Source: Mycobacterium sp. UM_CSW
GTDB lineage: Bacteria > Actinomycetota > Actinomycetes > Mycobacteriales > Mycobacteriaceae
Assembly (NCBI RefSeq): GCF_000455205.1
Contig: NZ_AUWQ01000074.1
Span: forward strand, 1 to 64,000
Length of the DNA stretch: 64,000 nt
Direction of reading: 5' to 3'
The notes under the pieces are model-generated. The model saw only the letters and a list, made by a program, of their open reading frames with translations, was not told the origin of the DNA and made no database searches. Position 1 is the stretch's first letter, and every line of letters starts with the position of its first letter. Positions 1 to 64,000 of the stretch are shown in pieces. Made by a program: the position numbers and the translations under genes.

Positions 1-197
1 ATCAGCAGCGCGGCCAGCCCGATGGCGTATGCGTTGAGCACCCAAGAGGCGGCGGACAGCGAGTTGCCGAAGCCGCGCCCGATGTCCACCAGGGCGACGT
101 TGACAATCCAAAGGTCCAGGTTCGACATGAACACCGCCGCCACGACCACGGTGGCCATGGTCCACCGCGCCGCTGCATGGTTTGATTTCCGGACCAT
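1..197 (-). CDS. MFS drug-efflux transporter, N-terminal part only
   Basis: Only the first 65 or so codons are inside the window; the gene runs off the left edge. Read leftward from an ATG at 197, the protein has a short basic start, then a hydrophobic helix, then NLDLWIVNVALVDIGRGFG and a second helix with SWVLNAYAIGLAAL. This pattern (an acidic residue in helix 1, the D-IGR loop, then W-LNAY in helix 2) is typical of 14-helix DHA2-type multidrug proton antiporters. It is divergent from an HxlR regulator 51 bp away, which probably controls it. The exact substrate cannot be told. Confidence 0.75.
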   Translation of the reverse strand, partial: MVRKSNHAAARWTMATVVVAAVFMSNLDLWIVNVALVDIGRGFGNSLSAASWVLNAYAIGLAALL

Positions 198-223
198 CAC
201 AGGCAGCAGACTAGCGGCCCGAC

Positions 224-240
224 GGTTTGATATGCAAACC
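224..240. promoter_or_regulatory. Inverted repeat, candidate HxlR operator
   Basis: GGTTTG and CAAACC face each other around a 5-base spacer (ATATG). The repeat sits in the 51-bp gap between the divergent MFS gene and the HxlR gene, where a local regulator would bind to control both. The role is inferred from position and symmetry. Confidence 0.5.
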
Positions 241-248
241 TAGGGCGT

Positions 249-722
249 ATGTCCGTACGTGCCGCCAAAAACCCGGAACCGTTGCAGACCCCGACGGTCC
301 GGGGCAGGCCCTGCGCGATCGCCGCCGCGTTGGAGATCGTCGGGGACCGGTGGTCCCTGCTGATCATTCGCGAGGTCCATCTCGGGCACCACCGCTTCGG
401 CGAGATCGCGCGGGGCACCGCCGCGCCACGAGACCGTCTGGCCGCCCGGCTCAAGGAACTCGTCGCCGCTGGTGTCCTCGAGCGCACCACGTACCAAGAG
501 GCGCCGCCGCGCTGGGGCTATTACCTCAGCGAGGCGGGTCGTGACCTGATACCCGTGCTGCAGGTGCTGCGCCAATGGGGTAATCGGTGGGCGGTCGAGC
601 AGCCGCCGATCTCGATGCGTCATCGCGACCACGAGTTGTCGGTCGGTCACACCTGCGACGCCTGCGGGGAGCCGGTCGACTACGCCGAAGTGAAACGCGT
701 CCGGGTCACCGGCGAGGGTTGA
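249..722 (+). CDS. HxlR-family winged-helix transcriptional regulator
   Basis: 157 aa. The HxlR winged-helix domain covers about residues 20-115, with the hallmark run GDRWSLLIIREV near residue 32, the FGEIARG recognition region, and the GYYLSEAGRDL wing near residue 98. The C-terminus adds a CxxC pair (Cys136, Cys139), which could bind metal or respond to redox; I cannot tell which. HxlR proteins are dimeric repressors or activators that often respond to electrophiles or quinones. The gene is divergent from the MFS transporter with an inverted repeat between them, so control of that pump and of itself is the likely job. GTG or TTG starts further upstream would run into the repeat. Confidence 0.88.
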   Translation: MSVRAAKNPEPLQTPTVRGRPCAIAAALEIVGDRWSLLIIREVHLGHHRFGEIARGTAAPRDRLAARLKELVAAGVLERTTYQEAPPRWGYYLSEAGRDLIPVLQVLRQWGNRWAVEQPPISMRHRDHELSVGHTCDACGEPVDYAEVKRVRVTGEG

Positions 723-1037
723 TCCGGTGTCCGCGGTGGCACAGTTCGTCGGCGCCGTGTCGCAGCCTCAGCAAGCGGAAGGGCTTGGGCCGCAGGGGAA
801 CACGATGAACAGCGCGTACGACCTTTTCGCGACGAAGACGGTCCGCTCATGGGACGCATTCGAGGATGTGATTACTTGACGTCCAGTGGCGCAGCGAATC
901 GGCTCCAGGTTGGCGTTGATGTTGGTTGCCGGCGCACCGGGGCTTGCTCGTCGGAACGGCGCATAGATGTTCACGCCGTCGGAATCGGTTGGGACAGTGC
1001 GGTCCTGACACCGTCGCATGCTGTGGGGGAGAATAAG
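723..1037. other. Non-coding gap between HxlR and DoxX genes
   Basis: 315 bases without a convincing gene. A 24-codon reading frame starts at about 806 but shows no recognisable domain and no conserved feature I can name. It may be the remains of a gene. The promoter of the DoxX gene should lie in the right-hand part. Confidence 0.5.
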
Positions 1038-1481
1038 ATGTCAGCCGCAGGAGAAGATCGCACTCTCGCCTATCTCGTCGTGCGCCTTGCCATTGGGGTC
1101 AGTCTGCTTGGGCATGGTTTGGTTCGGCTGCCGAAGCTGGGTGTCTTTCACGCTCACTTGATGAGCGAGTTTCACACATCGCTTCTGCCTGGGGCGCTGG
1201 TCTCCGGGTGCGGCTACGTTTTGCCGTTTGTGGAGTTGCTGAGCGGATTGCTGTTAGTGGCCGGCGCAATGACGCGTATGGCCGCGCTGGCGGCCAGCTG
1301 CGTCATGATGATCCTGATCTTCGGCGCGACGTCGATTGAACGTTTCGACCTTATCGGCGATCAGCTCGTTCACACGATCTTTCTCGCTGCGGTCATTGCG
1401 TTCCGCCGCGACAACAGATACTCCCTAGACCGGCTGCTATCGCGAAGCCGACAGCTAAACACCGGGCCCTCAGGGACTTAG
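1038..1481 (+). CDS. DoxX-family membrane protein
   Basis: 147 aa with four hydrophobic segments (about residues 10-28, 53-75, 77-97 and 112-127). The start RLAIGVSLLGHGLVRLPKL, followed by a middle part with PFVELLSGLLLVAGAMTRMAAL, matches the DoxX/YphA fold seen in small quinone-linked or thiosulfate-oxidation-related membrane proteins. Start chosen at the ATG at 1038, preceded by a purine-rich GGGGGAGAA stretch; a longer in-frame extension upstream has no membrane character. No partner genes lie next to it, so the electron donor or acceptor is unknown. Confidence 0.75.
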   Translation: MSAAGEDRTLAYLVVRLAIGVSLLGHGLVRLPKLGVFHAHLMSEFHTSLLPGALVSGCGYVLPFVELLSGLLLVAGAMTRMAALAASCVMMILIFGATSIERFDLIGDQLVHTIFLAAVIAFRRDNRYSLDRLLSRSRQLNTGPSGT

Positions 1482-1636
1482 AGGAGCCGCTCGTTCGCGT
1501 GCGGCCAGCTGGCCGCAGTGCAAAGGACATCGTTGATGCGGCAGCCGTGTATTGACAATTGCTCCGCCGAAAGCCGTCTGAATCGTCCAACAGCCTGACA
1601 TCCACGCCAGCAAGCGAGCTTCGGCTTCAATCACCT

Positions 1637-2173
1637 TTACGAGGCGCGTTCGCACCCTTCCGCCTCTGTACCACCCGCGCCGGGATCCGGTCTGCGCACG
1701 ACCAGCCACGCATTATTGAGATACGCGATCGCCGCGTATAGCCGATTTGGATCGTCGCCAAAGGCTCCCAGACCGGCATTGCACGACGGGCACAGAAGGC
1801 CGCGAATGGCACGAGTCCTGTGGTCGTGGTCAACGGCAAGTGGCACCTTGAGCAGCGGTTGGCCGTCGCTGCGCGGACGGCCACCTACCCTCGTGAGGTC
1901 TATGTCGGCTTCTTTGGTACCGCAAACACCGCAGCGATAGTTCTGCTCGGCCCGGAGCGCGTCATACTGTTCGGGGGTAATGCGGTACTTGGCCCAAAGG
2001 TTGGCACGACGGATTTCCGCCGGACTCTGCAGGAGTCGGCGAGCTCGCTGGTAGCACGCCATGCACAACGGGTCCGCCTGGCCACACCGCGCCATCTTTG
2101 TCCGTGGCTTGAGTTGACCACAGCCATTGATGGGTGAGCATCGGATGAGTTCTTGCGCACGGATCAGTGTCAT
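1637..2173 (-). CDS. Endonuclease VII-like HNH nuclease (phage-type)
   Basis: 178 aa from the ATG at 2173. An N-terminal cysteine cluster (CSPINGC, then CGQADPLCMAC) resembles the zinc knuckle of short HNH proteins. The middle has YRITPEQYDALRAEQ followed by CGVCG, and the core is VDHDHRTRAIRGLLCPSCN, which is the His-Asp-His plus Cys-x-x-Cys signature of the recombination endonuclease VII (T4 gp49-like) family. Relatives are common in actinobacterial prophages and as free-standing genes. The start is uncertain: the frame stays open to 2326, but the residues before 2173 do not look like family sequence. It stands alone, beside a broken metabolic gene, which fits a mobile-element scar. Confidence 0.65.
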   Translation of the reverse strand: MTLIRAQELIRCSPINGCGQLKPRTKMARCGQADPLCMACYQRARRLLQSPAEIRRANLWAKYRITPEQYDALRAEQNYRCGVCGTKEADIDLTRVGGRPRSDGQPLLKVPLAVDHDHRTRAIRGLLCPSCNAGLGAFGDDPNRLYAAIAYLNNAWLVVRRPDPGAGGTEAEGCERAS

Positions 2174-2341
2174 GAACGCAAGTCTGGAGGCGGGCACCGA
2201 CAAACGTTGCTGGTAACACGCCATATTCGATCCAGCCGTATTCATCCCGCGCGACGGATTCTTACCAACGCACCCGCGCTGCAACGAACCAAGATCCGTT
2301 AAGCAGCTGTTCCACGTCGAGTTCATCGGCGAGCTGCAGCC

Positions 2342-2674
2342 CAGTTAGGTTGTTCCAGCCACGGTGGCCGACAAGCCAACGGTGGCTTGCCCTCTTTGGC
2401 GACCTTGCCCGACTTTGTCGCCGCAGCCGGTGACATGCCCGTACTATTTGACTCCGGTATCCGAAACGGGACCGACGTAGTGAAGGCATTGTCACTCGGC
2501 GCGACGGCGGTCGGTGTCGGCCGGTCCTTCGCCTACGCGCTCGCTTTGGGCGGCGAAGACGGCGTAGTACATCACTTGCGTTCGATCCTCGCAGAAGCCG
2601 ACCCGCTCGATCAGCTCCGCGACCACGCTCGCATTATCGTGCTAACCAGCGAACCCGGGCAGCGAACACCATGA
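2342..2674 (+). pseudogene. C-terminal fragment of an FMN-dependent alpha-hydroxy-acid oxidase
   Basis: Only the last third of a lactate-monooxygenase or lactate-dehydrogenase (LldD) type enzyme remains. It begins near [10 protein letters not shown], which carries the catalytic His and the substrate-binding Arg. It continues with [20 protein letters not shown] and [16 protein letters not shown], the phosphate-binding half of the FMN barrel. From about 2604 the sequence departs from the family ([12 protein letters not shown] onward), so the true C-terminus is lost too. The N-terminal barrel strands are absent upstream. It lies between an HNH nuclease and an amidase, so it looks like a recombination remnant. 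Confidence 0.75.
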
Positions 2675-2987
2675 GAAATTTGCACGCCGGCTCGGCTGTC
2701 GACAAGCGCACCGCCACGGCCGCCCAAAGCCGAATCCGGATGTGAAGTTGTGAGCTGCAACCCGAAGATCCTGGAACGATAGAACGGGCAAGATCGGGGC
2801 CGAATTCCCTTTGACAACACGGTTAGTCGTTCAGTGCAGTCACACCGGCGTGACACCCGGGTAATCGGCGCTTGGAAGGGTAGTGCGCGTAATCGGTTTC
2901 GATCGAAGGACACCGACGAGCTGCGCCACCTGTATCGAAGGCTGGTGTCGGCGACGCAATGATGGTGTCCGCCACGAAAGGAGCGGT
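2675..2987. other. Non-coding gap upstream of the amidase
   Basis: 313 bases with no convincing gene. A TTGACA at 2811-2816 is a possible -35 box, but I see no good -10 box at the right spacing. The amidase ribosome-binding site (AAAGGAG, 2978-2984) is at the right end. Confidence 0.4.
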
Positions 2988-4478
2988 ATGGCGAAGCGCT
3001 GGAACATGTCTCGGCGACGATTGCTGACGCTGGCGGGCGCGGCCGCGGGTGCGGCTGCCGTAACAGGAGTCGTTGCCGAGCTGCCCCGTACTCCCGCAGC
3101 CGCCCCGGCGCGTCCCCCGCGGACCATCGCCGAGGCCGGCGCGATGCTGCGGGACCGCCGCACAACGTCGGTCCAGCTGACCCAGGCAGCCCTGGCCGAG
3201 GCGAAGCGGCTGCAGGCGCAGCTGAACGCGTTCATCACGCTCACCGACAAACAGGCGCTCGACGCCGCGGCAAAGCTCGACGCCGAGTTGGCTCGCGGCA
3301 CCGATCGTGGCCCGCTGCACGGCATTCCGATCGTCTGCAAGGACCTCTACTCCACCGCGGGTGTGCTCACCTCTGTCGGCTCGCAGGTTTTCGCGCACCG
3401 CGTGCCGACCGAGGATGCGGCCGTGATCACCCGGCTGACCGAAGCCGGTGCGGTGAGCATCGGCAAGACCAACCTCAATGAGTTCGCCGCGGGCATCGAC
3501 GGCAAGAACCTCTATTACGGCGACGCGCACAATGCACTGCGCTCGGAGCGATCGCCCGGCGGGTCCTCGAGCGGGACCGGCGCCGCGGTGGGCGCGGGCA
3601 TCGTCGCGGCCGGCATCGGCAGCGACACCGGCGGCTCGGTGCGAGTCCCGGCCGCATGGAACGGCGTCGTCGGTATTCGGCCGACGCACGGCCTGGTCAG
3701 CCTGTACGGCGCCTTCCCACGCGCGCCGCGGTTCGATGTCGCGGGCCCGCTCGGCCGCACGGTGCACGACACCGCGGTAATGCTCGCCGCGATCGCGGGT
3801 CAAGACCCTCGCGATCCGTATTCTCGGCCGGCACCGAAGACCGACTACCTGGCCTCGCTCGACAAGGGTGTCGCGGGTCTGCGGATCGGCCTGATCGAGG
3901 ACTACAGCCTGAGCGGTCTGGATCCCGACGTGGAGGGGGCGGTGCGCCGGGTCCTGCCGCTGCTCGAGCAACTCGGCGCGCAAGTCATCACCGTGAAGGT
4001 CGAAAACCTCTCCGCCATTATGGACTTCACGCCGGCGTTCACCATCCTGCGCTGGGAGTTTGCCCAGGCGATGCGCGACGTCTATGGCCCGGTCACCGAC
4101 AAGAGTGTCTTCGGCCCGGTGGTGCGCGCCGATATGGCCGCAGCCGCCAAACTTACGCAGGCCGACTACGACGCCGCGGTGGCGCGGCGCCCGACCGACG
4201 CGGCACCCCTGCGCTCCACACTCGACCACGTTGACCTGCTCCTGACGCCGACGATGCCCACCGTGGCGCCGCGGTTGGACACCCGGTCCGACGAGTTCAC
4301 TCGCGGCCGTCGCTACACCATCCCGTTTACCTATGCGGACTTGCCGTCAATCTCGGTACCGTGTGGCCGTGGCGCCGAAGGACTCCCGGTGGCGGTACAA
4401 CTCGTGGGTCCCGAGTTCGGTGAGGCGATGCTGTTCCGCGCCGCCGCGGACATCGAGCGTCACACCAGCGGTTGGTAG
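2988..4478 (+). CDS. Tat-exported amidase (amidase-signature family)
   Basis: 496 aa. It starts with a twin-arginine signal (SRRRLLTLAGAAAG, residues 8-21), then an Ala-rich stretch, so it is probably secreted folded by Tat. The catalytic triad of the amidase-signature family is complete: Lys118 in VCKDLYS, the cis-Ser in GGSSSGTG (193-195), and the nucleophile Ser217 in GSDTGGSVRVPA. These enzymes hydrolyse C-N amide bonds; the substrate cannot be read from sequence. Start set at the ATG at 2988 because of the strong AAAGGAG site seven bases upstream and because the twin arginine then falls at the N-terminus; the frame is open to 2883. No operon partners. Confidence 0.9.
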   Translation: MAKRWNMSRRRLLTLAGAAAGAAAVTGVVAELPRTPAAAPARPPRTIAEAGAMLRDRRTTSVQLTQAALAEAKRLQAQLNAFITLTDKQALDAAAKLDAELARGTDRGPLHGIPIVCKDLYSTAGVLTSVGSQVFAHRVPTEDAAVITRLTEAGAVSIGKTNLNEFAAGIDGKNLYYGDAHNALRSERSPGGSSSGTGAAVGAGIVAAGIGSDTGGSVRVPAAWNGVVGIRPTHGLVSLYGAFPRAPRFDVAGPLGRTVHDTAVMLAAIAGQDPRDPYSRPAPKTDYLASLDKGVAGLRIGLIEDYSLSGLDPDVEGAVRRVLPLLEQLGAQVITVKVENLSAIMDFTPAFTILRWEFAQAMRDVYGPVTDKSVFGPVVRADMAAAAKLTQADYDAAVARRPTDAAPLRSTLDHVDLLLTPTMPTVAPRLDTRSDEFTRGRRYTIPFTYADLPSISVPCGRGAEGLPVAVQLVGPEFGEAMLFRAAADIERHTSGW

Positions 4479-4632
4479 CCTGCCCGCGGCTAAAGCCGTT
4501 TCCGGCAAGCGTGTTGCCATATCGCTATGCGGAATGGGCGGTTTCACAGTAGGGGATCGTGAGGGCGAGGGCCTCCAGCTCGTAAGTCGATTGATGCATC
4601 CCGCGGGTAGGACCCGCGGCGGCTGCGATGAC

Positions 4633-4693
4633 CCGTGACGCTTTCTCTGGGTGCGCGGCCCGACCGTGACGCTTTCTTTGGGTGCGCGGCCCG
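4633..4693. repeat. Tandem direct repeat, two 30-base units
   Basis: Units at 4633-4662 and 4664-4693 both begin CCGTGACGCTTTCT and end GGGTGCGCGGCCCG. They differ at one base (C versus T). One base separates them. Confidence 0.85.
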
Positions 4694-5125
4694 CTGGGAC
4701 AGGACCGGGTGGTTCCACCGCATTCGCGTTCAGCTTGCGCTAACTGCATAAAACTGCTGCTGTCCAGGCATTTGGACCCGACCGGACCACTTGGGTAGGC
4801 GACGTGACGGTCGGGCAGGTCTGATTCACCTGATGAAAACGGAGTAGTTTACTTGACATAGTGTCGCTTATCGGTAAATGACTCACCAGGAGACTTCGAT
4901 ACGGCGGGCCTGCACTGCACAGACGGCCCCGAGCGTCCGTACCCGGCGCTGCTCGCCATTGCCAAGACGTCGCATCTCGCACGCAAGTTCTCGGCACGTC
5001 GCGCCAGAGCCGGTGGCTCCATCCGACGGAACGTAATGAGCCAAACCTCCAGCGCTCCGCCAAGGCCGGCCGACCCGGGTCGGTGACCCGGAAATCTTTC
5101 CGTCCCGGTCCCGTCATAATCGCAA

Positions 5126-5145
5126 CAATACGTCACTGTGACGAA
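5126..5145. repeat. 20-base element with palindromic core, copy 1
   Basis: The element CAATACGTCACTGTGACGAA contains CGTCAC-T-GTGACG, a 6-1-6 inverted repeat. An identical copy lies at 5481-5500. Confidence 0.8.
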
Positions 5146-5190
5146 ATGATCTGTGGCGCAGCGCTATTAACACAACGCGCTACACGCGCC

Positions 5191-5365
5191 GGCCATCGCC
5201 AAGAACCGTTCTTGTACGAAGCGGCCGACGAACCCGACCGTTGGGCCGCCCACACCCCTCGCGTCGACAACATTCGCGGCCACCGCCAAGAACCGTTCTT
5301 TGTACGAAGCGGCCGACGAACCCGACCGTTGGGCCGCCCACACCCCTCGCGTCGACAACATTCGC
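5191..5365. repeat. 87/88-base tandem duplication
   Basis: Unit 1 is 5191-5277 and unit 2 is 5278-5365. They differ by one T/C substitution near the left end and by one extra T in unit 2 (GTTCTTG versus GTTCTTTG). Each unit holds TACGAAGCGGC followed by GACGAA (5215-5232 and 5303-5320), which resembles the 3' end of the doc gene at 5556-5577. Confidence 0.9.
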
Positions 5366-5480
5366 CGTCCGGCTAGCGGACCGCATACCACCGTCGTCGC
5401 TACGCCGGAGCCCAACTTCCCCATTATCAGGATTTCCTACTCAGACCGTCCCCCGCGCGGGCCCTCCGGTCAGCCACGGC

Positions 5481-5500
5481 CAATACGTCACTGTGACGAA
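5481..5500. repeat. 20-base element with palindromic core, copy 2
   Basis: Identical in all 20 bases to 5126-5145, in the same orientation, and includes CGTCAC-T-GTGACG. It lies 56 bases beyond the 3' end of the leftward doc gene. Confidence 0.8.
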
Positions 5501-5555
5501 TCTTCTTGTCGCACAGGGTCTTTGCACGGATAAGCATCCGAAGAAATGCCGTGGT

Positions 5556-5936
5556 TTACGAAGCGGCGTACGAAGCCAGCTTCTCAGCGATGATGTTGAC
5601 CGAAATGGTCCCATCGGTCGCGACCGCGTTCACGAACTGCTCGGCGTCGTCGATGTCAAAATCACCCAGTTGGATTCCGTTGATGTACAAGAAGGTCCAT
5701 GCCGCCGCCCAAGCGGTGCGCTTGTTGCCATCGGCAAGCGCGTGGTTGCGCGCAAGCGATTGCATCAGCGCAGCCGCCTTGGATAGGTGGTCGGGATACG
5801 CGTCAATGCCGAAGACCGTCGCTCGCGGCCTCGCAACGGCCGCGTCGAGAAGGCCGTAATCGCTGACCGTGAGGACCTCTCCGACAGCCGCCGCGCCGGC
5901 GGTAAGGACGTCATCGCGGTCGAGAAATTCGGTCAC
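5556..5936 (-). CDS. doc: Fic/Doc-family toxin (death-on-curing)
   Basis: 126 aa, the usual length for Doc. The Fic active-site motif reads HALADGNKR (His65 to Arg73), close to the HxFxDxNKR pattern of Doc, and the alpha-helical core [17 protein letters not shown] follows. Doc toxins phosphorylate EF-Tu and so block translation; other Fic proteins AMPylate. The gene overlaps the 3' end of the upstream small antitoxin gene by four bases, the standard arrangement. All active-site residues are present, so the toxin looks functional. The final codons (LASYAAS, stop) are encoded by a DNA motif that recurs, decayed, at three other places nearby. Confidence 0.88.
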
Positions 5937-6130
5937 GCCAAACGCTGGTTGAGTTCGGCCGACCTCGTCGCGACGATTTTCGCGGCCTCAGCGACCCGGC
6001 GCTTGTGCTCACTGGCTGCCGACAGAATCGCCTTGTGGGCAAACGCGCGGAGCGACAGGTCATCGCCCGCGGCCGCAATGCGGATGGCCTCGAGTTCTTC
6101 CTCGGTAAACGGGATATTCAACGAAGGCAT
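5933..6130 (-). CDS. Antitoxin of the Doc module (ribbon-helix-helix-like)
   Basis: 65 aa from the ATG at 6130 ([17 protein letters not shown]). A beta-strand followed by two helices, with acidic and amphipathic character, fits a ribbon-helix-helix DNA-binding antitoxin. The C-terminal tail ([20 protein letters not shown]) would wrap the toxin. I favour 6130 over the upstream ATG at 6148 because TACTAT (6138-6143) is a good -10 box that would start a leaderless mRNA at this codon, and because the palindromes then stay outside the gene. The operon is likely autoregulated through the adjacent GTACT repeats. Confidence 0.7.
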
Positions 6131-6138
6131 ACGCCTAT

Positions 6139-6168
6139 AGTACTGCATTTGGTACTAATTTCAGTACC
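6139..6168. promoter_or_regulatory. Promoter/operator of the toxin-antitoxin module
   Basis: AGTACT (6139-6144) is a perfect palindrome overlapping the -10 box. GGTACT (6151-6156) and AGTACC (6163-6168) form a 6-6-6 inverted repeat just upstream. Repeated GTACT half-sites are what a dimeric ribbon-helix-helix antitoxin would bind for autorepression. Role inferred. Confidence 0.55.
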
Positions 6169-6433
6169 AGTGATTGACATCCCACGGCGCCGAGAGCCGC
6201 CCAACGCCTAGCGCGATCGCGCAGCGCCCGCCGAGTTCAACGAGCTGGTCTTCGCTGAAGTGCTCGCGCAGCTCGTCGTAAACCGCGTCGTCGATCGCGA
6301 GGTGGTCGCTGGCGAACAGCTCCGCGAAGCGCAGGGCGGATCGCTCGGCGGCCGAAAGGTTTTCGGCCTCGGTGGGGCACTCCAACGAGTAGACCGCGTC
6401 CTGGTCGAGGCATTCCAGCGGTCGTGCGGGCAC
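6161..6433 (-). pseudogene. Broken copy of carboxymuconolactone-decarboxylase-like gene
   Basis: The 78 residues encoded by 6176-6411 match the C-terminal half of the protein at 9172-9750 without gaps (shared runs include AENLSAAERSALRF and LAIDDAVYDELREHF). The N-terminal half with the Cys-x-x-Cys active site is missing: homology stops abruptly at 6411. The first eight codons of this frame and the last four (NHWY) are unrelated. It cannot be an active peroxidase or decarboxylase. It directly abuts the Doc module, which suggests that the module and a partial duplication arrived together, or that recombination cut the gene. Confidence 0.8.
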
Positions 6434-6538
6434 CTCGATAGATCCGGATTAGCCTGCAATTCAAGCGATCTGCGGAACCGCGCCATACGTGCATGAATGG
6501 TTTTGAACCTGTGAGCGTATGCGTACGTATTTCAGTGT

Positions 6539-7222
6539 ATGGCTACTGAACTGATCGACTGGGATGGCGCCTACCGGGAGGAAGGCATCTTCGTGGGACC
6601 ACCCCCATGGAACATCGGCGAACCTCAACCTGCTTTCATGCGCCTGATCAACGAAGGACGCATCCACGGCGATGTCCTGGACGCCGGCTGCGGACACGCT
6701 GAGTTGTCGTTGACGCTGGCCGCCAAGGGTCACATCGTGGTCGGGGTGGACCTGAGCCGGGCAGCGATCGACACGGCCACGGCAACAGCGAAATCCCGCG
6801 GCATCGTCAATGCAACGTTTCTGTGCGCCGACATCACATCCCTGACCGGATTCGACGGCCGCTTCTCAACGCTGATGGATAGCACACTGTTTCATTCGTT
6901 GCCGGTCGAAAGCCGTGACGCTTATCTCCGTGCGATGTACCGCGCCGCCGGACCCGGAGCGTCCTTATTTGTCCTTGTCTTCGCCCACGGTGCTTTCCCT
7001 GACGATTTCACGGTGCCGATCAATGCCGTCACCGAGGGTGAGTTGCGCGCCGCCGTGTCGAAGTATTGGTCCATCGATGAGATAGAGCCCGCCTCCATCC
7101 ACGCGCTGGCTGGACAGGTGCATGGTGATGGTGAAGTGGTGCCGATGCCGCAACTGGCCACCGACGAAAAGGGTAGGTTGGTCTTTCCCGCCTACCTCCT
7201 GTCGGCGCACAAATCGGCTTGA
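6539..7222 (+). CDS. Class I SAM-dependent methyltransferase
   Basis: 227 aa. Motif I, VLDAGCGHAELSL, is at residues 47-59, followed by the acidic strand-2 end VVGVDLS (Asp near residue 75) and FLCADITSLTGFDGRF as motifs II/III. The fold is Rossmann-like and binds S-adenosylmethionine. The N-terminal WDGAYREEGIFVGPPPWNIGE is a substrate cap seen in thiopurine-methyltransferase-like proteins, but the substrate is unknown. There is no Shine-Dalgarno before the ATG at 6539. The AT-rich stretch just upstream (TACGTATTT) could place a leaderless start. It stands alone, convergent with the TetR gene that follows. Confidence 0.85.
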   Translation: MATELIDWDGAYREEGIFVGPPPWNIGEPQPAFMRLINEGRIHGDVLDAGCGHAELSLTLAAKGHIVVGVDLSRAAIDTATATAKSRGIVNATFLCADITSLTGFDGRFSTLMDSTLFHSLPVESRDAYLRAMYRAAGPGASLFVLVFAHGAFPDDFTVPINAVTEGELRAAVSKYWSIDEIEPASIHALAGQVHGDGEVVPMPQLATDEKGRLVFPAYLLSAHKSA

Positions 7223-7283
7223 TCGGCCCACAGAACCTGCAACTCGTTATCTGCGCGCTGCCACATCCGCAGTGTGTGAACTA

Positions 7284-7844
7284 TCACTGGGCACAGCCTG
7301 TCTGACTATGTTCTTCCACGGAGGGGCGCAGCCCGCGCAGCACGGTGTCGAGGTGTCGTCGCCAGAGGTCGTCAGCACCACCGGCAGCGCAGATGCCGCG
7401 TAGTGCCCAAATGGTCGCCGTCACGTCTGCGGATGTCACGTCTTGCCGGATCGCCCCGGATCGCTGGCCGCGCGAAAGCAGGGCGGCCGACTGTTGCCGG
7501 AGTTCCTCGACGAGTGGCTTTGGCGCGAGGTCGCCCCATAGGTAGGCCGACAACCCGCTCTTGCGAACGAGTTCGGCGCCCACCGTGTAGAGGAAGACAC
7601 TCAGGCATCGCTCGTCAGGTGCTGCATGAGCTTCCTCAGCGGTGGCCAGAAGGCGCCGGAAGAACTCGCTCAACACCTCGCGGACCAGCGCGTCCTTATT
7701 GGGGAACCGTCGGTAGAGCGTAGCCGGGCCGGTCCCCGCCGCACGGGCGACATCCTCCAGGGTCGCCCGCGCTCCGTGCTGCGCAAACACTTCCTCGGCA
7801 GCGGCGATCAAACGGCTGCGGTTGGTTTCCGCGTCTCGTCTCAT
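7284..7844 (-). CDS. TetR-family regulator (divergent to aldo-keto reductase)
   Basis: 186 aa from the ATG at 7844 (MRRDAETNRSRLIAAA). The TetR N-terminal helix-turn-helix is clear: FAQHGARATLEDVARAAGTG then TLYRRFPNKDALV. The C-terminal ligand-binding half is less conserved, as usual. The frame is open further upstream, but that extension would read through the operator and into the neighbouring gene. It is divergent from the aldo-keto reductase with overlapping palindromes between them, so repression of itself and of the reductase is likely. The ligand is unknown, perhaps a reactive carbonyl (inference). Confidence 0.85.
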   Translation of the reverse strand: MRRDAETNRSRLIAAAEEVFAQHGARATLEDVARAAGTGPATLYRRFPNKDALVREVLSEFFRRLLATAEEAHAAPDERCLSVFLYTVGAELVRKSGLSAYLWGDLAPKPLVEELRQQSAALLSRGQRSGAIRQDVTSADVTATIWALRGICAAGGADDLWRRHLDTVLRGLRPSVEEHSQTGCAQ

Positions 7845-7865
7845 CGTCAGCTCCGTCCCAGGAGT

Positions 7866-7888
7866 ACTATCTGATAGTAAAGCTATCA
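7866..7888. promoter_or_regulatory. Overlapping palindromes, candidate TetR operator
   Basis: ACTATC-T-GATAGT (7866-7878) overlaps TGATAG-N5-CTATCA (7872-7888). The same GATAG half-site therefore occurs three times in 23 bases, between the divergent TetR and aldo-keto reductase genes. A TACTAT at 7865-7870 could be a -10 box covered by the operator. Confidence 0.65.
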
Positions 7889-7907
7889 CTTGTTGGAGAG
7901 TCAGACG

Positions 7908-8951
7908 GTGACGACAGTCGAGGGCGTGGCGCGGGTCCGGATCGGCAAATCGGACCTGCATGTTCGACCGATCGGTCTTGGTTGCATGGGGATGTCGCAA
8001 AGCTTTGGTCAAGCCGACGATTCGACATCGGTACGAACCATTCGCGCAGCACTCGACCTCGGAGTGGACCACCTCGACACCTCAGACGTCTACGGAGCTT
8101 CCGATATCACGTGGGGAGTCCCTATCCGTGGGTTCGGACATAATGAGGAGCTGATCGGGAAGGCCATTTCCGGGCGCCGCGACGACATGGTGCTGGCCAC
8201 GAAGTTCGCCGCCAGGATCAACGCAACCAACGACGGGATTGCCATAGACGGACGGCCCGAGTATGTGACCGCCGCGTGCGAGGCCAGTCTGCGCCGGCTC
8301 GGGACCGACGTGATCGACTTGTACTACTACCATCGGCTGGACCCAGAAGTCCCTATCGAGGAAACGGTCGGGGCGATGGCTGATCTGGTAAGCGCGGGCA
8401 AGGTCCGCGCGATCGGCCTCAGCGAGGTGGGGTCGCACACCTTACGCCGAGCACACGGGGTGCACCCCATAGCAGCCCTGCAGAGCGAGTACTCCCTCTG
8501 GGAGCGCGGCATCGAAAGCGATATCGCCCAGACTTGTGCCGCCTTAGGAATTACGCTGGTGGCCTACAGTCCGCTGGGCCGGTCTGCGCTGACTGGGGCG
8601 TTGGCCGCTGATGCCACCTTCGCGCCCGGCGACTTGCGCGCCACCAATCCGCGGTTCACAAGGGAGCACCTGGGCACAAATCTGGCCCCGGTCGCCGAAC
8701 TCGCCGCGCTGGCTGAGCAAAAGGCTTGTCGGCCAGGACAACTGGCGTTGGCGTGGCTGTTGTCACGCCCTTTCCCGGTCGTGACGATTCCCGGCACCAA
8801 GCGCGCCGAGTACGTCGCCGAGAATCTCGCTGCCACCAACGTCGCCATCAGCGCCGACGAACGCGCTTACCTCTCAGAGCTTTTCGCGCCGGGAACCATC
8901 GTGGGTGACCGATACGCGCCTGAGCATGCCCGAACCGTCGCGCCAAACTGA
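7908..8951 (+). CDS. Aldo-keto reductase
   Basis: 347 aa TIM-barrel oxidoreductase. The catalytic tetrad is present: Asp57 and Tyr62 (HLDTSDVYG), Lys99 (LATKFAA) and His142 (YYYHRLD). The NADPH-binding end has IPGTKRAEYVAENLAA, and the family signatures GLSEVGSHTLRRAH and AYSPLGR are in place. It most resembles the AKR11/13-type general aldehyde reductases. I chose the GTG at 7908 because GGAGAG sits seven bases upstream; a TTG at 7890 would overlap the operator. A paralogue lies at 29372-30343. It is probably induced with its divergent TetR regulator. Confidence 0.88.
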   Translation: MTTVEGVARVRIGKSDLHVRPIGLGCMGMSQSFGQADDSTSVRTIRAALDLGVDHLDTSDVYGASDITWGVPIRGFGHNEELIGKAISGRRDDMVLATKFAARINATNDGIAIDGRPEYVTAACEASLRRLGTDVIDLYYYHRLDPEVPIEETVGAMADLVSAGKVRAIGLSEVGSHTLRRAHGVHPIAALQSEYSLWERGIESDIAQTCAALGITLVAYSPLGRSALTGALAADATFAPGDLRATNPRFTREHLGTNLAPVAELAALAEQKACRPGQLALAWLLSRPFPVVTIPGTKRAEYVAENLAATNVAISADERAYLSELFAPGTIVGDRYAPEHARTVAPN

Positions 8952-9171
8952 ATGCGCGAATGTGGCGGGAACCACCCGGTCTCGCCCAACAGGTGCTAAA
9001 TGCCTCTCCAGTCCGGGTTACCCGCTATTCCAGCTATTCGACGACCCACAACACAAATCCCTCGCTGTTGCGCTATCCCATTCGCCTGGATCAGGGTCTG
9101 CAGTGCAGAAACAAAAATGCCGCTGTTACGAAGCAGGCGTACGAGGCCGGCTGGGTGTATGCACGTGGCGC

Positions 9172-9750
9172 CTAACCCGACGCGACCACCGAGGCGGAGC
9201 TCCATGGCGCCACACGTTCCGACGGAGCCGTCGTCTCGGGAAGATCGTCGCTGACATCCCACGTCGCCGAGAGCCGCCCGACGCCTAGCGCGATCGCGCA
9301 GTGCACACCGAGTTCGACGAGCTGGTCTTCAGTGAAGTGCTCGCGCAGTTCGTCGTAAACCGCGTCGTCGATGGCGAGGTGATCGGTGGCAAACAGGTCC
9401 GCGAAGCGTAAGGCGGATCGCTCTGCGGCCGAGAGGTTTTCGGCGTCGGCGGGGCGCTCCAGCGAGCAGACCGCGTCCTGGTCGAGGCCGTCGTCGATGG
9501 CGCTTTGGTAACGCACCGCGATGCAGCTTCGGCATTGGTTGAAGAACGCGATGCGCAGTCGCACCAGCTCGAGCAGCCGGGGCGGCAGCGTGCCGTTGGT
9601 GCGCAGCGCCGCGGTCAGCGAGCCCAACGCCTCGGTCACGGCGGGCAGGCGACCCATGATGGCGGCGACGCCGAGGTTGATCCGATCCCCTTGACCGAGA
9701 TCTTGCGTCGGCACCGCGGCGAATGCGCTCGAAGGCTCGATTCGTGTCAC
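9172..9750 (-). CDS. Carboxymuconolactone decarboxylase / AhpD-like protein
   Basis: 192 aa. The CMD domain runs from about residue 35 to 170. The redox pair Cys73-x-x-Cys76 follows FFNQ, and Glu61 lies upstream as in AhpD proteins. The usual His three or four residues after the second Cys is replaced (CIAVRYQ), so peroxidase activity is not certain. It lies 15 bases downstream of a TetR gene on the same strand, so the two are probably co-transcribed. A truncated copy of its C-terminal half is at 6176-6411. The DNA just past its stop carries a decayed copy of the doc 3' end (9126-9148). Confidence 0.82.
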   Translation of the reverse strand: MTRIEPSSAFAAVPTQDLGQGDRINLGVAAIMGRLPAVTEALGSLTAALRTNGTLPPRLLELVRLRIAFFNQCRSCIAVRYQSAIDDGLDQDAVCSLERPADAENLSAAERSALRFADLFATDHLAIDDAVYDELREHFTEDQLVELGVHCAIALGVGRLSATWDVSDDLPETTAPSERVAPWSSASVVASG

Positions 9751-9765
9751 GTCATCGTCTCCCGT

Positions 9766-10428
9766 TCACCGAGCGGTCTGGCCCGATCTCCTGGAGTATG
9801 GCCGCCTACGATTCCGGATGCCACCCCCTTGCTCAGCTCCTTGCGGCAATTTCGTCAGCGCCTCAAAGGCTTCGATGAAGATCGCGGCGATGGCGCCGTC
9901 GTCGGCGGTGGCGATCGGATCCTTTTTCAGCAGCGCGCGCTGCACGCCGATTCCGAGGAGCAGGGCGGAGACCATGTCGGCGCGAAGCCGTGGTTTGTCG
10001 GCCTTGATTCTGCGAGACAAATTGCGGGTCAGTCCGGTTTCGAGCTGTTCGTTGAGGCGCGTGACGACGGCAGGGTCACCGCTGGACCGCAGCAGCGCGA
10101 AAAGCGGGGCGTCGACGTCTCGGCGTGCGCGCAGCACCCGTTCGATCATGGCGCGGCCCACCACGCCATCCGGGGCTTGCCGTACCGATTCCACGTTATC
10201 CGAAATGTCGGTGGCTTCCGCGAAAAGCTCTTCTTTCGAACCGAAGTAGCGCTTGATGAGCATCACGTCGACGCCGGCCTGGGCCGCGATCGCCCGCAGC
10301 GAGGTCGCCCGATACCCGTTGCGCAGGAATTGTTCACGTGCCGCAGTCAGCAGCCGCACCCGGGTGGCTGCGGCATTTCGCCGCGGCGGGTTCGCATCCG
10401 GGCCGTCCTGGTCGACCGTGGGCTCCAT
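9766..10428 (-). CDS. TetR-family regulator (upstream of CMD protein)
   Basis: 220 aa. The helix-turn-helix reads FLRNGYRATSLRAIAAQAGVD followed by LIKRYFGSKEELFAEA at about residues 34-72. The C-terminal domain (AMIERVLRARRDVDAPLFALLRSS) is of the TetR_C type common in mycobacteria. A GGAGG site stands before the ATG at 10428. It heads a leftward pair with the CMD-like protein and faces a small divergent gene. Two copies of a TCTAC-N4-GTAGA palindrome lie in the gap, so both directions are probably under its control. Confidence 0.88.
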   Translation of the reverse strand: MEPTVDQDGPDANPPRRNAAATRVRLLTAAREQFLRNGYRATSLRAIAAQAGVDVMLIKRYFGSKEELFAEATDISDNVESVRQAPDGVVGRAMIERVLRARRDVDAPLFALLRSSGDPAVVTRLNEQLETGLTRNLSRRIKADKPRLRADMVSALLLGIGVQRALLKKDPIATADDGAIAAIFIEAFEALTKLPQGAEQGGGIRNRRRPYSRRSGQTAR

Positions 10429-10449
10429 CCTGCCTCCGTCCGAAATTTA

Positions 10450-10510
10450 TCTACAACTGTAGACATACGTGCCCGGCGGGTCTAGGCTCGGGTATATCTA
10501 CGCGTGTAGA
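10450..10510. promoter_or_regulatory. Two copies of a TetR-type operator
   Basis: TCTAC-AACT-GTAGA (10450-10463) and TCTAC-GCGT-GTAGA (10497-10510) are the same palindrome with different centres. Flanking bases extend the match (TA before, CATA after). They sit 47 bases apart between the TetR gene and the divergent small gene. Confidence 0.7.
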
Positions 10511-10578
10511 CATATCCGGCGTTGCCGCGGAATACGGCCGTCCCGCCCCAAAAACGCGCACAGTCAGGAGGATTCATC

Positions 10579-10866
10579 GTGACCGGAGTAATGCTCGTCA
10601 AACAGCGAGTCACCAGCGTCGAGCAATGGAACACGGTCTTCCGCAATTCGGAGCTTGACGCGGTGCGCCGTGAGCACGGACTGGTGGTCACCGGAACTTA
10701 CGTCGACGCCGACAACCCCAACACCGTCATCGTGGTCATGGACATGCACGACGCGGACAAGGCACGTCAATTCGCCACGTCGCCGGAACTGGCCGCGACC
10801 CGCGAACGGGCGGGCGCGATCGGCGCACCCGACGGGGTCTGGTACGGGGCGCAACAGATCCGGTGA
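10579..10866 (+). CDS. Small dimeric alpha-beta barrel protein, function unknown
   Basis: 95 aa from the GTG at 10579, placed by the strong AGGAGG at 10565-10570. The pattern of MLVKQRVTSVEQWNTVF, then VVTGTYVDADNPNTVIVVMDMHD, then a helix with ARQFATSPEL fits the ferredoxin-like fold of antibiotic-biosynthesis-monooxygenase and cyclase-type proteins. No catalytic residues can be assigned. It is divergent from a TetR gene with two operator copies between them, so it is likely its direct target and might handle the inducer. The next gene, a nitroreductase, converges on it. Confidence 0.72.
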   Translation: MTGVMLVKQRVTSVEQWNTVFRNSELDAVRREHGLVVTGTYVDADNPNTVIVVMDMHDADKARQFATSPELAATRERAGAIGAPDGVWYGAQQIR

Positions 10867-10873
10867 GACCGGG

Positions 10874-11548
10874 CTAGGCGTCGAACGGTGCCCCGTCGAA
10901 GCGCTCGCGGGTGACGAACTCGGGGACTGGCCGTCGTCGCAGCTTGGTCACCCGGCGCACTGGTTTGCCCAGCGGGACCACCGCGGCGATCGCGTACGAA
11001 TCGGGCACGCCGAGAAGCTCTTTGACGCGCAGCTCCTCGGCGACGGCCATCGTGGTCAGCACGCCGCCGTAGCCCTCGCTGCGCGCGGCCAGCAACACGT
11101 TCCACACGAACGGGTAGACCGAGGCGCCGGGCACCACGCCGATGCGATCGAGGTTCTGATCGGTGGCCGCGACGACCGAGAGATCCAGACAAATCACGAG
11201 CACCACCGGAGCGTCGCGAAGCGGAGCCGACATCTGCGCGGGCGGCTCCGTCGCCTCGATGGTCGACGCGTCGACGCCGGTCGGTTGCAACGGGTTCCAC
11301 GGCGTCTCGCCGTTGGCGAGTTGCGCGGTGTACCGGCGTGCGGCGGGAAGTCCTAGCTCGGCCAGCGCGGCCCGGGTGTCCTTGTCTCGCACCACGATGA
11401 CGCGCACGCCCTGCCGATTGCCGCCGGATGGCGCGAAGCGGGCGTTGTCGAGAATCCGTGCGAGCACCTTGTCGGGAAGCGGGTCGTCAGTGTATTCGCG
11501 CACCGCGGGCGTCGACCGCATGACGTCGTAAAGCTCCATGCAAGCCAT
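10874..11548 (-). CDS. Nitroreductase-family flavoprotein
   Basis: 224 aa. The FMN-binding start MRSTPAVREYTDDPLPDKVL followed by ARFAPSGGNRQ is characteristic of the NfsB/NfnB superfamily, and the middle shows LLAARSEGYGGVLTTM, the conserved Gly-rich loop. These enzymes reduce nitro groups, quinones or enones with NAD(P)H. Two in-frame ATGs (11548, 11539) are possible starts; neither has a strong ribosome-binding site. It follows the Ogt and 2OG-oxygenase genes on the same strand with a 14-base gap, so it may belong to their transcript. Confidence 0.85.
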   Translation of the reverse strand: MACMELYDVMRSTPAVREYTDDPLPDKVLARILDNARFAPSGGNRQGVRVIVVRDKDTRAALAELGLPAARRYTAQLANGETPWNPLQPTGVDASTIEATEPPAQMSAPLRDAPVVLVICLDLSVVAATDQNLDRIGVVPGASVYPFVWNVLLAARSEGYGGVLTTMAVAEELRVKELLGVPDSYAIAAVVPLGKPVRRVTKLRRRPVPEFVTRERFDGAPFDA

Positions 11549-11562
11549 CGTGCCCCATGCGG

Positions 11563-12276
11563 TCAGGCGGCGTCGTGAAAGATCAACCCGAGGCTGCACC
11601 GGTGACCGGTGCGGACCACCGACACCCCGTGTCGCACGGGCGCGGCCGACCATCCCCGCGTCGAGCGGACCGGCCGTTCCCTGGTGGTGAAGATGTAGCC
11701 ATGCCCGTGCGGCAGCGTGGTGGCGGTTCCGCGCGACTGCGCGCGGGGCCGCTGCTCGACGAGTAGGAACTCGCCGCCGCTGTGCGTCACGCCCGGCTCG
11801 GTGAGGTTGATGACGACCTGAAGCGGAAAGACGAGGTCCCCGTACAGGTCTCGGTGCAGCGCGTTCCAATCGCCCGGCCCGTATTTGAGCAACAACGCGG
11901 TGGGTTTGGTTTGGCCGGCGCGATGGCACATGTCGAGCCATTCGTCGAGTGTGTCGGGCCAGGGCGGGTCGCGTCGCAGCCTCGTCCACCAGTCGCGGGC
12001 GATCGGCAACAACCGGGGATAGAGCGCCTGCTTCAGCTCGTCGATGGGATGCGGGTAGGGCCGCTTGAAATAGCGGTACTCGCCTTGCCCATAACGATGG
12101 CGGGCCATGTCGACGGTGGCGCGGAACAGGCTGTCGTCTGGATAGAGATCGAGCACCGCTGCGCATTCCCTTGGGGTCAGCAGCCGCGGAAGCAGCGCGC
12201 CGCCAACCTCGTTCATGTCGGCGGTCACCGCGTCCCAGTCCGCGGCGTTCACCCTCCGATCCCATTTCGACGGCAT
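11563..12276 (-). CDS. 2-oxoglutarate/Fe(II)-dependent oxygenase
   Basis: 237 aa. The jelly-roll iron site is visible: His141 and Asp143 in ALHRDLYGD, and the distal His216 in VRHGVSVVRTGHR, with an Arg nearby to hold 2-oxoglutarate. The stretch LLLKYGPGDWN before the HxD motif and HSGGEFLLVEQRPR after it recall the prolyl-hydroxylase/AlkB-like side of the family. Its start overlaps the stop of the upstream ogt gene (shared base at 12276), so the two are translationally coupled. That coupling with a DNA-alkyl-transferase suggests a repair or damage-response role, which is inference; a protein-hydroxylase role is also possible. Confidence 0.85.
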   Translation of the reverse strand: MPSKWDRRVNAADWDAVTADMNEVGGALLPRLLTPRECAAVLDLYPDDSLFRATVDMARHRYGQGEYRYFKRPYPHPIDELKQALYPRLLPIARDWWTRLRRDPPWPDTLDEWLDMCHRAGQTKPTALLLKYGPGDWNALHRDLYGDLVFPLQVVINLTEPGVTHSGGEFLLVEQRPRAQSRGTATTLPHGHGYIFTTRERPVRSTRGWSAAPVRHGVSVVRTGHRCSLGLIFHDAA

Positions 12277-12788
12277 CAGAACAATCTGCCGGCCGCCGCG
12301 GGCACCGGCGCCTCCAGGTCAAGCAGGAATCGTTTTCGCTTCAGGCCGCCAGCGTAACCTGTGAGCGCGCCACCCTTTCCGACGACGCGATGGCACGGGA
12401 CGATGATGCTCAGCGGGTTGCGCCCCACCGCCTGACCGACTTCGTAGGCCGTGTAGCCGTCCGACAGCATCGCGGCCAGCTCGCCGTAGGTGGTGGTCTC
12501 GCCGTAGCCGATGCCGGGCAGGAGATCCCAGACTCTTCTCTGACGCGGATCGCCATCCAGGGCGATGGGGACATCGAACTGGGTTCGCTTTCCGGAGCAG
12601 TATTCGTGCAGCTGATCGGCGGCGCACCGAAAGAGTTCGTCGACGACGGACTGCACGGACCGACCGAGAGCGTCGGCAGCGGGTGGGTGCCAATGATGCC
12701 GGAAGTACACGCCCGTGAGGGCGTCGCCGTCCGCGGCCAGTGTCAGCTCCCCGAGGGGGCTATCGATCACCGTGTGTCGTGTCTGCAT
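12276..12788 (-). CDS. ogt: Methylated-DNA--protein-cysteine methyltransferase (Ogt)
   Basis: 170 aa. It contains the suicide alkyl-acceptor motif NPLSIIVPCHRVVGKGG, with the acceptor Cys at 132, and the DNA-binding helix YGELAAMLSDGYTAYEVGQAVG just before it. The N-terminal ribonuclease-H-like lobe is short, as in Ogt. It transfers O6-alkyl groups from guanine to itself. It is the first gene of a leftward group (2OG oxygenase, then perhaps nitroreductase). Divergent from it is an ECF sigma gene followed by a second transferase, so two related repair proteins share one 135-bp promoter region. Confidence 0.93.
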   Translation of the reverse strand: MQTRHTVIDSPLGELTLAADGDALTGVYFRHHWHPPAADALGRSVQSVVDELFRCAADQLHEYCSGKRTQFDVPIALDGDPRQRRVWDLLPGIGYGETTTYGELAAMLSDGYTAYEVGQAVGRNPLSIIVPCHRVVGKGGALTGYAGGLKRKRFLLDLEAPVPAAAGRLF

Positions 12789-12922
12789 CGTTCGACCTCC
12801 TTTCCTGGTAGACGACGGACGGTTGGAAAACGTGAGCTCGCATCTCGGTGTCTCGCATCTGACGGCGGGCCAGCGTCTTCACAATGGGAGTCGCGGATTG
12901 TCACGGAGGAAATGGCGTCAGG

Positions 12923-13429
12923 ATGAATGTCGATCGGCACGTCAAGCCGCCTTTCGAGGCGGTCGTGGCTCGACACGGCGCCACGGTGTGGCGGGTCGTT
13001 CGCGCGGTGATCGGCCACGTCGACGCCGACGACGCCTGGTCGGACACCTTCCTGGCCGCATTGAAGGCCTATCCTCAGCTGCCGGCCGACGCGAATGTCG
13101 AAGCATGGCTGGTGACCATCGCGCACCGGAAGGCCATTGACATCACGCGGCGCGCAGCGCGGCGGGCCGTCCCCGTAGCCGACCCTCCCGACTCCCCCGC
13201 TCGCGAGCGGGCCGACGCACACGATCTGGACCTGGACGCCGCGGTCGGCGCGCTGCCACCCAAACAGCGCCAGGCCGTTGCCTACCACTATCTGGCCGGC
13301 CTGCCCTACGCCGAGATCGCGGTGATCCTCGACAGCAGCGTCGACGCCGCCCGCCGGGCCGCCGCCGACGGCATCGCCACCCTCCGCCGCACCTATCCCC
13401 GCATCGACACGACAAGGAACCACCAATGA
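12923..13429 (+). CDS. ECF sigma factor coupled to an alkyltransferase gene
   Basis: 168 aa. Region 2 reads ATVWRVVRAVIGHVDADDAWSDTFL, ending in AWLVTIAHRKAIDITRR. Region 4 reads ALPPKQRQAVAYHYLAGLPYAEIA with the helix-turn-helix SVDAARRAAADGIATLRR. No anti-sigma gene is adjacent. It overlaps the next gene by four bases (ATGA), so sigma factor and alkyltransferase are made together. Start chosen at the ATG at 12923; an upstream in-frame start at 12884 is possible. The pairing suggests control of an alkylation response (inference), perhaps with the transferase acting as sensor. Confidence 0.85.
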   Translation: MNVDRHVKPPFEAVVARHGATVWRVVRAVIGHVDADDAWSDTFLAALKAYPQLPADANVEAWLVTIAHRKAIDITRRAARRAVPVADPPDSPARERADAHDLDLDAAVGALPPKQRQAVAYHYLAGLPYAEIAVILDSSVDAARRAAADGIATLRRTYPRIDTTRNHQ

Positions 13430-14031
13430 CCGCAATGGATCTCACCCAGCACTATCCGGTCGATCGCGAGCGGCTCCGGCGCCTGCATGCCCGGCTGGAA
13501 AGGGACGCCCAGGCCGGCGATCTCCTCGACATCGCCTATCGCACACTGGACTCCGCCGTCGGACCACTGCTGTTGGCGGCCACCCCCCTGGGGCTGCTGA
13601 GGGTGGCGTTCGCCAACGAAGACCGCGACAGCGTGCTGCAGAACCTCGCGGAGCGCATCAGCCCCCGCGTGCTCGAATCGCGGCCACGGCTGGATCCTAT
13701 TGCGCAACAACTCGACGAATACTTCACCGGCCGCCGGCACAGTTTCGACGTCGCGCTGGACTGGTCGCTGTCGCAGGGCTTTCGGCGTACCGTGCTGGAA
13801 CACCTCAACGCCGACATCAGTTACGGCAACACCGCGAGCTATGCCACCCTGGCCCGACTGTCCGGTTCCCCCAAGGCCGTTCGCGCCGTCGGCACCGCGT
13901 GCGCGACCAACCCCATCCCCATCTTCGTGCCGTGTCACCGGGTGATCCGTTCCGACGGAACGATGGGTGCCTACCGCGGTGGCCCCACCGCCAAGCGCGT
14001 CCTGCTCGAGCTGGAACGGAACCAAGCCTAG
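13426..14031 (+). CDS. Second methylated-DNA--protein-cysteine methyltransferase
   Basis: 201 aa. The acceptor motif is NPIPIFVPCHRVIRSDGTMG with Cys170, followed by AYRGGPTAKRVLLELE, as in the C-terminal half of Ada and in Ogt. It differs from the upstream Ogt by about 35 extra N-terminal residues (HYPVDRERLRRLHARLERDA) that look helical and are not part of the usual transferase lobe. Its start overlaps the sigma factor stop. Such an extension could contact the sigma factor (inference). A perfect 17-bp inverted repeat begins at its stop codon. Confidence 0.92.
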   Translation: MTAMDLTQHYPVDRERLRRLHARLERDAQAGDLLDIAYRTLDSAVGPLLLAATPLGLLRVAFANEDRDSVLQNLAERISPRVLESRPRLDPIAQQLDEYFTGRRHSFDVALDWSLSQGFRRTVLEHLNADISYGNTASYATLARLSGSPKAVRAVGTACATNPIPIFVPCHRVIRSDGTMGAYRGGPTAKRVLLELERNQA

Positions 14032-14095
14032 CCGCGAAAGTGCAACTGGCGACCCGTTTCTCGAGTGGAGGCGTCGGTAGTTGCACTTTCGCGGC
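14031..14095. terminator. Long hairpin between convergent genes
   Basis: Arms at 14031-14047 (GCCGCGAAAGTGCAACT) and 14079-14095 are perfect complements over 17 bp, with a 31-base loop and no U-tract. They fill the gap between the alkyltransferase stop and the end of the leftward aldehyde dehydrogenase gene. A two-way terminator is the simplest reading; an intergenic repeat family is the alternative. Confidence 0.6.
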
Positions 14096-14098
14096 GAA

Positions 14099-15460
14099 TC
14101 AAAGCGGCGACCAGTGCACCACCTTCATGGTGGTCATCTCGTCGAGGAGCTCGGGACCGAAGCCGAAGCCGGTGCCGCTGGCCCGGCGCGGCTCGGACGC
14201 TCCCCCGGGCGCACCCCCAAACACGTTGTTGATCTTGACGGTGCCGACCGGGAGGCTGCGCCACGCCTCCTGCGCGTGCGCCATGTCTCCGGTCAGTACC
14301 GTGGCTGCGAGGCCGAAGCGGTCGTCGGCAGCCTCGGCCAGGGCCGCGGCGAAATCCGGCACCATACGCACCGGCGCGATCGGACCGAACGTCTCCTCGC
14401 GCAGCACCAGCATGTCCGGCGAGCAGTCCGTCAGCACGGTCGGCGGATAGAACGAACCCGGTCCCGGCCGCGGTTCGCCGCCGGCCAGGACGTGGGCGCC
14501 GCGCCGCGCCGCGTCCTCGACGTGGGCGTGCACGTGCTCGCGGTGGGCCTGGTCCACCAACGGCCCGATCCTTTCGGCCCACGCCAAGGCCTCGTCGACC
14601 AACGCATCGACGAACGCCTCGGCGATCGGCTGAACCACATACACGCGCTCGACCGACACACAGATCTGACCCGCGTTGGCGAAGGCACCAAGTGCCGCCT
14701 GGCCGGCCGCCCAGCGGGGGTCGACGTCCGCGTCGACGATTAGGGCGTCGTTTCCGCCGTTCTCCAGCAGCGCCTTGGCGCCGCGTTCCACGCAGGCCCG
14801 GGCGATCTCCCGGCCGGTCGCGCTGCTGCCGACGTGCGCGACCACGTCGACACGCTCCGACTCGGCCAACCGAGCACCGACCGTGCCGTCGCCGTCAACG
14901 ATTTCGAGCACGCCCTGGGGCAGACGCGCGGCCAGCAGCTCGGCGAACCGCCGACCGGTCCCCGGGCAGCGCTCACTGGGCTTGTGGACCACGGTGTTTC
15001 CGGTGACGAGCGCCGCGCCGAGCAGTCCGGCGGCCACCGCGACAGGGTCGTTCCACGGCGTGAGCACCGCGACGACACCGCGCGGCTGCGGAACCATCAG
15101 ATCGGTTGCCGACCAATCGCCCTGCAGGCTGCGCCCGCGATGCAACGGGCCGAGTTGGGCGTACTGCAACAGGGTGCCCACCCCGGCCTCCACGCCGCCG
15201 CGAGCGTCGTCGCGCAGCTTTCCGGTTTCCCGCTCGTTCAGTTCGGCGAGTTCGTCGGCGGCGCCACGGACGTCGGCAGCGGCCGCCGCGATCGCCTCGG
15301 CCCGTTCGGCGGGCGCCGTGCGCGCCCAAGCGGCGGCGGCATCCGCGGCCCGCCAGACCGCATCGTCACAGTCCGACGGCTCGGTGACGGGCACCTGCGT
15401 CACCTGGTCGCCGGTGCGAGGATCCAGGACGTTGATGACCTTGGTCATGGTCGAAGCCAC
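14099..15460 (-). CDS. NAD(P)-dependent aldehyde dehydrogenase
   Basis: 453 aa, slightly short for the superfamily. The cofactor region has LTPWNDPVAVAAGLLGAALVTGN and VVHKPSE, and the glycine motif is HVGSSATGREIA. The catalytic Cys is in NAGQICVSVERV, and the general-base region is LLENGGNDALIV where most relatives have ELGGK. The end TFGPIAPV with LPVGTVKINNVFGGAPGG is typical. It probably oxidises an aldehyde to an acid; the substrate is not readable. ATGs at 15460 and 15448 both fit. It is divergent from the esterase at 15546 and may share its regulation. Confidence 0.9.
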   Translation of the reverse strand: MASTMTKVINVLDPRTGDQVTQVPVTEPSDCDDAVWRAADAAAAWARTAPAERAEAIAAAAADVRGAADELAELNERETGKLRDDARGGVEAGVGTLLQYAQLGPLHRGRSLQGDWSATDLMVPQPRGVVAVLTPWNDPVAVAAGLLGAALVTGNTVVHKPSERCPGTGRRFAELLAARLPQGVLEIVDGDGTVGARLAESERVDVVAHVGSSATGREIARACVERGAKALLENGGNDALIVDADVDPRWAAGQAALGAFANAGQICVSVERVYVVQPIAEAFVDALVDEALAWAERIGPLVDQAHREHVHAHVEDAARRGAHVLAGGEPRPGPGSFYPPTVLTDCSPDMLVLREETFGPIAPVRMVPDFAAALAEAADDRFGLAATVLTGDMAHAQEAWRSLPVGTVKINNVFGGAPGGASEPRRASGTGFGFGPELLDEMTTMKVVHWSPL

Positions 15461-15545
15461 GACCCCGTTTACCCTCTCGGTGCGCGGGCCAATCAGATCA
15501 TGACCACGTCATGTATGGTCGGCGCACTGGAGCGGAAGGCACGCG

Positions 15546-16472
15546 ATGGCAAAAACCCACGCCGGCAACGCCTTCACGTCGCGCCACGCGTTGGACCCAG
15601 GCCTGCGCAAGGCGGCCCACTTCCTGCCCCGCGGATACGCCCTGCACCGCGGCTACCGGGTCCAGCGCGCGCTGATGAACCTCATGGGCAACGCGACCCG
15701 GATCCGTAACGTCCCGGTTGCCTCGGTCAACGAGCACGTCACGGTTCGCCTGCACCGTCCCGTCGGCCTTCCCCATCCGGCGCCGGCGATGCTCTGGATC
15801 CACGGCGGCGGCACGATCATGGGACACGCCGCACAGGACGACAAGTTTCTACGCAAGCTGTCACACCTCACCGGTGTCGCGGTCGCCGCGGTGGAACACC
15901 GGCTGGCGCCGGAGCACCCCTATCCGATCCCGGTCGAGGATTGCTACGCGGCACTGAGGTGGCTGGCGCGCCAGCCGTGGGTCGACCCGGACCGCGTCGC
16001 GGTCGGCGGGGCCAGTGCCGGTGGACATTTCGCGGCCGCGGTGGCCCAGCGGGCGCACGATCGCGGCGATGTCAACGTCGCGTTCCAAATGCTCGTCTAC
16101 CCGATGCTCGACGACCGCACCGGCGCCAATCACGACGGCCACAAGCGGCTCATGTGGACCGAAACCGACAATCAGCTGGCGTGGCGGTGGTACCTCAACG
16201 GCGCGGATCCCCGGGAGGCGGCGCCGGCCCGCCGGGAAGACCTGTCGGGCCTGCCGCCGGCCTGGATCGGCGTCGGGACGCTGGACCTGTTCTACGAGGA
16301 GTGCCTGGACTATGGGCGGCGGCTGCGGGAGGCCGGGGTGCCCGTTCATGAAGAGGTCGTCCCAGGTGCGTTTCACGCGTTCGATCAGATCGCGGACAAG
16401 GCGCCGATTTCGGTGAAGTTCTTCGCCAGCCAGTGCGCTCACCTGCGCGCGGCCCTCGCTCCGCACGGCTAG
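15546..16472 (+). CDS. Alpha/beta-hydrolase (HSL-type esterase/lipase)
   Basis: 308 aa. The oxyanion-hole motif is WIHGGGTIMGH and the nucleophile elbow is VGGASAGGHFAAAVAQRA (Ser in GASAG). The general acid region lies in GTLDLFYEECLDYG and the catalytic His in GAFHAFDQI. This is the hormone-sensitive-lipase group, close to the mycobacterial LipC/LipF-like carboxylesterases. GGAAGG just before the ATG at 15546 is a reasonable ribosome site. The stop is followed directly by a candidate operator and a TetR gene, so it could be read through into that gene. Confidence 0.9.
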   Translation: MAKTHAGNAFTSRHALDPGLRKAAHFLPRGYALHRGYRVQRALMNLMGNATRIRNVPVASVNEHVTVRLHRPVGLPHPAPAMLWIHGGGTIMGHAAQDDKFLRKLSHLTGVAVAAVEHRLAPEHPYPIPVEDCYAALRWLARQPWVDPDRVAVGGASAGGHFAAAVAQRAHDRGDVNVAFQMLVYPMLDDRTGANHDGHKRLMWTETDNQLAWRWYLNGADPREAAPARREDLSGLPPAWIGVGTLDLFYEECLDYGRRLREAGVPVHEEVVPGAFHAFDQIADKAPISVKFFASQCAHLRAALAPHG

Positions 16473-16478
16473 TTGACT

Positions 16479-16489
16479 GCAAAGTTTGC
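16479..16489. promoter_or_regulatory. Palindrome upstream of TetR gene, candidate operator 1
   Basis: GCAAA-G-TTTGC, with a flanking CT, lies seven bases past the esterase stop and just before the TetR ATG. The left half (CTGCAAA) is repeated at 17167-17173 ahead of mmpS. Confidence 0.5.
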
Positions 16490-16502
16490 GTATCGTGCAA
16501 CG

Positions 16503-17129
16503 ATGAGTGTCATGCGCAACCAGTGCCACCCCATGGGTCTTCGCGAGCGACGTCGTCGCCAGACGAGCGCGGACATCCGCGACGCCGCGGTGCGCCTGAC
16601 GACCAGCCGTGGTTTCGACAAGGTGACCATCGAGGAGATCTGCGTCGAGGCGGGAATCTCGACGCGGACGTTCTTCAACTACTTCCCCACCAAGGAATCC
16701 GCGATCGCCTACGGCCCCTCCGACCTGCCTCCGGAGCTGGCCGAAGATTTCGTCGCGGCCGGTCCGGCCCCGTATCGGGTGATCCTGGCGGAGCTGATCA
16801 CGCTCGCGGCGCATCATCTCCGCGACGTGCCCCCACGACGCGAACAGGCCGTCGGCATGCTCGAGCTCGCCAAGACCAGCCCCGCCGTGATGGCCGCATT
16901 TCTCGCGGAGCTGGAGCGGTTCCAGAACCAGCTGACCGACATCGTTGCCCGCCGCCAGGCGATGCGACCGGACGACGAGATACCCGCCTTGATCGCCGCG
17001 CTGGCGTTGACCGCCGTGCGTTCGGGCATCGAACGCTGGGCCAGTGGCGTGCCGAAGGATTCCGACGACACCCCGATGCCTTACGTGGAGCGCGCGGCCG
17101 CCCTGGTCAACAGCATCTTCGCGAAGTGA
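16503..17129 (+). CDS. TetR-family regulator, probable controller of MmpS-MmpL
   Basis: 208 aa from the ATG at 16503. The helix-turn-helix is RLTTSRGFDKVTIEEICVEA followed by STRTFFNYFPTKESAI, and the C-terminal domain has the MLELAKTSPAVMAAFLAELERF pattern frequent in mycobacterial TetR proteins beside mmpSL pairs. A TTG at 16473 would put the palindrome inside the gene, so I prefer 16503; an ATG at 16533 (MGLRERRRR) is also possible. It lies about 240 bases upstream of mmpS on the same strand. By analogy with TetR-controlled MmpS/MmpL pumps in M. abscessus, repression of the pump is likely. Confidence 0.85.
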   Translation: MSVMRNQCHPMGLRERRRRQTSADIRDAAVRLTTSRGFDKVTIEEICVEAGISTRTFFNYFPTKESAIAYGPSDLPPELAEDFVAAGPAPYRVILAELITLAAHHLRDVPPRREQAVGMLELAKTSPAVMAAFLAELERFQNQLTDIVARRQAMRPDDEIPALIAALALTAVRSGIERWASGVPKDSDDTPMPYVERAAALVNSIFAK

Positions 17130-17166
17130 ACGCCGGATAGTTAGCTAGATCACTTTTTTGCACTGT

Positions 17167-17181
17167 CTGCAAACTCTGCAG
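17167..17181. promoter_or_regulatory. Palindrome upstream of mmpS, candidate operator 2
   Basis: CTGCA-AACTC-TGCAG is a 5-5-5 inverted repeat, and its left part CTGCAAA matches the site upstream of the TetR gene (11 of 14 bases shared). A TACTAT at 17188-17193 just downstream could be the -10 box of the mmpS-mmpL promoter. Confidence 0.5.
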
Positions 17182-17367
17182 GCGATGTACTATGCTTTGG
17201 TGGCATCAGGCGGGGGTTCGACGATGCGGGGCAGATTTCGAAGGGCCCGACGGCTCAGACCGTACAGATCACGGCGGGTCATGAACTTCGTTGTGGCGCA
17301 ACGTAATGCGGTGATCACCTAGCGGCGACGCAGCACCGTTGATTGACCAGGAGAGGAATCCACGCAG

Positions 17368-17802
17368 GTGCAGCTATCCAGGATCGTGCGCAATGCGTGG
17401 TTGCCCCTGTTGATCGTCGCGGTGGTGGTGATCGGCGGGTTCACCGTGGCCCGGGTCAAGACGTTCTTCACGGCCAACGACACCGGCGTCATGACCAGCC
17501 CTCGGCAGGACGATTCCAAGCCGTTCAAGCCCAAGGTCGTCAAATACGAGATCTTCGGCTCGGCCAGCCACGCCAACGTCAACTACCTCGATCTGTCCGC
17601 CGACCCGAAACGCGTCGACGGTGCGCCGCTGCCCTGGACCCTGGTCCTCAGCACGACCGCTCCCTCGGTCTTCCCTAACCTCTCCGCCCAAAGCGACGGT
17701 GACCGCCTGGGTTGTCGCATCACGATCGACGACGAAGTGAAGGACGAGAACATAACCAACGGCGTGCACGCCCTGACCTTTTGCTTGGTGAAATCCGCAT
17801 GA
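17368..17802 (+). CDS. mmpS: MmpS-family periplasmic adaptor protein
   Basis: 144 aa. One N-terminal membrane helix (about residues 10-28, [20 protein letters not shown]) anchors a beta-sandwich domain. Family marks are [45 protein letters not shown] split over residues 85-112, and the pair of Cys residues near 116 and 139 (LGCRITID and TFCLVKSA). MmpS partners MmpL in exporting lipids, siderophores or drugs. GTG start at 17368 after AGGAGAGG further upstream. It overlaps mmpL by four bases. Confidence 0.93.
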
Positions 17803-20693
17803 GCGCAAGCACCGAACACCCGACCGATACCCTGCCCGTCGCCAAACACGCCGAGCGCCCGGCGATCCCGCGAATCATCCGAAAGTTCGCCGTACCCATC
17901 GTCCTCGGCTGGATCGCGATCATCGCGGTGCTCAACACGATCGTCCCGCAGCTGGACGAGGTCGGGAAGATGCGCTCGGTCTCGATGAGCCCGGACGACG
18001 CCCAGTCGGTCATCGCGACCAAACACATGGGTGACGTGTTCCGCGAGTACAAGTCCAACAGCTCGGTGATGATCGTCCTCGAGGGCCAAAACCCGTTGGG
18101 CAACGACGCGCACGCCTACTACGACCAGATGGTCAAAAAGCTGGACGCCGACACCAAACACGTTGAACACGTCCAGGACATGTGGAGCGATCCCTTGAGT
18201 GGGGCCGGCGTCCAGAGCAACGACGGCAAGGCCGCCTATGTCCAGGTCTACCTCGCGGGCAACCAGGGCGAGTCCCTGGCCAACGAGTCGGTCGAGGCCG
18301 TGCAGAACATCGTCAAGAGCCTGCCGGCGCCCAACGGGGTCAAGGCCTACGTCACCGGGCCCGCCGCCGTGCAAGCGGATCAGCACATCGCCGGCGACCG
18401 CAGCCTGCAGGTGATCACGACCGTCACGTTCGTCGTAATCATCGCGATGCTGCTCTTGGTCTACCGGTCGATCATCACGGTGCTGCTCACGTTGGTGATG
18501 GTGGTGCTCGAACTCTCCGCGGCGCGCGGCATGGTGGCGTTCCTCGGCTACTACAACATCATCGGGCTGTCCACCTTCGCGACGAACCTGTTGGTGACGC
18601 TGGCGATCGCGGCCGCGACCGACTATGCGATCTTCCTGATCGGCCGATATCAGGAGGCCCGGTCGGTCGGCGAATCGCGAGAAGACGCGTACTACACCAT
18701 GTTTGGTGGCACCGCGCACGTGGTGGCCGGCTCCGGCCTGACCATCGCCGGCGCGACGTTCTGCCTGCACTTCACCAACCTGCCCTACTTCCAGACGCTG
18801 GGCATCCCATTGGCCATCGGCATGGTGGTCGTCGTCGCGGCGGCGCTGACGCTCGGCCCCGCGGTGATCTCGGTAGCGTCGCGGTTCCGCCAGACGCTGG
18901 AGCCCAGGCGGGCGCAGCGGACCCGCGGCTGGCGCAAGGTCGGCGCCGTCGTCGTCCGGTGGCCCGGCCCCGTTCTGATCGTGACGATCGCGATCGCACT
19001 CGTCGGCCTGCTGACCCTGCCCGGTTACCGGACCAACTACAACGACCGCAAATACCTGCCCGCCGATCTGCCGGCGAACGCCGGTTACGCGGCGGCGGAC
19101 CGGCACTTCTCGAACGCCCGGATGAACCCCGAGCTGCTGATGATCGAAAGTGACCACGACCTACGCAATTCCGCCGACTTCCTGGTCATCGACAAGATCG
19201 CCAAGTCGATCTTCCGGGTGCCCGGAATTTCGCGCGTGCAGGCGATCACCCGTCCGCAGGGCACCCCGATCGAGCACACCTCGATCCCGTTCCAGATCAG
19301 CATGCAGGGCGTCACCCAGCAGATGAATCAGAAGTACCAAGCGGATCAGATGGCCGACATGCTGCACCAGGCCGACATGATGCAGACGACCATCGACAGC
19401 ATGGAAAAGATGCAAAGCATCACCGCGCAGATGGCCAACGACATGCACGTGATGGTCCGAAAAATGCATGACATGACCATCGACATCGAGGAATTGCGCC
19501 AGCACATGGCCGATTTCGAGGACTTCTTCCGGCCGATCCGCAGCTACTTCTACTGGGAAAAGCACTGCTACGACATCCCGGTGTGCTTCTCGATTCGGTC
19601 GGTGTTCGACGCGCTCGACGGCATCGACACGATGACCGACGACATCCAGAGCCTGCTGCCGATCATGGATCATCTCGACACGCTGATGCCCCAGATGGTG
19701 GCGCTGATGCCGTCCATGATCGAGAACATGCGGGCCATGAAAACGACGATGCTGACCATGTATTCGACCCAGAAGGGCCTGCAGGATCAGCAGAACGAGG
19801 CACAGAAGAACTCCAACGCCATGGGCAAGGCGTTCGACGCCTCCAAGAACGACGACTCGTTCTACCTGCCCCCGGAGACGTTCAACAATGCCGAGTTCAA
19901 GAAAGGCATGAAGAACTTCCTTTCGCCCGACGGCCACGCGGTGCGGTTCATCATCAGCCACGACGGCGATCCCATGACGCCTGAGGGCATTTCGCACATC
20001 GACGCGATCAAGAAGGCCGCCTACGAATCGCTCAAGGGAACGCCGCTGGAGGGCTCCAAGATCTACCTCGGCGGCACCGCGGCCACCTACAAGGACATGC
20101 AGGACGGCAGCAACTATGACCTGCTGATCGCCGGAATCGCCTCGCTGTGCCTGATTTTCATCATCATGCTGATCATCACGCGCAGCGTCGTCGGCTCGGC
20201 CGTGATCGTGGGCACAGTCCTGATCTCGCTGGGAGCATCCTTCGGACTGTCGGTCCTCATCTGGCAACACCTGATCGGCATCGAACTGCACTGGATGGTG
20301 CTGGCGATGTCGGTCATCATCCTGCTGGCCGTCGGGGCCGACTACAACCTGCTGCTGGTGGCCCGGTTCAAGGAAGAGATCCACGCGGGCCTGAACACGG
20401 GCATCATCCGCGCAATGGGAGGCACCGGGTCGGTGGTCACCTCGGCGGGACTGGTGTTCGCGTTCACGATGATGACGATGGCGGTCAGTGAACTCACGGT
20501 CATCGGCCAGGTCGGCACCACCATCGGCCTCGGCCTGCTCTTCGACACGCTGATCGTGCGGTCGCTGATGATGCCGTCGATCGCCGCGCTGCTGGGCAAG
20601 TGGTTCTGGTGGCCGCAACGGGTGCGGCAGCGGCCGGTGCCGTCGCCGTGGCCGACGCCGGCCAAGCAAGCCGAGTCGCTGGCGACGGTCTGA
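17799..20693 (+). CDS. mmpL: MmpL-family RND transporter
   Basis: 964 aa, full length. After a cytosolic start and the first helix, a porter domain precedes a five-helix bundle with [17 protein letters not shown] (the Asp-Tyr proton relay). A Met- and Gln-rich coiled-coil insert follows (about residues 505-690, with repeated MADM, MHDM and Met-Gln stretches). The second bundle carries [16 protein letters not shown], the matching Asp-Tyr pair. This layout is that of the MmpL4/MmpL5 group, which exports siderophores and some drugs. The gene overlaps mmpS at ATGA and is complete. A TetR gene upstream probably controls the level. Confidence 0.95.
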
Positions 20694-20705
20694 GTAGCTG
20701 CGGGG

Positions 20706-21488
20706 CTACGTCACCCACTCGGGCTGCTGGCTGGCGTCGACCACGGAGAAGTCCTTGTGTGCCAGGCCCGCGGTGGTGCCGCCGTCGACCACGAACTCCG
20801 AGCCGGTCGAGTAGCTGGACTCATCGCTGGCCAGATACACCACGAGACTGGACACCTCCTTCGGCTCGCCGATCCGGCCCACCGCGGTATTGAAGATGTC
20901 TTCGGGGACCCATTCGGTCATCGGCGTCTTGATGAGCCCGGGATGAATCGAGTTGACCCGGATTCCGCTGGGCCCGAGTTCCAGCGCGGCCGACTTCGTC
21001 AACCCGCGGACCGCGAATTTCGTTGCGGTATACCCGTGGCAACCGATGGTGCCGGCCATGCCTTCGATCGAGGAGATGTTGATGATCGATCCCCGTCCCG
21101 CTTCCTTCATGGGTTTCACCACGGCGCGGATGCCGAGGAACACTCCCGTCAGGTTGATGTCGAGGATGCGCTGCCACTCCGAGAGCTCGTAGTCCTCAAA
21201 CGTGCCGATGTTGATGATGCCGGCGTTGTTCACCAGGACGTCGACCCCGCCGAACTCGGTAACGGCGGTGGCCACCGCGGCTTCCCACTGTTCGGGTTTG
21301 GTGACGTCCAGATGCACGTAGCGCACGGTGTCGCCGAGCTCGGCCGCGACGGCCTTGCCCTCGTCGTCGAGGATGTCGCCGAACACCACCTTGGCCCCCT
21401 CAGCGACCAGGGTCCGCACATGCGAAGCGCCCATCCCCCGAGCCCCGCCACTGACGAGCGCGACCTTCCCCGTCAACCGGTCTGCCAC
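20706..21488 (-). CDS. fabG3: 3alpha(20beta)-hydroxysteroid dehydrogenase, short-chain family
   Basis: 260 aa from the GTG at 21488, the same length as M. tuberculosis FabG3 (Rv2002), which it matches closely by eye. The NAD-binding motif is SGGARGMGASH (13-23), the strand-4 motif is NNAGI, and the catalytic residues are Ser139/140, Tyr153 and Lys157 (INISSIEG and YTATK). The known relative reduces the 20-keto group of steroids with NADH. A longer frame to 21539 exists, but the family starts with DRLTGKVALV, so the GTG fits. It converges on the end of mmpL with a 12-base gap. Confidence 0.93.
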   Translation of the reverse strand: MADRLTGKVALVSGGARGMGASHVRTLVAEGAKVVFGDILDDEGKAVAAELGDTVRYVHLDVTKPEQWEAAVATAVTEFGGVDVLVNNAGIINIGTFEDYELSEWQRILDINLTGVFLGIRAVVKPMKEAGRGSIINISSIEGMAGTIGCHGYTATKFAVRGLTKSAALELGPSGIRVNSIHPGLIKTPMTEWVPEDIFNTAVGRIGEPKEVSSLVVYLASDESSYSTGSEFVVDGGTTAGLAHKDFSVVDASQQPEWVT

Positions 21489-21600
21489 TATGCGTCTCCT
21501 GTCGTGCCGGTGCGTTTTTTGCACCATACAGACGCACACAGATGTATGACCAGGGCTTCGACGCGTCGCGATCCCCGCAGTCGCGACCCGACGCGCGCCG

Positions 21601-21945
21601 TTAGCTGCTGCTCGGCTTGCTCGGCGGGTGCTTTGCGGGGCAGTAGTCCGCGGTTGCCGCGGCGACGAACATTTGGGCTTGGGCCTCGTTCAACCGATGC
21701 GAGCCCGTCAGTTGGTCTATCTCGTCCTTCTGGCTGTAGCCGGCGTTGAGGTCTTTGCACATCATCTGCGCCGCCTTCACGTCCAGCGCCGGGCTACCGA
21801 GGTCGACGCCATGCGCCTGCAGATAGCTGGTGAAATCCTGGTCCGTCTGGTCGGCACGCGCGACGGTCGACGGCGCCAGCATCAGAGTCGCCAGCGCGCC
21901 GAGCGCACAGGCAGAAACCTTCCTTGCCATTCTGTGCTGCATCAT
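21601..21945 (-). CDS. Secreted DUF732-family protein
   Basis: 114 aa. A signal peptide (KVSACALGALATLMLAPST, cleaved near ARAD) precedes a small helical domain with FTSYLQAHGVDLGSP and MMCKDLNAGYS, ending in YCPAKHPP. The two Cys residues, about 50 residues apart, would form the disulfide typical of DUF732. These are small exported mycobacterial proteins of unknown function. Start at the ATG at 21945 after GGGGGAACG; upstream in-frame codons carry no signal-like sequence. Confidence 0.85.
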   Translation of the reverse strand: MMQHRMARKVSACALGALATLMLAPSTVARADQTDQDFTSYLQAHGVDLGSPALDVKAAQMMCKDLNAGYSQKDEIDQLTGSHRLNEAQAQMFVAAATADYCPAKHPPSKPSSS

Positions 21946-22045
21946 CGTTCCCCCATCACTTTCAAGGTTCGACACGTAGTTCGGATTGACCCGAACCGCC
22001 GAAATTACACATCGGACTGTTTCTAGCATCCACCGTGTCTAATGT

Positions 22046-22070
22046 CGATCATTGTCTATAGCAATGATCG
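22046..22070. repeat. Perfect inverted repeat with 9-bp arms
   Basis: CGATCATTG (22046-22054) and CAATGATCG (22062-22070) flank TCTATAG. It lies between the end of the leftward hotdog gene and the start of the DUF732 gene. It could be a terminator stem of the first or an operator of the second. Confidence 0.6.
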
Positions 22071-22164
22071 TTGCTGGCCAGGTCGCACGCGTCAAGCGCC
22101 CATGAACGCAAAGGCCGAGGCCGGCGAAAGCTTTACCGGCCGTTGGCCGTTAATTCCGGCTGAA

Positions 22165-23040
22165 TTAAATGCCGCGGGTCACCGTTTCGAAGATCGCCGC
22201 GGCGGAAGTGACGGCCTTGTCCGCGTTTCCTTCGTCGTGCAGGAGCATGCGCACGCCGATGCGTCCGGGCCCGCCGGCATGCGCCGTGCCCTCGACGCGG
22301 AAGGGGCCCACCTTGCCGCGGGACATGAACATGACGTGCCAGCTGATGACCTGAAGCTTCCGGGTGCCGGCGACCTCGGCGGCCAGGTCGATCGCGGCGG
22401 TCTCGAGGACCACGTGCTGAGGCCCGATGTGCAGCGCGGCGTCCGGTGAGGCGAGCTCGGCGCTCAGCGCGGGCAGCACCCAATGGCCGTCGTCGCGCTT
22501 GGCGGCCCCGAAGGCCTGCCACAGCGGGGGCAGATCGGGCGAGTCCTCGATCACCAGCTCGGTGCCCGAAATGTCCATCTTGCCAAGGCCTTCCGGCGGG
22601 ACACCGATGACGGCTCCCTGGCCCTCGTTGAACGCGATCACCCGGTCGGGGTTGTCGGCGTCGACGATCTTGCACCGCCCGTAACCCATGGTCCGGCCCT
22701 GGTGCACGATGCCCGACCCGACGATCTCGATCCGCGTGACGTCGTAGCCGGGGTCGATGATCTGTACCGACGCGATGACCGGGTTCGGCACCGCGACCAT
22801 GTCGGTCTGGCATCCCTCCGGCGATGAGATCGCCAACGGCGCCACCATGAGTCCACCGGCCTCGTTGCGCATGTCGCGGCGAATGGTGACGGTGTCGTCG
22901 GTCTCGCCGATGTTCATCGCCGAGTGGTTGCGGCCGATGTAGCGATAGCTGAGCAGCCCGGTCCAGCGCCGGTACAACTCGTCGCGGTAGGCGCCGGCGT
23001 CGTTGGCCAGCTCTCGGATGTCGCGAAGTTGGTCGCTCAT
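22165..23040 (-). CDS. Double-hotdog acyl-CoA thioesterase-like protein
   Basis: 291 aa. Two hotdog halves can be traced: the first around GLLSYRYIGRNHSAMNIGETDDTV split over residues 29-52 and the PNPVIASVQIIDPGYDV strand; the second around LHIGPQHVVLETAAIDLAAE and WHVMFMSRGKVGPFRVEG. No standard thioesterase catalytic Asp or His can be assigned with confidence, so it may instead be a hydratase-like or binding protein. Its start overlaps the acyl-CoA dehydrogenase stop by four bases, so both act in one pathway, presumably on an acyl-CoA or steroid-derived CoA ester. Confidence 0.65.
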   Translation of the reverse strand: MSDQLRDIRELANDAGAYRDELYRRWTGLLSYRYIGRNHSAMNIGETDDTVTIRRDMRNEAGGLMVAPLAISSPEGCQTDMVAVPNPVIASVQIIDPGYDVTRIEIVGSGIVHQGRTMGYGRCKIVDADNPDRVIAFNEGQGAVIGVPPEGLGKMDISGTELVIEDSPDLPPLWQAFGAAKRDDGHWVLPALSAELASPDAALHIGPQHVVLETAAIDLAAEVAGTRKLQVISWHVMFMSRGKVGPFRVEGTAHAGGPGRIGVRMLLHDEGNADKAVTSAAAIFETVTRGI

Positions 23041-24284
23041 TGTTGGTTCCCCTTTGCCGCTTTGCCCCGGCGCACCTGGTTGAACGGCACACCGCGGTCG
23101 GCGGCGTACTCGCGCGGAAAGTTCAGGACGCGTTCGCCAATGACGTTGCGCGCCATCTCCGTCGTGCCGCCCCCGATGCTGGCGATCTGACGGCCCAGAT
23201 ATCGCGTGCCGATGCCAAGCAGTCCCGCGTCATCGTCGACCACGCCGGCCGAACCGGCAATGGCCAGGGCGGTGTCGTTCTCGACGTCGTGCACCTCGGC
23301 CATGTCGAGCCTGATGATCGATCCCCCGGCGGGAGGCAGCGATCCGTCGACGACGGCGTGGTAGACGTGCTCGCTCAGTTGCCCGTGCACGGCCCGGTGG
23401 ACCAGGACGCGGCCCACCATCTCGCGGACGCGTTCGCTGTCCCCCTGCCCGGTGCTGTCGACCAACGACATCAGGTCGATCGAAATGTCTTCGGCCTCAG
23501 CGATTCCGGGTCCGCTGGTGTACTCGGAGCCGTCGCCCATGGTGCGGCGCTCGTGGTAAAGCTGTCGTGACGCGACGTCCCACCCCTTGCCCGGTTCCCC
23601 GACGACGGCGTCGTCGCCCACGTCGACGTCGTCGAAAAACTCCTCGCAGAACTCGACCGAGCCGTTGACCTGACGGATGCGGTTGATCGTCACGCCGGGG
23701 TGTCGAAGCGGCAGCAAAAACATCGTCAGGCCGTTGTGTTTGGGTGCGTCCCAGTCGGTTCGGGCCAGGCACAGCCCGTAGTCGGCGGCGAAAGCCCAGG
23801 TGCTCCATGTCTTGGCGCCGTTGATGACCCACCGCCCGTCTCGGCGGTCGGCGCGGGTGATCACCCCGGCGAGGTCCGAACCGCCGCTGGGTTCGGAGAG
23901 CAGCTGGACGAGCACTTCGTCGCCGCGCAGCGCCGCGCCGATGTGCGTGCGCTTCTGCTCCTCGGTGCCCATGTCCAGGATCGTCGCGCAACAAATGGCG
24001 AACGACGGGACGTTGAGCAGCAAGGGCGTCTCGTAGGCGGCCGCCTCGGCGTCGAACGCCTTCTTGTACTGGTAGCTCAGCCCGAGGCCGCCGTACTCGC
24101 GGGGAAAGCAGATCCCGGCAAATCCGCCGTCGTACAACTTTCTTTGCAATTCGCGGGCGCGCCGCCAGGACGCCAGTTCGTCGCGCTGGAGGACCATCGC
24201 GTCTTCGCAGTCGAGCCTTGGCAGGTTCGCGGCCAACCACGCTTTGGCGCGGCCGCGGAATTCTTCGACCGACTCGGCGGTCAC
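23037..24284 (-). CDS. Acyl-CoA dehydrogenase (FadE-like)
   Basis: 415 aa from the GTG at 24284. The FAD and substrate loop has LLSEPSGGSDLAGVITRADR and WVINGAKTWSTWAFAADYGL. The C-terminal helix bundle ends in IASIGGGTTEMARNVIGERVL, which is the usual FAD-binding end of the family. The catalytic Glu position in the last helices is not obvious, as in several mycobacterial FadE proteins of the steroid-degrading type that work as heteromers. It is translationally coupled to the hotdog gene. Two CTGTACAG palindromes lie 50-80 bases upstream. Confidence 0.88.
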   Translation of the reverse strand: MTAESVEEFRGRAKAWLAANLPRLDCEDAMVLQRDELASWRRARELQRKLYDGGFAGICFPREYGGLGLSYQYKKAFDAEAAAYETPLLLNVPSFAICCATILDMGTEEQKRTHIGAALRGDEVLVQLLSEPSGGSDLAGVITRADRRDGRWVINGAKTWSTWAFAADYGLCLARTDWDAPKHNGLTMFLLPLRHPGVTINRIRQVNGSVEFCEEFFDDVDVGDDAVVGEPGKGWDVASRQLYHERRTMGDGSEYTSGPGIAEAEDISIDLMSLVDSTGQGDSERVREMVGRVLVHRAVHGQLSEHVYHAVVDGSLPPAGGSIIRLDMAEVHDVENDTALAIAGSAGVVDDDAGLLGIGTRYLGRQIASIGGGTTEMARNVIGERVLNFPREYAADRGVPFNQVRRGKAAKGNQQ

Positions 24285-24334
24285 CGAATTCGCCTGTGCG
24301 TCATCGCCGATGGCCTCCTCGGGCTTGTGCTGGG

Positions 24335-24366
24335 CGACTGTACAGCACCGCTTGACGACTGTACAG
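24335..24366. promoter_or_regulatory. Paired CTGTACAG palindromes, candidate operator
   Basis: CGACTGTACAG occurs at 24335-24345 and again at 24356-24366, 21 bases apart, so the perfect 8-bp palindromes fall on the same helix face. They lie between the DUF1801 gene and the acyl-CoA dehydrogenase start, both leftward. Confidence 0.55.
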
Positions 24367-24371
24367 GTCGC

Positions 24372-24737
24372 CTAGGACGCGTTCAGCTCCACCGCTGCGC
24401 AAACGAGCGCCTCGAACGCCTCCTCGTCGACCTCGTCGCCCTCGTGGAAATCGATGGCGCGGCGGGTGTTGCCGTCGAGGCTCGAATTGAAGAGGCCCGA
24501 CGGGTCCGCCAGCGAGGCGCCCTTGGCGAACGTCACCTTGACCACGCTCTTGTAGGTCTCGCCGGTGCAGATCATCCCGTCGTGGTACCACACCGGGACA
24601 CCTCGCCACTTCCACTCCTCGACCACGTCGGGGTCGGCCTGCTTGATCAATTTCCGTATGCGGGCAAGCATTTCGCCACGCCAATCGCCCAGCTCTTTGA
24701 TTCTGGCGTCGATGAGCTTCGAGGGAGAGTCCGTCAT
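24372..24737 (-). CDS. DUF1801-domain protein
   Basis: 121 aa. The sequence ARIRKLIKQADPDVVEEWKWRG, then VPVWYHDGMICTGE and VKVTFAKGASL, is the DUF1801 (YdhG/YdeI-like) pattern. The fold resembles an SBDS/frataxin-like domain, and function is unknown; relatives have been linked to iron handling or cell-envelope stress without proof. The start overlaps the oxidoreductase stop by four bases, so it is co-translated with that gene. Confidence 0.82.
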   Translation of the reverse strand: MTDSPSKLIDARIKELGDWRGEMLARIRKLIKQADPDVVEEWKWRGVPVWYHDGMICTGETYKSVVKVTFAKGASLADPSGLFNSSLDGNTRRAIDFHEGDEVDEEAFEALVCAAVELNAS

Positions 24738-25777
24738 GTTGCCTTTCCGGTGGTTTCGTCGGGGATGGTGATGGCGATCTTGCCGACGTGTTCGCCGGCA
24801 CGCATCACCGCCAGCGCCTCGTCCAGCTGCTGCCAGTCGAAGACGTGGCTGATGTGGGGTTTGATGCCGGTGGCCGATATTAAATCGCAGAGGGACCGCT
24901 GCGACTGCACGCTGCCCACCGTGATTCCGACGATCCGCAGGTTGTTGAGCATCACTTCCGCGACCGAGATGGGCGCCGTGTCGAATCCGCTGAGGATGCC
25001 GATCACCGCTACGGTGCCTCCGACCCGCCCTGAGTGCACCGACTTCGCCAGAGTGGCGGGCCCGCCAAGGTCGACGATCAGGTCGGCGCCCCTTCCGGCG
25101 GTCAGTCGCTTCACCTCGGTCTCCCAGTCCGGGGTCACGCGGTAGTTGATGAGATGCGTTGCGCCCAAATCGGATCCAATTTTCAGCTTGTCGTCGGACG
25201 ACGACGTCAAAATCACAGTGGCGCCCAGCGCCCGGGCGAGCTGCACCGTAAATAGCGAGACGCCGCCGGTTCCCTGGGTGACGACGACGTCGCCGGCACC
25301 GATGTTGGCCTCCGTCAGCGCACTGAAGGCCGTCACGCCGGCACACGGCACGGTCGCGGCTTCGACGTCGCTGAGTTGCGCGGGCGTGCGGACCAGACCC
25401 GACACGGCGGCGACGCGGTACTGCTGCAACCACCCGTCTTCGGTGTCGCCGGGCAGCTCCCGTTTCGATTCCGGCGTGGGCGGCCCATCGAGCCAACCGG
25501 GGTGGAACGCCCCCATGACGCGGTCGCCCACTTGCAGCCCGTCCACCTCGGGCCCGACCGCGACGACCTCTCCCGCGCCGTCGCTCATCGGCACGCGCGG
25601 CCACGGGCCCGGGAGCAGCCCCATGAGGTTGATGTTGTCGTGAAAGTTCAGACTCGACGCCCGCACCCTGACCAGCGCCTGGCCCGGGCCCGGTTCATCG
25701 ACCGGCCTGTCCACGGTCTCGAGGGGCGCACCGGGCCCCGGCATCACCACCGCACGCTGACGATCGGGGATGCTCAT
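24734..25777 (-). CDS. MDR-family zinc-type alcohol dehydrogenase / quinone reductase
   Basis: 347 aa. The GroES-like N-terminal half has ASSLNFHDNINLMGLLPGPW and MSDGAGEVVAVGPEV. The Rossmann half has VVVTQGTGGVSLFTVQLARALGA split over residues 168-190, and SSDDKLKIGSDLGATHLINY. The zinc ligands of alcohol dehydrogenases are absent, so it belongs with the quinone-oxidoreductase or zinc-free subgroup. It probably uses NADPH to reduce an enone, quinone or aldehyde. It is first in a leftward run with DUF1801 and perhaps the acyl-CoA dehydrogenase. It is divergent from the thioesterase at 25918. Confidence 0.88.
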   Translation of the reverse strand: MSIPDRQRAVVMPGPGAPLETVDRPVDEPGPGQALVRVRASSLNFHDNINLMGLLPGPWPRVPMSDGAGEVVAVGPEVDGLQVGDRVMGAFHPGWLDGPPTPESKRELPGDTEDGWLQQYRVAAVSGLVRTPAQLSDVEAATVPCAGVTAFSALTEANIGAGDVVVTQGTGGVSLFTVQLARALGATVILTSSSDDKLKIGSDLGATHLINYRVTPDWETEVKRLTAGRGADLIVDLGGPATLAKSVHSGRVGGTVAVIGILSGFDTAPISVAEVMLNNLRIVGITVGSVQSQRSLCDLISATGIKPHISHVFDWQQLDEALAVMRAGEHVGKIAITIPDETTGKAT

Positions 25778-25917
25778 GCGATTCGGCTCCTTACGTTCGG
25801 CGTGGCACCAGCCGTGACCCCAACCCGGCGGCCAAGCCCGACGGGAAGTAGTCTGCCGACGACTCGCATCGGCGTGCGACCACCGCCTGATGCTATGGCG
25901 ATCAAGGAATCCGCGTG

Positions 25918-26724
25918 ATGGGTACACACCCTTTTGACAACGCGCTCGACCTCGGCGTGATCGATGCCGACGTCAGGCGGGGCGCGACCCATCCGGAATG
26001 GGCCAACATGGTGGGCCCGTTCGGCGGGATCACCGCGGCCGCCATGGTGCGGGCCATGGACACGCACCCCGACCGGATCGGTGAGCCGCTGGCGTTGACC
26101 GTCAACTTCGCCGCGCCGGTCGCCGACGGCAGCTTTGACCTGTCACTTCGGGTCGTTCGCACGAACCGCACCAATCAGCACTGGAACGTCGAACTCGGCC
26201 AGGACGGCGAGGCCAAGGCCACGGCGACCGCGGTGTTCGCGACGATCCGCGAGAGCTGGGCCGACACCGAAGCCCGTCCGCCGAGCGCGCCGCCGCCGGA
26301 AGAGATCGAACCCAGGAGCATGGGTCACGTCGTCCGTTGGGCGGACCTCTACGACATGCGGTTCGCCGAAGGCCCGCTCCCGGGCGCCGAAGAGCGACCC
26401 AGTCCGTCGTCGACGACCACGTTGTGGGTGCGTGACAAAGCGCAACGCCCCGTCGACTATCCGGCACTCGCCGCCCTCAGCGACGTGTTCTACCCGCGGG
26501 TCTTCCTGCGCCGCGGCGGCGTCGCACCCGCGGGGACGATCTCGTTGACGACCTATTTCCTTGCCGCTCAGGACCAGCTTGACGCCGTAAGGGGCGACTT
26601 CGTCTTGGCCACGGCCCACGCCAACCGCTTCTCCGGCGGTTACTTCGACCAGAGCGCCCAGGTATGGACCCGCGACGGTGTGCTGCTGGCCACCACCCAC
26701 CAGATCGTCTACTTCAAAGGCTGA
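25918..26724 (+). CDS. TesB-like acyl-CoA thioesterase
   Basis: 268 aa from the ATG at 25918 (a GTG lies directly before it). Two hotdog halves: the first with WANMVGPFGGITAAAMVRAM and PLALTVNFAAPVADG, the second with ALSDVFYPRVFLRRGG and SLTTYFLAAQDQLDAV, ending in GYFDQSAQVWTRDGVLLATT. That ending, with DQ-x-WT-DG-LLA, is the classic TesB catalytic region. It hydrolyses acyl-CoA to free acid. It heads a rightward run with a SnoaL-like protein and an epimerase, and is divergent from the MDR oxidoreductase. Confidence 0.85.
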   Translation: MGTHPFDNALDLGVIDADVRRGATHPEWANMVGPFGGITAAAMVRAMDTHPDRIGEPLALTVNFAAPVADGSFDLSLRVVRTNRTNQHWNVELGQDGEAKATATAVFATIRESWADTEARPPSAPPPEEIEPRSMGHVVRWADLYDMRFAEGPLPGAEERPSPSSTTTLWVRDKAQRPVDYPALAALSDVFYPRVFLRRGGVAPAGTISLTTYFLAAQDQLDAVRGDFVLATAHANRFSGGYFDQSAQVWTRDGVLLATTHQIVYFKG

Positions 26725-26764
26725 AGGGTTACAGTTTCGGGGTGAAGTGTCACGCTGGGCCGCG

Positions 26765-27283
26765 ATGACGGGGGGCGCCGCAGAAGATCACGCCACCACG
26801 CTCCTGACGATCGAGGCCATCAAACAGCTCAAAGCCCGCTACTGCCGGTACCTCGACACGAAGGACTGGGCGGCGTGGCGGGCGCTGTTCGCCGACGACT
26901 TCGTCAGCGACACGTCCGAGGCCGGCGGCAAGCTGATCGTCGGCGCCGACGAGTTCGTGGCGTTCACCCGCAAAGGCATCGGCCGCCCCACGCAGGCGAC
27001 GGCGCACCAGGTGCACGCGCCCGAGATCGAGCTGACGTCGGCGACGACGGCGCGCGGGGTGTGGGCGCTGCAAGATGTGGTTCGCTTCGGGCCGGGGGTG
27101 ACGCTGGTCGGGTACGGCCACTATCACGAGACCTACGAGAGCATCGACGGGCGCTGGCTCATCAAGAGCTCCAAGCTGACTCGGCTGCGGGAGGACATCG
27201 TCACCCCGCTGTTCTCGATCTATATCTCCGACCGTATCCGGCGGGTTGCCACCAAGCTCGCCGGCCGAATGATGGAGCAGTGA
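26765..27283 (+). CDS. SnoaL-like (NTF2-fold) protein
   Basis: 172 aa. The start LLTIEAIKQLKARYCRYLDTKDW is the helix pair of the SnoaL/NTF2 superfamily. It is followed by RALFADDFVSDTS, TAHQVHAPEIELT and GYGHYHETYESIDGRWLIKSSKLTR split over residues 119-143. These cone-shaped folds serve as isomerases, hydratases or dehydratases of polyketides and steroids. The His-Asp pair cannot be assigned firmly. Start at the ATG at 26765. It lies 40 bases after the thioesterase and seven bases before the epimerase, so it is part of one operon. Confidence 0.82.
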   Translation: MTGGAAEDHATTLLTIEAIKQLKARYCRYLDTKDWAAWRALFADDFVSDTSEAGGKLIVGADEFVAFTRKGIGRPTQATAHQVHAPEIELTSATTARGVWALQDVVRFGPGVTLVGYGHYHETYESIDGRWLIKSSKLTRLREDIVTPLFSIYISDRIRRVATKLAGRMMEQ

Positions 27284-27290
27284 TACGCCG

Positions 27291-28385
27291 ATGAGTGCTG
27301 GCACCATTTTGATCACCGGCGCGTTCGGCCAGGTCGGCAGGCGATGCGCGCAGATCCTGCTCGACCGGGGACGCACCGTCGTCGCCACGGACCTGCGGAC
27401 CGACAAGACCGTCGCCGCCGCGGCCGAGTTGTCAGAGGGCGGCGGAAGGCTGATCCCGGCCTACATCGACCTGCTGGACGCCGAGGCGGTCGGCGATCTC
27501 ATCGCGACCCACCGGCCCGAAGCGATCATTCACCTCGCCGCCGTCATCTCGCCGCCGTCGTATCGCAATCCCGCGCTGGCCCGACGAGTCAACGTCGGGG
27601 GCACCGAGACCCTGCTGGCGGCTGCCGCCCAGCTGCCCGATCCGCCGCTGTTCCTGATGGCCTCCAGCGCCGCCGTCTACGGGTCACGCAATCCGTACCG
27701 CTACCCCGAGCGCATCACCCCGGAAACCCCGGTGCAGCCGATCGACCAGTACGGCGAGGACAAGGTGCTGGCCGAGGCCGCGATCCGGGCCAGCGGCCTG
27801 CCGTATGCGATGTTCCGGCTGGGTGGGGTGATCTCGCCGGACACCCAGGCGGGCATCAGCGGCGACCACCTGACCCTGATGCGTTCGCTACCCAGCGACA
27901 ACCGCATCCACATGGTGGACGCGCGCGACGTGGCGCTGGCGTTCGCCAACGCCGTGGATCGGGGTGCCAGCATTGCCGGCAAGGTGGTGCTGATCGGCGG
28001 CAACGAATCGTACGTAATGCTGCAGCGCGACCTCGAGGACGACCTGATGACCGCCGCGGGCCTCGGGCGGCTCGGCCCCTCGGCGAGCCTGCCCGGCGAC
28101 CCCGGCGACGACCGCGGCTGGAGTTTCACCGGATGGTTCGACACCACCGAAGCCCAAGCGCTGCTTGACTTTCAGGAGCACGATTGGCACGAGTCGACCG
28201 CCTGGATCGCCCAATCCCAGGGCCGCATGCGCATCGTCCTGCGCGTGCTGGGCCCGATCCTGCGACCGGTGCTGCGCGCCCTGCTCAAGCTGCAGCGCCG
28301 CGCCGAGGGCCGGGGCCCGTACGCCGACCCGTGGGCGCTGATCGAGAAGAAGTACGGCCCGGCGGCGCTGGCCGCCGCCGAGTAA
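27291..28385 (+). CDS. NAD-dependent epimerase/dehydratase (extended SDR)
   Basis: 364 aa. The Rossmann motif is ILITGAFGQVGRRCA (GxxGxxG) near residue 5, then ATDLRTDK, with the HLAAVISPPSYRNP strand. The catalytic pair is in YGEDK, preceded by FLMASSAAVYGS. The C-terminal third, after about residue 290, is a longer tail with basic helices (RMRIVLRVLGPILRPVLRAL) that may touch the membrane. This matches 3beta-hydroxysteroid-dehydrogenase-like or sugar-epimerase SDRs; the substrate is not certain. It is followed by a convergent gene three bases away. Confidence 0.85.
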   Translation: MSAGTILITGAFGQVGRRCAQILLDRGRTVVATDLRTDKTVAAAAELSEGGGRLIPAYIDLLDAEAVGDLIATHRPEAIIHLAAVISPPSYRNPALARRVNVGGTETLLAAAAQLPDPPLFLMASSAAVYGSRNPYRYPERITPETPVQPIDQYGEDKVLAEAAIRASGLPYAMFRLGGVISPDTQAGISGDHLTLMRSLPSDNRIHMVDARDVALAFANAVDRGASIAGKVVLIGGNESYVMLQRDLEDDLMTAAGLGRLGPSASLPGDPGDDRGWSFTGWFDTTEAQALLDFQEHDWHESTAWIAQSQGRMRIVLRVLGPILRPVLRALLKLQRRAEGRGPYADPWALIEKKYGPAALAAAE

Positions 28386-28388
28386 GGG

Positions 28389-29387
28389 CTACTTCCGGGA
28401 AGCGAAGAAGACCGAGGCCTTGCGAATCGAGTCTTCGACGGGCTCCGGTTTCCACCCCAGTTCGCGTTCTGCCTTGCCGTGGTCGAGCGGCGACATCAGC
28501 TCCGCCATGCGAATTCCCGCGTAGGCGAACGGAAGGTCTCGGCGCATTAGCCGCGCCGCCAAATCGTTGACGCGCGCACCGGCGCGCAGCACCGAAATCA
28601 GGATGCCGATGCGCGGCGGGCGCCTGCCGACGGCGGTGGCGGCGATCTGGTGCAGCTCCCGGCCGCTCATGTATCGGTCGGAGACGATGTAGCGCTCGCC
28701 GTTTCGTCCCCGTTCCGCCGCCAAAAGCATTGCCCTGGCGGCATCTTCGATGCCCACGACCTCCGACGAGTAGCCGAAATAGAACGGGAAACGGCCCTTG
28801 GCGACGAGGGCGATCAGGGAGCCGTGCGGCGTCGGCGCCCAATCACCGGGACCGTAGGTGGTGGAGATGCACAGCGCCACGGCGGGCAGCCCCCGCTCGC
28901 GGGCGTACGACAGCAGCAGGTTCTCGCCGGCCACCCGGGCCTCGATATACGGGCCGCCCTGGTCCCAGTTGTGCGGGTCGTCTTCGGTGACCGGCCGGCT
29001 GTCGCTGATCGCCAAAGAGCCCGCGGTGCTGGTGTATACGAACTTCTGCAGGTCGGCATCCAGGGCGGCGTCCAGAACGTGCCGCAGCCCTTCGACGTTG
29101 GTGCGGAACAATGGCGCCGGATCGCGCAGCCACATCCGGGCGTCGACCACGCAGTAGTACACGACGTCACAGCCGGCCATCGCGGCGCGCAGGGCGTCGT
29201 CGTCGAAGACGTCGCCGTAGCAGCGCTCGACGGGAAGGTCGTCGATCCCTTGGGTGGAACTGGTGCGGCGCAACATGACTCGCACATCTTCGCCCGAGGC
29301 GACGAGCTGCCGCGTGACATGCGACCCGAGGAAACCGCTGGCCCCGATCACCAGCTTCTTGTTGGCGCCCACTAGCGGTCGATCCAT
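28389..29387 (-). CDS. NAD-dependent epimerase / 3beta-HSD-like SDR
   Basis: 332 aa from the ATG at 29387. It begins [21 protein letters not shown], the GxxGxxG motif, followed by [11 protein letters not shown] and a [15 protein letters not shown] strand. The active-site run is [13 protein letters not shown], with [21 protein letters not shown] where the Tyr-x-x-x-Lys pair is altered (Tyr-Ile-Glu-Ala-Arg), so the Lys is not in the standard place. This resembles dihydroflavonol-reductase or hopanoid-associated epimerases. The start overlaps the aldo-keto reductase stop by 16 bases on the same strand, so both are co-transcribed. Confidence 0.83.
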
Positions 29388-30343
29388 TGTTGTGTCGCTT
29401 GGGCGCTTCGGTCCCCGGCGGCCGGGGTGAGTCGGTCGAGCCTCGCTAAGTGGTCGGGGGTGAGCTCGACCGTGTCGGCGGCAACGTTTTCTTCGAGGCG
29501 CGTCACGCGCTTGGTTCCCGGAATGGGCACGATGTCGGGACCTTTCGCCAGCAGCCAGGCCAAGGCGACCTGTGCGGGAGTCGCGCCGACGTCGGCGGCG
29601 ATGTCGCGCACTTCGTCCGCGCTCCTGAGGTTGTGCTGGAAGTTCTCGTCGGAGAAGCGCGGGTGGGTCTTGCGGAAGTCGGTGTCGGGAAGTTCCCCGG
29701 TGGAGCGGATCGCGCCGGTGAGGAAGCCGCGGCCCAGCGGCGAATAGGCGACGAACCCGATTCCCAGTTCGCGCAGCACATCTAGCACACCCTCTTCGGG
29801 GTCGCGGGTCCACAACGAGTACTCGGACTGCACAGCGGTGATGGGATGCACTGCGTGGGCGCGGCGAATGGTGTTCACGCCCACCTCGGAAAGGCCGATG
29901 TGCCGGATCTTTCCGGCCGCCACTAGCTCGGCCAGGGCTCCGACCGTGTCTTCGATCGGGGTGTCGCGATCGAGGCGGTGTTGGTAGTAGAGGTCGATGT
30001 GGTCGGTCGCCAGCCTCTTCAGGGACCCCTCCACCGCGGTGCGGATGCTGGCGGGGCTGCTGTCGAGGCCGTTACGGCCGGTGTGCGAGATCAGGCCGAA
30101 CTTTGTCGCCAGCACCACCCGGTCGCGGCGGCCCTGCAGGGCGCGGGCGACGAGTTCCTCGTTCACGTAGGGCCCGTAGACCTCGGCGGTGTCGATCAAC
30201 GTGACGCCGAGGTCGATGGCGCGATGGATGGTGCGAATGGATTCGGCGTCGTCGGTCCCGGCGCCGGCATAGGCGACGGACATGCCCATCGCGCCCAGGC
30301 CGAGCCGTCCGACTTCGAGTTGCGCGAGATGAGCCCGTTTCAT
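29372..30343 (-). CDS. Aldo-keto reductase
   Basis: 323 aa. The tetrad is visible: Asp and Tyr in LIDTAEVYG, Lys in LATKFGLI and His in YYQHRLD. The cofactor end reads [16 protein letters not shown] and the middle [17 protein letters not shown]. It is a paralogue of the protein at 7908-8951 (shared runs such as GLSEVG, RRAH and AYSPLGR). NADPH-dependent reduction of aldehydes or ketones is expected. It precedes the epimerase gene with overlap, and is divergent from the acyltransferase. Start at the ATG at 30343; 30352 is also possible. Confidence 0.88.
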
Positions 30344-30398
30344 GGCCCCCATTGTGCGCCGGGCGCCTCCGGGCCACCGGGCGGGTACCGTTGCGCTC

Positions 30399-31742
30399 GT
30401 GCAGGACACAGCGCGACCGGCCCGCAATCTGGCGGTCGACTTCTACCGCGTGTCGGGTGTGATCCTGATCGTGCTGGGGCATTGGTTGGCCGGCTCGGTG
30501 ACTTATCAGGACGGATCTTTCGGTCGGCAGAACCCGCTCGTCGACATACCGTGGACCCAATGGCTGACGTGGCCCTTCCAGGCCGTCCCGACGTTCTTTC
30601 TGGTCGCCGGCTACGCCGGCGCGTTGTCCTGGACGCATCGGCGCGAAACCGACGGTGTGTCGCGCCAGACCTGGCTTCGGCACCGGCTGGCCCGCGTGCT
30701 GGGCCCGACGGCGGTCTATGTGGCGCTGGTGTTGGTGGTGGTTGCGGTTCTCGACGTCGGCCACGTGGCCCGTACGACGATGGAGTACGCGGGTTGGGCC
30801 GTGGCCATGCACCTGTGGTTCCTGGCCGTCTACCTGATCGTCGTATCGCTCACCCCGATTGCGGTTGCGGCACACCGGCGTTGGGGGCTCGTGGCCCCGG
30901 CGGCGCTGGGGGTTGCGGTCGTGGCGGTCGACGCCCTCTCGATCGGCGCCCACGTGCACAACCTTGGCTGGGTTAACTACCTGCTGTGCTGGGGGGCGTT
31001 CTACCAGCTCGGGATCGCTTGGCGCGGAGGGCTACTGGGCGGCCGCAGAGCGGTGGTGCTGGCCGCCTGCTCGGCGATCGCGCTCGGGCTGCTGATCGGG
31101 CTGGGGATGTATCCGGTCAGCATGATCGGCGTTCCTGGGCAGACGATCGACAACACGACGCCACCCACCGCGGCGCTGCTGGCGTTCGGATGCGCGCAGG
31201 GTGGATTGGCGATAACGCTCGCCCCCGCGCTGAACCGCGTGCTGCGCGCCGACAGGGTCAAGCGGGCGCTGGCCGTCGGCAACAACAACGTGATGGCGCT
31301 TTACCTCTGGCACATGATCCCGGTCGTGATCGTTGCAATCGTCGCGTATCCGGCGGGTCTGCTGCCCCAACCGCCGGAGGGAACGGGGCTGTGGTGGCTG
31401 GCCCGGCTGGAGTGGGTGGTCGTCCTCGGCGTCGTGACGGCGGTCGAGCTCGTGTTGTTGTGGTCGTTGCGGCGTGTTTTCGCGGCCCCGCTGCCGATGC
31501 TGGGTGTGCCCGTCAGCGAACGCTGGGGGGAAGTGTCCATGCTGGTCGGTGCCGCGCTGGCCGCCGCCGGCCTGCATTTCTTCGCCTACGCGGGGTTCGC
31601 GCCGGACGGCCGCCTACCATGGGTGACCGCCGCGCTGTTCGCCGGCGGCGTGCTGCTGGTGGCGCTTCGCCCGACCAAGACCGACCGGGGCGCGGTCGAT
31701 CCGGCACCGGCGACAGGGCGGACGCAGGCGCCCCGGGGATAA
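30399..31742 (+). CDS. Membrane acyltransferase-3 family protein
   Basis: 447 aa from the GTG at 30399. At least ten membrane segments. The AT3 marks are [20 protein letters not shown] (the conserved Asp-x-x-R and the active His), and [18 protein letters not shown] for the second. These proteins move acetyl or succinyl groups from the cytosol onto sugars or lipids at the outer face. Here [19 protein letters not shown] is the family His of a late helix. It is divergent from the aldo-keto reductase with a 55-bp gap and followed by a hairpin. Substrate unknown. The frame extends to 30342 but would overlap the divergent start. Confidence 0.85.
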
Positions 31743-31767
31743 CGGCCCGGCCTGTTTGGCAAGCGAC

Positions 31768-31793
31768 TTACGGCCCCTTGAGAGGGGCCGTAA
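31768..31793 (+). terminator. Hairpin after acyltransferase gene
   Basis: TTACGGCCCCT and AGGGGCCGTAA form a perfect 11-bp stem with a 4-base TGAG loop, 25 bases past the stop codon. There is no U-tract, as usual for mycobacterial terminators. Confidence 0.7.
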
Positions 31794-31867
31794 TGCCCTG
31801 GTCGGAGGCCGTATCTGGGAGAAACGTCTCTGGCAGGTCCCAACGCCCTCGCTAAGGGAGTACGCAG

Positions 31868-32182
31868 ATGTTAGACAGCCTAGCGGTCACCAACAACCAC
31901 GGCCCTCGAGGGCGCGCCCAGGATGCCGAAGTATTGAAGCAATCCGGGGTGCACAAGCTCGTCGTTCTGGACCGCGACGGCAAGTGCTTGGCATTCGTAT
32001 TGGCTTGGGACAGTTTCGAATATGACGCGGAGACGGACGCCTACGTGTGCGTCGCCGATCGTGATGGCTCCGAACTTCTGACCGTGTACGCCGCCGGTGA
32101 GATCAACTCTGCGCCCGGCGAGAACATGTATGTCGTGACGGCGCCGGACGGGCCCGGCGCGGCACGCCGCGGGCCCCGCTGA
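31868..32182 (+). CDS. Small conserved-type hypothetical protein
   Basis: 104 aa with the ribosome site AAGGGAG eight bases upstream of the ATG at 31868. I do not recognise the family. The visible pattern is a helix, then VHKLVVLDRDGKCLAFVLAW and SFEYDAETDAYVCVADRDGS, which suggests a beta-rich small domain, and a Gly/Arg-rich tail. No membrane segment or signal. It is isolated between a terminator hairpin and the TetR gene. Confidence 0.6.
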   Translation: MLDSLAVTNNHGPRGRAQDAEVLKQSGVHKLVVLDRDGKCLAFVLAWDSFEYDAETDAYVCVADRDGSELLTVYAAGEINSAPGENMYVVTAPDGPGAARRGPR

Positions 32183-32216
32183 CCAAACCGTTACGTGCAT
32201 TCGCGGCGCCGAACGC

Positions 32217-32238
32217 TATGATAGACCGTTCGTACGGT
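32217..32238 (+). promoter_or_regulatory. Promoter and operator of the mce-linked TetR gene (site 1)
   Basis: TATGAT (32217-32222) is a good -10 box. The palindrome ACCGT-TCGT-ACGGT (32225-32238) follows directly and would cover the transcription start. The same kind of site occurs ahead of the mce operon (33116-33131) and ahead of the Phd-like gene (43546-43561). Confidence 0.65.
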
Positions 32239-32260
32239 TAGTTATGCCGAAGGGTTGAAG

Positions 32261-32932
32261 ATGCCCAGGTCGCCTGGCAGGCGTGGCGAGATTTTGGACG
32301 CGTTCGTCCGCTACGTCGCCGAACGTGGCTATGACAGAACAAATATCGGCGACATCGCCGACGAACTCGGCATGTCGAAGGGCACGATCGTCCATCACTT
32401 CGGCACCAAGGCCCAGATGCTGCGGGAGCTCGAAGAGACCCACCTGGCCCTCCAGCTCGACGTGCTGCGGATGGCCTGGGATCGCCTGGCCGCCCCGCAC
32501 GAGCGCATCGCGGCAATCATTTACGCCTCCGCCCTGCTGCAGGTGAGCGCGCGCCACGCGACGGTCGCGAGCCAGCGCGAGGTGGTTCAACTGTCCGACG
32601 ACCCGGCGATGCAGCACGTACGTAAGCTACGCGATCAGTTGCAGACACACGCGATTGACGAAATCCGCAACGGGATCGACCTCGGCGTGTTCCGAAGCGT
32701 GGACGTCGAATTGGCGGCGCTGCAGCTGTGGGGATCGCTGGAGTGGATGTGGGTGTGGTTCGATCCGGCCGATTCCCGGACGCCTGAAGAAGTCGGCGCC
32801 GCTTTCGTCGACGTGTTTCTGGGCGGGCTCCTGCTCGACCGCCTCGGGCTCGCCAAGTGGGCAAACCCGTCCGCCGGCGTCGTCACGGTGGTGCGTGAGT
32901 GCCTCGCCGCGGTCACGGCTGGGCGACGCTGA
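32261..32932 (+). CDS. TetR-family regulator, probable mce-operon repressor
   Basis: 223 aa from the ATG at 32261 (a TTG at 32255 is possible). The helix-turn-helix is YVAERGYDRTNIGDIADELG followed by SKGTIVHHFGTKAQMLREL. The C-terminal domain has FRSVDVELAALQLWGSLEW, as in the KstR/TetR_C_33-like regulators of lipid and steroid genes. It lies 570 bases upstream of the first yrbE gene on the same strand. Matching palindromes at its own promoter, at the mce promoter and at the Phd-like gene suggest it controls all three. The ligand may be an acyl-CoA or sterol derivative (inference). Confidence 0.87.
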   Translation: MPRSPGRRGEILDAFVRYVAERGYDRTNIGDIADELGMSKGTIVHHFGTKAQMLRELEETHLALQLDVLRMAWDRLAAPHERIAAIIYASALLQVSARHATVASQREVVQLSDDPAMQHVRKLRDQLQTHAIDEIRNGIDLGVFRSVDVELAALQLWGSLEWMWVWFDPADSRTPEEVGAAFVDVFLGGLLLDRLGLAKWANPSAGVVTVVRECLAAVTAGRR

Positions 32933-33502
32933 CGACTGACCGCCAAAACACTCTGCGCGGCAGCCGAATTCGCCGATAGTCGGCGTGCATACGTACCGCT
33001 GAGCCGGCCTGCGCCGGCAGTCGCTACGAGACACAAAAACCCCTGATAAAACCGGGGCGTTCCGCGGACCGCCCACCATGTTTTGGGCGAAAGCGGGCGA
33101 GATTTGCGATTTATTGACCGCACGTACGGTCTAATGCGATAGTTGCAGCGTGGCGCAAACGATGGCGGCGTGGGACCGAAGGGCGGGGACCGGGGCCGCT
33201 GCCTGGGAGGACCGCGGAGTGGGCCAGCACGTCGAACGGCATGATGCGCGACGCCGGGGGTTACACCGAGCACCGCTGGGCCGGATCGTGACGCGTGGCA
33301 GCCGGCAAGCGTCATCACTCGAGCCGCCATCGAAATGCGTTCTGCCGACCTGGTTTTCGGGGCCTACCCACCCTACGGGCAAGGCTGCGAATCGGAACCA
33401 CGCCCGACGTCTCGGCCTCTCCCCCGCGCCGCCCCGACACTCAGCTGAAAGGCCGACAAAAGAGCGGCGAATCGTTACGCATTCGCCTCGGGGGCCGCGC
33501 CG
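32933..33502. other. Long leader region of the mce operon
   Basis: 570 bases without a gene I accept. The promoter region is at about 33114-33143. The remaining 360 bases up to the first yrbE codon would be a long 5' leader. I see no clear riboswitch or small ORF in it. A weak GGGG/CCCC stem near 33035-33060 may end the TetR transcript. Confidence 0.5.
33114..33143 (+). promoter_or_regulatory. mce-operon promoter with embedded operator (site 2)
   Basis: TTGACC (33114-33119) and GATAGT (33138-33143) are spaced 18 bases apart like -35 and -10 boxes. The palindrome GACCGCACGTACGGTC (33116-33131) overlaps the -35 box and the spacer, where a bound repressor would block RNA polymerase. Ten of its central bases match the site ahead of the TetR gene. 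Confidence 0.65.
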
Positions 33503-34297
33503 ATGACCACCACGCACTCGTTCGCCGGCAAAGTGGGCCAACGGATCCGGCCGGGCACCGAAGTCGCCGGCGGGTTCTTTCGGATGTGCGTGCTGACCGG
33601 CAAGGCCCTCAGGCAGCCGTTCGAGTGGCGCGAGTTCATCTGGACCGGCTGGTTCCTCATGCGGGTGTCACTGCTGCCGACGATCGCGGTGTCCATCCCC
33701 GAGACCGTGCTGCTCATCTTCACGCTCAACCTGCTGCTGGCCGAGATCGGCGCCGCCGACGTCTCCGGTGCCGGTGCCGCGATCGGCGCGGTCACCCAGC
33801 TCGGCCCGATCGTGACCGTGCTGGTGGTCGCCGGCGCCGGGGGCACCGCCATCTGCGCCGACCTCGGCGCCCGCACCATCCGCGAGGAGATCGACGCGCT
33901 CGAGGTGCTTGGCATCGACCCGATCCACCGGCTGGTGGTGCCGCGCGTCGTCGCCTCGACGATGGTCGCGGTGCTGCTCAACGGCCTCGTGGTCGCGGTC
34001 GGCCTCGGGGGCGGCTACCTCTTCAGCGTCTACCTGCAGAACGTCTCGAGCGGTGCCTACCTGTCCACGTTGACGGCGCTGACCGGCCTGCCCGAGGTGG
34101 TGATCGCGTTCATCAAGGCCGCGACGTTCGGGCTGATCGCCGGCCTCGTCGGCTGTTACCGCGGGCTCATCGTCCGTGGCGGGTCCAAGGGTCTGGGCAC
34201 CGCGGTCAACGAGACGGTGGTGCTCTGCTTCATCGCGCTGTTCGCGGTCAACGCGGCGCTGACCACCATCGGTGTCCGGTTCGGGACGGGGCGCTGA
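33503..34297 (+). CDS. yrbEA: YrbEA, MlaE-type permease of the Mce transporter
   Basis: 264 aa. Five or so membrane segments with the MlaE family core: GAGGTAICADLGARTIREEIDALEVLGIDP split over residues 111-140. This EExDALxxxGIxP loop is the coupling helix that contacts the Mce ATPase (MceG). After it come LVVPRVVASTMVAVLLNGLV and LGGGYLFSVYL. It is half of the inner-membrane lipid-import channel. Start at the ATG at 33503; no strong ribosome site. The stop overlaps the next start (TGATG). Confidence 0.94.
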   Translation: MTTTHSFAGKVGQRIRPGTEVAGGFFRMCVLTGKALRQPFEWREFIWTGWFLMRVSLLPTIAVSIPETVLLIFTLNLLLAEIGAADVSGAGAAIGAVTQLGPIVTVLVVAGAGGTAICADLGARTIREEIDALEVLGIDPIHRLVVPRVVASTMVAVLLNGLVVAVGLGGGYLFSVYLQNVSSGAYLSTLTALTGLPEVVIAFIKAATFGLIAGLVGCYRGLIVRGGSKGLGTAVNETVVLCFIALFAVNAALTTIGVRFGTGR

Positions 34298-35169
34298 TGA
34301 CCGTCACCGCAGCGGATTCCACGGCGCCCGCCCGATTCTCCTGGGCCAGCCTCAGCCGATACGGCGAGGCCCCGGCCCGGGCGTTGGTCGAGATAGGGCA
34401 GATGGTCTGGTTCGCGATGACCGCCGTCGGGCAGATCCCCTTCGCCATGCGCCGCTACCGCAAGGAAATGTTGCGGATGGTCGCCCAGATGGGGATGGGC
34501 ACCGGCGCGATGGCCGTGGTCGGCGGCACCGCCGCCATCGTCGGCTTCATCACGCTGTCCGCGGGCTCGCTGGTCGCCATCCAGGGCTACGCGACGCTGG
34601 GCAACATCGGTGTCGAGGCGTTCACCGGGTTCTTGGCCGCGCTGGTCAACGTGCGCTTCGTGGCGCCCGTGGCCGCAGGTCAGGCGTTGGCCGCGACGGT
34701 CGGTGCCGGCGCCACCGCGGAACTGGGCGCCATGCGCATCAGCGAGGAGATCGACGCGCTGGAGGTGATGAGCATCCGGTCGGTCGCCTTCCTGGCGTCC
34801 ACCCGGGTGGTGGCGGGTCTCGTCGTCATCATCCCGCTCTATGGGTTGGCGATCACCCTGGCCTTCGTGTCCCAGCAGGTCACCACCGTGTTTTTCTACG
34901 GGCAGTCCGCCGGCACGTACAACCACTACTTCCACACATTCCTGCGCCTCAACGACGTGGGCTGGTCGTTCGCGGAGGTGATCCTGGTCGCGGTGGTCGT
35001 CATGACCACCCACTGCTACTACGGCTACACCGCCAGCGGCGGGCCGGTCGGCGTCGGCGAAGCCGTCGGCCGGTCGATGCGGCTGTCGTTGATCACGATC
35101 GTTGTCGTCGTCGTGCTGACCGCGATGGCGGTCTACGGCAAGAGCCCGAACTTCAACCTCACGGTGTAG
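34297..35169 (+). CDS. yrbEB: YrbEB, second MlaE-type permease
   Basis: 290 aa. It has the same fold as the upstream permease, with GAGATAELGAMRISEEIDAL as the coupling loop and SIRSVAFLASTRVVAGLVVI after it. The N-terminal 40 residues are hydrophilic and amphipathic. Together with YrbEA it forms the permease dimer through which the Mce proteins pass lipids or sterols. Starts one base into the previous stop codon. No ATPase gene lies in the operon, which is normal because MceG is shared from elsewhere. Confidence 0.94.
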   Translation: MTVTAADSTAPARFSWASLSRYGEAPARALVEIGQMVWFAMTAVGQIPFAMRRYRKEMLRMVAQMGMGTGAMAVVGGTAAIVGFITLSAGSLVAIQGYATLGNIGVEAFTGFLAALVNVRFVAPVAAGQALAATVGAGATAELGAMRISEEIDALEVMSIRSVAFLASTRVVAGLVVIIPLYGLAITLAFVSQQVTTVFFYGQSAGTYNHYFHTFLRLNDVGWSFAEVILVAVVVMTTHCYYGYTASGGPVGVGEAVGRSMRLSLITIVVVVVLTAMAVYGKSPNFNLTV

Positions 35170-35175
35170 CCGCCC

Positions 35176-36501
35176 ATGACGACCCCAACCGCCTCGGCCC
35201 CGCAAATCAAGGACCACCCGCCACGGATCCCGCCGTACAAGACGGCGGCCGTGGTGTTCTTGGTGATCGCCGCGGTGGTGTTGTCGTTCGTGTGGCTGCA
35301 GTTCCGGGGCCGGCTCACGCCGAAGACGCCCCTGACGATGGTGGCCCCCCGGTCCGGTTTGGTGATGGATCCGAATTCGAAGGTCACCTACAACGGGGTG
35401 GAAATCGGCCGGGTGGCCAGCATTTCGCAGATCCAGCGCGATGGCGTGCCGGCGGCCAAGTTCGTCTTGGACGTCCAGCCCAAGTACATTGACCTGATCC
35501 CGGCCAACGTGGAGGCCAATATCAAGGCGACCACGGTGTTCGGCAACAAGTATGTGTCGTTGACCTCTCCGAAAAACCCGACGCCGCAACGCGTTACCAC
35601 GAGTCAGGTGATCGAGGCGCGGTCGGTGACGACGGAGTTCAACACATTGTTCGGGACGATCACCTCGATCGCGGACAAGGTGGACCCGGTCAAGGTGAAC
35701 CTCACGCTGGCCGCCGCCGCGCAGGCATTGACCGGGCTGGGCGACAAGTTCGGGCAATCGATCGTCAACGGCAACACCATCCTTGACGACATCAATCCGC
35801 AAATGCCGCAGATCCGCCACGACATTGCGCGGTTGGCGGCCCTCGGCGACACCTACGCGAACGCCGCACCGGATCTGTTGGACGCCCTCAACCACGCGGT
35901 GGTCACGGCGCGCACCCTGCACCGGCAGGAGGCCGACCTGGACGCCGCGTTGCTGGCCGCGGCCGGGTTGGGCAACACGGGTGAAGACATCTTCCGACGG
36001 GGCGGCCCTTACTTCCAGCGGGGCGCCGCGGATCTGGTGCCCACCGCCCAGCTGCTCGACACCTACAGCCCCGAATTCTTCTGCACCATCCGCAATTACT
36101 ACGACGAAGAACCCGCGGCCTTCGCGACGACGGGCGGCGGCAACGGCTACGCGCTGAGGACGATGACCGAGCTGACGTCGGGGTTGGGCGGCATCCTGAC
36201 GCTGCCGGGGCTGGCCGGCACGGTGGCCACCATGGGGCTCCTCGGGCTGGCCGGGCTGGTGGGCGGCGCGCCGAATCCCTATGTGTACCCGGACAATCTG
36301 CCGCGGGTGAACGCTCGCGGCGGGCCCGGGGGTGCGCCGGGTTGCTGGCAAGGCATCACCCATGACCTGTGGCCCGCGCCCGAGCTGGTGCTGGACACCG
36401 GCGCCAGCCTCGCGCCGTACAACCATCTGGACACCGGCTCGCCGTACGCCATCGAGTACGTGTGGGGCCGCCAAGTCGGGGACAACACGATCAACCCATG
36501 A
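35176..36501 (+). CDS. mceA: MceA-type substrate-binding protein
   Basis: 441 aa. An N-terminal anchor (KTAAVVFLVIAAVVLSFVWL, residues 22-41) is followed by the MCE/MlaD beta-barrel: GLVMDPNSKVTYNGVEIGRV and IKATTVFGNKYVSLTSP. A long helical section (about residues 150-270) follows, then a Gly/Pro-rich tail with TFPYxx-like end YAIEYVWGRQVGD. MceA-F assemble a hexamer that carries lipids across the periplasm. No RGD motif was noticed. First of six mce genes, seven bases after yrbEB and overlapping mceB by four bases. Confidence 0.94.
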   Translation: MTTPTASAPQIKDHPPRIPPYKTAAVVFLVIAAVVLSFVWLQFRGRLTPKTPLTMVAPRSGLVMDPNSKVTYNGVEIGRVASISQIQRDGVPAAKFVLDVQPKYIDLIPANVEANIKATTVFGNKYVSLTSPKNPTPQRVTTSQVIEARSVTTEFNTLFGTITSIADKVDPVKVNLTLAAAAQALTGLGDKFGQSIVNGNTILDDINPQMPQIRHDIARLAALGDTYANAAPDLLDALNHAVVTARTLHRQEADLDAALLAAAGLGNTGEDIFRRGGPYFQRGAADLVPTAQLLDTYSPEFFCTIRNYYDEEPAAFATTGGGNGYALRTMTELTSGLGGILTLPGLAGTVATMGLLGLAGLVGGAPNPYVYPDNLPRVNARGGPGGAPGCWQGITHDLWPAPELVLDTGASLAPYNHLDTGSPYAIEYVWGRQVGDNTINP

Positions 36502-37538
36502 AGATCACCGGCTCCGCCATCAAGCTCGCCATCGTCTCGTTGGTGCTGGCGCTGATCACCGTCTCGATCGTGGTCGTGTTCGCTCAGCTGCGCTTCAACC
36601 GCACCAACAGCTACACCGCGGAGTTCAGCAATGCCAGCGGCCTCAAAGACGGCCAGTTCGTCCGCGCCTCGGGAGTGGAGGTCGGCAAGGTCAAGAAGGT
36701 GCGCCTGGTCGACGGTGGCCGCAAGGCGCAGGTGGACTTCGCCGTCGACCGCTCGATTCCGCTCTACCAGTCGACGACCGCCCAGATCCGCTACCTCGAC
36801 CTGTTCGCCAACCGCTTCCTGGAACTCAAGCGCGGCGACGGTGCGGGTGCCGATCGCGTGTTGCCGCCGGGCGGATTCATCCCGCTGTCCCGTACCTCGC
36901 CGGCCTTAGATCTCGACGCCCTGATCGGTGGTTTCAAACCCCTGTTCCGCGCGCTGGATCCGGAAAAGGTCAACACCATCGCGTCGGCGATCATCACCGT
37001 GTTTCAGGGTCAGGGCGGCACCATCAACGACATCCTCGACCAGACCGCGCAGCTGACCTCGCACCTCGCGGAGCGTGACGAGGCGATCGGCGAGGTGGTC
37101 AAGAATCTGAATGTGGTGCTGGACACCACGGTTCGGCATCGTAAGGAATTCGACCAGACGGTCGACAACTTCGAGCGGTTGATCACCGGGCTGGAAAACC
37201 ACGCCGACCCGCTTGCCGCCGGCACCGCGAACATCAGCAACGCCGCCGGAACGGTGGCCAACCTGCTGGCCGACAACCGCGCTCTGCTGCACAAGGAGAT
37301 CGACTACCTGCAGGCGCTCCAGCAGCCGCTCGTGGACCAACGCGATCAGCTCAGCGATCTGATCCACAAGACGCCGACCGCGCTCAACCTGATCGGGCGC
37401 AGCATCGGCCTCTACGGCGACTGGGTGAACTTCTACCTCTGCGACCTGACGATCAAGTGGAACGGGCTGCAGGCCGGCGGCCCGGTCCGGACGGTCAGGA
37501 TCTGGCAGCAGCCCACGGGCAGGTGCTCGCCGCAATGA
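36498..37538 (+). CDS. mceB: MceB-type protein
   Basis: 346 aa. N-terminal anchor AIVSLVLALITVSIVVVFAQL, then the MCE domain with FSNASGLKDGQFVRASGVEVGKV split over residues 43-65, and QIRYLDLFANRFLELKRG. Helices with regular Leu/Val spacing follow (about 160-290) for the tunnel of the hexamer. The end has NFYLCDLTIKWNG, a Cys shared by MceB proteins. Start at the ATG at 36498 overlaps the mceA stop. No proline-rich tail. Confidence 0.93.
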   Translation: MKITGSAIKLAIVSLVLALITVSIVVVFAQLRFNRTNSYTAEFSNASGLKDGQFVRASGVEVGKVKKVRLVDGGRKAQVDFAVDRSIPLYQSTTAQIRYLDLFANRFLELKRGDGAGADRVLPPGGFIPLSRTSPALDLDALIGGFKPLFRALDPEKVNTIASAIITVFQGQGGTINDILDQTAQLTSHLAERDEAIGEVVKNLNVVLDTTVRHRKEFDQTVDNFERLITGLENHADPLAAGTANISNAAGTVANLLADNRALLHKEIDYLQALQQPLVDQRDQLSDLIHKTPTALNLIGRSIGLYGDWVNFYLCDLTIKWNGLQAGGPVRTVRIWQQPTGRCSPQ

Positions 37539-39094
37539 GAACGCTGACCGAATTCAACCGCAGCCGTGTGGGTCTCATGGGCATCACGGTGTTGATTCTC
37601 GGCGTCGTGGTCGGCCAAAGCTTCACCAGCGTGCCGATGATCTTCGCCACTCCGAGCTTCTACGGTCAGTTCACCGACACCGGCCAACTGAACAAGGGCG
37701 ACAAGGTGCGCATCACCGGCGTGAATGTCGGCAAGGTGGAGTCCTTCGCGATCGACGGCGATCATGTCCTGATCAAGTTCAACATCGGCGCGAACACCAT
37801 CGGCACCGAGAGCCGGCTCGCGATCAAGACCGACACCATCCTGGGCAAGAAAGTTCTCGAGATCGAGCCGCGCGGAAACCAGACGTTGAAGCCGGGCAGC
37901 GTCTTGCCGCTGAGCCAAAGCACCACCCCCTATCAGCTCTACGACGCGAACTTCGACATCACCAGGGCCGCCGCCGGCTGGGACATCGACACCGTCAAGC
38001 GCTCGCTGAACGTCTTGTCGCAGACCATCGACCAGACCTACCCGCACCTGAGCGCCACGCTCGACGGGTTGACCAAATTCTCCGACACCATCGGCAAGCG
38101 CGACGAACAGATCAAGCACCTGCTCGCGCAGGCCCACCAGGTGGCCGGCGTGCTCGGTGACCGCAGCGAACAGGTCAATCGACTGCTGGTCAACGCCAAG
38201 ACGCTGCTGGGCGCGTTCAACGAGCGCGGCCGGGCCATCGACGCCCTGCTGCAAAACGTTTCGGCCTTCTCGACGCAGGTGCAGGGGTTCATCAACGACA
38301 ACCCCAACCTCAACCCCGTGCTGGAGCAGTTGCACGCCATCACCGACGTACTGGTGGCGCGTAAGGACGACCTGGCCCAAACCCTCACCTATGTCAGCCA
38401 ATTCGCCGCATCGCTGGGCGAATCCGTCGCGTCGGGACCGTACTTCAAGATCGTGCTGTCCAACCTGTTGCCGTACTGGATCCTGCAGCCGTTCGTCGAC
38501 GCCGCCTTCAAGAAACGTGGTATCGATCCGGAGGACTTCTGGCGCAGCGCCGGGCTGCCCGAGTTCCGCTGGCCCGACCCGAACGGGACCCGGTTCCCCA
38601 ACGGGGCGCCACCGCCGGCACCTCCGGTGCTGGAGGGCACGCCCGGTCACCCGGGACCGGCCGTCCCGCCGGGAACGGCGTGCTCGTACACACCACCGGC
38701 CGACGCGCTGCCGCGGCCGTGGAACCCGTTGCCGTGCACGGGCGTAAGCGTCGGCCCGTTCGGCGGCAGCTTCCCGGCGCCGATGGACGTGCAGGCCTCG
38801 CCACCGAACCCGAACGGTCTGCCCCCGACTCCGGGTATCGCGATCGCCGGGCGGCCGGGCGATCCGCCGCCGGACGTGCCGGGCACACCCGTGCCACTGC
38901 CAGCCCAGACCCCGCCGGGCGCGCGCACCGAGAACCTGCAGCCCGCCGGCCCGCTGCCGCCACCGTCAACGTTCGCGCCCGCCCTGCCTCCGGGGCCACC
39001 CGCGCCGCCCGGACCCGGGAATCAACTGCCGGCCCCGTTCATCAATCCCGGCGGCACGGGAGGCAGCGGCATCACGGGAGGTAACCAGAATTGA
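37535..39094 (+). CDS. mceC: MceC-type protein with proline-rich tail
   Basis: 519 aa. After the anchor GLMGITVLILGVVVG comes the MCE domain (FTDTGQLNKGDKVRITGVNV, then LAIKTDTILGKKVLEIEPRG), then the helical tunnel part to about residue 300. The last 170 residues are unusually rich in Pro and Gly (PPPAPPVLEGTPGHPGP and similar), which is known for MceC and probably reaches outward through the cell wall. Overlaps mceB at ATGA. Confidence 0.93.
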   Translation: MRTLTEFNRSRVGLMGITVLILGVVVGQSFTSVPMIFATPSFYGQFTDTGQLNKGDKVRITGVNVGKVESFAIDGDHVLIKFNIGANTIGTESRLAIKTDTILGKKVLEIEPRGNQTLKPGSVLPLSQSTTPYQLYDANFDITRAAAGWDIDTVKRSLNVLSQTIDQTYPHLSATLDGLTKFSDTIGKRDEQIKHLLAQAHQVAGVLGDRSEQVNRLLVNAKTLLGAFNERGRAIDALLQNVSAFSTQVQGFINDNPNLNPVLEQLHAITDVLVARKDDLAQTLTYVSQFAASLGESVASGPYFKIVLSNLLPYWILQPFVDAAFKKRGIDPEDFWRSAGLPEFRWPDPNGTRFPNGAPPPAPPVLEGTPGHPGPAVPPGTACSYTPPADALPRPWNPLPCTGVSVGPFGGSFPAPMDVQASPPNPNGLPPTPGIAIAGRPGDPPPDVPGTPVPLPAQTPPGARTENLQPAGPLPPPSTFAPALPPGPPAPPGPGNQLPAPFINPGGTGGSGITGGNQN

Positions 39095-40659
39095 GTGCCG
39101 TCAACACATTTCGTAACCTGCGGGCCCGGAGGGTCATCGGGGTGCTGGTGGTGGCGCTGGCGGTGCTGGCCGGATACCTCGGGTTGCAGCTCTACAACAA
39201 GCTGACGACCAACACGGTGGTCGCGTACTTCCCGGAGGCGAACGCGCTCTATGCCGGGGACAAGGTGCAGATCATGGGCGTCCGCGTGGGTGCGGTCGAC
39301 AAGATCGAGCCGGCCGGCGACAAGATGAGGGTGACGTTTCACTACGAGAACAAATACAAGGTGCCCGCCAACGCGTCCGCCGTGATCGTCAACCCAACCC
39401 TGGTGGCGTCGCGCAACATTCAGTTGGAGCCGCCCTACAAGGGCGGCCCGGTGATGGGCGACAACGCGGTGATCCCCATCGAGCGCACGCAGGTCCCGAC
39501 GGAGTGGGACCAACTGAGCCAGAGCGTCGCCAACGTCATCAACAAGTTGGGCCCGACACCCGAGCAGCCGAAGGGCCCGTTCGGTGACGCCATCGAGTCG
39601 TTCGCGGACGGGCTGGCAGGCAAGGGCAAGCAGATCAACACCACGCTGAACAGCCTGTCGCGGGCGTTGACCGCGCTGAACGAGGGCCGCGGGGACTTCT
39701 TCGCGGTGGTACACAGCCTGGCGCAGTTCGTCAACGCCCTGCACAAAGACGACCAGCAGTTCGTCGCGCTGAACCAAAACCTGGCCCAGTTCACCGACAA
39801 GCTGACCGGGTCCGATCGCGAGCTGGCCACGGCGATACAGCAGTTCGACTCCCTCCTGTCCACGCTGCGGCCGTTCTTGGACAAGAACCGCGGCGTGTTG
39901 ACGAGCGACATCGACAACCTCGCCACCCTGACCAACACGCTGGTGCAGCCCGATCCGCTGAACGGTTTGGAGACCGCCCTGCACGTGCTGCCCACGCTGG
40001 AGACGAACCTCAGCCAGATCTATCACCCGACGCACGGCGCGGTCATGTCCATCCCGGCGATCCCGAACTTCGCGAACCCAATGCAGTTCGTCTGCAGCAT
40101 GATTCAGGCCGGCAGCCGGCTGGGCTACCAAGATTCCGCCGAACTGTGTGCGCAATACCTGGCGCCGGTCCTCGATGCGATCAAGTTCAACTACCTGCCC
40201 TTCGGGCTGAACCTGTTTTCCACCGCCGAGACGCTGCCCAAGGAAGTCGCCTACTCGGAGCCCCGGCTGCAGCCGCCGAACGGGTACAAGGACACGACGG
40301 TGCCCGGGATCTGGGTGCCCGACACCCCGTTGTCGCACCGCAACACCCAGCCCGGCTGGGTCGTTGCCCCGGGGATGCAGGGGCAGCAGGTGGGGCCGAT
40401 CACCGCGGGCCTGCTGACCCCCGACTCGTTGGCCGAACTGATGGGCGGCCCGGACATCGCGCCCCCACAATCGGGGCTGCAGACGCCGCCGGGACCACCG
40501 AATGCCTACGACGAGAACCCAGTGCTGCCACCCATCGGCGTGCGCGCCCCGCAGGTGCCGATCCCGCCGCCGGCGCCCGGGCCGGGGGTGATCCCAGGGC
40601 CGGTCGCACCGACACCCCCGCCCGCTGAGGCGGCCGTTTCGGCGGGACTCGGATCGTGA
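39091..40659 (+). CDS. mceD: MceD-type protein
   Basis: 522 aa from a TTG start at 39091 that overlaps the mceC stop (TTGA). The MCE domain is YFPEANALYAGDKVQIMGVR with VNPTLVASRNIQLEPPYKGG; the anchor is VLVVALAVLAGYLGLQL. Helical tunnel region to about residue 300, then a Cys-containing stretch (FVCSMIQAGSRLGYQDSAEL) and a proline-rich end. It overlaps the next gene by four bases. The TTG start may lower its translation relative to neighbours. Confidence 0.92.
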   Translation: MSAVNTFRNLRARRVIGVLVVALAVLAGYLGLQLYNKLTTNTVVAYFPEANALYAGDKVQIMGVRVGAVDKIEPAGDKMRVTFHYENKYKVPANASAVIVNPTLVASRNIQLEPPYKGGPVMGDNAVIPIERTQVPTEWDQLSQSVANVINKLGPTPEQPKGPFGDAIESFADGLAGKGKQINTTLNSLSRALTALNEGRGDFFAVVHSLAQFVNALHKDDQQFVALNQNLAQFTDKLTGSDRELATAIQQFDSLLSTLRPFLDKNRGVLTSDIDNLATLTNTLVQPDPLNGLETALHVLPTLETNLSQIYHPTHGAVMSIPAIPNFANPMQFVCSMIQAGSRLGYQDSAELCAQYLAPVLDAIKFNYLPFGLNLFSTAETLPKEVAYSEPRLQPPNGYKDTTVPGIWVPDTPLSHRNTQPGWVVAPGMQGQQVGPITAGLLTPDSLAELMGGPDIAPPQSGLQTPPGPPNAYDENPVLPPIGVRAPQVPIPPPAPGPGVIPGPVAPTPPPAEAAVSAGLGS

Positions 40660-41834
40660 ACACGCTGCGCGCCTTCGGTATTCGCGTCCGGTACCGGGCG
40701 CGGCAGGCGATGGCCCTGCTGGTCGCCACCGCGGCACTGACGTCCTGCGCCAAGTGGCACGGAATCGCGAACGTGCCGATGCCGGGCGGCCCGGGCAGCG
40801 GGCCCGGCTCGTACATCATCTACGTGCAGATGCCCGACACGCTGGCCCTGAACGACAACAGCCGGGTGCGGGTGGCCGATGTCTTCGTCGGCACGGTGCG
40901 CGCGATCGCCCTGAAGAACTGGGTGGCCACGCTGACGCTGCGGGTGGACAAGAGCGTCAAGTTGCCGCGGAACGCGACCGCCAAGATCGGACAGACCAGC
41001 CTGCTCGGCTCCCAGCACATCGAGCTGGCCGCGCCACCCAACCCCTCGCCGGAGCCGCTGAGGCCGGGCGACACCATCCCGTTGCAAAACGCGTCGGCTT
41101 ACCCCACGACCGAGCAGACCCTGGCCAGTCTCGCCATGATCTTGCGCGGCGGCGGCATCCCGAACCTCGAAACGCTGCAGAACGAGGTGTACAACATCGT
41201 GCACGGCCGGGCCGACCAGATCCGGGCCTTCCTCGGCAAGCTGGACACCTTCACCGCCCGGCTCAACGAGCAGACCGATGACATCACCCGAGCCATCGAC
41301 TCCACCAACCGGCTGCTGGCGTACGTGGGTCCCCGCTCGGACGTCATCGATCGGGTCCTCACCGAATTCCCGCCCCTGCTCAAGCATTTCGCCGACAAGC
41401 AGAACCTGTTGATCAACGCGGTCGACGCGACCGGCCGGCTCAGCCAGGTCGCCGACCAATACCTGTCCGCCTCCCGGGGCGACCTGCACCAGGACCTGCT
41501 GGCGCTGCAATGCCCGTTGCGGGAACTGGGCCGTGGCGCGCCCTATCTGATCCGCGCGCTGAAGCTGATCCTGGTCCGGCCGTTCGACGTCGACGCCGTC
41601 CCGAAGTCGTTCCGGGGCGACTACTTCAACCTGTCGTTGACGCTCGACCTGACCATGAGCTCCGTCGACAACGCGATCCTGACCGGGACCGGATTCTCCG
41701 GAGCGCTGCGCGCGCTCGAGCAATCGTGGGGCCGCGATCCCGAAACGATGATCCCCGATGTCCGCTACACGCCGAACCCGAACGACGCCCCGGGCGGGCC
41801 GCTGGTGGAAAGGGCGGACCGAGGCCAATGCTGA
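40656..41834 (+). CDS. mceE: MceE-type lipoprotein
   Basis: 392 aa from the GTG at 40656. It carries a lipoprotein signal: LLVATAALTSC with the acylated Cys at 31, which is the normal feature of MceE (LprN/LprK) proteins. The MCE domain follows (VQMPDTLALNDNSRVRVADV, then GQTSLLGSQHIELAAPPNP) and a helical tunnel part. It is the lipid-anchored subunit of the hexamer. It overlaps mceF by seven bases. Confidence 0.93.
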   Translation: MNTLRAFGIRVRYRARQAMALLVATAALTSCAKWHGIANVPMPGGPGSGPGSYIIYVQMPDTLALNDNSRVRVADVFVGTVRAIALKNWVATLTLRVDKSVKLPRNATAKIGQTSLLGSQHIELAAPPNPSPEPLRPGDTIPLQNASAYPTTEQTLASLAMILRGGGIPNLETLQNEVYNIVHGRADQIRAFLGKLDTFTARLNEQTDDITRAIDSTNRLLAYVGPRSDVIDRVLTEFPPLLKHFADKQNLLINAVDATGRLSQVADQYLSASRGDLHQDLLALQCPLRELGRGAPYLIRALKLILVRPFDVDAVPKSFRGDYFNLSLTLDLTMSSVDNAILTGTGFSGALRALEQSWGRDPETMIPDVRYTPNPNDAPGGPLVERADRGQC

Positions 41835-43378
41835 CCCCCTTCATCAAGCGTCAGCTGATCCTGTTCGCCCTCCTCAGCCTCGTCACCGCGGTCGCACTCG
41901 GCGGGTACTACCTGCGGATCCCCACCGCGGCGGGGATCGGCCAGTACACGTTGCACGCGGACCTGCCGGCCTCGGGCGGTCTGTACGAAACGGCCAACGT
42001 GGCTTACCGCGGCGAAACCATCGGCAGGGTCACCGACGTCGAGCCGACCAAGTCGGGCGCGCGGGTGACCATGAGCATCGCCAACCGCTTCAAGATCCCG
42101 ATCGACGCGACGGCGAACGTGCATTCGGTGTCGGCGGTCGGTGAGCAGTACATAGATCTGGTGTCACTCGGCAACCCGGGCAAGTACTTCCAGCCGGGAC
42201 AGACCATCACCAAGGGCACCATACCCACCGACATCGGTCCGGCGCTGGACGCCGCGAACCGCGGACTGGCCGCGCTACCCAAGGACAAGATCTCCTCGCT
42301 GCTTGACGAAACCGCCCAAGCCGTAGGCGGATTGGGGCCCGCGCTGCAACGACTGGTCGACGCGACCCAGGCGATCGCCGGGGATTTCAAGACCAACATC
42401 GGTGATGTCAACGACATCATCCAAAACTCCGGGCCGATCATCGACAGCCAGGTCAACTCGGGCGACTCGATCGAGCGGTGGTCGCACAACCTGGACATCC
42501 TCGCCGCGCAGAGCGCGGAAAACGACCAGCACGTGCAAAGCATCCTGACCCAGGGCGCGCCGACCGCCGATCAGGTCAATGCGGTGTTCGGCGACGTCCG
42601 CGAATCGCTGCCGCAGACGCTGGCGAATCTCGAGATCGTGCTGGACATGCTCAAGCGCTACCACAAGGGCGTCGAGCAATTGCTCGTCTCCTACCCGCAG
42701 GGCGCCTCGGAAGGCCAGACCGTGACGACGCCGTTCCCGGGCTACGCGTCGCTCGGCACCTCGCTGACGATCAACCAGCCGCCGCCCTGTCTGACGGGGT
42801 TCCTCCCCGCACCGCAGTGGCGGTCGCCGGCGGACACCAGCCTGGCGCCGATGCCGTCCGGGACCTATTGCAAGATCCCGCAGGACGCTCCGGCCAACGC
42901 GGTGCGCGGGGCGCGCAACCTGCCGTGTGTCGACGTGCCCGGCAAACGCGCCGCCACGCCGCGCGAATGTCGCGACTCCAGACCGTACGTCCCCGCGGGC
43001 ACCAACCCCTGGTACGGCGACCCCAACCAGATCCTGACCTGCCCCGCGCCCGCGGCGCGCTGTGATCAGCCGGTCAAGCCGGGCCTGGTGATACCCGCGC
43101 CGTCCGTCAACAACGGCATGAATCCCGCACCCTCCGACCGGGTTCCGGGGACACCGCCCCCCGTCAGCGATCCGTTACAGCGCCCGGGGTCGGGCACCGT
43201 CCAATGCAACGGGCAGCAGCCGAACCCCTGCGTCTACACGCCGGGCGGCCCTCCGGCGGCGGTTTACAGCCCGCAGAGCGGCGACTTCGTGGGGCCCGAC
43301 GGCGTGAAGTACGCGGTCGACAATTCGACCAAAACCGGGGACGACGGGTGGAAGGACATGCTGGCGCCGCCCCGCTGA
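41828..43378 (+). CDS. mceF: MceF-type protein with proline-rich tail
   Basis: 516 aa from the ATG at 41828, which overlaps the mceE stop by seven bases. Anchor QLILFALLSLVTAVALGGYY, MCE domain with DLPASGGLYETANVAYRGET and VHSVSAVGEQYIDLVSLGN, helical part to about residue 290, and a long Cys- and Pro-containing tail (residues 310-516; eight or more Cys). The tail probably forms disulfides outside the membrane. Last gene of the operon; no Mam accessory genes follow. A 6-bp GC hairpin lies 130 bases downstream. Confidence 0.93.
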   Translation: MLTPFIKRQLILFALLSLVTAVALGGYYLRIPTAAGIGQYTLHADLPASGGLYETANVAYRGETIGRVTDVEPTKSGARVTMSIANRFKIPIDATANVHSVSAVGEQYIDLVSLGNPGKYFQPGQTITKGTIPTDIGPALDAANRGLAALPKDKISSLLDETAQAVGGLGPALQRLVDATQAIAGDFKTNIGDVNDIIQNSGPIIDSQVNSGDSIERWSHNLDILAAQSAENDQHVQSILTQGAPTADQVNAVFGDVRESLPQTLANLEIVLDMLKRYHKGVEQLLVSYPQGASEGQTVTTPFPGYASLGTSLTINQPPPCLTGFLPAPQWRSPADTSLAPMPSGTYCKIPQDAPANAVRGARNLPCVDVPGKRAATPRECRDSRPYVPAGTNPWYGDPNQILTCPAPAARCDQPVKPGLVIPAPSVNNGMNPAPSDRVPGTPPPVSDPLQRPGSGTVQCNGQQPNPCVYTPGGPPAAVYSPQSGDFVGPDGVKYAVDNSTKTGDDGWKDMLAPPR

Positions 43379-43510
43379 GCTTGCGTCCGGTGAATCTCGT
43401 TGATTTGCAACGCTTTTAGCAATACCCAAAGGTCCTGGGCAACAAGAGGGTCGCCCTCCCCCACCTGACCGCACCCGCACGCCTGGAGGCACGTCGCGCG
43501 GCTCCTCCGG

Positions 43511-43526
43511 GGCCGCCTCAGCGGCC
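43511..43526 (+). terminator. Short GC hairpin after the mce operon
   Basis: GGCCGC-CTCA-GCGGCC is a perfect 6-4-6 stem-loop between mceF and the next promoter. It has no U-tract. A smaller stem (GAGGG-TCG-CCCTC, 43446-43458) precedes it. Terminator role inferred. Confidence 0.4.
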
Positions 43527-43537
43527 TGACCAGGTCA

Positions 43538-43568
43538 TTGACACTGACCGCACGTACAGTCATATACT
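43538..43568 (+). promoter_or_regulatory. Promoter with embedded operator of the Phd-like gene (site 3)
   Basis: TTGACA (43538-43543) is a consensus -35 box. CATATA (43561-43566) lies 17 bases on and TATACT (43563-43568) 19 bases on as -10 candidates. Between them is GACCGCACGTACAGTC (43546-43561), identical to the mce site except for one base (A for G at 43558). Confidence 0.7.
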
Positions 43569-43633
43569 TGGGCATCGTCGGGTTGGCGCATCCCCCACGC
43601 TCCAGGTCGGTGAAGGTCGGAGATCGGAGCGAA

Positions 43634-44131
43634 ATGCCGGAAGTGATTGGCCTGGGCCAGCTCCGCAGTGACGCGTGCGCATATCTCGAGCGGGTTGCCG
43701 CCGGCGAGGCGCTCGATGTCGTCCGTCGCGGCAAGCTGGTGGCGCAAATCCTGCCGGTCGGCGACTGGAGGGTGGCTCCCATCCCGGCGCGATCCGTCAA
43801 AGCCCCGGCCTCCGACGCGGGCGGCTGGGTCGGGCTCGAGGAATTGCGAACCCGCGCCGGGCGGTGCTTCGACCGGGTCGCGGCCGGCGAGACGGTCTAC
43901 GTCGTCCGCGGCGGGCGGATATTGGCCCGAATCGTGTCGGCCGGTGAGGGCGCGACACCCCCGCCGCCGGCGGACGCTGGCCGCCGGATCGAGCTGGACG
44001 AGCTGCGCAAGCGCGCGGGACGCTACTTCGACAAGGTCGCGGCGGGCCACACGATCGAGGTCGTCCGCGGCGGCAAGCTGGTGGCCCACATCGTGTCGGC
44101 CGCCGGGGACGACGCCCGCAAAGGGGCCTGA
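43634..44131 (+). CDS. Protein of three tandem Phd/YefM-like antitoxin units
   Basis: 165 aa made of three repeats at about residues 5-42, 66-103 and 119-156. Each follows the pattern L-x-x-LR-x-x-A-x-x-(Y/C)-(L/F)-(E/D)-(R/K)-VAAGE-x-x-x-VVR-x-G-(K/R)-(L/I)-(V/L)-A-x-I, for example LRKRAGRYFDKVAAGHTIEV in unit 3. That is the DNA-binding half of Phd/YefM antitoxins. Linkers are Pro/Ala-rich. No toxin gene is next to it. Start at the ATG at 43634 after CGGAGCG; the frame is open to 43538 but that part is the promoter. Three fused DNA-binding units suggest an independent DNA-binding protein. Confidence 0.75.
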   Translation: MPEVIGLGQLRSDACAYLERVAAGEALDVVRRGKLVAQILPVGDWRVAPIPARSVKAPASDAGGWVGLEELRTRAGRCFDRVAAGETVYVVRGGRILARIVSAGEGATPPPPADAGRRIELDELRKRAGRYFDKVAAGHTIEVVRGGKLVAHIVSAAGDDARKGA

Positions 44132-44196
44132 TCGCCGCCTACGAGGCGGGGCTGCTCTTATCTGATCGGCATTGCGGCGCGTTTTGCCGCCGGCAA

Positions 44197-44215
44197 TGTG
44201 GGTAGGCTACCCTAA
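44197..44215 (+). promoter_or_regulatory. IdeR/DtxR-like iron box
   Basis: TGTGGGTAGGCTACCCTAA matches the iron-box consensus TTAGGTTAGGCTAACCTAA at 15 of 19 positions and contains the perfect palindrome GGGTAG-G-CTACCC. It lies 29 bases upstream of the zinc-ribbon gene start. IdeR with Fe(II) would repress the gene (inference). Confidence 0.6.
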
Positions 44216-44243
44216 CCAATTTAGATAGGAAGGCTTACTTACT

Positions 44244-44465
44244 GTGCCGGTTAGGTTCCCGTTTCACCCACACGCCGATGCGTCCCGCCGCGCCTGGCTG
44301 CCCTGCCCGAATTGCGGCTGGGGCCGCGACAAGTGCTCGGAGTGCCGCAGCCAGCGCAACTGCGGCGCGCACTGGCAGTACCTGCTGAGCAACCGCGCGA
44401 CGGTGGTCAACCTGCAATGCCCGGGCTGCGCGAACCTTTGGTCGACCGACACCCGACACCGCTAG
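44244..44465 (+). CDS. Small zinc-ribbon protein, possibly iron-regulated
   Basis: 73 aa. Seven or more Cys/His ligands: Cys21/Cys24 (CPNC), Cys31/Cys34 (CSEC), Cys40, His43, and Cys59/Cys62 (CPGC). This should hold one or two zinc or iron ions. I do not recognise the family. The frame begins at GTG 44244. The candidate iron box upstream suggests it is made when iron is scarce. Its last four bases overlap the end of a leftward TetR gene. Confidence 0.65.
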   Translation: MPVRFPFHPHADASRRAWLPCPNCGWGRDKCSECRSQRNCGAHWQYLLSNRATVVNLQCPGCANLWSTDTRHR

Positions 44466-45115
44466 GCCTCGACGAGCGCGTCGTCGGGCAGCGGGCGTTG
44501 GCACACCGCGCGGGCATCCTCGGCGCTGAGCCCGAAAAGACGCAGAACGCTTTCGGTCACGCTGTCGGCGGCCTGTGCGTCGTCGCGATCCGGGTTGTCC
44601 CGCAACAGCTTTCCCAGGCCGAGCAGGGCGCCGCCCGCCATAAAGAGGGCAAGTTCGGGATCGTCGACCGTGAACCTGCCCATGTCGACGCCGGCCTTGA
44701 TGTCACGCAGCGCCCGCGGGGCCAGGCCTCGATCGGACGACAGCAGCGCCAGCCCGTTGGCCAGCAGGATGTCGCTCTCCCGCGGCCGCCGGCGGAATAG
44801 CCGGCCGATCAACCGGAAGCAGGTGGCAAAGGTTTCGGCCGGGTCGTCGATCGACTCGGTCAGCCGGTCCAGCAGCGCCCCGTGCGCGTCGAGCACGTCG
44901 GCGACCGCGGCCTCGAACAGCTGCTCCTTGCTGTCGAAGTGGTTATAGAAGGAACCCATCCCCACGTCGGCGGCCTGGGTGATCTCCAGAACGGCCACGT
45001 TGGTCTTGCCCTCGGCGATCAGGCGCTGGGCCGCGCCGATCAGCGCCGCCCTGGTGCGCTGTTTGCGCCGTTCCAAGCGGCTGGGCTGGTCCTGGGCTTC
45101 GGGCATCGCGCTCAT
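44462..45115 (-). CDS. TetR-family regulator of the aromatic-ring operon
   Basis: 217 aa. The helix-turn-helix reads RLIAEGKTNVAVLEITQAAD followed by GMGSFYNHFDSKEQLFEAAV. The C-terminal part has TCFRLIGRLFRRRPRES and FMAGGALLGLGKLL. It is divergent from the extradiol-dioxygenase operon with two copies of a TGA(C/G)GATTTCGTCA palindrome between them, so autoregulation and control of that operon are likely. The inducer may be a ring-fission substrate (inference). ATGs at 45115 and 45106 are both possible starts. Confidence 0.87.
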   Translation of the reverse strand: MSAMPEAQDQPSRLERRKQRTRAALIGAAQRLIAEGKTNVAVLEITQAADVGMGSFYNHFDSKEQLFEAAVADVLDAHGALLDRLTESIDDPAETFATCFRLIGRLFRRRPRESDILLANGLALLSSDRGLAPRALRDIKAGVDMGRFTVDDPELALFMAGGALLGLGKLLRDNPDRDDAQAADSVTESVLRLFGLSAEDARAVCQRPLPDDALVEA

Positions 45116-45137
45116 CTTTAGGATTATGCATCACTTT

Positions 45138-45195
45138 TGAGGATTTCGTCAGATAGGTCTTGACGGCGCGGCCCGAGTATGTGACGATTTCGTCA
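45138..45195. promoter_or_regulatory. Two operator copies between TetR and dioxygenase genes
   Basis: TGACG-ATTT-CGTCA (45182-45195) is a perfect 5-4-5 palindrome. TGAGGATTTCGTCA (45138-45151) is the same sequence with one change. The spacing of 44 bases is close to four helical turns. Both lie in the gap between the divergent genes. Confidence 0.65.
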
Positions 45196-45213
45196 GTTCC
45201 CTTGGAGATGGCG

Positions 45214-46344
45214 ATGAACCTGACGAAAAACCCCCACCGAAATCTGCACAGCGAGAAAGGCGCGCTGCGCGGCGAGCACCCGGGCCGGTCCAGCAATCCG
45301 GTGATCAAGGTCGCCGACATCGCCTGGTTGGAGTTCGACAAGCCCGACCTGACCCGCGCCGAGGCGTTCGCCCGGGCCTTCGGCTTCCAGACCGCGCGGA
45401 ACGACCCCGACGAGCTACACCTGCGCGGCACCCGCGCGGGCGGACCGTGCGTGATCCTGCGCCGGGGCCCGCGCACGCGCTTCACCGGCGTGGCCTTCCG
45501 GGCCTGCGACGAGGCCGACGTGCTGCGGCTCGCCGACACAACCGGTGCTCCCGTACGGGCGCTGCCGGAGACCATCGGCGGCCTGTCGGCCGACCTGGTC
45601 GATCCCAGCGGCATGCCGGTGCGCGTCGTCGCCGGCATGCACGAGTTGCCCGAGCTGCCCGGCCAGCCGGTACACGCTTTCAACTTCGGCTGCGGCGTGC
45701 GGCGGACCAACGCCGGCCAGCGTCCCCCGCGCGTGCCCGCACGCATCGAGCGGCTGGGGCACCTGGTGCTGCAGTCGACGAAGTATCTCGAGACGCTGAA
45801 CTGGTACCTCGACAACCTGGGGATGATCGTCAGCGACTTTCTGTACTTCCCGGGCCAGCGCCGCCGCGGACCGACCATGAGCTTCATCCGCTGCGATCGA
45901 GGATCGACCCCCGCCGATCACCACACGCTGGCGCTGGCCCTCGGGCCGGCCAACCGTTACGTGCACTCGGCCTACCAGGTCAGCGACCTGGACGCGCTGG
46001 CCGCCGGCGGCGAATACCTCAAGGACCGTGGCTATGTCCGATCCTGGGGAATCGGCAGGCACATCCAGGGCAGTCAAATCTTCGACTACTGGCGCGATCC
46101 CGACGGATTCCTGGTCGAGCACTTCGCCGACGGCGACCTCTTCGACAACACCCTGGACCCGGGCTGGGCGGCCTTCACCGCGTCCGGACTGGCCCAGTGG
46201 GGGCCGCCGGCGACCAAGGACTTCCTCGGAACAGACCTGAAATCCGCGCGCCACGAAGTGATTTCGATGATCACCGCGCTACGCGCACGCAACGAATTCG
46301 ATGTCAACCGCCTCGCCGGCCTACTGAAAGTACCCACCTCATGA
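45214..46344 (+). CDS. Extradiol ring-cleavage dioxygenase (VOC family)
   Basis: 376 aa. Two VOC halves. The iron ligands in the second half fit type I extradiol enzymes: His183 (LGHLVLQS), His251 (YVHSAYQVSD) and Glu302 (FLVEHFADGD), with spacing close to that of biphenyl-diol dioxygenases. It should open a catechol-type ring next to the hydroxyls (meta cleavage). Start at the ATG at 45214, six bases after GGAG; the frame extends upstream through the operator. It overlaps the hydrolase gene by four bases, which in turn overlaps the hydroxylase. Confidence 0.88.
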   Translation: MNLTKNPHRNLHSEKGALRGEHPGRSSNPVIKVADIAWLEFDKPDLTRAEAFARAFGFQTARNDPDELHLRGTRAGGPCVILRRGPRTRFTGVAFRACDEADVLRLADTTGAPVRALPETIGGLSADLVDPSGMPVRVVAGMHELPELPGQPVHAFNFGCGVRRTNAGQRPPRVPARIERLGHLVLQSTKYLETLNWYLDNLGMIVSDFLYFPGQRRRGPTMSFIRCDRGSTPADHHTLALALGPANRYVHSAYQVSDLDALAAGGEYLKDRGYVRSWGIGRHIQGSQIFDYWRDPDGFLVEHFADGDLFDNTLDPGWAAFTASGLAQWGPPATKDFLGTDLKSARHEVISMITALRARNEFDVNRLAGLLKVPTS

Positions 46345-47285
46345 CAATTTCCGTGCTGCGCACCGCCTCTGAAGCCGGCCCCGCCTGGTGGCTCAAGACC
46401 CCGGACGGCGCCGTGAAGATCGACACCGACGCCACCAGTACCGCGGCCCTGCTGGCCGACCGCGCCGCCATCGCGGCCGCCGGCGGCGAGCCCGTCGCGC
46501 TGGACAGCCTGGCATTGGTCTCCCCCATCACCCGCCCGTGCCGGGTGATCGCGCAGATGACCAACTTCGCGTCGCACGTCAAGGATGCCGGCATGGACCC
46601 GGCGTCCATTCCGCTGACCTTCTTCCGCAAGGCGTCCGCGTCGATCACCGGTCCGTTCGACGAGATCGTCAAACCCCCGCACGTCAGGTTCCTCGACTAC
46701 GAGGTGGAGATCGGGCTGGTCATTGGCCGCGAAGTCCCCATCGGCGCAACCATTTCCGAGGACAACCTCGCCGAATTCATCGCCGGGCTGGTGGTGACGA
46801 ACGATGTTTCCGCGCGCGACATCCAGCTTCCCCAAACCCAGTTCTACGAGGCCAAGTCGTACCCGACGTTCACGCCGGTCGGTCCGGAGCTGGTGCTGCT
46901 GACCGCCGAGGAGCTCAACCGGTTCGGCGACCTGCGGCTGCGGCTGAGCGTCAACGGCCAGGAGCGGCAAAACGCGCTCGTCGAGGGCGACATGCTGTAT
47001 CGGCCGCTGGAAGCGCTGCGATCGCTCACCCAGTTTCAGGAACTCGCTCCCGGCGACCTAGTGCTCACCGGCACCCCGGTCGGCACCGCGCTCAGCGCCC
47101 CGCCGAAGCCGGTGCAGATGATCTCGAACCTGTTGCCGCCCGCCGTGAAATGGAAGATGTTCTTCAAAGGTCAGGCCGGCAACCCCAAGTACCTCAACGA
47201 CGGCGACGTCGTGGAGGCTTCGGTCGCGACCGACGACGGGGCCATCGACCTCGGCGCACAGCGCAACGAGGTTCGATTCAAATGA
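46341..47285 (+). CDS. Fumarylacetoacetate-hydrolase-family enzyme
   Basis: 314 aa. The FAH core shows RFLDYEVEIGLVIGREVPIG, with the Asp/Glu metal ligands, then VVTNDVSARDIQLPQTQF and GPELVLLTAEE, and the end LTGTPVGTALSAPP. Members hydrolyse or decarboxylate ring-fission products with a divalent metal. In this operon it probably acts after the dioxygenase. N-terminal 60 residues form the small FAH_N-like domain. Overlaps both neighbours by four bases. Confidence 0.9.
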   Translation: MTISVLRTASEAGPAWWLKTPDGAVKIDTDATSTAALLADRAAIAAAGGEPVALDSLALVSPITRPCRVIAQMTNFASHVKDAGMDPASIPLTFFRKASASITGPFDEIVKPPHVRFLDYEVEIGLVIGREVPIGATISEDNLAEFIAGLVVTNDVSARDIQLPQTQFYEAKSYPTFTPVGPELVLLTAEELNRFGDLRLRLSVNGQERQNALVEGDMLYRPLEALRSLTQFQELAPGDLVLTGTPVGTALSAPPKPVQMISNLLPPAVKWKMFFKGQAGNPKYLNDGDVVEASVATDDGAIDLGAQRNEVRFK

Positions 47286-48808
47286 GCGACAACGTTGTTC
47301 CGCATGTTCCGGTGGTGATCGTCGGCGCCGGACCGACCGGGATCACGGCCGCCACCCTGCTGGCGCAGGGCGGGGTCGACAGCCTTATCCTCGACCGCTG
47401 GCCCGACGTGTACCCGCAGCCGCGGGCCGTGCACTTGGACGACGAGATCTATCGCATCATCGCGCGGCTCGGCATGGCCGACGAGTTCGCGACGATTTCG
47501 CGGCCCACCCTCGGATTGCGCTTGGTGGACAACCGGTTCCGGGTGCTCGGCGAGTTCCACCGCGAGCCCTCCCAGAGCCGGAACGGTTTTCCGCAGGCCA
47601 ACATGTTCGACCAACCGGAGTTCGAGGCGCTGCTCCGCGCGAACCTCAAGCGGTATCCGAACGCCCAGTTGCGCGGGAATGTCGAGGTCACTGCAGTGAG
47701 CGACAGCGGACCGGGAGCCCGAGTCACGTTCACGGACACAACCGACGGCCGGGTGCACCACGTCGACGCGGACTACGTGTTGGGCTGCGACGGCGCCAAG
47801 AGCATCGTGCGCACCGAAATCGGCTCGGCCATGCGGGATTTGAAGTTTGAGCAGCGGTGGCTCGTGGTCGACATCGCCAGCGACTCCGACCTGCACCAAT
47901 GGGACGGCGTCCACCAGGTGTGCGACCCGGTGCGCGCCGGGACCTACATGCGCATCGGAGCGGCCCGCTACCGGTGGGAGTTCCGATTGCTGGACGGCGA
48001 AAGCGCCGAGCAGTTCGGCACGTTGGAGTCATTGCGACCATTGATCGCGTCCTGGATCGCCGAGGTTGCCGACTCCGAGATGACGCTCTTGCGGGTTACG
48101 GAGTACACGTTCCGGGCGCAGATCGCGGATCGGTGGCGGCGCGGCAACGTCTTCATCCTCGGTGACGCGGCGCATCTCACTCCCCCGTTCATCGGACAGG
48201 GCTTGTGCGCCGGAATGCGGGACGCCGCCAACCTGGCCTGGAAGATCGCCGCGGTCCACAATGGCACCCTCGATGCAGGCGTTCTCGATTCCTATGAGCA
48301 GGAACGCAAGCCGCATACCCGGCACATGATCCACCTTGCGCTGGGCGTCGGCTGGGCGATGACCGGCGGCGGCCGCGCCGGCGATCTGGCGCGTCGCCTG
48401 GTGCTGCCCAGGCTGCGGCTGATCCCCGGCCTGCGCGACAAGGTGGTCGACTCGACGACACCGCCGCTGCGGGCTTCCGCGCTGGTGCGCAAATCCCGTC
48501 GGCCGCGCCAGCTCGCCGGCACTCTGTGCCCGAACCCGTTGCTGCCCAACGGTCAGCGGCTCGACGACGTCATCGGCGCCGGGTTCGCACTGATCACCAC
48601 GAGTCTCCCCGGCGCCGAGGAGCAAGCGCTCCTCGGGCGCCGCGGCGTCGCCGTCGTGGTTGCCGAGCCCGGCGGCGGGCTCGACTCGTGGCTGCGCGGT
48701 GGCCGAGCCACGGCGGCGTTGGTGCGCCCGGACCGGACCGTCATGCGCGCGGGCCGCGACCAGGCGGCAATATGTGCGTGGGCCGCCACCGTCCTGCACG
48801 CCGGCTGA
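47282..48808 (+). CDS. FAD-dependent aromatic hydroxylase (MhpA-like)
   Basis: 508 aa. The FAD-binding GxGxxG is PVVIVGAGPTGITAATLLAQ (residues 10-29). The DG motif is VLGCDGAKSIVRTEIG, and the second FAD motif is FILGDAAHLTPPFIGQGLCA, all typical of the class A flavin monooxygenases such as MhpA. It should add a hydroxyl group to a phenolic ring with NAD(P)H and oxygen, making the substrate for the dioxygenase. Last gene of the three-gene operon; the stop is followed by a long hairpin. Confidence 0.9.
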   Translation: MSDNVVPHVPVVIVGAGPTGITAATLLAQGGVDSLILDRWPDVYPQPRAVHLDDEIYRIIARLGMADEFATISRPTLGLRLVDNRFRVLGEFHREPSQSRNGFPQANMFDQPEFEALLRANLKRYPNAQLRGNVEVTAVSDSGPGARVTFTDTTDGRVHHVDADYVLGCDGAKSIVRTEIGSAMRDLKFEQRWLVVDIASDSDLHQWDGVHQVCDPVRAGTYMRIGAARYRWEFRLLDGESAEQFGTLESLRPLIASWIAEVADSEMTLLRVTEYTFRAQIADRWRRGNVFILGDAAHLTPPFIGQGLCAGMRDAANLAWKIAAVHNGTLDAGVLDSYEQERKPHTRHMIHLALGVGWAMTGGGRAGDLARRLVLPRLRLIPGLRDKVVDSTTPPLRASALVRKSRRPRQLAGTLCPNPLLPNGQRLDDVIGAGFALITTSLPGAEEQALLGRRGVAVVVAEPGGGLDSWLRGGRATAALVRPDRTVMRAGRDQAAICAWAATVLHAG

Positions 48809-48813
48809 ACTGC

Positions 48814-48871
48814 CGAGCAGACGCAGAATCGCACTGCGAGCGGGTTCCGCGTGCGAGTCTGCGTCTGCTCG
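48814..48871. terminator. Long hairpin between convergent genes
   Basis: Arms at 48814-48834 and 48851-48871 pair over 21 bp with one mismatch around a 16-base loop; the outer 14 bp (CGAGCAGACGCAGA) are perfect. It lies between the rightward hydroxylase and the leftward universal stress gene. Like the hairpin at 14031-14095 it has no U-tract. Confidence 0.65.
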
Positions 48872-48894
48872 CGGTAGGGAAGGCGCCGCGACAG

Positions 48895-49770
48895 CTATGC
48901 CGGCTTGGCGACGATCACCGGAATGCGGACCGAGTGCAGGAGCGTGTTGCTGACGGAGCCCAGCAGCACCCCTGTGAGACCGCCTCGGCCGTGGCTGCCC
49001 ACGACGACAAGCTGCGCGGATTCGGCCGCTTCGATGAGGTGGTGCGCCGGCCGGTCGCGCACGATCACGCGTCGGACCGTCACGTCCGGATAGCGTTCGC
49101 CCCAGCCCGCCAGGGCTTCGCCGAGGCTGCGCTGCCCCTCCTCCTCCACGGTCGCCCAATCCAAGAACGGCACCTCGGTCGTGACGTCACTCCATGCGTG
49201 CAACGCGACCAGGTCAACGCCCCGACGAGACGCCTCGTCGAAAGCCAGCTCGGTTGCGTGTTCGGACGTCCGAGAGCCGTCGATGCCCACCAGGACGGGA
49301 GCGTCCTGGCCCGGTAGGTCCTCGTCACGGACGACCGCCACCGGACAACTGGCATGCCGCACTACGGTCGAGCTGACCGAACCGAGCACGCCGCGCGCCA
49401 ACAAGCCCCGTCCGGAGGTGCCCACAACGACCATTTCGGCGTCATTGGACATTTCGATCAGGGTGGTCGCCGGGGCGGCATATACCAATTCCCGCCCGAT
49501 GGCGACCTTTCCGTCCTCCGGCATCGCGTCCTCGGCGATCTTGATGGCGTGCATGATGGCCTTCTTGCCGTCGTCCTCCAGCCTTATCGCCAGGGACTCC
49601 GGGTACGGGACCGGCGGCCAGGTCGCGGTGGGCGTCGCCACCGCGTGGACGACGGTCAGCGGAACGTTCCTCATCGTCGCCTCGCGTGCCGCCCAGCACG
49701 CTGCGGTGTTCGCTGCGGGCGAGCCGTCGACCGCGACGACGATGCCCAGACGTTTCACGGATTCAGACAC
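48895..49770 (-). CDS. Two-domain universal stress protein
   Basis: 291 aa. Two UspA domains in tandem, about residues 8-145 and 156-290. Each has the ATP-binding loop G-x-x-G-x9-G-(S/T): VVVGTSGRGLLARGVLGSVS and VVVGSHGRGGLTGVLLGSVS. The N-terminal part has VVAVDGSPAANTAACWAARE. Such double-Usp proteins are common in the dormancy (DosR) regulon of mycobacteria. GTG start at 49770 after GGGAGAA. A DosR-like box lies 52 bases upstream. Confidence 0.93.
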   Translation of the reverse strand: MSESVKRLGIVVAVDGSPAANTAACWAAREATMRNVPLTVVHAVATPTATWPPVPYPESLAIRLEDDGKKAIMHAIKIAEDAMPEDGKVAIGRELVYAAPATTLIEMSNDAEMVVVGTSGRGLLARGVLGSVSSTVVRHASCPVAVVRDEDLPGQDAPVLVGIDGSRTSEHATELAFDEASRRGVDLVALHAWSDVTTEVPFLDWATVEEEGQRSLGEALAGWGERYPDVTVRRVIVRDRPAHHLIEAAESAQLVVVGSHGRGGLTGVLLGSVSNTLLHSVRIPVIVAKPA

Positions 49771-49821
49771 TTGGTTCTCCCTTCGTCACCAGCGACGCTA
49801 TCGGGAGGCGGGGGTGTCGGT

Positions 49822-49841
49822 AGTGAGGCTTTAGTCCTCAA
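49822..49841 (-). promoter_or_regulatory. DosR-like box upstream of the stress gene
   Basis: Read on the minus strand the site is TTGAGGACTAAAGCCTCACT, matching the DosR consensus TTSGGGACTWWAGTCCCSAA at 14 of 20 positions, including the GGACTAAAG core. It lies 52 bases upstream of the universal stress gene start. Binding is inferred, not shown. Confidence 0.5.
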
Positions 49842-49950
49842 CAACCTGGGACGGAGGACAGTCGGTGAAACCCATTGGGGCCGTTGGCTGACTCAGCCGA
49901 CGAAAGTCGTCCAGCGGTAACCGCCCATTCATTCGTTAATCGGAGGCCGT

Positions 49951-50874
49951 TCAGGTTTGGCGACGCTGAAGCCGCGCGATGATCCAGAAGGGCAACGCCA
50001 CGAAGACGGTGCCGCCGATCAGATTCCCCACGGTGGTGACACCGATGTTGGTGAGCAAGCCGTCGTGGCCGAAGCCCCAGCTGATGCCGGCGCGCGGTGC
50101 GGCGTGATGAAACAGATTGAGCAACAAGGGAAGCCCGAGAAAGCCGACGTTCGCGATCACGTGCTGGGTGCCGCCGATCACAAACGCGAACGGCCCGTAG
50201 AACGCGAATGCCATCCGCGCGACGTCGCTGCGGGCCTTGAAGAACATGCACATGGCGGTCTGCAGGAACCAGGTGCACACCACGGCCAGCAACAGCGCGG
50301 TGCCGACCGGCTGGCCGGCCTTCAGGGCGCCGACGGTTGCCGCGCGCTCGGCGAAGGCACCCAGATACGGCCCGCCGGCGGCACCGCAGAGCGTGACGAA
50401 CACAAACGCACCGGCGATATTGCCGATGAGGCCGACGCCAACCAGCCACGCGTAGCCGCGAACGCTCATGGCGCGTTTCAGCACGGCTAGCAGCCCCGCG
50501 GCCATGTCCGCGGTGATCAGCGACATGCCCGACACCAGGATCAGCACGAAGGACATGCCGAACGCCAGGCCCATCAGCAGGCTCGCCACCCCCGGGGTTT
50601 TCACGCCGGTGCTCACGACCAGCGCGAGCAGCACCCCGAAGGCCACCATCGCGCCGCCGACCACGGAACGGACGAAGAACGCCAACGGATGTGCGGCCTT
50701 TTCCACCGCCATGGCGGCCACCCGGTCCACCATCGCGCCCACGCTCAGCGGCTCGAACGGATCCTCGGTGGGGCCCTTGGTCGCGGCGCCGGGCGTGCCG
50801 GAAGACAAGGAGAGCAGCGTGTCTCCCGCCGTGACTTGCCTTTCCAACTGCGGCGCTTGCGTGTCGATCGTCAT
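49951..50874 (-). CDS. Formate/nitrite transporter-family channel
   Basis: 307 aa. Six hydrophobic segments and the FNT family runs: HPLAFFVRSVVGGAMVAFGV, LITADMAAGLLAVLKRAMS, and IANVGFLGLPLLLNLF. FNT proteins form pentameric channels for formate, nitrite, hydrosulfide or other weak acids; the substrate here is unknown. The start overlaps the zinc anti-sigma gene by four bases, so it is part of that stress operon. The long N-terminal hydrophilic stretch (about 45 residues) is unusual for FNT. Confidence 0.85.
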   Translation of the reverse strand: MTIDTQAPQLERQVTAGDTLLSLSSGTPGAATKGPTEDPFEPLSVGAMVDRVAAMAVEKAAHPLAFFVRSVVGGAMVAFGVLLALVVSTGVKTPGVASLLMGLAFGMSFVLILVSGMSLITADMAAGLLAVLKRAMSVRGYAWLVGVGLIGNIAGAFVFVTLCGAAGGPYLGAFAERAATVGALKAGQPVGTALLLAVVCTWFLQTAMCMFFKARSDVARMAFAFYGPFAFVIGGTQHVIANVGFLGLPLLLNLFHHAAPRAGISWGFGHDGLLTNIGVTTVGNLIGGTVFVALPFWIIARLQRRQT

Positions 50875-51140
50875 TCGTGTCGGCCTTTCGGAAAGTCGTG
50901 GATCGCGTGGATGACCCCGGCAACGTGCTCGTCGCTGAGCTTCTCCCCCTCGAAAACGTGGTTGAGCAGGATCTTGAGGTCGAGCATCTGCTGCAGATAG
51001 ACCAGGCACGGAGGGCAGTCATCGAGGTGCTTGGCGACGATCGGTCCCCATCCCGCGGGATCGGAATCGACGAGTTCGTCGACCAGCCGCACGAAGTCGA
51101 CGCAGTCGATGGCGGGGACCGTGTGGTCGTAGACGGTCAT
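50871..51140 (-). CDS. Zinc-binding anti-sigma factor
   Basis: 89 aa. The zinc-anti-sigma signature is AKHLDDCPPCLVYLQQM, with His38, Cys42 and Cys45, plus Cys13 (IDCVDFVRLVDE) as fourth ligand. Such ZAS proteins hold an ECF sigma factor until an oxidant removes zinc. It overlaps the sigma gene by four bases upstream and the FNT gene downstream. The C-terminus has no membrane helix, so it is a soluble anti-sigma. Confidence 0.88.
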   Translation of the reverse strand: MTVYDHTVPAIDCVDFVRLVDELVDSDPAGWGPIVAKHLDDCPPCLVYLQQMLDLKILLNHVFEGEKLSDEHVAGVIHAIHDFPKGRHE

Positions 51141-51766
51141 CCTTGATACCGCCTTTCCAATTCATTTCGGAGGTTTCCACGGGCGCGATAGAGCAGGGCG
51201 CGCTGCGCCTCGGCGGACAGCTGAAGGATGCCGGCCGCCTCTTCGGCCGATGCGCCGACGAGGTCGCGCAGGATGATTAGTTGTTTCTGCCGCTCCGGCA
51301 ACGCATCCAGCGCGGCGCGCACCAGCCCGACGAGTTCGCCTGCCACCGTTTGATCCTCGGGCAGGAAGCGATGCGACGGCGGCGAGCTCCAGTGCCCGGC
51401 GTCGGGGTGACCAACGGGGTGCATGCGACCCGCCAGTGGATCGATGGCTTCAGCGTCGGTGGCTGCCAGGACCTCGTGGTCGCGGATCCGTGACTCACGC
51501 CGCCGGTACCGCGATGCGGTGTTCTTGACGATCCCGAACAACCAGGTGCGCACCGAGGAACGGCCCTCGAACGAATCGGACGACTGCAGGACCTGCACCC
51601 ACGCTTCCTGGACCGCTTCTTCGGCCACCGTCGTCGAATTGACCATGGTGCGAGCGAAGTTCACCATCGGCCGGTGGAAGTCGCGCACCAAACTGGCCAG
51701 CGGAATTCCGCCGACCAGGTGTTCAGACTCGGTGCCCTCGGGGGGCAGCGCGACCGGAGTCACCAT
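51137..51766 (-). CDS. ECF sigma factor with adjacent anti-sigma
   Basis: 209 aa. Region 2 has FHRPMVNFARTMVNSTTVAEEAVQEAW split over residues 30-56, and SSVRTWLFGIVKNTASRYRRR. Region 4 has LDALPERQKQLIILRDLVGA and SAEEAAGILQLSAEAQRALLYRAR split over residues 174-197. A long loop sits between them (residues 95-130). Its product is expected to be held by the overlapping zinc anti-sigma protein. Starts 10 bases after the acyl-CoA-dehydrogenase-like gene on the same strand. Confidence 0.9.
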   Translation of the reverse strand: MVTPVALPPEGTESEHLVGGIPLASLVRDFHRPMVNFARTMVNSTTVAEEAVQEAWVQVLQSSDSFEGRSSVRTWLFGIVKNTASRYRRRESRIRDHEVLAATDAEAIDPLAGRMHPVGHPDAGHWSSPPSHRFLPEDQTVAGELVGLVRAALDALPERQKQLIILRDLVGASAEEAAGILQLSAEAQRALLYRARGNLRNELERRYQG

Positions 51767-51776
51767 CGACCCTCAC

Positions 51777-52853
51777 TCAGGAGCATCTGGCGAGTTCCCA
51801 GCGCAGTTGCGCTTCCGACGGGGACTGCACGGGAATGAACGCTGCTTCCCGGTATCGGCGACTCGCCGAGGTCCTACTGGCGTAGCCCTTGCCCCCGGCG
51901 GTCCGGATCTCCAGATCGGCGCCGGCGCCGGCAAGTTCGGCTGCGGTGAGCCGCAGCGACAGCAGCTCTTTCTTCGTCGGCGTCTGTGACGTCTCAGCCC
52001 CGCCGACCGCTGCCGCCAACCTTGCCAGCGTCGCCTCCGCCGAGGCGAGCTTCTCCGCGACGCGTTCGACGTCTGCGGCGAATACAGCGTTGACCCCCGT
52101 CAGCCCCAGCCTGCTCTGCTCCACCGCGGCTCTCGTCAGCCCCAGGCACATGGCCGACTGCAACACAAGGAAGGTCGGGCGCACGGTACGCAGAAACCCA
52201 TCGAAGTCGCGCGACAACACCTGCTGCACGGGAACGTACGCGGACTGCAGATTCAGATACGACGACGCCGTGCTCCCCAGCGCCAACAGGTCGAAGTGCT
52301 CCCCCACGACCACCCCGGGTGTGTCCAACGGCAGTGCCACGATGAGTTTTTCGCCGGCGTCGGTCCGCGCGGCGGTGACCATCGTCGAGTCCGGGTAGAG
52401 GTTGCTGGCCCACCTGATCGGACCGGACAATTCGTAACCGCCGCCGACCGGTGCGGCCGTAAGCTCCAGGCTGCCGCAGCCCGCCGCTTCCTTGAAGGCC
52501 GATGCCATGGCCGTGACCCCCGGCACGGTTCCGGCGATTAGCGGCCGCGCAGCCGCGATGCTGAAAGGGGTTGCGGCGCTGAGCAGATACTCCAAGGCCA
52601 TTCGGTGCGCCCACACCGAGAAACCGGTGCTCATGCACTCCCCGGAGATCCGCCGCACGACGTCCGCCATCTCGGGCAGCCTGCCGTCGGCATTGCCCGG
52701 TGCGCCGATCCCCAGCAGGCCGGCCGCGCCGAGCGCGGCGAAACTGCGGCGCGCGTGATGCTCGCCGGCGTCCAACGCCCCGGCGTGGGCGCGGATGTCT
52801 TCCAGCAGTTCGACCTCCAGCCGGCGGACCGTAGGCCCCAACGTCGCCGTCAT
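51777..52853 (-). CDS. Acyl-CoA-dehydrogenase-like flavoprotein
   Basis: 358 aa. It has the ACAD fold but is short: FAALGAAGLLGIGAPGNADG and MSTGFSVWAHRMALEYLLSA in the helical part, GSLELTAAPVGGGYELSGPI in the beta part, and a helical end with ELAGAGADLEIRTAGGKGY. The usual catalytic Glu is not evident. It more resembles the DszC/SfnB flavin monooxygenase-like side of the family, which handle organosulfur or aromatic compounds. It lies 42 bases after OsmC and 10 bases before the ECF sigma gene, so it seems part of the stress cluster. Confidence 0.8.
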   Translation of the reverse strand: MTATLGPTVRRLEVELLEDIRAHAGALDAGEHHARRSFAALGAAGLLGIGAPGNADGRLPEMADVVRRISGECMSTGFSVWAHRMALEYLLSAATPFSIAAARPLIAGTVPGVTAMASAFKEAAGCGSLELTAAPVGGGYELSGPIRWASNLYPDSTMVTAARTDAGEKLIVALPLDTPGVVVGEHFDLLALGSTASSYLNLQSAYVPVQQVLSRDFDGFLRTVRPTFLVLQSAMCLGLTRAAVEQSRLGLTGVNAVFAADVERVAEKLASAEATLARLAAAVGGAETSQTPTKKELLSLRLTAAELAGAGADLEIRTAGGKGYASRTSASRRYREAAFIPVQSPSEAQLRWELARCS

Positions 52854-52895
52854 TTCGTCAATACCTTTGCCACAGTGAAACTTCCCGTCGGATGC

Positions 52896-53420
52896 CTATT
52901 CGGTGACCAGTGTCGAGTCCACGGTCACCGGGTTGCGGAACGTGCTGACCACCGGCGACCAGGCGATCGCGTTGTCGTGGATCTGTTTGAGGACCGCGTC
53001 GTCGGCATCGCCGGCGAGGGTGACTTTGCAGCGAACCGCGCTGAAGCCGAGGCGTTTGCCCTCCGGGGTGTCGCCGACCCCCCACACCGCGGAGATGTCG
53101 ATGTCGCCCTCCATCTCGACCTGGATCTTGGTCAAGGTCACCCCGCGGTGGGTGGCGTTGGCGAGCAGGCCGACCGACACGCACGACCCCAGGGCCGCCA
53201 GGGCCGTTTCTGACGGGTTGGGCGCCGAGTCGTCGCCCAGCAGCGCCGGCGGTTCGCCCACCAGCATCGGCGCGAGACCGCGCACGTAGGTCATGTTGCG
53301 GAACCCCGCTTCACAGACCGTCTTCGCCTTCAGAGTCTTCTTGCCGGTGTCGGGGTTGGCCTTGGCATTACACGACAGCCGGTCGAGCCCTTCGGCATCG
53401 ATGACGAGCGCGTCGGTCAT
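52896..53420 (-). CDS. OsmC-family protein
   Basis: 174 aa. The fold has the peroxidase-type Cys in NPSETALAALGSCVSVGLLA and the second Cys in LGFSAVRCKVTLAGDADD. These two Cys residues are the catalytic pair of OsmC/Ohr hydroperoxide reductases. The N-terminal stretch has KTVCEAGFRNMTYVRG. It should reduce organic hydroperoxides with a thiol donor. It heads the leftward cluster with ACAD-like, sigma, anti-sigma and FNT genes. Confidence 0.88.
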   Translation of the reverse strand: MTDALVIDAEGLDRLSCNAKANPDTGKKTLKAKTVCEAGFRNMTYVRGLAPMLVGEPPALLGDDSAPNPSETALAALGSCVSVGLLANATHRGVTLTKIQVEMEGDIDISAVWGVGDTPEGKRLGFSAVRCKVTLAGDADDAVLKQIHDNAIAWSPVVSTFRNPVTVDSTLVTE

Positions 53421-53746
53421 GAACGTCCTCCGTTTCCCGCGAATGATTGCGTCTCCACGGATTTAGTGCGCTCCCGGAGCGATGCGTGACGGCGGGCGCG
53501 CTCGCCCCGCACCGGCGAGACGGCACGTCACTTGCCCGAAACAGCGCGGCCGCCGACGATCGCGCGCACCGGCGCGGTGTTGCCCGGATGAACCGACTCT
53601 GCCCGATGTCGTGGGCTTCCTCGGCCGGACATCGCCGCTCTGAGGTAGCTAGTTGGTGGGGGCGCCAGCATGCGTCGGGCAGGTCGGGCCCGCCGGTTGG
53701 GTTCGGCGCGCGAATAAAATCCCGCGGATCTTTTCCGTCGGAAGGT
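53421..53746. other. Non-coding gap upstream of OsmC gene
   Basis: 326 bases with no gene I accept. Open frames on both strands here are continuations of antisense reading through neighbours. Promoter elements for the OsmC cluster should be at the left end, but I see no clear -10/-35 pair. Confidence 0.4.
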
Positions 53747-54580
53747 TCAGGGCCCGGGCGGTTGCGTGACGAAGTCGATGAGCTCCTCGACGCGGCCAAT
53801 GAGCGCCGGTTCCAGGTCGTTCCAGTCGCGCACGGTCGAGCGGATGCGCCGCCACGCCCGGGCGATGTCGGCCTGGTTGGTATGCGGCAGGCCGAGCGCC
53901 GCGCAGCCGTGCTTCCACGCGACGTTCCGCGGAACCTCGGGCCAGGCCGCCAGGCCGAGCCGCTGCGGCTTCACGGCCTGCCAGATGTCGACGTAGGGGT
54001 GGCCGACGACCAGGGTGTCGCGGCCGCCCGGTCCCCGGCGTACCGCCTCGGCGATCCGGGTCTCCTTCGAACCCGCGACGAGGTGATCGACGAGCACGCC
54101 GAGCCGGCGTCCGGGGCCGGGCGCGAACTCGGCCACGATGCCCGCCAGATCGTCTATGCCACCGAGATGCTCGACGACGACGCCCTCGATGCGCAGGTCG
54201 TCGCCCCACACCTGCGCGATCAGTTCGGCGTCATGGCGGCCCTCGACGTAGATCCGGCCGGCCCGGGCGACCCGGGCACGCGCGCCGGGCACCGCGACGG
54301 AGCCGGACGCCGTCCTACCCGCTGCAGCGGGCGCCGCGCGGCGCGGCACGGTGAGGATCACCGGGCGTCCCTCGAGCAAAAAGCCTGGGCCGAGCGGAAA
54401 GCCGCGGGTGTGACCGTGCCGGTCCTCCAGGTAGACGCGGCCGTATTCGACCCGCACCACCGCCCCTACGTAGCCGGTTTCGACGTCCTCGACCACCAGG
54501 CCGAGCTCGGCCGGGTGCTCCGTGGAGCGGGGTTTGCGCCGACCCGAGGCGAGGACATCCGTTCCGTAGCGATCGACCAC
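53747..54580 (-). CDS. DUF3097-family protein
   Basis: 277 aa from a GTG at 54580. It follows the actinobacterial DUF3097 pattern: RYGTDVLASGRRKPRSTEHP at the start, VEDVETGYVGAVVRVEYGRV, and IYVEGRHDAELIAQVWGDDLR split over residues 109-129. The block VEGRHD...VEHLGGIDDL...VLVDHLV, then VVGHPYVDIWQAVKP, resembles a Toprim-type acidic fold, so a nuclease or nucleotide-binding role is possible, but function is unknown. Followed on the same strand by a gap and preceded by glgX. Confidence 0.82.
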   Translation of the reverse strand: MVDRYGTDVLASGRRKPRSTEHPAELGLVVEDVETGYVGAVVRVEYGRVYLEDRHGHTRGFPLGPGFLLEGRPVILTVPRRAAPAAAGRTASGSVAVPGARARVARAGRIYVEGRHDAELIAQVWGDDLRIEGVVVEHLGGIDDLAGIVAEFAPGPGRRLGVLVDHLVAGSKETRIAEAVRRGPGGRDTLVVGHPYVDIWQAVKPQRLGLAAWPEVPRNVAWKHGCAALGLPHTNQADIARAWRRIRSTVRDWNDLEPALIGRVEELIDFVTQPPGP

Positions 54581-54615
54581 CCGGCAATACTAGGAAGCGT
54601 TGCGGCCAACCGGGG

Positions 54616-56712
<2,097 letters not shown>

Positions 56713-56716
<4 letters not shown>

Positions 56717-57429
56717 CCACTCCCCTGGGGTTGCCGAACCCCGAGTCGATCGGCACCGATCAGCACTCGTGTTACCAGGAAACCGAAGACGAATCCGCCG
56801 ACGTGGGCGAAGAAAGCGACGCCGCTGCCGCCGGCCTTGGGTTGGACGAGCGAGGAGTTGCCCTCGAAAAACTGGTAGAGAAACCAGCCACCCAGGAACA
56901 CCCAGGCGGGGATGCCGACCGGGATCCACCCGATGAAGGTGCTGATACGCGAGCTCGGGTAGAGGACCAGATAAGCGCCCAGCACGGCCGCGATCGCGCC
57001 GCTGGCACCGAGTGTCGGTACTCGCGCATCGGAGGCCGAGCCGAAGAACAGGGTCATGGCCGTCTGCGTCATGGTGGCGACGAACCCCCCGGCGAAGTAC
57101 AGGAGTAGGTAGCCGAGCCGTCCGAAAGCATCCTCGACGTTCTTGCCGAAGATCAGCAGGAACAGCATGTTGCCGAGGATGTGATCCCAGCCGGCATGCA
57201 GGAACATCGCCGTGATCCAGCCGTACCCCCAGGGGACGCCGACGTGGCAGGCACCGTCGACGTTGCATGGATAAAACGACGCCCGGTCAATCGCGGCATC
57301 CCCGTTCGGCAATTCGTAGAACAGAAACACCGCGAAGTTGATCGCGATCAGCGTGGAGTTCACGATGGGAAACCTGCGGGCCGGGATACCGTCGGAATAG
57401 GGGATCATCCGGGCGACTCCCTTTGGCAT
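56713..57429 (-). CDS. Rhomboid-family intramembrane protease
   Basis: 238 aa. The catalytic dyad is Ser143 (LGASGAIAAVLGAY) and His209 (FFAHVGGFVFGFLV). The conserved HxxxN is His83 to Asn87 (HILGNMLFLLIFG). About six membrane segments. It is expected to cut membrane proteins within the bilayer; the substrate is unknown. ATGs at 57429 and 57408 both fit. The stop overlaps the glgX start, so the two are co-translated. An AT-rich palindrome lies 53 bases upstream. Confidence 0.9.
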
Positions 57430-57481
57430 TCGGCGCGGGTGCTGGCGTGACCATCGTCGCGCTCGGCCGCGCGATAGTCAT

Positions 57482-57495
57482 TGTTATTAATAACA
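57482..57495. promoter_or_regulatory. AT-rich perfect palindrome
   Basis: TGTTATTAATAACA is a 14-bp perfect palindrome made almost only of A and T, which stands out in this GC-rich region. It lies 53 bases upstream of the rhomboid start, so it may be an operator or part of its promoter. Confidence 0.5.
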
Positions 57496-57680
57496 GCATC
57501 CGCGCCTCGCGCCTGTGCTGGTCCATAACGGCCAAAGCGTTAAGGATTCGGCCGTAAGCATGAGAAATCCATAAATTGTCGTAAGTAACTGCGTGGCCTT
57601 ACCGGGCTGATTGCGTTGCCGCTGCTAGGTTGCTAAGTGCCGCTAATGCACAGCGTGTGGCGGTGAGCGAGGTGGACGTT

Positions 57681-57968
57681 ATGGACCTGTCCCATTGGGT
57701 GTCGAGCATTGTCGCTTTTTTGCGCGCCGGGTACCCCACCGGCATGCCGGCGACCGGTTACGCGTCGCTGGCGGCTTTGTCGCACCGGCGCGTCTCGAAC
57801 GACGAGATCAACACCATCACAAGAGAACTCATCATGCGTAGATGTGCGCCGATCAGCAGCGCCGACGTCGGGGTGGCGATCACGCACGTCACCAACGCGA
57901 TGCCCTCCGACGACGACATCGCGCGCGTGCAGCGTCGGCTGCACGCGATCGGGTGCGCCAGCGCATAG
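57681..57968 (+). CDS. DUF3349-family protein
   Basis: 95 aa from the ATG at 57681 (MDLSHWVSSIVAFLRAGYP). The run GMPATGYASLAALSHRRVS and a helical end with DDDIARVQRRLHAIG are typical of the small mycobacterial DUF3349 proteins (Rv0543c-like). All-helical, no signal. Function unknown. Earlier GTG starts (57630-57675) are possible but add non-family residues. It converges on the ABC transporter gene with a 4-base gap. Confidence 0.75.
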   Translation: MDLSHWVSSIVAFLRAGYPTGMPATGYASLAALSHRRVSNDEINTITRELIMRRCAPISSADVGVAITHVTNAMPSDDDIARVQRRLHAIGCASA

Positions 57969-57972
57969 CCGC

Positions 57973-59052
57973 TCAACAAATCCTTCGGCCATCGGTGCCG
58001 AAGAAGTGCAAGTGCCCGGGTTCGGGGTGTAGGCGCACGCGGCTGCCCTTTTCCGGTGGATGACGCCCGTCGGCGCGCGCGACGACAGGCTGGCTGATCA
58101 CCTTGCCGGAACCCGTGATTCGGCCGTAGAGATAGGCGTCGGCCCCGAGCTCCTCGACCACGTCCACTTCCATCTCGACGCCGAGGCCGCCCAGTTCGAA
58201 GTGTTCGGGGCGGACCCCGACAACGATCTGGCCGACCTCGTCTGCGGCGCCGTCGATTTCGCGCGGCACCCGGATCGGCCAGTCCCCCAGCGACACCGAG
58301 GAGTCGACGACGGGGAGGGTGAACAGGTTCATCGCCGGGGACCCGATGAACCCCGCGACGAAGACGTTCTCGGGGTTGCGGTAGAGCTCGCGCGGTGTCG
58401 CAAACTGTTGCAGCACCCCATCGCACAGGACGGCGACCCGATCCCCCATGGTCATGGCCTCCACCTGGTCGTGGGTGACGTACACGGTGGTGGTGCCGAG
58501 CCGCCGCTGCAGCGCGGCGATCTGGTTGCGGGTCTGCACGCGCAGTTTGGCGTCGAGGTTGCTCAACGGCTCGTCCATCAGGAAGACCTGCGGGCGCCGC
58601 ACGATCGCACGGCCCATCGCGACCCGCTGGCGCTGCCCGCCGGACAGGTCTTTGGGCTTGCGACCCAGATACGGCTGCAGGTCAAGCAGTTTCGCCGCGG
58701 CCAGCACCCGCTCGCTGATCTCGGCTTTCGGGGTTTTGGCGATCTTGAGCGCGAAGCCCATGTTCTGCGCCACCGTCATGTGCGGGTAGAGCGCGTAATT
58801 CTGAAAGACCATCGCCACGTCGCGGTCCTTGGGGTCGACGTTGGTGACGTCGCGGTCCCCGATCCGGATGCGCCCGGCGTCCAGCGTTTCCAGTCCGGCA
58901 ACCATCCGCAGCGAGGTCGTCTTGCCGCAGCCGGACGGTCCGACCAGGACGACGAATTCGCCGTCGCCGACGTCGAGATCGAGGCCGTCCAGGGCGGGTC
59001 GATCCGTGCCCGGATAGCGCCGCGTCGCCTGCTCGAAACTGACCGATGCCAT
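57973..59052 (-). CDS. Sugar ABC importer, ATP-binding subunit (Rv2038c-like)
   Basis: 359 aa. Walker A is GPSGCGKTT (residues 38-46), the signature is DLSGGQRQRVAMGRA, and Walker B is VFLMDEPLSNLDAKL. The last third is the regulatory MalK/UgpC-type OB-fold region. This is a MalK/SugC-type subunit. It ends a leftward operon of binding protein, two permeases and ATPase in the order seen for M. tuberculosis Rv2041c-Rv2038c. It provides energy for import of an unknown sugar. Confidence 0.94.
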   Translation of the reverse strand: MASVSFEQATRRYPGTDRPALDGLDLDVGDGEFVVLVGPSGCGKTTSLRMVAGLETLDAGRIRIGDRDVTNVDPKDRDVAMVFQNYALYPHMTVAQNMGFALKIAKTPKAEISERVLAAAKLLDLQPYLGRKPKDLSGGQRQRVAMGRAIVRRPQVFLMDEPLSNLDAKLRVQTRNQIAALQRRLGTTTVYVTHDQVEAMTMGDRVAVLCDGVLQQFATPRELYRNPENVFVAGFIGSPAMNLFTLPVVDSSVSLGDWPIRVPREIDGAADEVGQIVVGVRPEHFELGGLGVEMEVDVVEELGADAYLYGRITGSGKVISQPVVARADGRHPPEKGSRVRLHPEPGHLHFFGTDGRRIC

Positions 59053-59054
59053 GG

Positions 59055-59897
59055 CTATCCGTTCATTCCGGTGACGGCGATGCCCCGGACGAAGGAGCGC
59101 TGGGCGAAGGCGTAGATGACGACCAGCGGCACCATGATCAGCATGGAGGTGGCCATGATCACCGGCCAGCGGGCGACGTATTCGCCGCGCAACCTGACCA
59201 GGCCGAGCGTCAGCGTCGCCAGGCTGTTGCGCTGAATCATCAGCAGCGGCCACAGGAAGTCGTTCCACACGTTGACCCAGGTGAGCACCGCGAGCACCAG
59301 CACCGCCGGCCTCGCGTGCGGCAGCAGGATGCGCCAGTAGATCTGCCATGGCGAACAACCGTCCAGGATCGCCGCCTCCTCGAGATCGGTTGGCAGCGTG
59401 CGGAAGAACTGCCGCATGAGATAGGTGCCGAAGGCGCTGCCGAACAAGCCCGGCACGATCATCGCCCACGGCGTGTCCACCCAACCCAGTGTCCGCATCA
59501 GGATGAACTGCGGGATCACCGTGACGGTCAGCGGAACCATCAGCGTGCCCAGGTACAGGACGAACAACGCCTCCCGGCCGCGAAACTGCAGTCGCGCGAA
59601 CGCGTATCCGGCCAGCGAGCAGAAGAAGACCTGCCCGGCCGTGACGCATCCGGCGTACAGCACGGTGTTGAAAAACATGCGCCAGAACGGCATCAGCGAG
59701 AACACCTCGGTGTAGTTGGACCACCGCGGATGGGCCGGCAACAGCCTGGGCTCGGTCACCTCGCCTTCCCTTTTCAGTGAGCCGGACACGGCCCACGCGA
59801 TCGGGAACAGCCAGCACCAGGCGATCGCGGTCAGCGCCGTGTACACGAGGACGGCGCGAAACACGTTGCGCTTGAACACCCGCTCAGCCAAGACCAC
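59055..59897 (-). CDS. Sugar ABC importer, permease 2 (Rv2039c-like)
   Basis: 280 aa. Six membrane segments. The EAA loop that contacts the ATPase is LEEAAILDGCSPWQIYWRIL, followed by LP. This is a MalG/SugB-type permease. It starts inside the previous permease gene (14-base overlap) and ends two bases before the ATP-binding gene. Confidence 0.93.
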   Translation of the reverse strand: MVLAERVFKRNVFRAVLVYTALTAIAWCWLFPIAWAVSGSLKREGEVTEPRLLPAHPRWSNYTEVFSLMPFWRMFFNTVLYAGCVTAGQVFFCSLAGYAFARLQFRGREALFVLYLGTLMVPLTVTVIPQFILMRTLGWVDTPWAMIVPGLFGSAFGTYLMRQFFRTLPTDLEEAAILDGCSPWQIYWRILLPHARPAVLVLAVLTWVNVWNDFLWPLLMIQRNSLATLTLGLVRLRGEYVARWPVIMATSMLIMVPLVVIYAFAQRSFVRGIAVTGMNG

Positions 59898-60795
59898 CGG
59901 AAGCCTCCAAAGAACGCTGCCGCGCCAGGCGCAACTGCACCACGGTCAGCACCAGCAGGATCGCGAACATGACCCAGGCCAGCGCCGACGCGTAGCCGAA
60001 TTCCAGGAACGAGAACGCGTGCTGGAACAGCATGATGCCCAGCACATAGGTGGCGCTTTCGGGCCCACCGTTCGCGCCGTTGAGGACGTAGACCATGTCA
60101 AACGCCTGGAACGCGTGGATGACCGAGATGACCACCACGAAAGAGATCGCCCCGCGGATCAGCGGCACCGTGATGAACACGAATTGCCGTGTCTCGCCCG
60201 CGCCGTCGATCCTGGCCGCCTCGTAGACGCTTTCGGGAACCCCCTGCATCGCCGCGAGCAGGATGACGGTGGCGAACGGCACGCTGCGCCAGACGCTGAC
60301 GATGCATAACGAAGCCATGGCCCACTTGGGGTCGACCAGCCATGGGATCGGCCCGATCCCGACCCAGCCGAGCATGATGTTGAGCAACCCGTTGTCGGTG
60401 TTGAAGACGAACTGCCACACGACCGCCATCACCACCGACGAGATGGCCAGCGGCAGGAAGACGATCGTGCGGAAAACACCGATGCCCTTGACCTTTCGGT
60501 TCAGCACGCCGGCCACGACGAGGCTGACCAGGACGGTCGGCACGACGGTGCCGAGGGTGAAGATCACGGTGTTGCGGATGGCGATCAGAAACAGCGGGTC
60601 AGACGTGAACAGCTCTCGGAAGTTCTTGAAGCCCACGAATTTCGGCGGCCTGAAGACGTCCCACTGCTGAAAGCTCATGTAGAGCGAGAAGCCGAGCGGA
60701 AACAGCATGAACACCGCGACCGCGGCGAGGTTGGGCGCGACGAACAGGCGACCGGCGCGGGCGCGTCGCCGGGAGGGACCGGACGCCGATGTCAT
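59884..60795 (-). CDS. Sugar ABC importer, permease 1 (Rv2040c-like)
   Basis: 303 aa from the ATG at 60795. Six membrane segments; the EAA loop is VYEAARIDGAGETRQFVFIT, followed by VPL. The start of the core reads APNLAAVAVFMLFPLGFSLY, as in MalF/SugA-type permeases. It overlaps the binding-protein gene by four bases and the second permease by 14. Confidence 0.93.
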   Translation of the reverse strand: MTSASGPSRRRARAGRLFVAPNLAAVAVFMLFPLGFSLYMSFQQWDVFRPPKFVGFKNFRELFTSDPLFLIAIRNTVIFTLGTVVPTVLVSLVVAGVLNRKVKGIGVFRTIVFLPLAISSVVMAVVWQFVFNTDNGLLNIMLGWVGIGPIPWLVDPKWAMASLCIVSVWRSVPFATVILLAAMQGVPESVYEAARIDGAGETRQFVFITVPLIRGAISFVVVISVIHAFQAFDMVYVLNGANGGPESATYVLGIMLFQHAFSFLEFGYASALAWVMFAILLVLTVVQLRLARQRSLEASGGLG

Positions 60796-62114
60796 GAGGT
60801 GCGCAGCACGTCGTCGAGCGAGGGCGGCAGCGCGGTCAGCGACGTCGCCGGCCGGGATCCTCGCAGCACGGGCCCGAAGTCGCGGTCCATCAGGGCAACG
60901 ATCTTTTCCCACGCTGGGGTAACCGGCAACCCGTCGGAATACGCCGGCCCCTGGGTGAGCACGGCGAGATTGTCGATTCTGTGGTGTGATTCGGCGAATC
61001 CGGTTGAGTTGAGCGCCGAGCGCAGCACCGGCACGAACAACGTGGATTCACCGGTCAACGCCTGGCCAACCGGACCGGTCGCGAATTTCACGAACTCCCA
61101 TGCCTGCTCCTTTCGCGGACTGCTCGCGGAGATGGCCAGCCCGGTGGAACCGATATTGGAGCGCGCCGACTGCCCCTGCCGGCGCGGCCCCACTGGCAAC
61201 GGGGTGACGTCGAAATCCAGGCCGTCGGCTCGAAGAAACGTCTGGTATCGCCAGTGGCCACCCAGCCCGATCGCCGCTTTGCCCGCCGCGAACAGGTCCG
61301 GGGTGGACATCGATTGCACCTCGGATGCGTCCGGCGCGACCCGGTGTTTGTTTGACAGGTCGGCGTAGAACTGCACCGCCTCGATGAAGGCGTCGTCGCC
61401 GAAGTTGAAGTGGGTCGGGTTCTTCAGCGGGGTGGCCCACGGCACGCCGTTGTTCATGGCGAACAGCCCGGCCGAGTAGTACGAGAACCACATGTTGACG
61501 AAGCCCCACTGCGTGGCGCGCCCGGAACCACCCCGCTTGGTGAGAGCGGTCGCGGTATTCAGAAATTCTTCGAAACTCCACGCCCGCTCCCAGGTTCCGG
61601 GTGGCGCCGGCAGCCCGGCCTCGGCGAAAAGCCGTTTGTTGTAGAAGAGGTAGTTTCCGGACCACTGTTCCGGGAGCGCGTACTGGCCACCCTCGAACGC
61701 GAAGGTGTCATATAGCGACGGGATGCTGTCCGACTTCAGTTCCGCCGCGAAACTTGGATCTCGAGTCAGCATGGTGTTGAGGTCGAGCAAAACGCCCCGG
61801 GCGGCCAGTTCGGCGTAGGTCAATTCCCACGCCATCATCACATCCGGACACTTGCCGCCCGCGCAAAAGGTTGATAGCTGCTGCATCACGCCCGGAGCGG
61901 ATAACACCGCCCGAACCTTGATGTCGGGGTGGCGGCGCTGAAACTCCTCGACGATGCGCATCCTGCGATCTCGCTCGTCCGGGTTCGCCGCGAAGAAGAA
62001 AGTCAGCGCGTCGTCGTCGGGGGCGCAGCCGGCCGCCCAGGGCGTCAGCGAGACCGCGGTGAGCGCACCGGCTCCCCGCAGCAGGCTTCGCCGGCCGAAC
62101 GGCTTATCGAGCAT
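60792..62114 (-). CDS. Sugar-binding lipoprotein of ABC importer (Rv2041c-like)
   Basis: 440 aa. It has both a twin-arginine pair (Arg8-Arg9, FGRRSLLRGAGA) and a lipobox (WAAGC, Cys30), so it is probably exported by Tat and then lipidated. The rest is an extracellular solute-binding family 1 fold (FFFAANPDERDRRMRIVEEF at the start, SLYDTFAFEGGQYALPEQWS in the cleft, and RKEQAWEFVKFATGP). It presents an unknown sugar to the permeases. The start lies within the upstream ECF sigma gene by 11 bases, so the two are linked. Confidence 0.92.
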   Translation of the reverse strand: MLDKPFGRRSLLRGAGALTAVSLTPWAAGCAPDDDALTFFFAANPDERDRRMRIVEEFQRRHPDIKVRAVLSAPGVMQQLSTFCAGGKCPDVMMAWELTYAELAARGVLLDLNTMLTRDPSFAAELKSDSIPSLYDTFAFEGGQYALPEQWSGNYLFYNKRLFAEAGLPAPPGTWERAWSFEEFLNTATALTKRGGSGRATQWGFVNMWFSYYSAGLFAMNNGVPWATPLKNPTHFNFGDDAFIEAVQFYADLSNKHRVAPDASEVQSMSTPDLFAAGKAAIGLGGHWRYQTFLRADGLDFDVTPLPVGPRRQGQSARSNIGSTGLAISASSPRKEQAWEFVKFATGPVGQALTGESTLFVPVLRSALNSTGFAESHHRIDNLAVLTQGPAYSDGLPVTPAWEKIVALMDRDFGPVLRGSRPATSLTALPPSLDDVLRTS

Positions 62115-63099
62115 GGTGCTCCCGATGTTGCCCGTTAGCGGCCCCCGGCGCGGGCCGTTTGGGATCGCCCTGGCGCCCGATCGGGCTGAGGTGTTGGCGC
62201 GGCGGCTCACTCGGCAGCGCGAGAACGGCCCGGCGCAGCCGGTCGGGGTCGCCGGTGATGTCGATGCTGTGGATGCGGTTGTCAGGGCCGACGCCGATCC
62301 GAAGCATGGCCAGCGCGCGACCGCGGGGTGCGAGGACGATGCCCGGGACGCCGTCGATGAGCAGCACCACGCCCGTCCGCGCGCGGCGGGTGAAGCGGCG
62401 GGTTTCCTCGGCGACCTCCCTCGCCCCGCGCACTTCGGTGGGCACGTCAGCGGGGACCAGCGCCGCATCGACCCGGCGCACCACGTCGGGCGCCAGCACC
62501 TCGAGCAGGGCGGCGATATCGCCGCCGCGCGACGCCGCCAGAAACGCCTCGACGACCGCTTGGTGCTCGACCGCACGGGCCGGTTCGATCGCCGGACGGG
62601 CGTGCAGGCGTGCCCGGGCCCGGCTTGCCAGCTTCTTCGCCGCGGCCGGCGAGCGGTCCAGGAGGCCGGCGACCTCCTCGAACGGCATGGCGAACACGTC
62701 GTGCAGCACGAACGCCACCCGCTCCGCGGGTGAGAGCCGGTCGAGCACGACGAGCATGGCGCTGCCGACCGAGTCCGCGAGCAGCGCGTCCTCGTCCGCC
62801 GGGGCCGCCGCGGCCCCGTTAAGCCGGTCGAGCTCGGTGGGATCGCCGAACGGTCGCTCGGCGCGCCGCCCCCGCGCCCGGAGCTGGTCGATGGCCGCGT
62901 GGGCGGTGACCGTGGTGAACCAGCCGGTCAGGTTGCGGATGCCGTCAAAAGCCGTGCCGCTGGCCTTCAGCCACGCCGACTGGACGGCGTCGTCGGCGTC
63001 GGCCACGGAGCCGAGCAGCTGAAACGCGACCGACCTCAGGTGTCGTCGGTCCGCGTCGAACCGCTGGGCGAGATCCGCCAGATCCTTTGGTGCGCTCAT
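62104..63099 (-). CDS. SigJ-type ECF sigma factor with SnoaL-like C-terminal domain
   Basis: 331 aa. Sigma region 2 is RHLRSVAFQLLGSVADADDA with LTGWFTTVTAHAAIDQLRAR, and region 4 has LDRLSPAERVAFVLHDVFAM followed by PFEEVAGLLDRSPAAAKKLA. A third, SnoaL/NTF2-like domain follows (residues 180-300), the mark of the SigJ/ECF41-like group, in which this domain controls the sigma factor without a separate anti-sigma. It overlaps the sugar-binding gene by 11 bases. The divergent neighbour is a small DoxX-like gene. Confidence 0.9.
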   Translation of the reverse strand: MSAPKDLADLAQRFDADRRHLRSVAFQLLGSVADADDAVQSAWLKASGTAFDGIRNLTGWFTTVTAHAAIDQLRARGRRAERPFGDPTELDRLNGAAAAPADEDALLADSVGSAMLVVLDRLSPAERVAFVLHDVFAMPFEEVAGLLDRSPAAAKKLASRARARLHARPAIEPARAVEHQAVVEAFLAASRGGDIAALLEVLAPDVVRRVDAALVPADVPTEVRGAREVAEETRRFTRRARTGVVLLIDGVPGIVLAPRGRALAMLRIGVGPDNRIHSIDITGDPDRLRRAVLALPSEPPRQHLSPIGRQGDPKRPAPGAANGQHREHHAR

Positions 63100-63268
63100 G
63101 GGTCACCTTTTCCGCGCGGGAGTCGTCAAGACGGTGAACGCATCCATCGAACTCTCTGTCGCAAAGGAGACCAGCACTATGACCCTACCGATTGTGCGCC
63201 GTGACGCGCGGTGCGGCCATCCGGCTCGCCGCCGCGGAAAAACCATGTAGGACAAGGGGTTGGAGCAG

Positions 63269-63628
63269 ATGACGAACATCCATACCACGTACATCGTGAT
63301 CACGCTGACAACCGCCGTCGTCACCGCCGCAGTCGCGGTGGCCGACCTGATTCCCGCCGGATTCGTCCTGGCGAACTCGGCCGAGGTGGGGGTGCCGCGC
63401 TCGTGGCTGCGGCCACTGGCGGTGATCAAGCTGGCCGGGGCCGCCGGGCTGGTGGTCGGGCTGGTGGGCCTGCGCGCGTTGGGGATTGCGGCCGCCATCG
63501 GCCTGGTGCTGTTCTTCGTCGGCGCGGTGGTTACTCACCTGCGGGCGCGCGTCTTCTACAACATCGCGTTTCCCGGCGCCTACCTGTGCCTGTCGGCGGC
63601 CACGCTGGCGTTGATGATGGCGCGCTGA
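63269..63628 (+). CDS. DoxX-like small membrane protein
   Basis: 119 aa from the ATG at 63269, four bases after a GGAG (a TTG at 63260 is possible). Four hydrophobic segments, with VPRSWLRPLAVIKLAGAAGL and GLRALGIAAAIGLVLFFVGA typical of the DoxX-like family. In actinobacteria, DoxX-like genes often lie beside SigJ/ECF41-type sigma genes as here (divergent, 169 bases away), so it is likely a target of that sigma factor. Confidence 0.8.
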   Translation: MTNIHTTYIVITLTTAVVTAAVAVADLIPAGFVLANSAEVGVPRSWLRPLAVIKLAGAAGLVVGLVGLRALGIAAAIGLVLFFVGAVVTHLRARVFYNIAFPGAYLCLSAATLALMMAR

Positions 63629-63634
63629 ACCCTG

Positions 63635-64000
63635 CTAGGCGGGCAACCGGTCCTTGATGAGCTGGTCTTGCCTGCGGGCCATGTCGAGCACGACGTCGCG
63701 CGGGGCGGGATCGTTCGGCGCGCTGTCGAACTCCAGGTCGACGCCCACCCTCCCCTCGGCGAACGTCACATACGTCACCGATTTGGAGTTGTCGGGCGAC
63801 GTCCCCACCGCGATCAGGCCGTTGGTCCCGACCTCGAACGGCTGCGGGGCACCGGTCACGTATTTGCCGTAGGACGACGCGCGCTCCTTCGCCTGTTGCG
63901 CGGCGGTCGCCGGATCGGTGAACACCACGACGAGGTCGTCGATGCTGCGCGTCCGATCCGGGTTGGCGTACGTCACGCCGGCTCCGGCGATACCGCCGGG
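63635..64000 (-). CDS. Secreted or lipoprotein-like protein, C-terminal part only
   Basis: The gene runs off the right edge. The visible 121 residues are a C-terminal region: AGVTYANPDRTRSIDDLVVV, then TGAPQPFEVGTNGLIAVGTS, and DVVLDMARRQDQLIKDRLPA at the end. I do not recognise the family. Regular beta-strands and lack of membrane segments fit an extracellular domain of a lipoprotein; its N-terminus is outside the window, so the signal cannot be seen. Confidence 0.55.
   Translation of the reverse strand, partial: PGGIAGAGVTYANPDRTRSIDDLVVVFTDPATAAQQAKERASSYGKYVTGAPQPFEVGTNGLIAVGTSPDNSKSVTYVTFAEGRVGVDLEFDSAPNDPAPRDVVLDMARRQDQLIKDRLPA

Follow-up and report, generated by a model that had tools for sequence, protein, structure and literature searches.

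A TetR-family regulator gene in Mycobacterium sp. UM_CSW stands directly ahead of an mce operon, and a gene for a Phd-like protein follows the operon. Nearly the same palindromic site appears at the promoters of all three units. Are these sites operators, which protein would bind them, and how far would such a regulon reach? On comparative sequence evidence, the TetR protein (32261-32932) is very probably a local, lipid-responsive repressor of the TetR, mce and Phd units, acting through shared predicted operators. TetR control of an mce operon is a known kind of system (KstR, Mce3R); the variant found here is most likely a single-unit TetR with a predicted one-locus regulon that takes in the Phd-like gene.

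Organisation of the locus

All coordinates refer to the window, i.e. the whole stretch of 64,000 nucleotides that was analysed. The regulator (32261-32932, + strand, 223 aa) carries TetR_N and TetR_C_24 domains (PF00440 and PF17932; Pfam 4.1e-14 and 6e-17, respectively), and the score of its TetR_N helix-turn-helix (52.5 bits, cut-off 24) places it in the family. It is followed on the same strand by two yrbE and six mce genes: yrbEA, encoding an MlaE-type permease (33503-34297; Pfam MlaE, 9.6e-56), yrbEB, encoding a second permease (34303-35169; TIGR00056, 3e-27), mceA (35176-36501; TIGR00996, 1.5e-77), mceB (36498-37538; 7e-82), mceC (37535-39094; 2.9e-75), mceD (39091-40659; 8.4e-88), mceE (40656-41834; 2.4e-80) and mceF (41828-43378; 4.5e-76), the starts of yrbEB and of mceB to mceF being approximate. 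All six mce products exceed the TIGR00996 cut-off and yrbEA is recognised through Pfam, while yrbEB is recognised only by a match under the cut-off (95.9 bits, cut-off 212.2). The best PDB matches are YrbE1A of entry 8fed for yrbEA and chain A of the same entry for mceA, so that among solved structures the operon is nearest to Mce1; the part of the literature covered here also distinguishes operon types mce5 to mce8 (PMC1810536).

Behind the operon lies the Phd-like gene (43634-44131, + strand), whose 165 aa product consists of three tandem Phd/YefM modules, as judged from three PF02604 stretches and their alignment. The end of a second TetR gene (44462-45115, - strand) follows about 0.3 kb further on. 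The original statement that the TetR gene at 32261 is the only regulator nearby is therefore not exact; the Phd-like protein, too, belongs to a DNA-binding family. Upstream of the first TetR gene there is a small gene (31868-32182), matched in 56 of the 57 orthologous stretches described below.

Three candidate operators were read directly from the sequence, and their promoter boxes all lie on the + strand. Operator T, GACCGTTCGTACGGTT (32224-32239), begins one base 3' of the -10 box TATGAT of the TetR promoter (32217-32222) and ends 21 bases 5' of the TetR ATG (32261). Operator M, GACCGCACGTACGGTC (33116-33131), overlaps the -35 box TTGACC (33114-33119) and the spacer of the mce promoter, whose -10 box is GATAGT (33138-33143); both boxes were called by a promoter scan. 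Operator P, GACCGCACGTACAGTC (43546-43561), falls within the spacer of the Phd promoter, between TTGACA (43538-43543) and TATACT (43563-43568). This last promoter, read from the sequence, was not called by the scan, which is limited to spacers of 16-18, against 19 here. The palindrome of the 16-mer is imperfect, and in many of the mce sites a 12-mer palindrome, GACCGTACGGTC, overlaps it. The near-identical sites are thus present at all three promoters where they had been predicted, and the agreement of M and P at 15 of 16 bases is confirmed.

Conservation of the sites in Mycobacterium

A search of 396 Mycobacterium genomes for the TetR protein gave a match at E 1e-20 in 140 and, with its own genome included, a match at 73% identity or more in 58. 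For the other 57 genomes, the gene was retrieved with its surroundings, in stretches of up to 18 kb. Among 63 fetched regions, L095-L100 were kept outside the 57-locus tally, because their TetR falls below 73% identity or is a fragment of 62 residues, or because yrbE is missing or does not follow on the same strand. The order TetR, yrbE, mce is conserved in the 57 orthologous loci, and a site with at most one mismatch to RACYGNNCGTAYNGTY is found both within 100 nt upstream of TetR (57/57) and between TetR and yrbE (57/57). The site thus recurs at other mycobacterial mce loci.

In the consensus of each class of site (capitals, above 80%), the promoter boxes are in register with the site. The TetR class reads ggTTATGATA-GACCGTTCGTACGGTT-AGT, where TTATGATA precedes the operator with more than 80% agreement at each letter across the 57 loci. 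The mce class reads TtaTTGACTGacCGTACGGTCTAaTGCcATAGT, with TTGAC at the -35 box and cATAGT at the -10 box, and the Phd class (30 sites) reads TTGACACT-GACCGCACGTACAGTC-ATATAcT.

This architecture bears on the direction of control. In 30 of the 57 loci the mce promoter has a second, distal site, which mostly lies some 110-200 bp upstream of the proximal one and could serve looping or activation; TetR might then be an activator, or a repressor at one promoter and an activator at another. In the window the distal site is absent, the best candidate having 4 mismatches. As the proximal site in each class consensus covers the spacer or the start region, which is the position of a repressor, we consider activation improbable. 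Local repression would work as follows. A TetR dimer would bind operators of the GACYGNNCGTACRGTC type, placed after its own -10 box, over the mce -35 box and spacer, and inside the Phd spacer, and the bound protein would shut RNA polymerase out at all three promoters.

The Phd-like gene

The Phd-like protein scores 56.8 bits against PhdYeFM_antitox (cut-off 29.8) over three stretches, and hence has the antitoxin domain; inspection by eye showed no C-terminal extension such as would bind a toxin. In the window, the next ORF (44244-44465), small and cysteine-rich, gave no Pfam match above the cut-off, so that no toxin is seen at this place. The protein resembles the Phd/YefM antitoxins in its three PF02604 stretches and differs from them in the tandem arrangement of the modules, in the lack of a visible toxin at the next ORF and in a promoter that carries the putative operator of a TetR protein.

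The Phd gene is found downstream of mceF within the fetched stretch in 42 of the 57 loci. When the distance to mceF was taken with the reading frame followed from the end of the alignment, 24 of the 25 loci with a gap of at least 100 nt were found to have a site of their own before Phd, as against 6 of the 17 with a shorter gap, the other 11 having none. The gene lies on another contig in six further loci; two of these have the site (L229, L234), and in the others (L230-L233) Phd starts about 35 nt or less from where the mceF match ends, with no site before it, the 1-mismatch matches of L232 and L233 being inside mceF and not 5' of Phd. In L094 the Phd and TetR genes point away from each other, and a site lies between them. 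Altogether, 33 of 49 loci have their own Phd operator and 15 have Phd less than 100 nt behind mceF, leaving one exception, L082, where 498 nt separate the gene from mceF and no site precedes it. Included in the 49 are a remnant of only 57 residues (L055) and two shorter proteins of about 100 residues (L090, L234). No Phd match was found at E 1e-12 in G191, G319, G015, G071, G380, G117 and G320, nor in G334, whose contig ends early. The Phd matches at 70% identity or more (48/48) are all in genomes with a TetR orthologue.

Phd thus seems to have stayed co-regulated by either of two means, a site of its own or closeness to mceF, which argues for a shared function. The self-contained regulon originally predicted, comprising TetR, the mce operon and the Phd-like gene, is strongly supported by this conservation of sites and distances, L082 apart. 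The link between Phd and mce looks independent of TetR, because Phd genes also occur near mce operons whose TetR is missing or diverged (L096, L220, L221). Literature word searches found no paper tying Phd proteins to mce operons, in the portions of the papers that were retrieved. We tentatively suggest that the Phd-like protein might be a toxin-less DNA-binding partner of the importer, serving as a second regulator.

Which protein the sites track

Three sets of genomes separate the TetR protein from the Phd-like protein. The seven genomes with TetR and no Phd match at E 1e-12 retain both the TetR and the mce sites. G276 and G246 have an orthologous mce operon (yrbEA 74-76%, mceF 69-70%) and Phd (52-54%) with no TetR match at E 1e-20; the stretches read from them contain no 0-mismatch site and a single 1-mismatch match, in L220. 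The third set consists of 31 distant TetR homologues (44-67% identity), of which 30 come from genera other than Mycobacterium (Amycolatopsis, Nocardia, Nocardioides, Blastococcus, Actinomycetospora and others). A site is found within about 100 nt upstream in 27 of these 31 (all except L181, L183, L186 and L204), compared with 13 of 3027 random windows around them, and 30 of the 31 stretches have no Phd match, L186 having one.

The TetR segment SKGTIVHHFGTK is invariant across 27 aligned rows; a 40% paralogue in G107 and G122, next to another mce operon (73% yrbE), has the segment SRGLIAHHFGTK and the palindrome GACTGCGCANNCAGTC instead. A tree with 36 rows unites the 13 TetR proteins that are linked to mce in mycobacteria in one clade (99/96), within a wider clade (98/91) that takes in L095 and the rows from Nocardia (L177, L178), Amycolatopsis and Nocardioides (L180), some intermediate forks being weak. 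The sites track the TetR protein, and not the Phd-like protein, which points to TetR as the probable binder.

This distribution makes it very unlikely that the Phd-like protein binds the sites in place of TetR. Such a role would have its logic, in that Phd/YefM antitoxins autorepress through palindromes, the Phd gene itself has a site upstream, and its product has three Phd modules. YefM sites have a common TGTACA core, and GTAC or TGTACG occurs within the sites described here. Yet the sites persist in genomes and distant stretches where no Phd match is found, and no 0-mismatch site was read in the two genomes that have mce and Phd without TetR. It is very unlikely that another regulator uses the sites, such as the second TetR (44462-45115), for which its closeness to the Phd gene would speak: this protein is matched in only 20 of the 57 stretches (some of them cut short), whereas the sites are present in 57/57, and the 270 bases upstream of its gene contain no match at up to 3 mismatches. 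The preferred binder remains the TetR protein encoded at 32261.

The genome, of 6.39 Mb, contains the core ACCGNNCGTACNGT only 7 times (4 for the reversed control), and three of the seven are the sites of the locus; the other four predict about 0.007 occurrences in 11.3 kb. With up to 3 mismatches, the window has 45 matches for 45.6 expected from shuffled sequence, so that the pattern is not rare at this level, and a looser pattern with 1 mismatch shows no excess in the genome (70 matches, 81 for the reversed control). The sites are convincing as operators because of the comparison across 57 other genomes. Although loose matches are as frequent as in shuffles or with the reversed pattern, the likelihood that the three sites are chance palindromes is negligible in view of their conservation in 57 loci in register with the promoters, compared with a site in only 2 of 2812 random windows of mycobacterial loci away from these promoters.

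Comparison with known regulators

Known mce regulators had originally been taken to be of other types. This holds for Mce1R and Mce2R and for Mce3R, all of which differ from the single 223-aa TetR described here, but it omits KstR, the cholesterol regulator, a TetR protein that controls mce4 and an example of how such a repressor can couple this operon to lipid catabolism (PMC1995591). KstR is described there as an autorepressor whose palindrome, TnnAACnnGTTnnA, overlaps promoters, with 83 or 74 predicted genes (PMC1995591). The likeness lies in the protein family, in an mce operon as part of the regulon and in lipid-catabolism genes, which in our case are found around distant relatives of the TetR. 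The difference is that KstR has TnnAACnnGTTnnA and a large regulon, and the regulator here has GACYGNNCGTACRGTC and three units at one locus. The KstR equivalog family, NF033703, does not appear in the list of 13 families obtained for the TetR at E 0.001, and the shared sites are of the GACYGNNCGTACRGTY type, not TnnAACnnGTTnnA. Mce3R is described as a double TetR that represses an mce operon and recognises a non-palindromic sequence (PMC11667970). It is thus also a TetR-type repressor of an mce operon; here a single TetR unit goes with a near-palindrome, and the protein has 223 aa and one TetR_N stretch, compared with the 406 aa of the Mce3R chain. The GntR helix-turn-helix of the Mce1R and Mce2R type is not found either, Pfam giving only TetR_N and TetR_C_24.

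The closest PDB profile matches of the TetR protein are 3vpr, which we take to be PfmR, and then KstR2 (4w97, 4w1u) as the second-best solved structures. The KstR2 operator is a different palindrome. PfmR (TTHB023) of Thermus thermophilus is described as a TetR regulator of fatty-acid genes, with GACCGATCGGTC as the core of its consensus probe (PMC7022988). This core is close to that of the mce sites, GACCGTACGGTC; the part of the PfmR regulon table covered contains no mce gene (PMC7022988), whereas here an mce operon belongs to the predicted regulon. A literature search for CGTACGGTC and TetR returned nothing on this regulator, as far as titles and the starts of abstracts tell, and one for mce operon, TetR, Nocardia and operator returned only the KstR paper. 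A single-unit TetR would thus be added to the mce regulators beside KstR and the double TetR Mce3R, together with a co-regulated Phd-repeat protein.

Lipid context and proposed function

Several sites stand before genes of lipid-handling clusters, mostly as judged by eye, in Nocardia (L177, L178), Amycolatopsis (L176, L202), Nocardioides (L180, L204) and Mycobacterium (G220/L095). Among 20 proteins chosen from L178, L095 and L180 for a Pfam search, the families found were Zn-alcohol dehydrogenase, aldehyde dehydrogenase, AMP ligase, enoyl-CoA hydratase, thiolase-like, alpha/beta hydrolase, pyridine-nucleotide oxidoreductase, GMC oxidoreductase, cytochrome P450, WS/DGAT and MlaE permease; one protein of the set matched no family at E 1e-8. 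This company suggests that the TetR senses a lipid or an acyl-CoA. An inducer of this sort, most likely linked to the cargo of the Mce importer, would release TetR and switch on the importer, the Phd-like protein and the repressor itself. The tree and the clusters suggest that the TetR derives from a regulator of lipid-catabolism clusters, as found in other actinobacteria, and that its range shrank to the importer in this group of mycobacteria.

To our knowledge, few Mce importers have a known substrate. As relatives of the repressor sit among lipid-catabolism genes, the ligand that releases it should point to the cargo of the importer. One might speculate further that about fifty mycobacterial genomes have a dedicated lipid-sensing TetR in control of both a Mce1-like importer and a toxin-free Phd-repeat DNA-binding protein, antitoxin-type modules having thus been taken into service as a second layer in the regulation of lipid uptake; we hold this broader picture to be possible rather than probable.

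Extent of the predicted regulon

The pattern RACYGNNCGTACNGTY was searched in 42 hand-picked genomes, mostly chosen for their few contigs, of which G220, G107, G149 and G034 stand outside the following comparison. The 20 genomes with an orthologue of the TetR contain 68 strict matches, 55 in the locus and 13 outside it (0.65 per genome), and the 18 genomes without an orthologue contain 10 (0.56 per genome); with the reversed pattern, the two groups yielded 26 and 25 matches, respectively. Strict matches outside the locus are thus about at background, which suggests that the high-scoring regulon of these species does not reach beyond the locus, and is compatible with weaker targets.

A match near a methyltransferase-like gene (L102) was considered as a further target and set aside as chance, the site being absent in 6 of 6 orthologues with 81-99% identity. 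A decarboxylase-like gene (L103) may be a weak fourth target. It is present in 7 of 8 relatives, where the site has 0 mismatches in two, 1 in two and 2 in two and is not found in one, and the L103 site has C at position 13, where the operators almost always have A or G. Another match, in L101, was read by eye as lying inside a dprE1-like gene.

Variants of the regulator and of its predicted operator

A paralogue of the TetR regulator is encoded divergently from a different mce operon in two genomes (stretch L097 of genome G107 and stretch L098 of genome G122). The palindrome at this paralogue is changed, to GACTGCGCANNCAGTC, in both genomes, and the recognition segment of the protein is also changed; as judged from sequence, regulator and predicted operator apparently co-vary. 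Genome G034 (stretches L099 and L223) encodes a TetR homologue (35-37%), which by eye lies amid transposase-like genes, and has the site GACCGTGCGTACGGTT about 120 nt 5' of a distant yrbE. Genome G080 additionally carries an incomplete duplicate of the TetR-mce region on contig C46 (L100), where the TetR match covers residues 1-62 only and the stretch contains no site at up to 1 mismatch.

Among the 57 orthologous TetR-mce loci of other Mycobacterium genomes (L038-L094), 30 have an additional, distal predicted mce operator, which is mostly located about 110-200 bp 5' of the proximal one. No such second mce operator was found in the window. Might the distal site serve looping, or does it belong to a second promoter?

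Neighbouring genes and the Phd-mce association

Directly 5' of the TetR gene (32261-32932) lies a gene on the + strand for a 104-aa protein (31868-32182), which matches no Pfam or NCBIfam family at E 0.001 and has a relative in 56 of the 57 orthologous loci; the 1.3 kb 5' of this gene contain no site at up to 3 mismatches. Close behind the predicted regulon lies a second TetR gene (44462-45115, - strand; TetR_C_40); of the 57 stretches retrieved, 20 contain a match to it.

The Phd-mce link is recurrent: Phd-module proteins were observed near mce operons, or near genes that look mce-associated, in four stretches (L096, L220, L221 and L224) from genomes in which the TetR is missing or diverged.

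Outside the locus, a site match lies 5' of a gene named by eye as pyruvate-decarboxylase-like, in the genome under study (L103) and in stretches L251 and L255. It is partly conserved: 7 relatives have that gene, and in 2 of them the match is free of mismatches.
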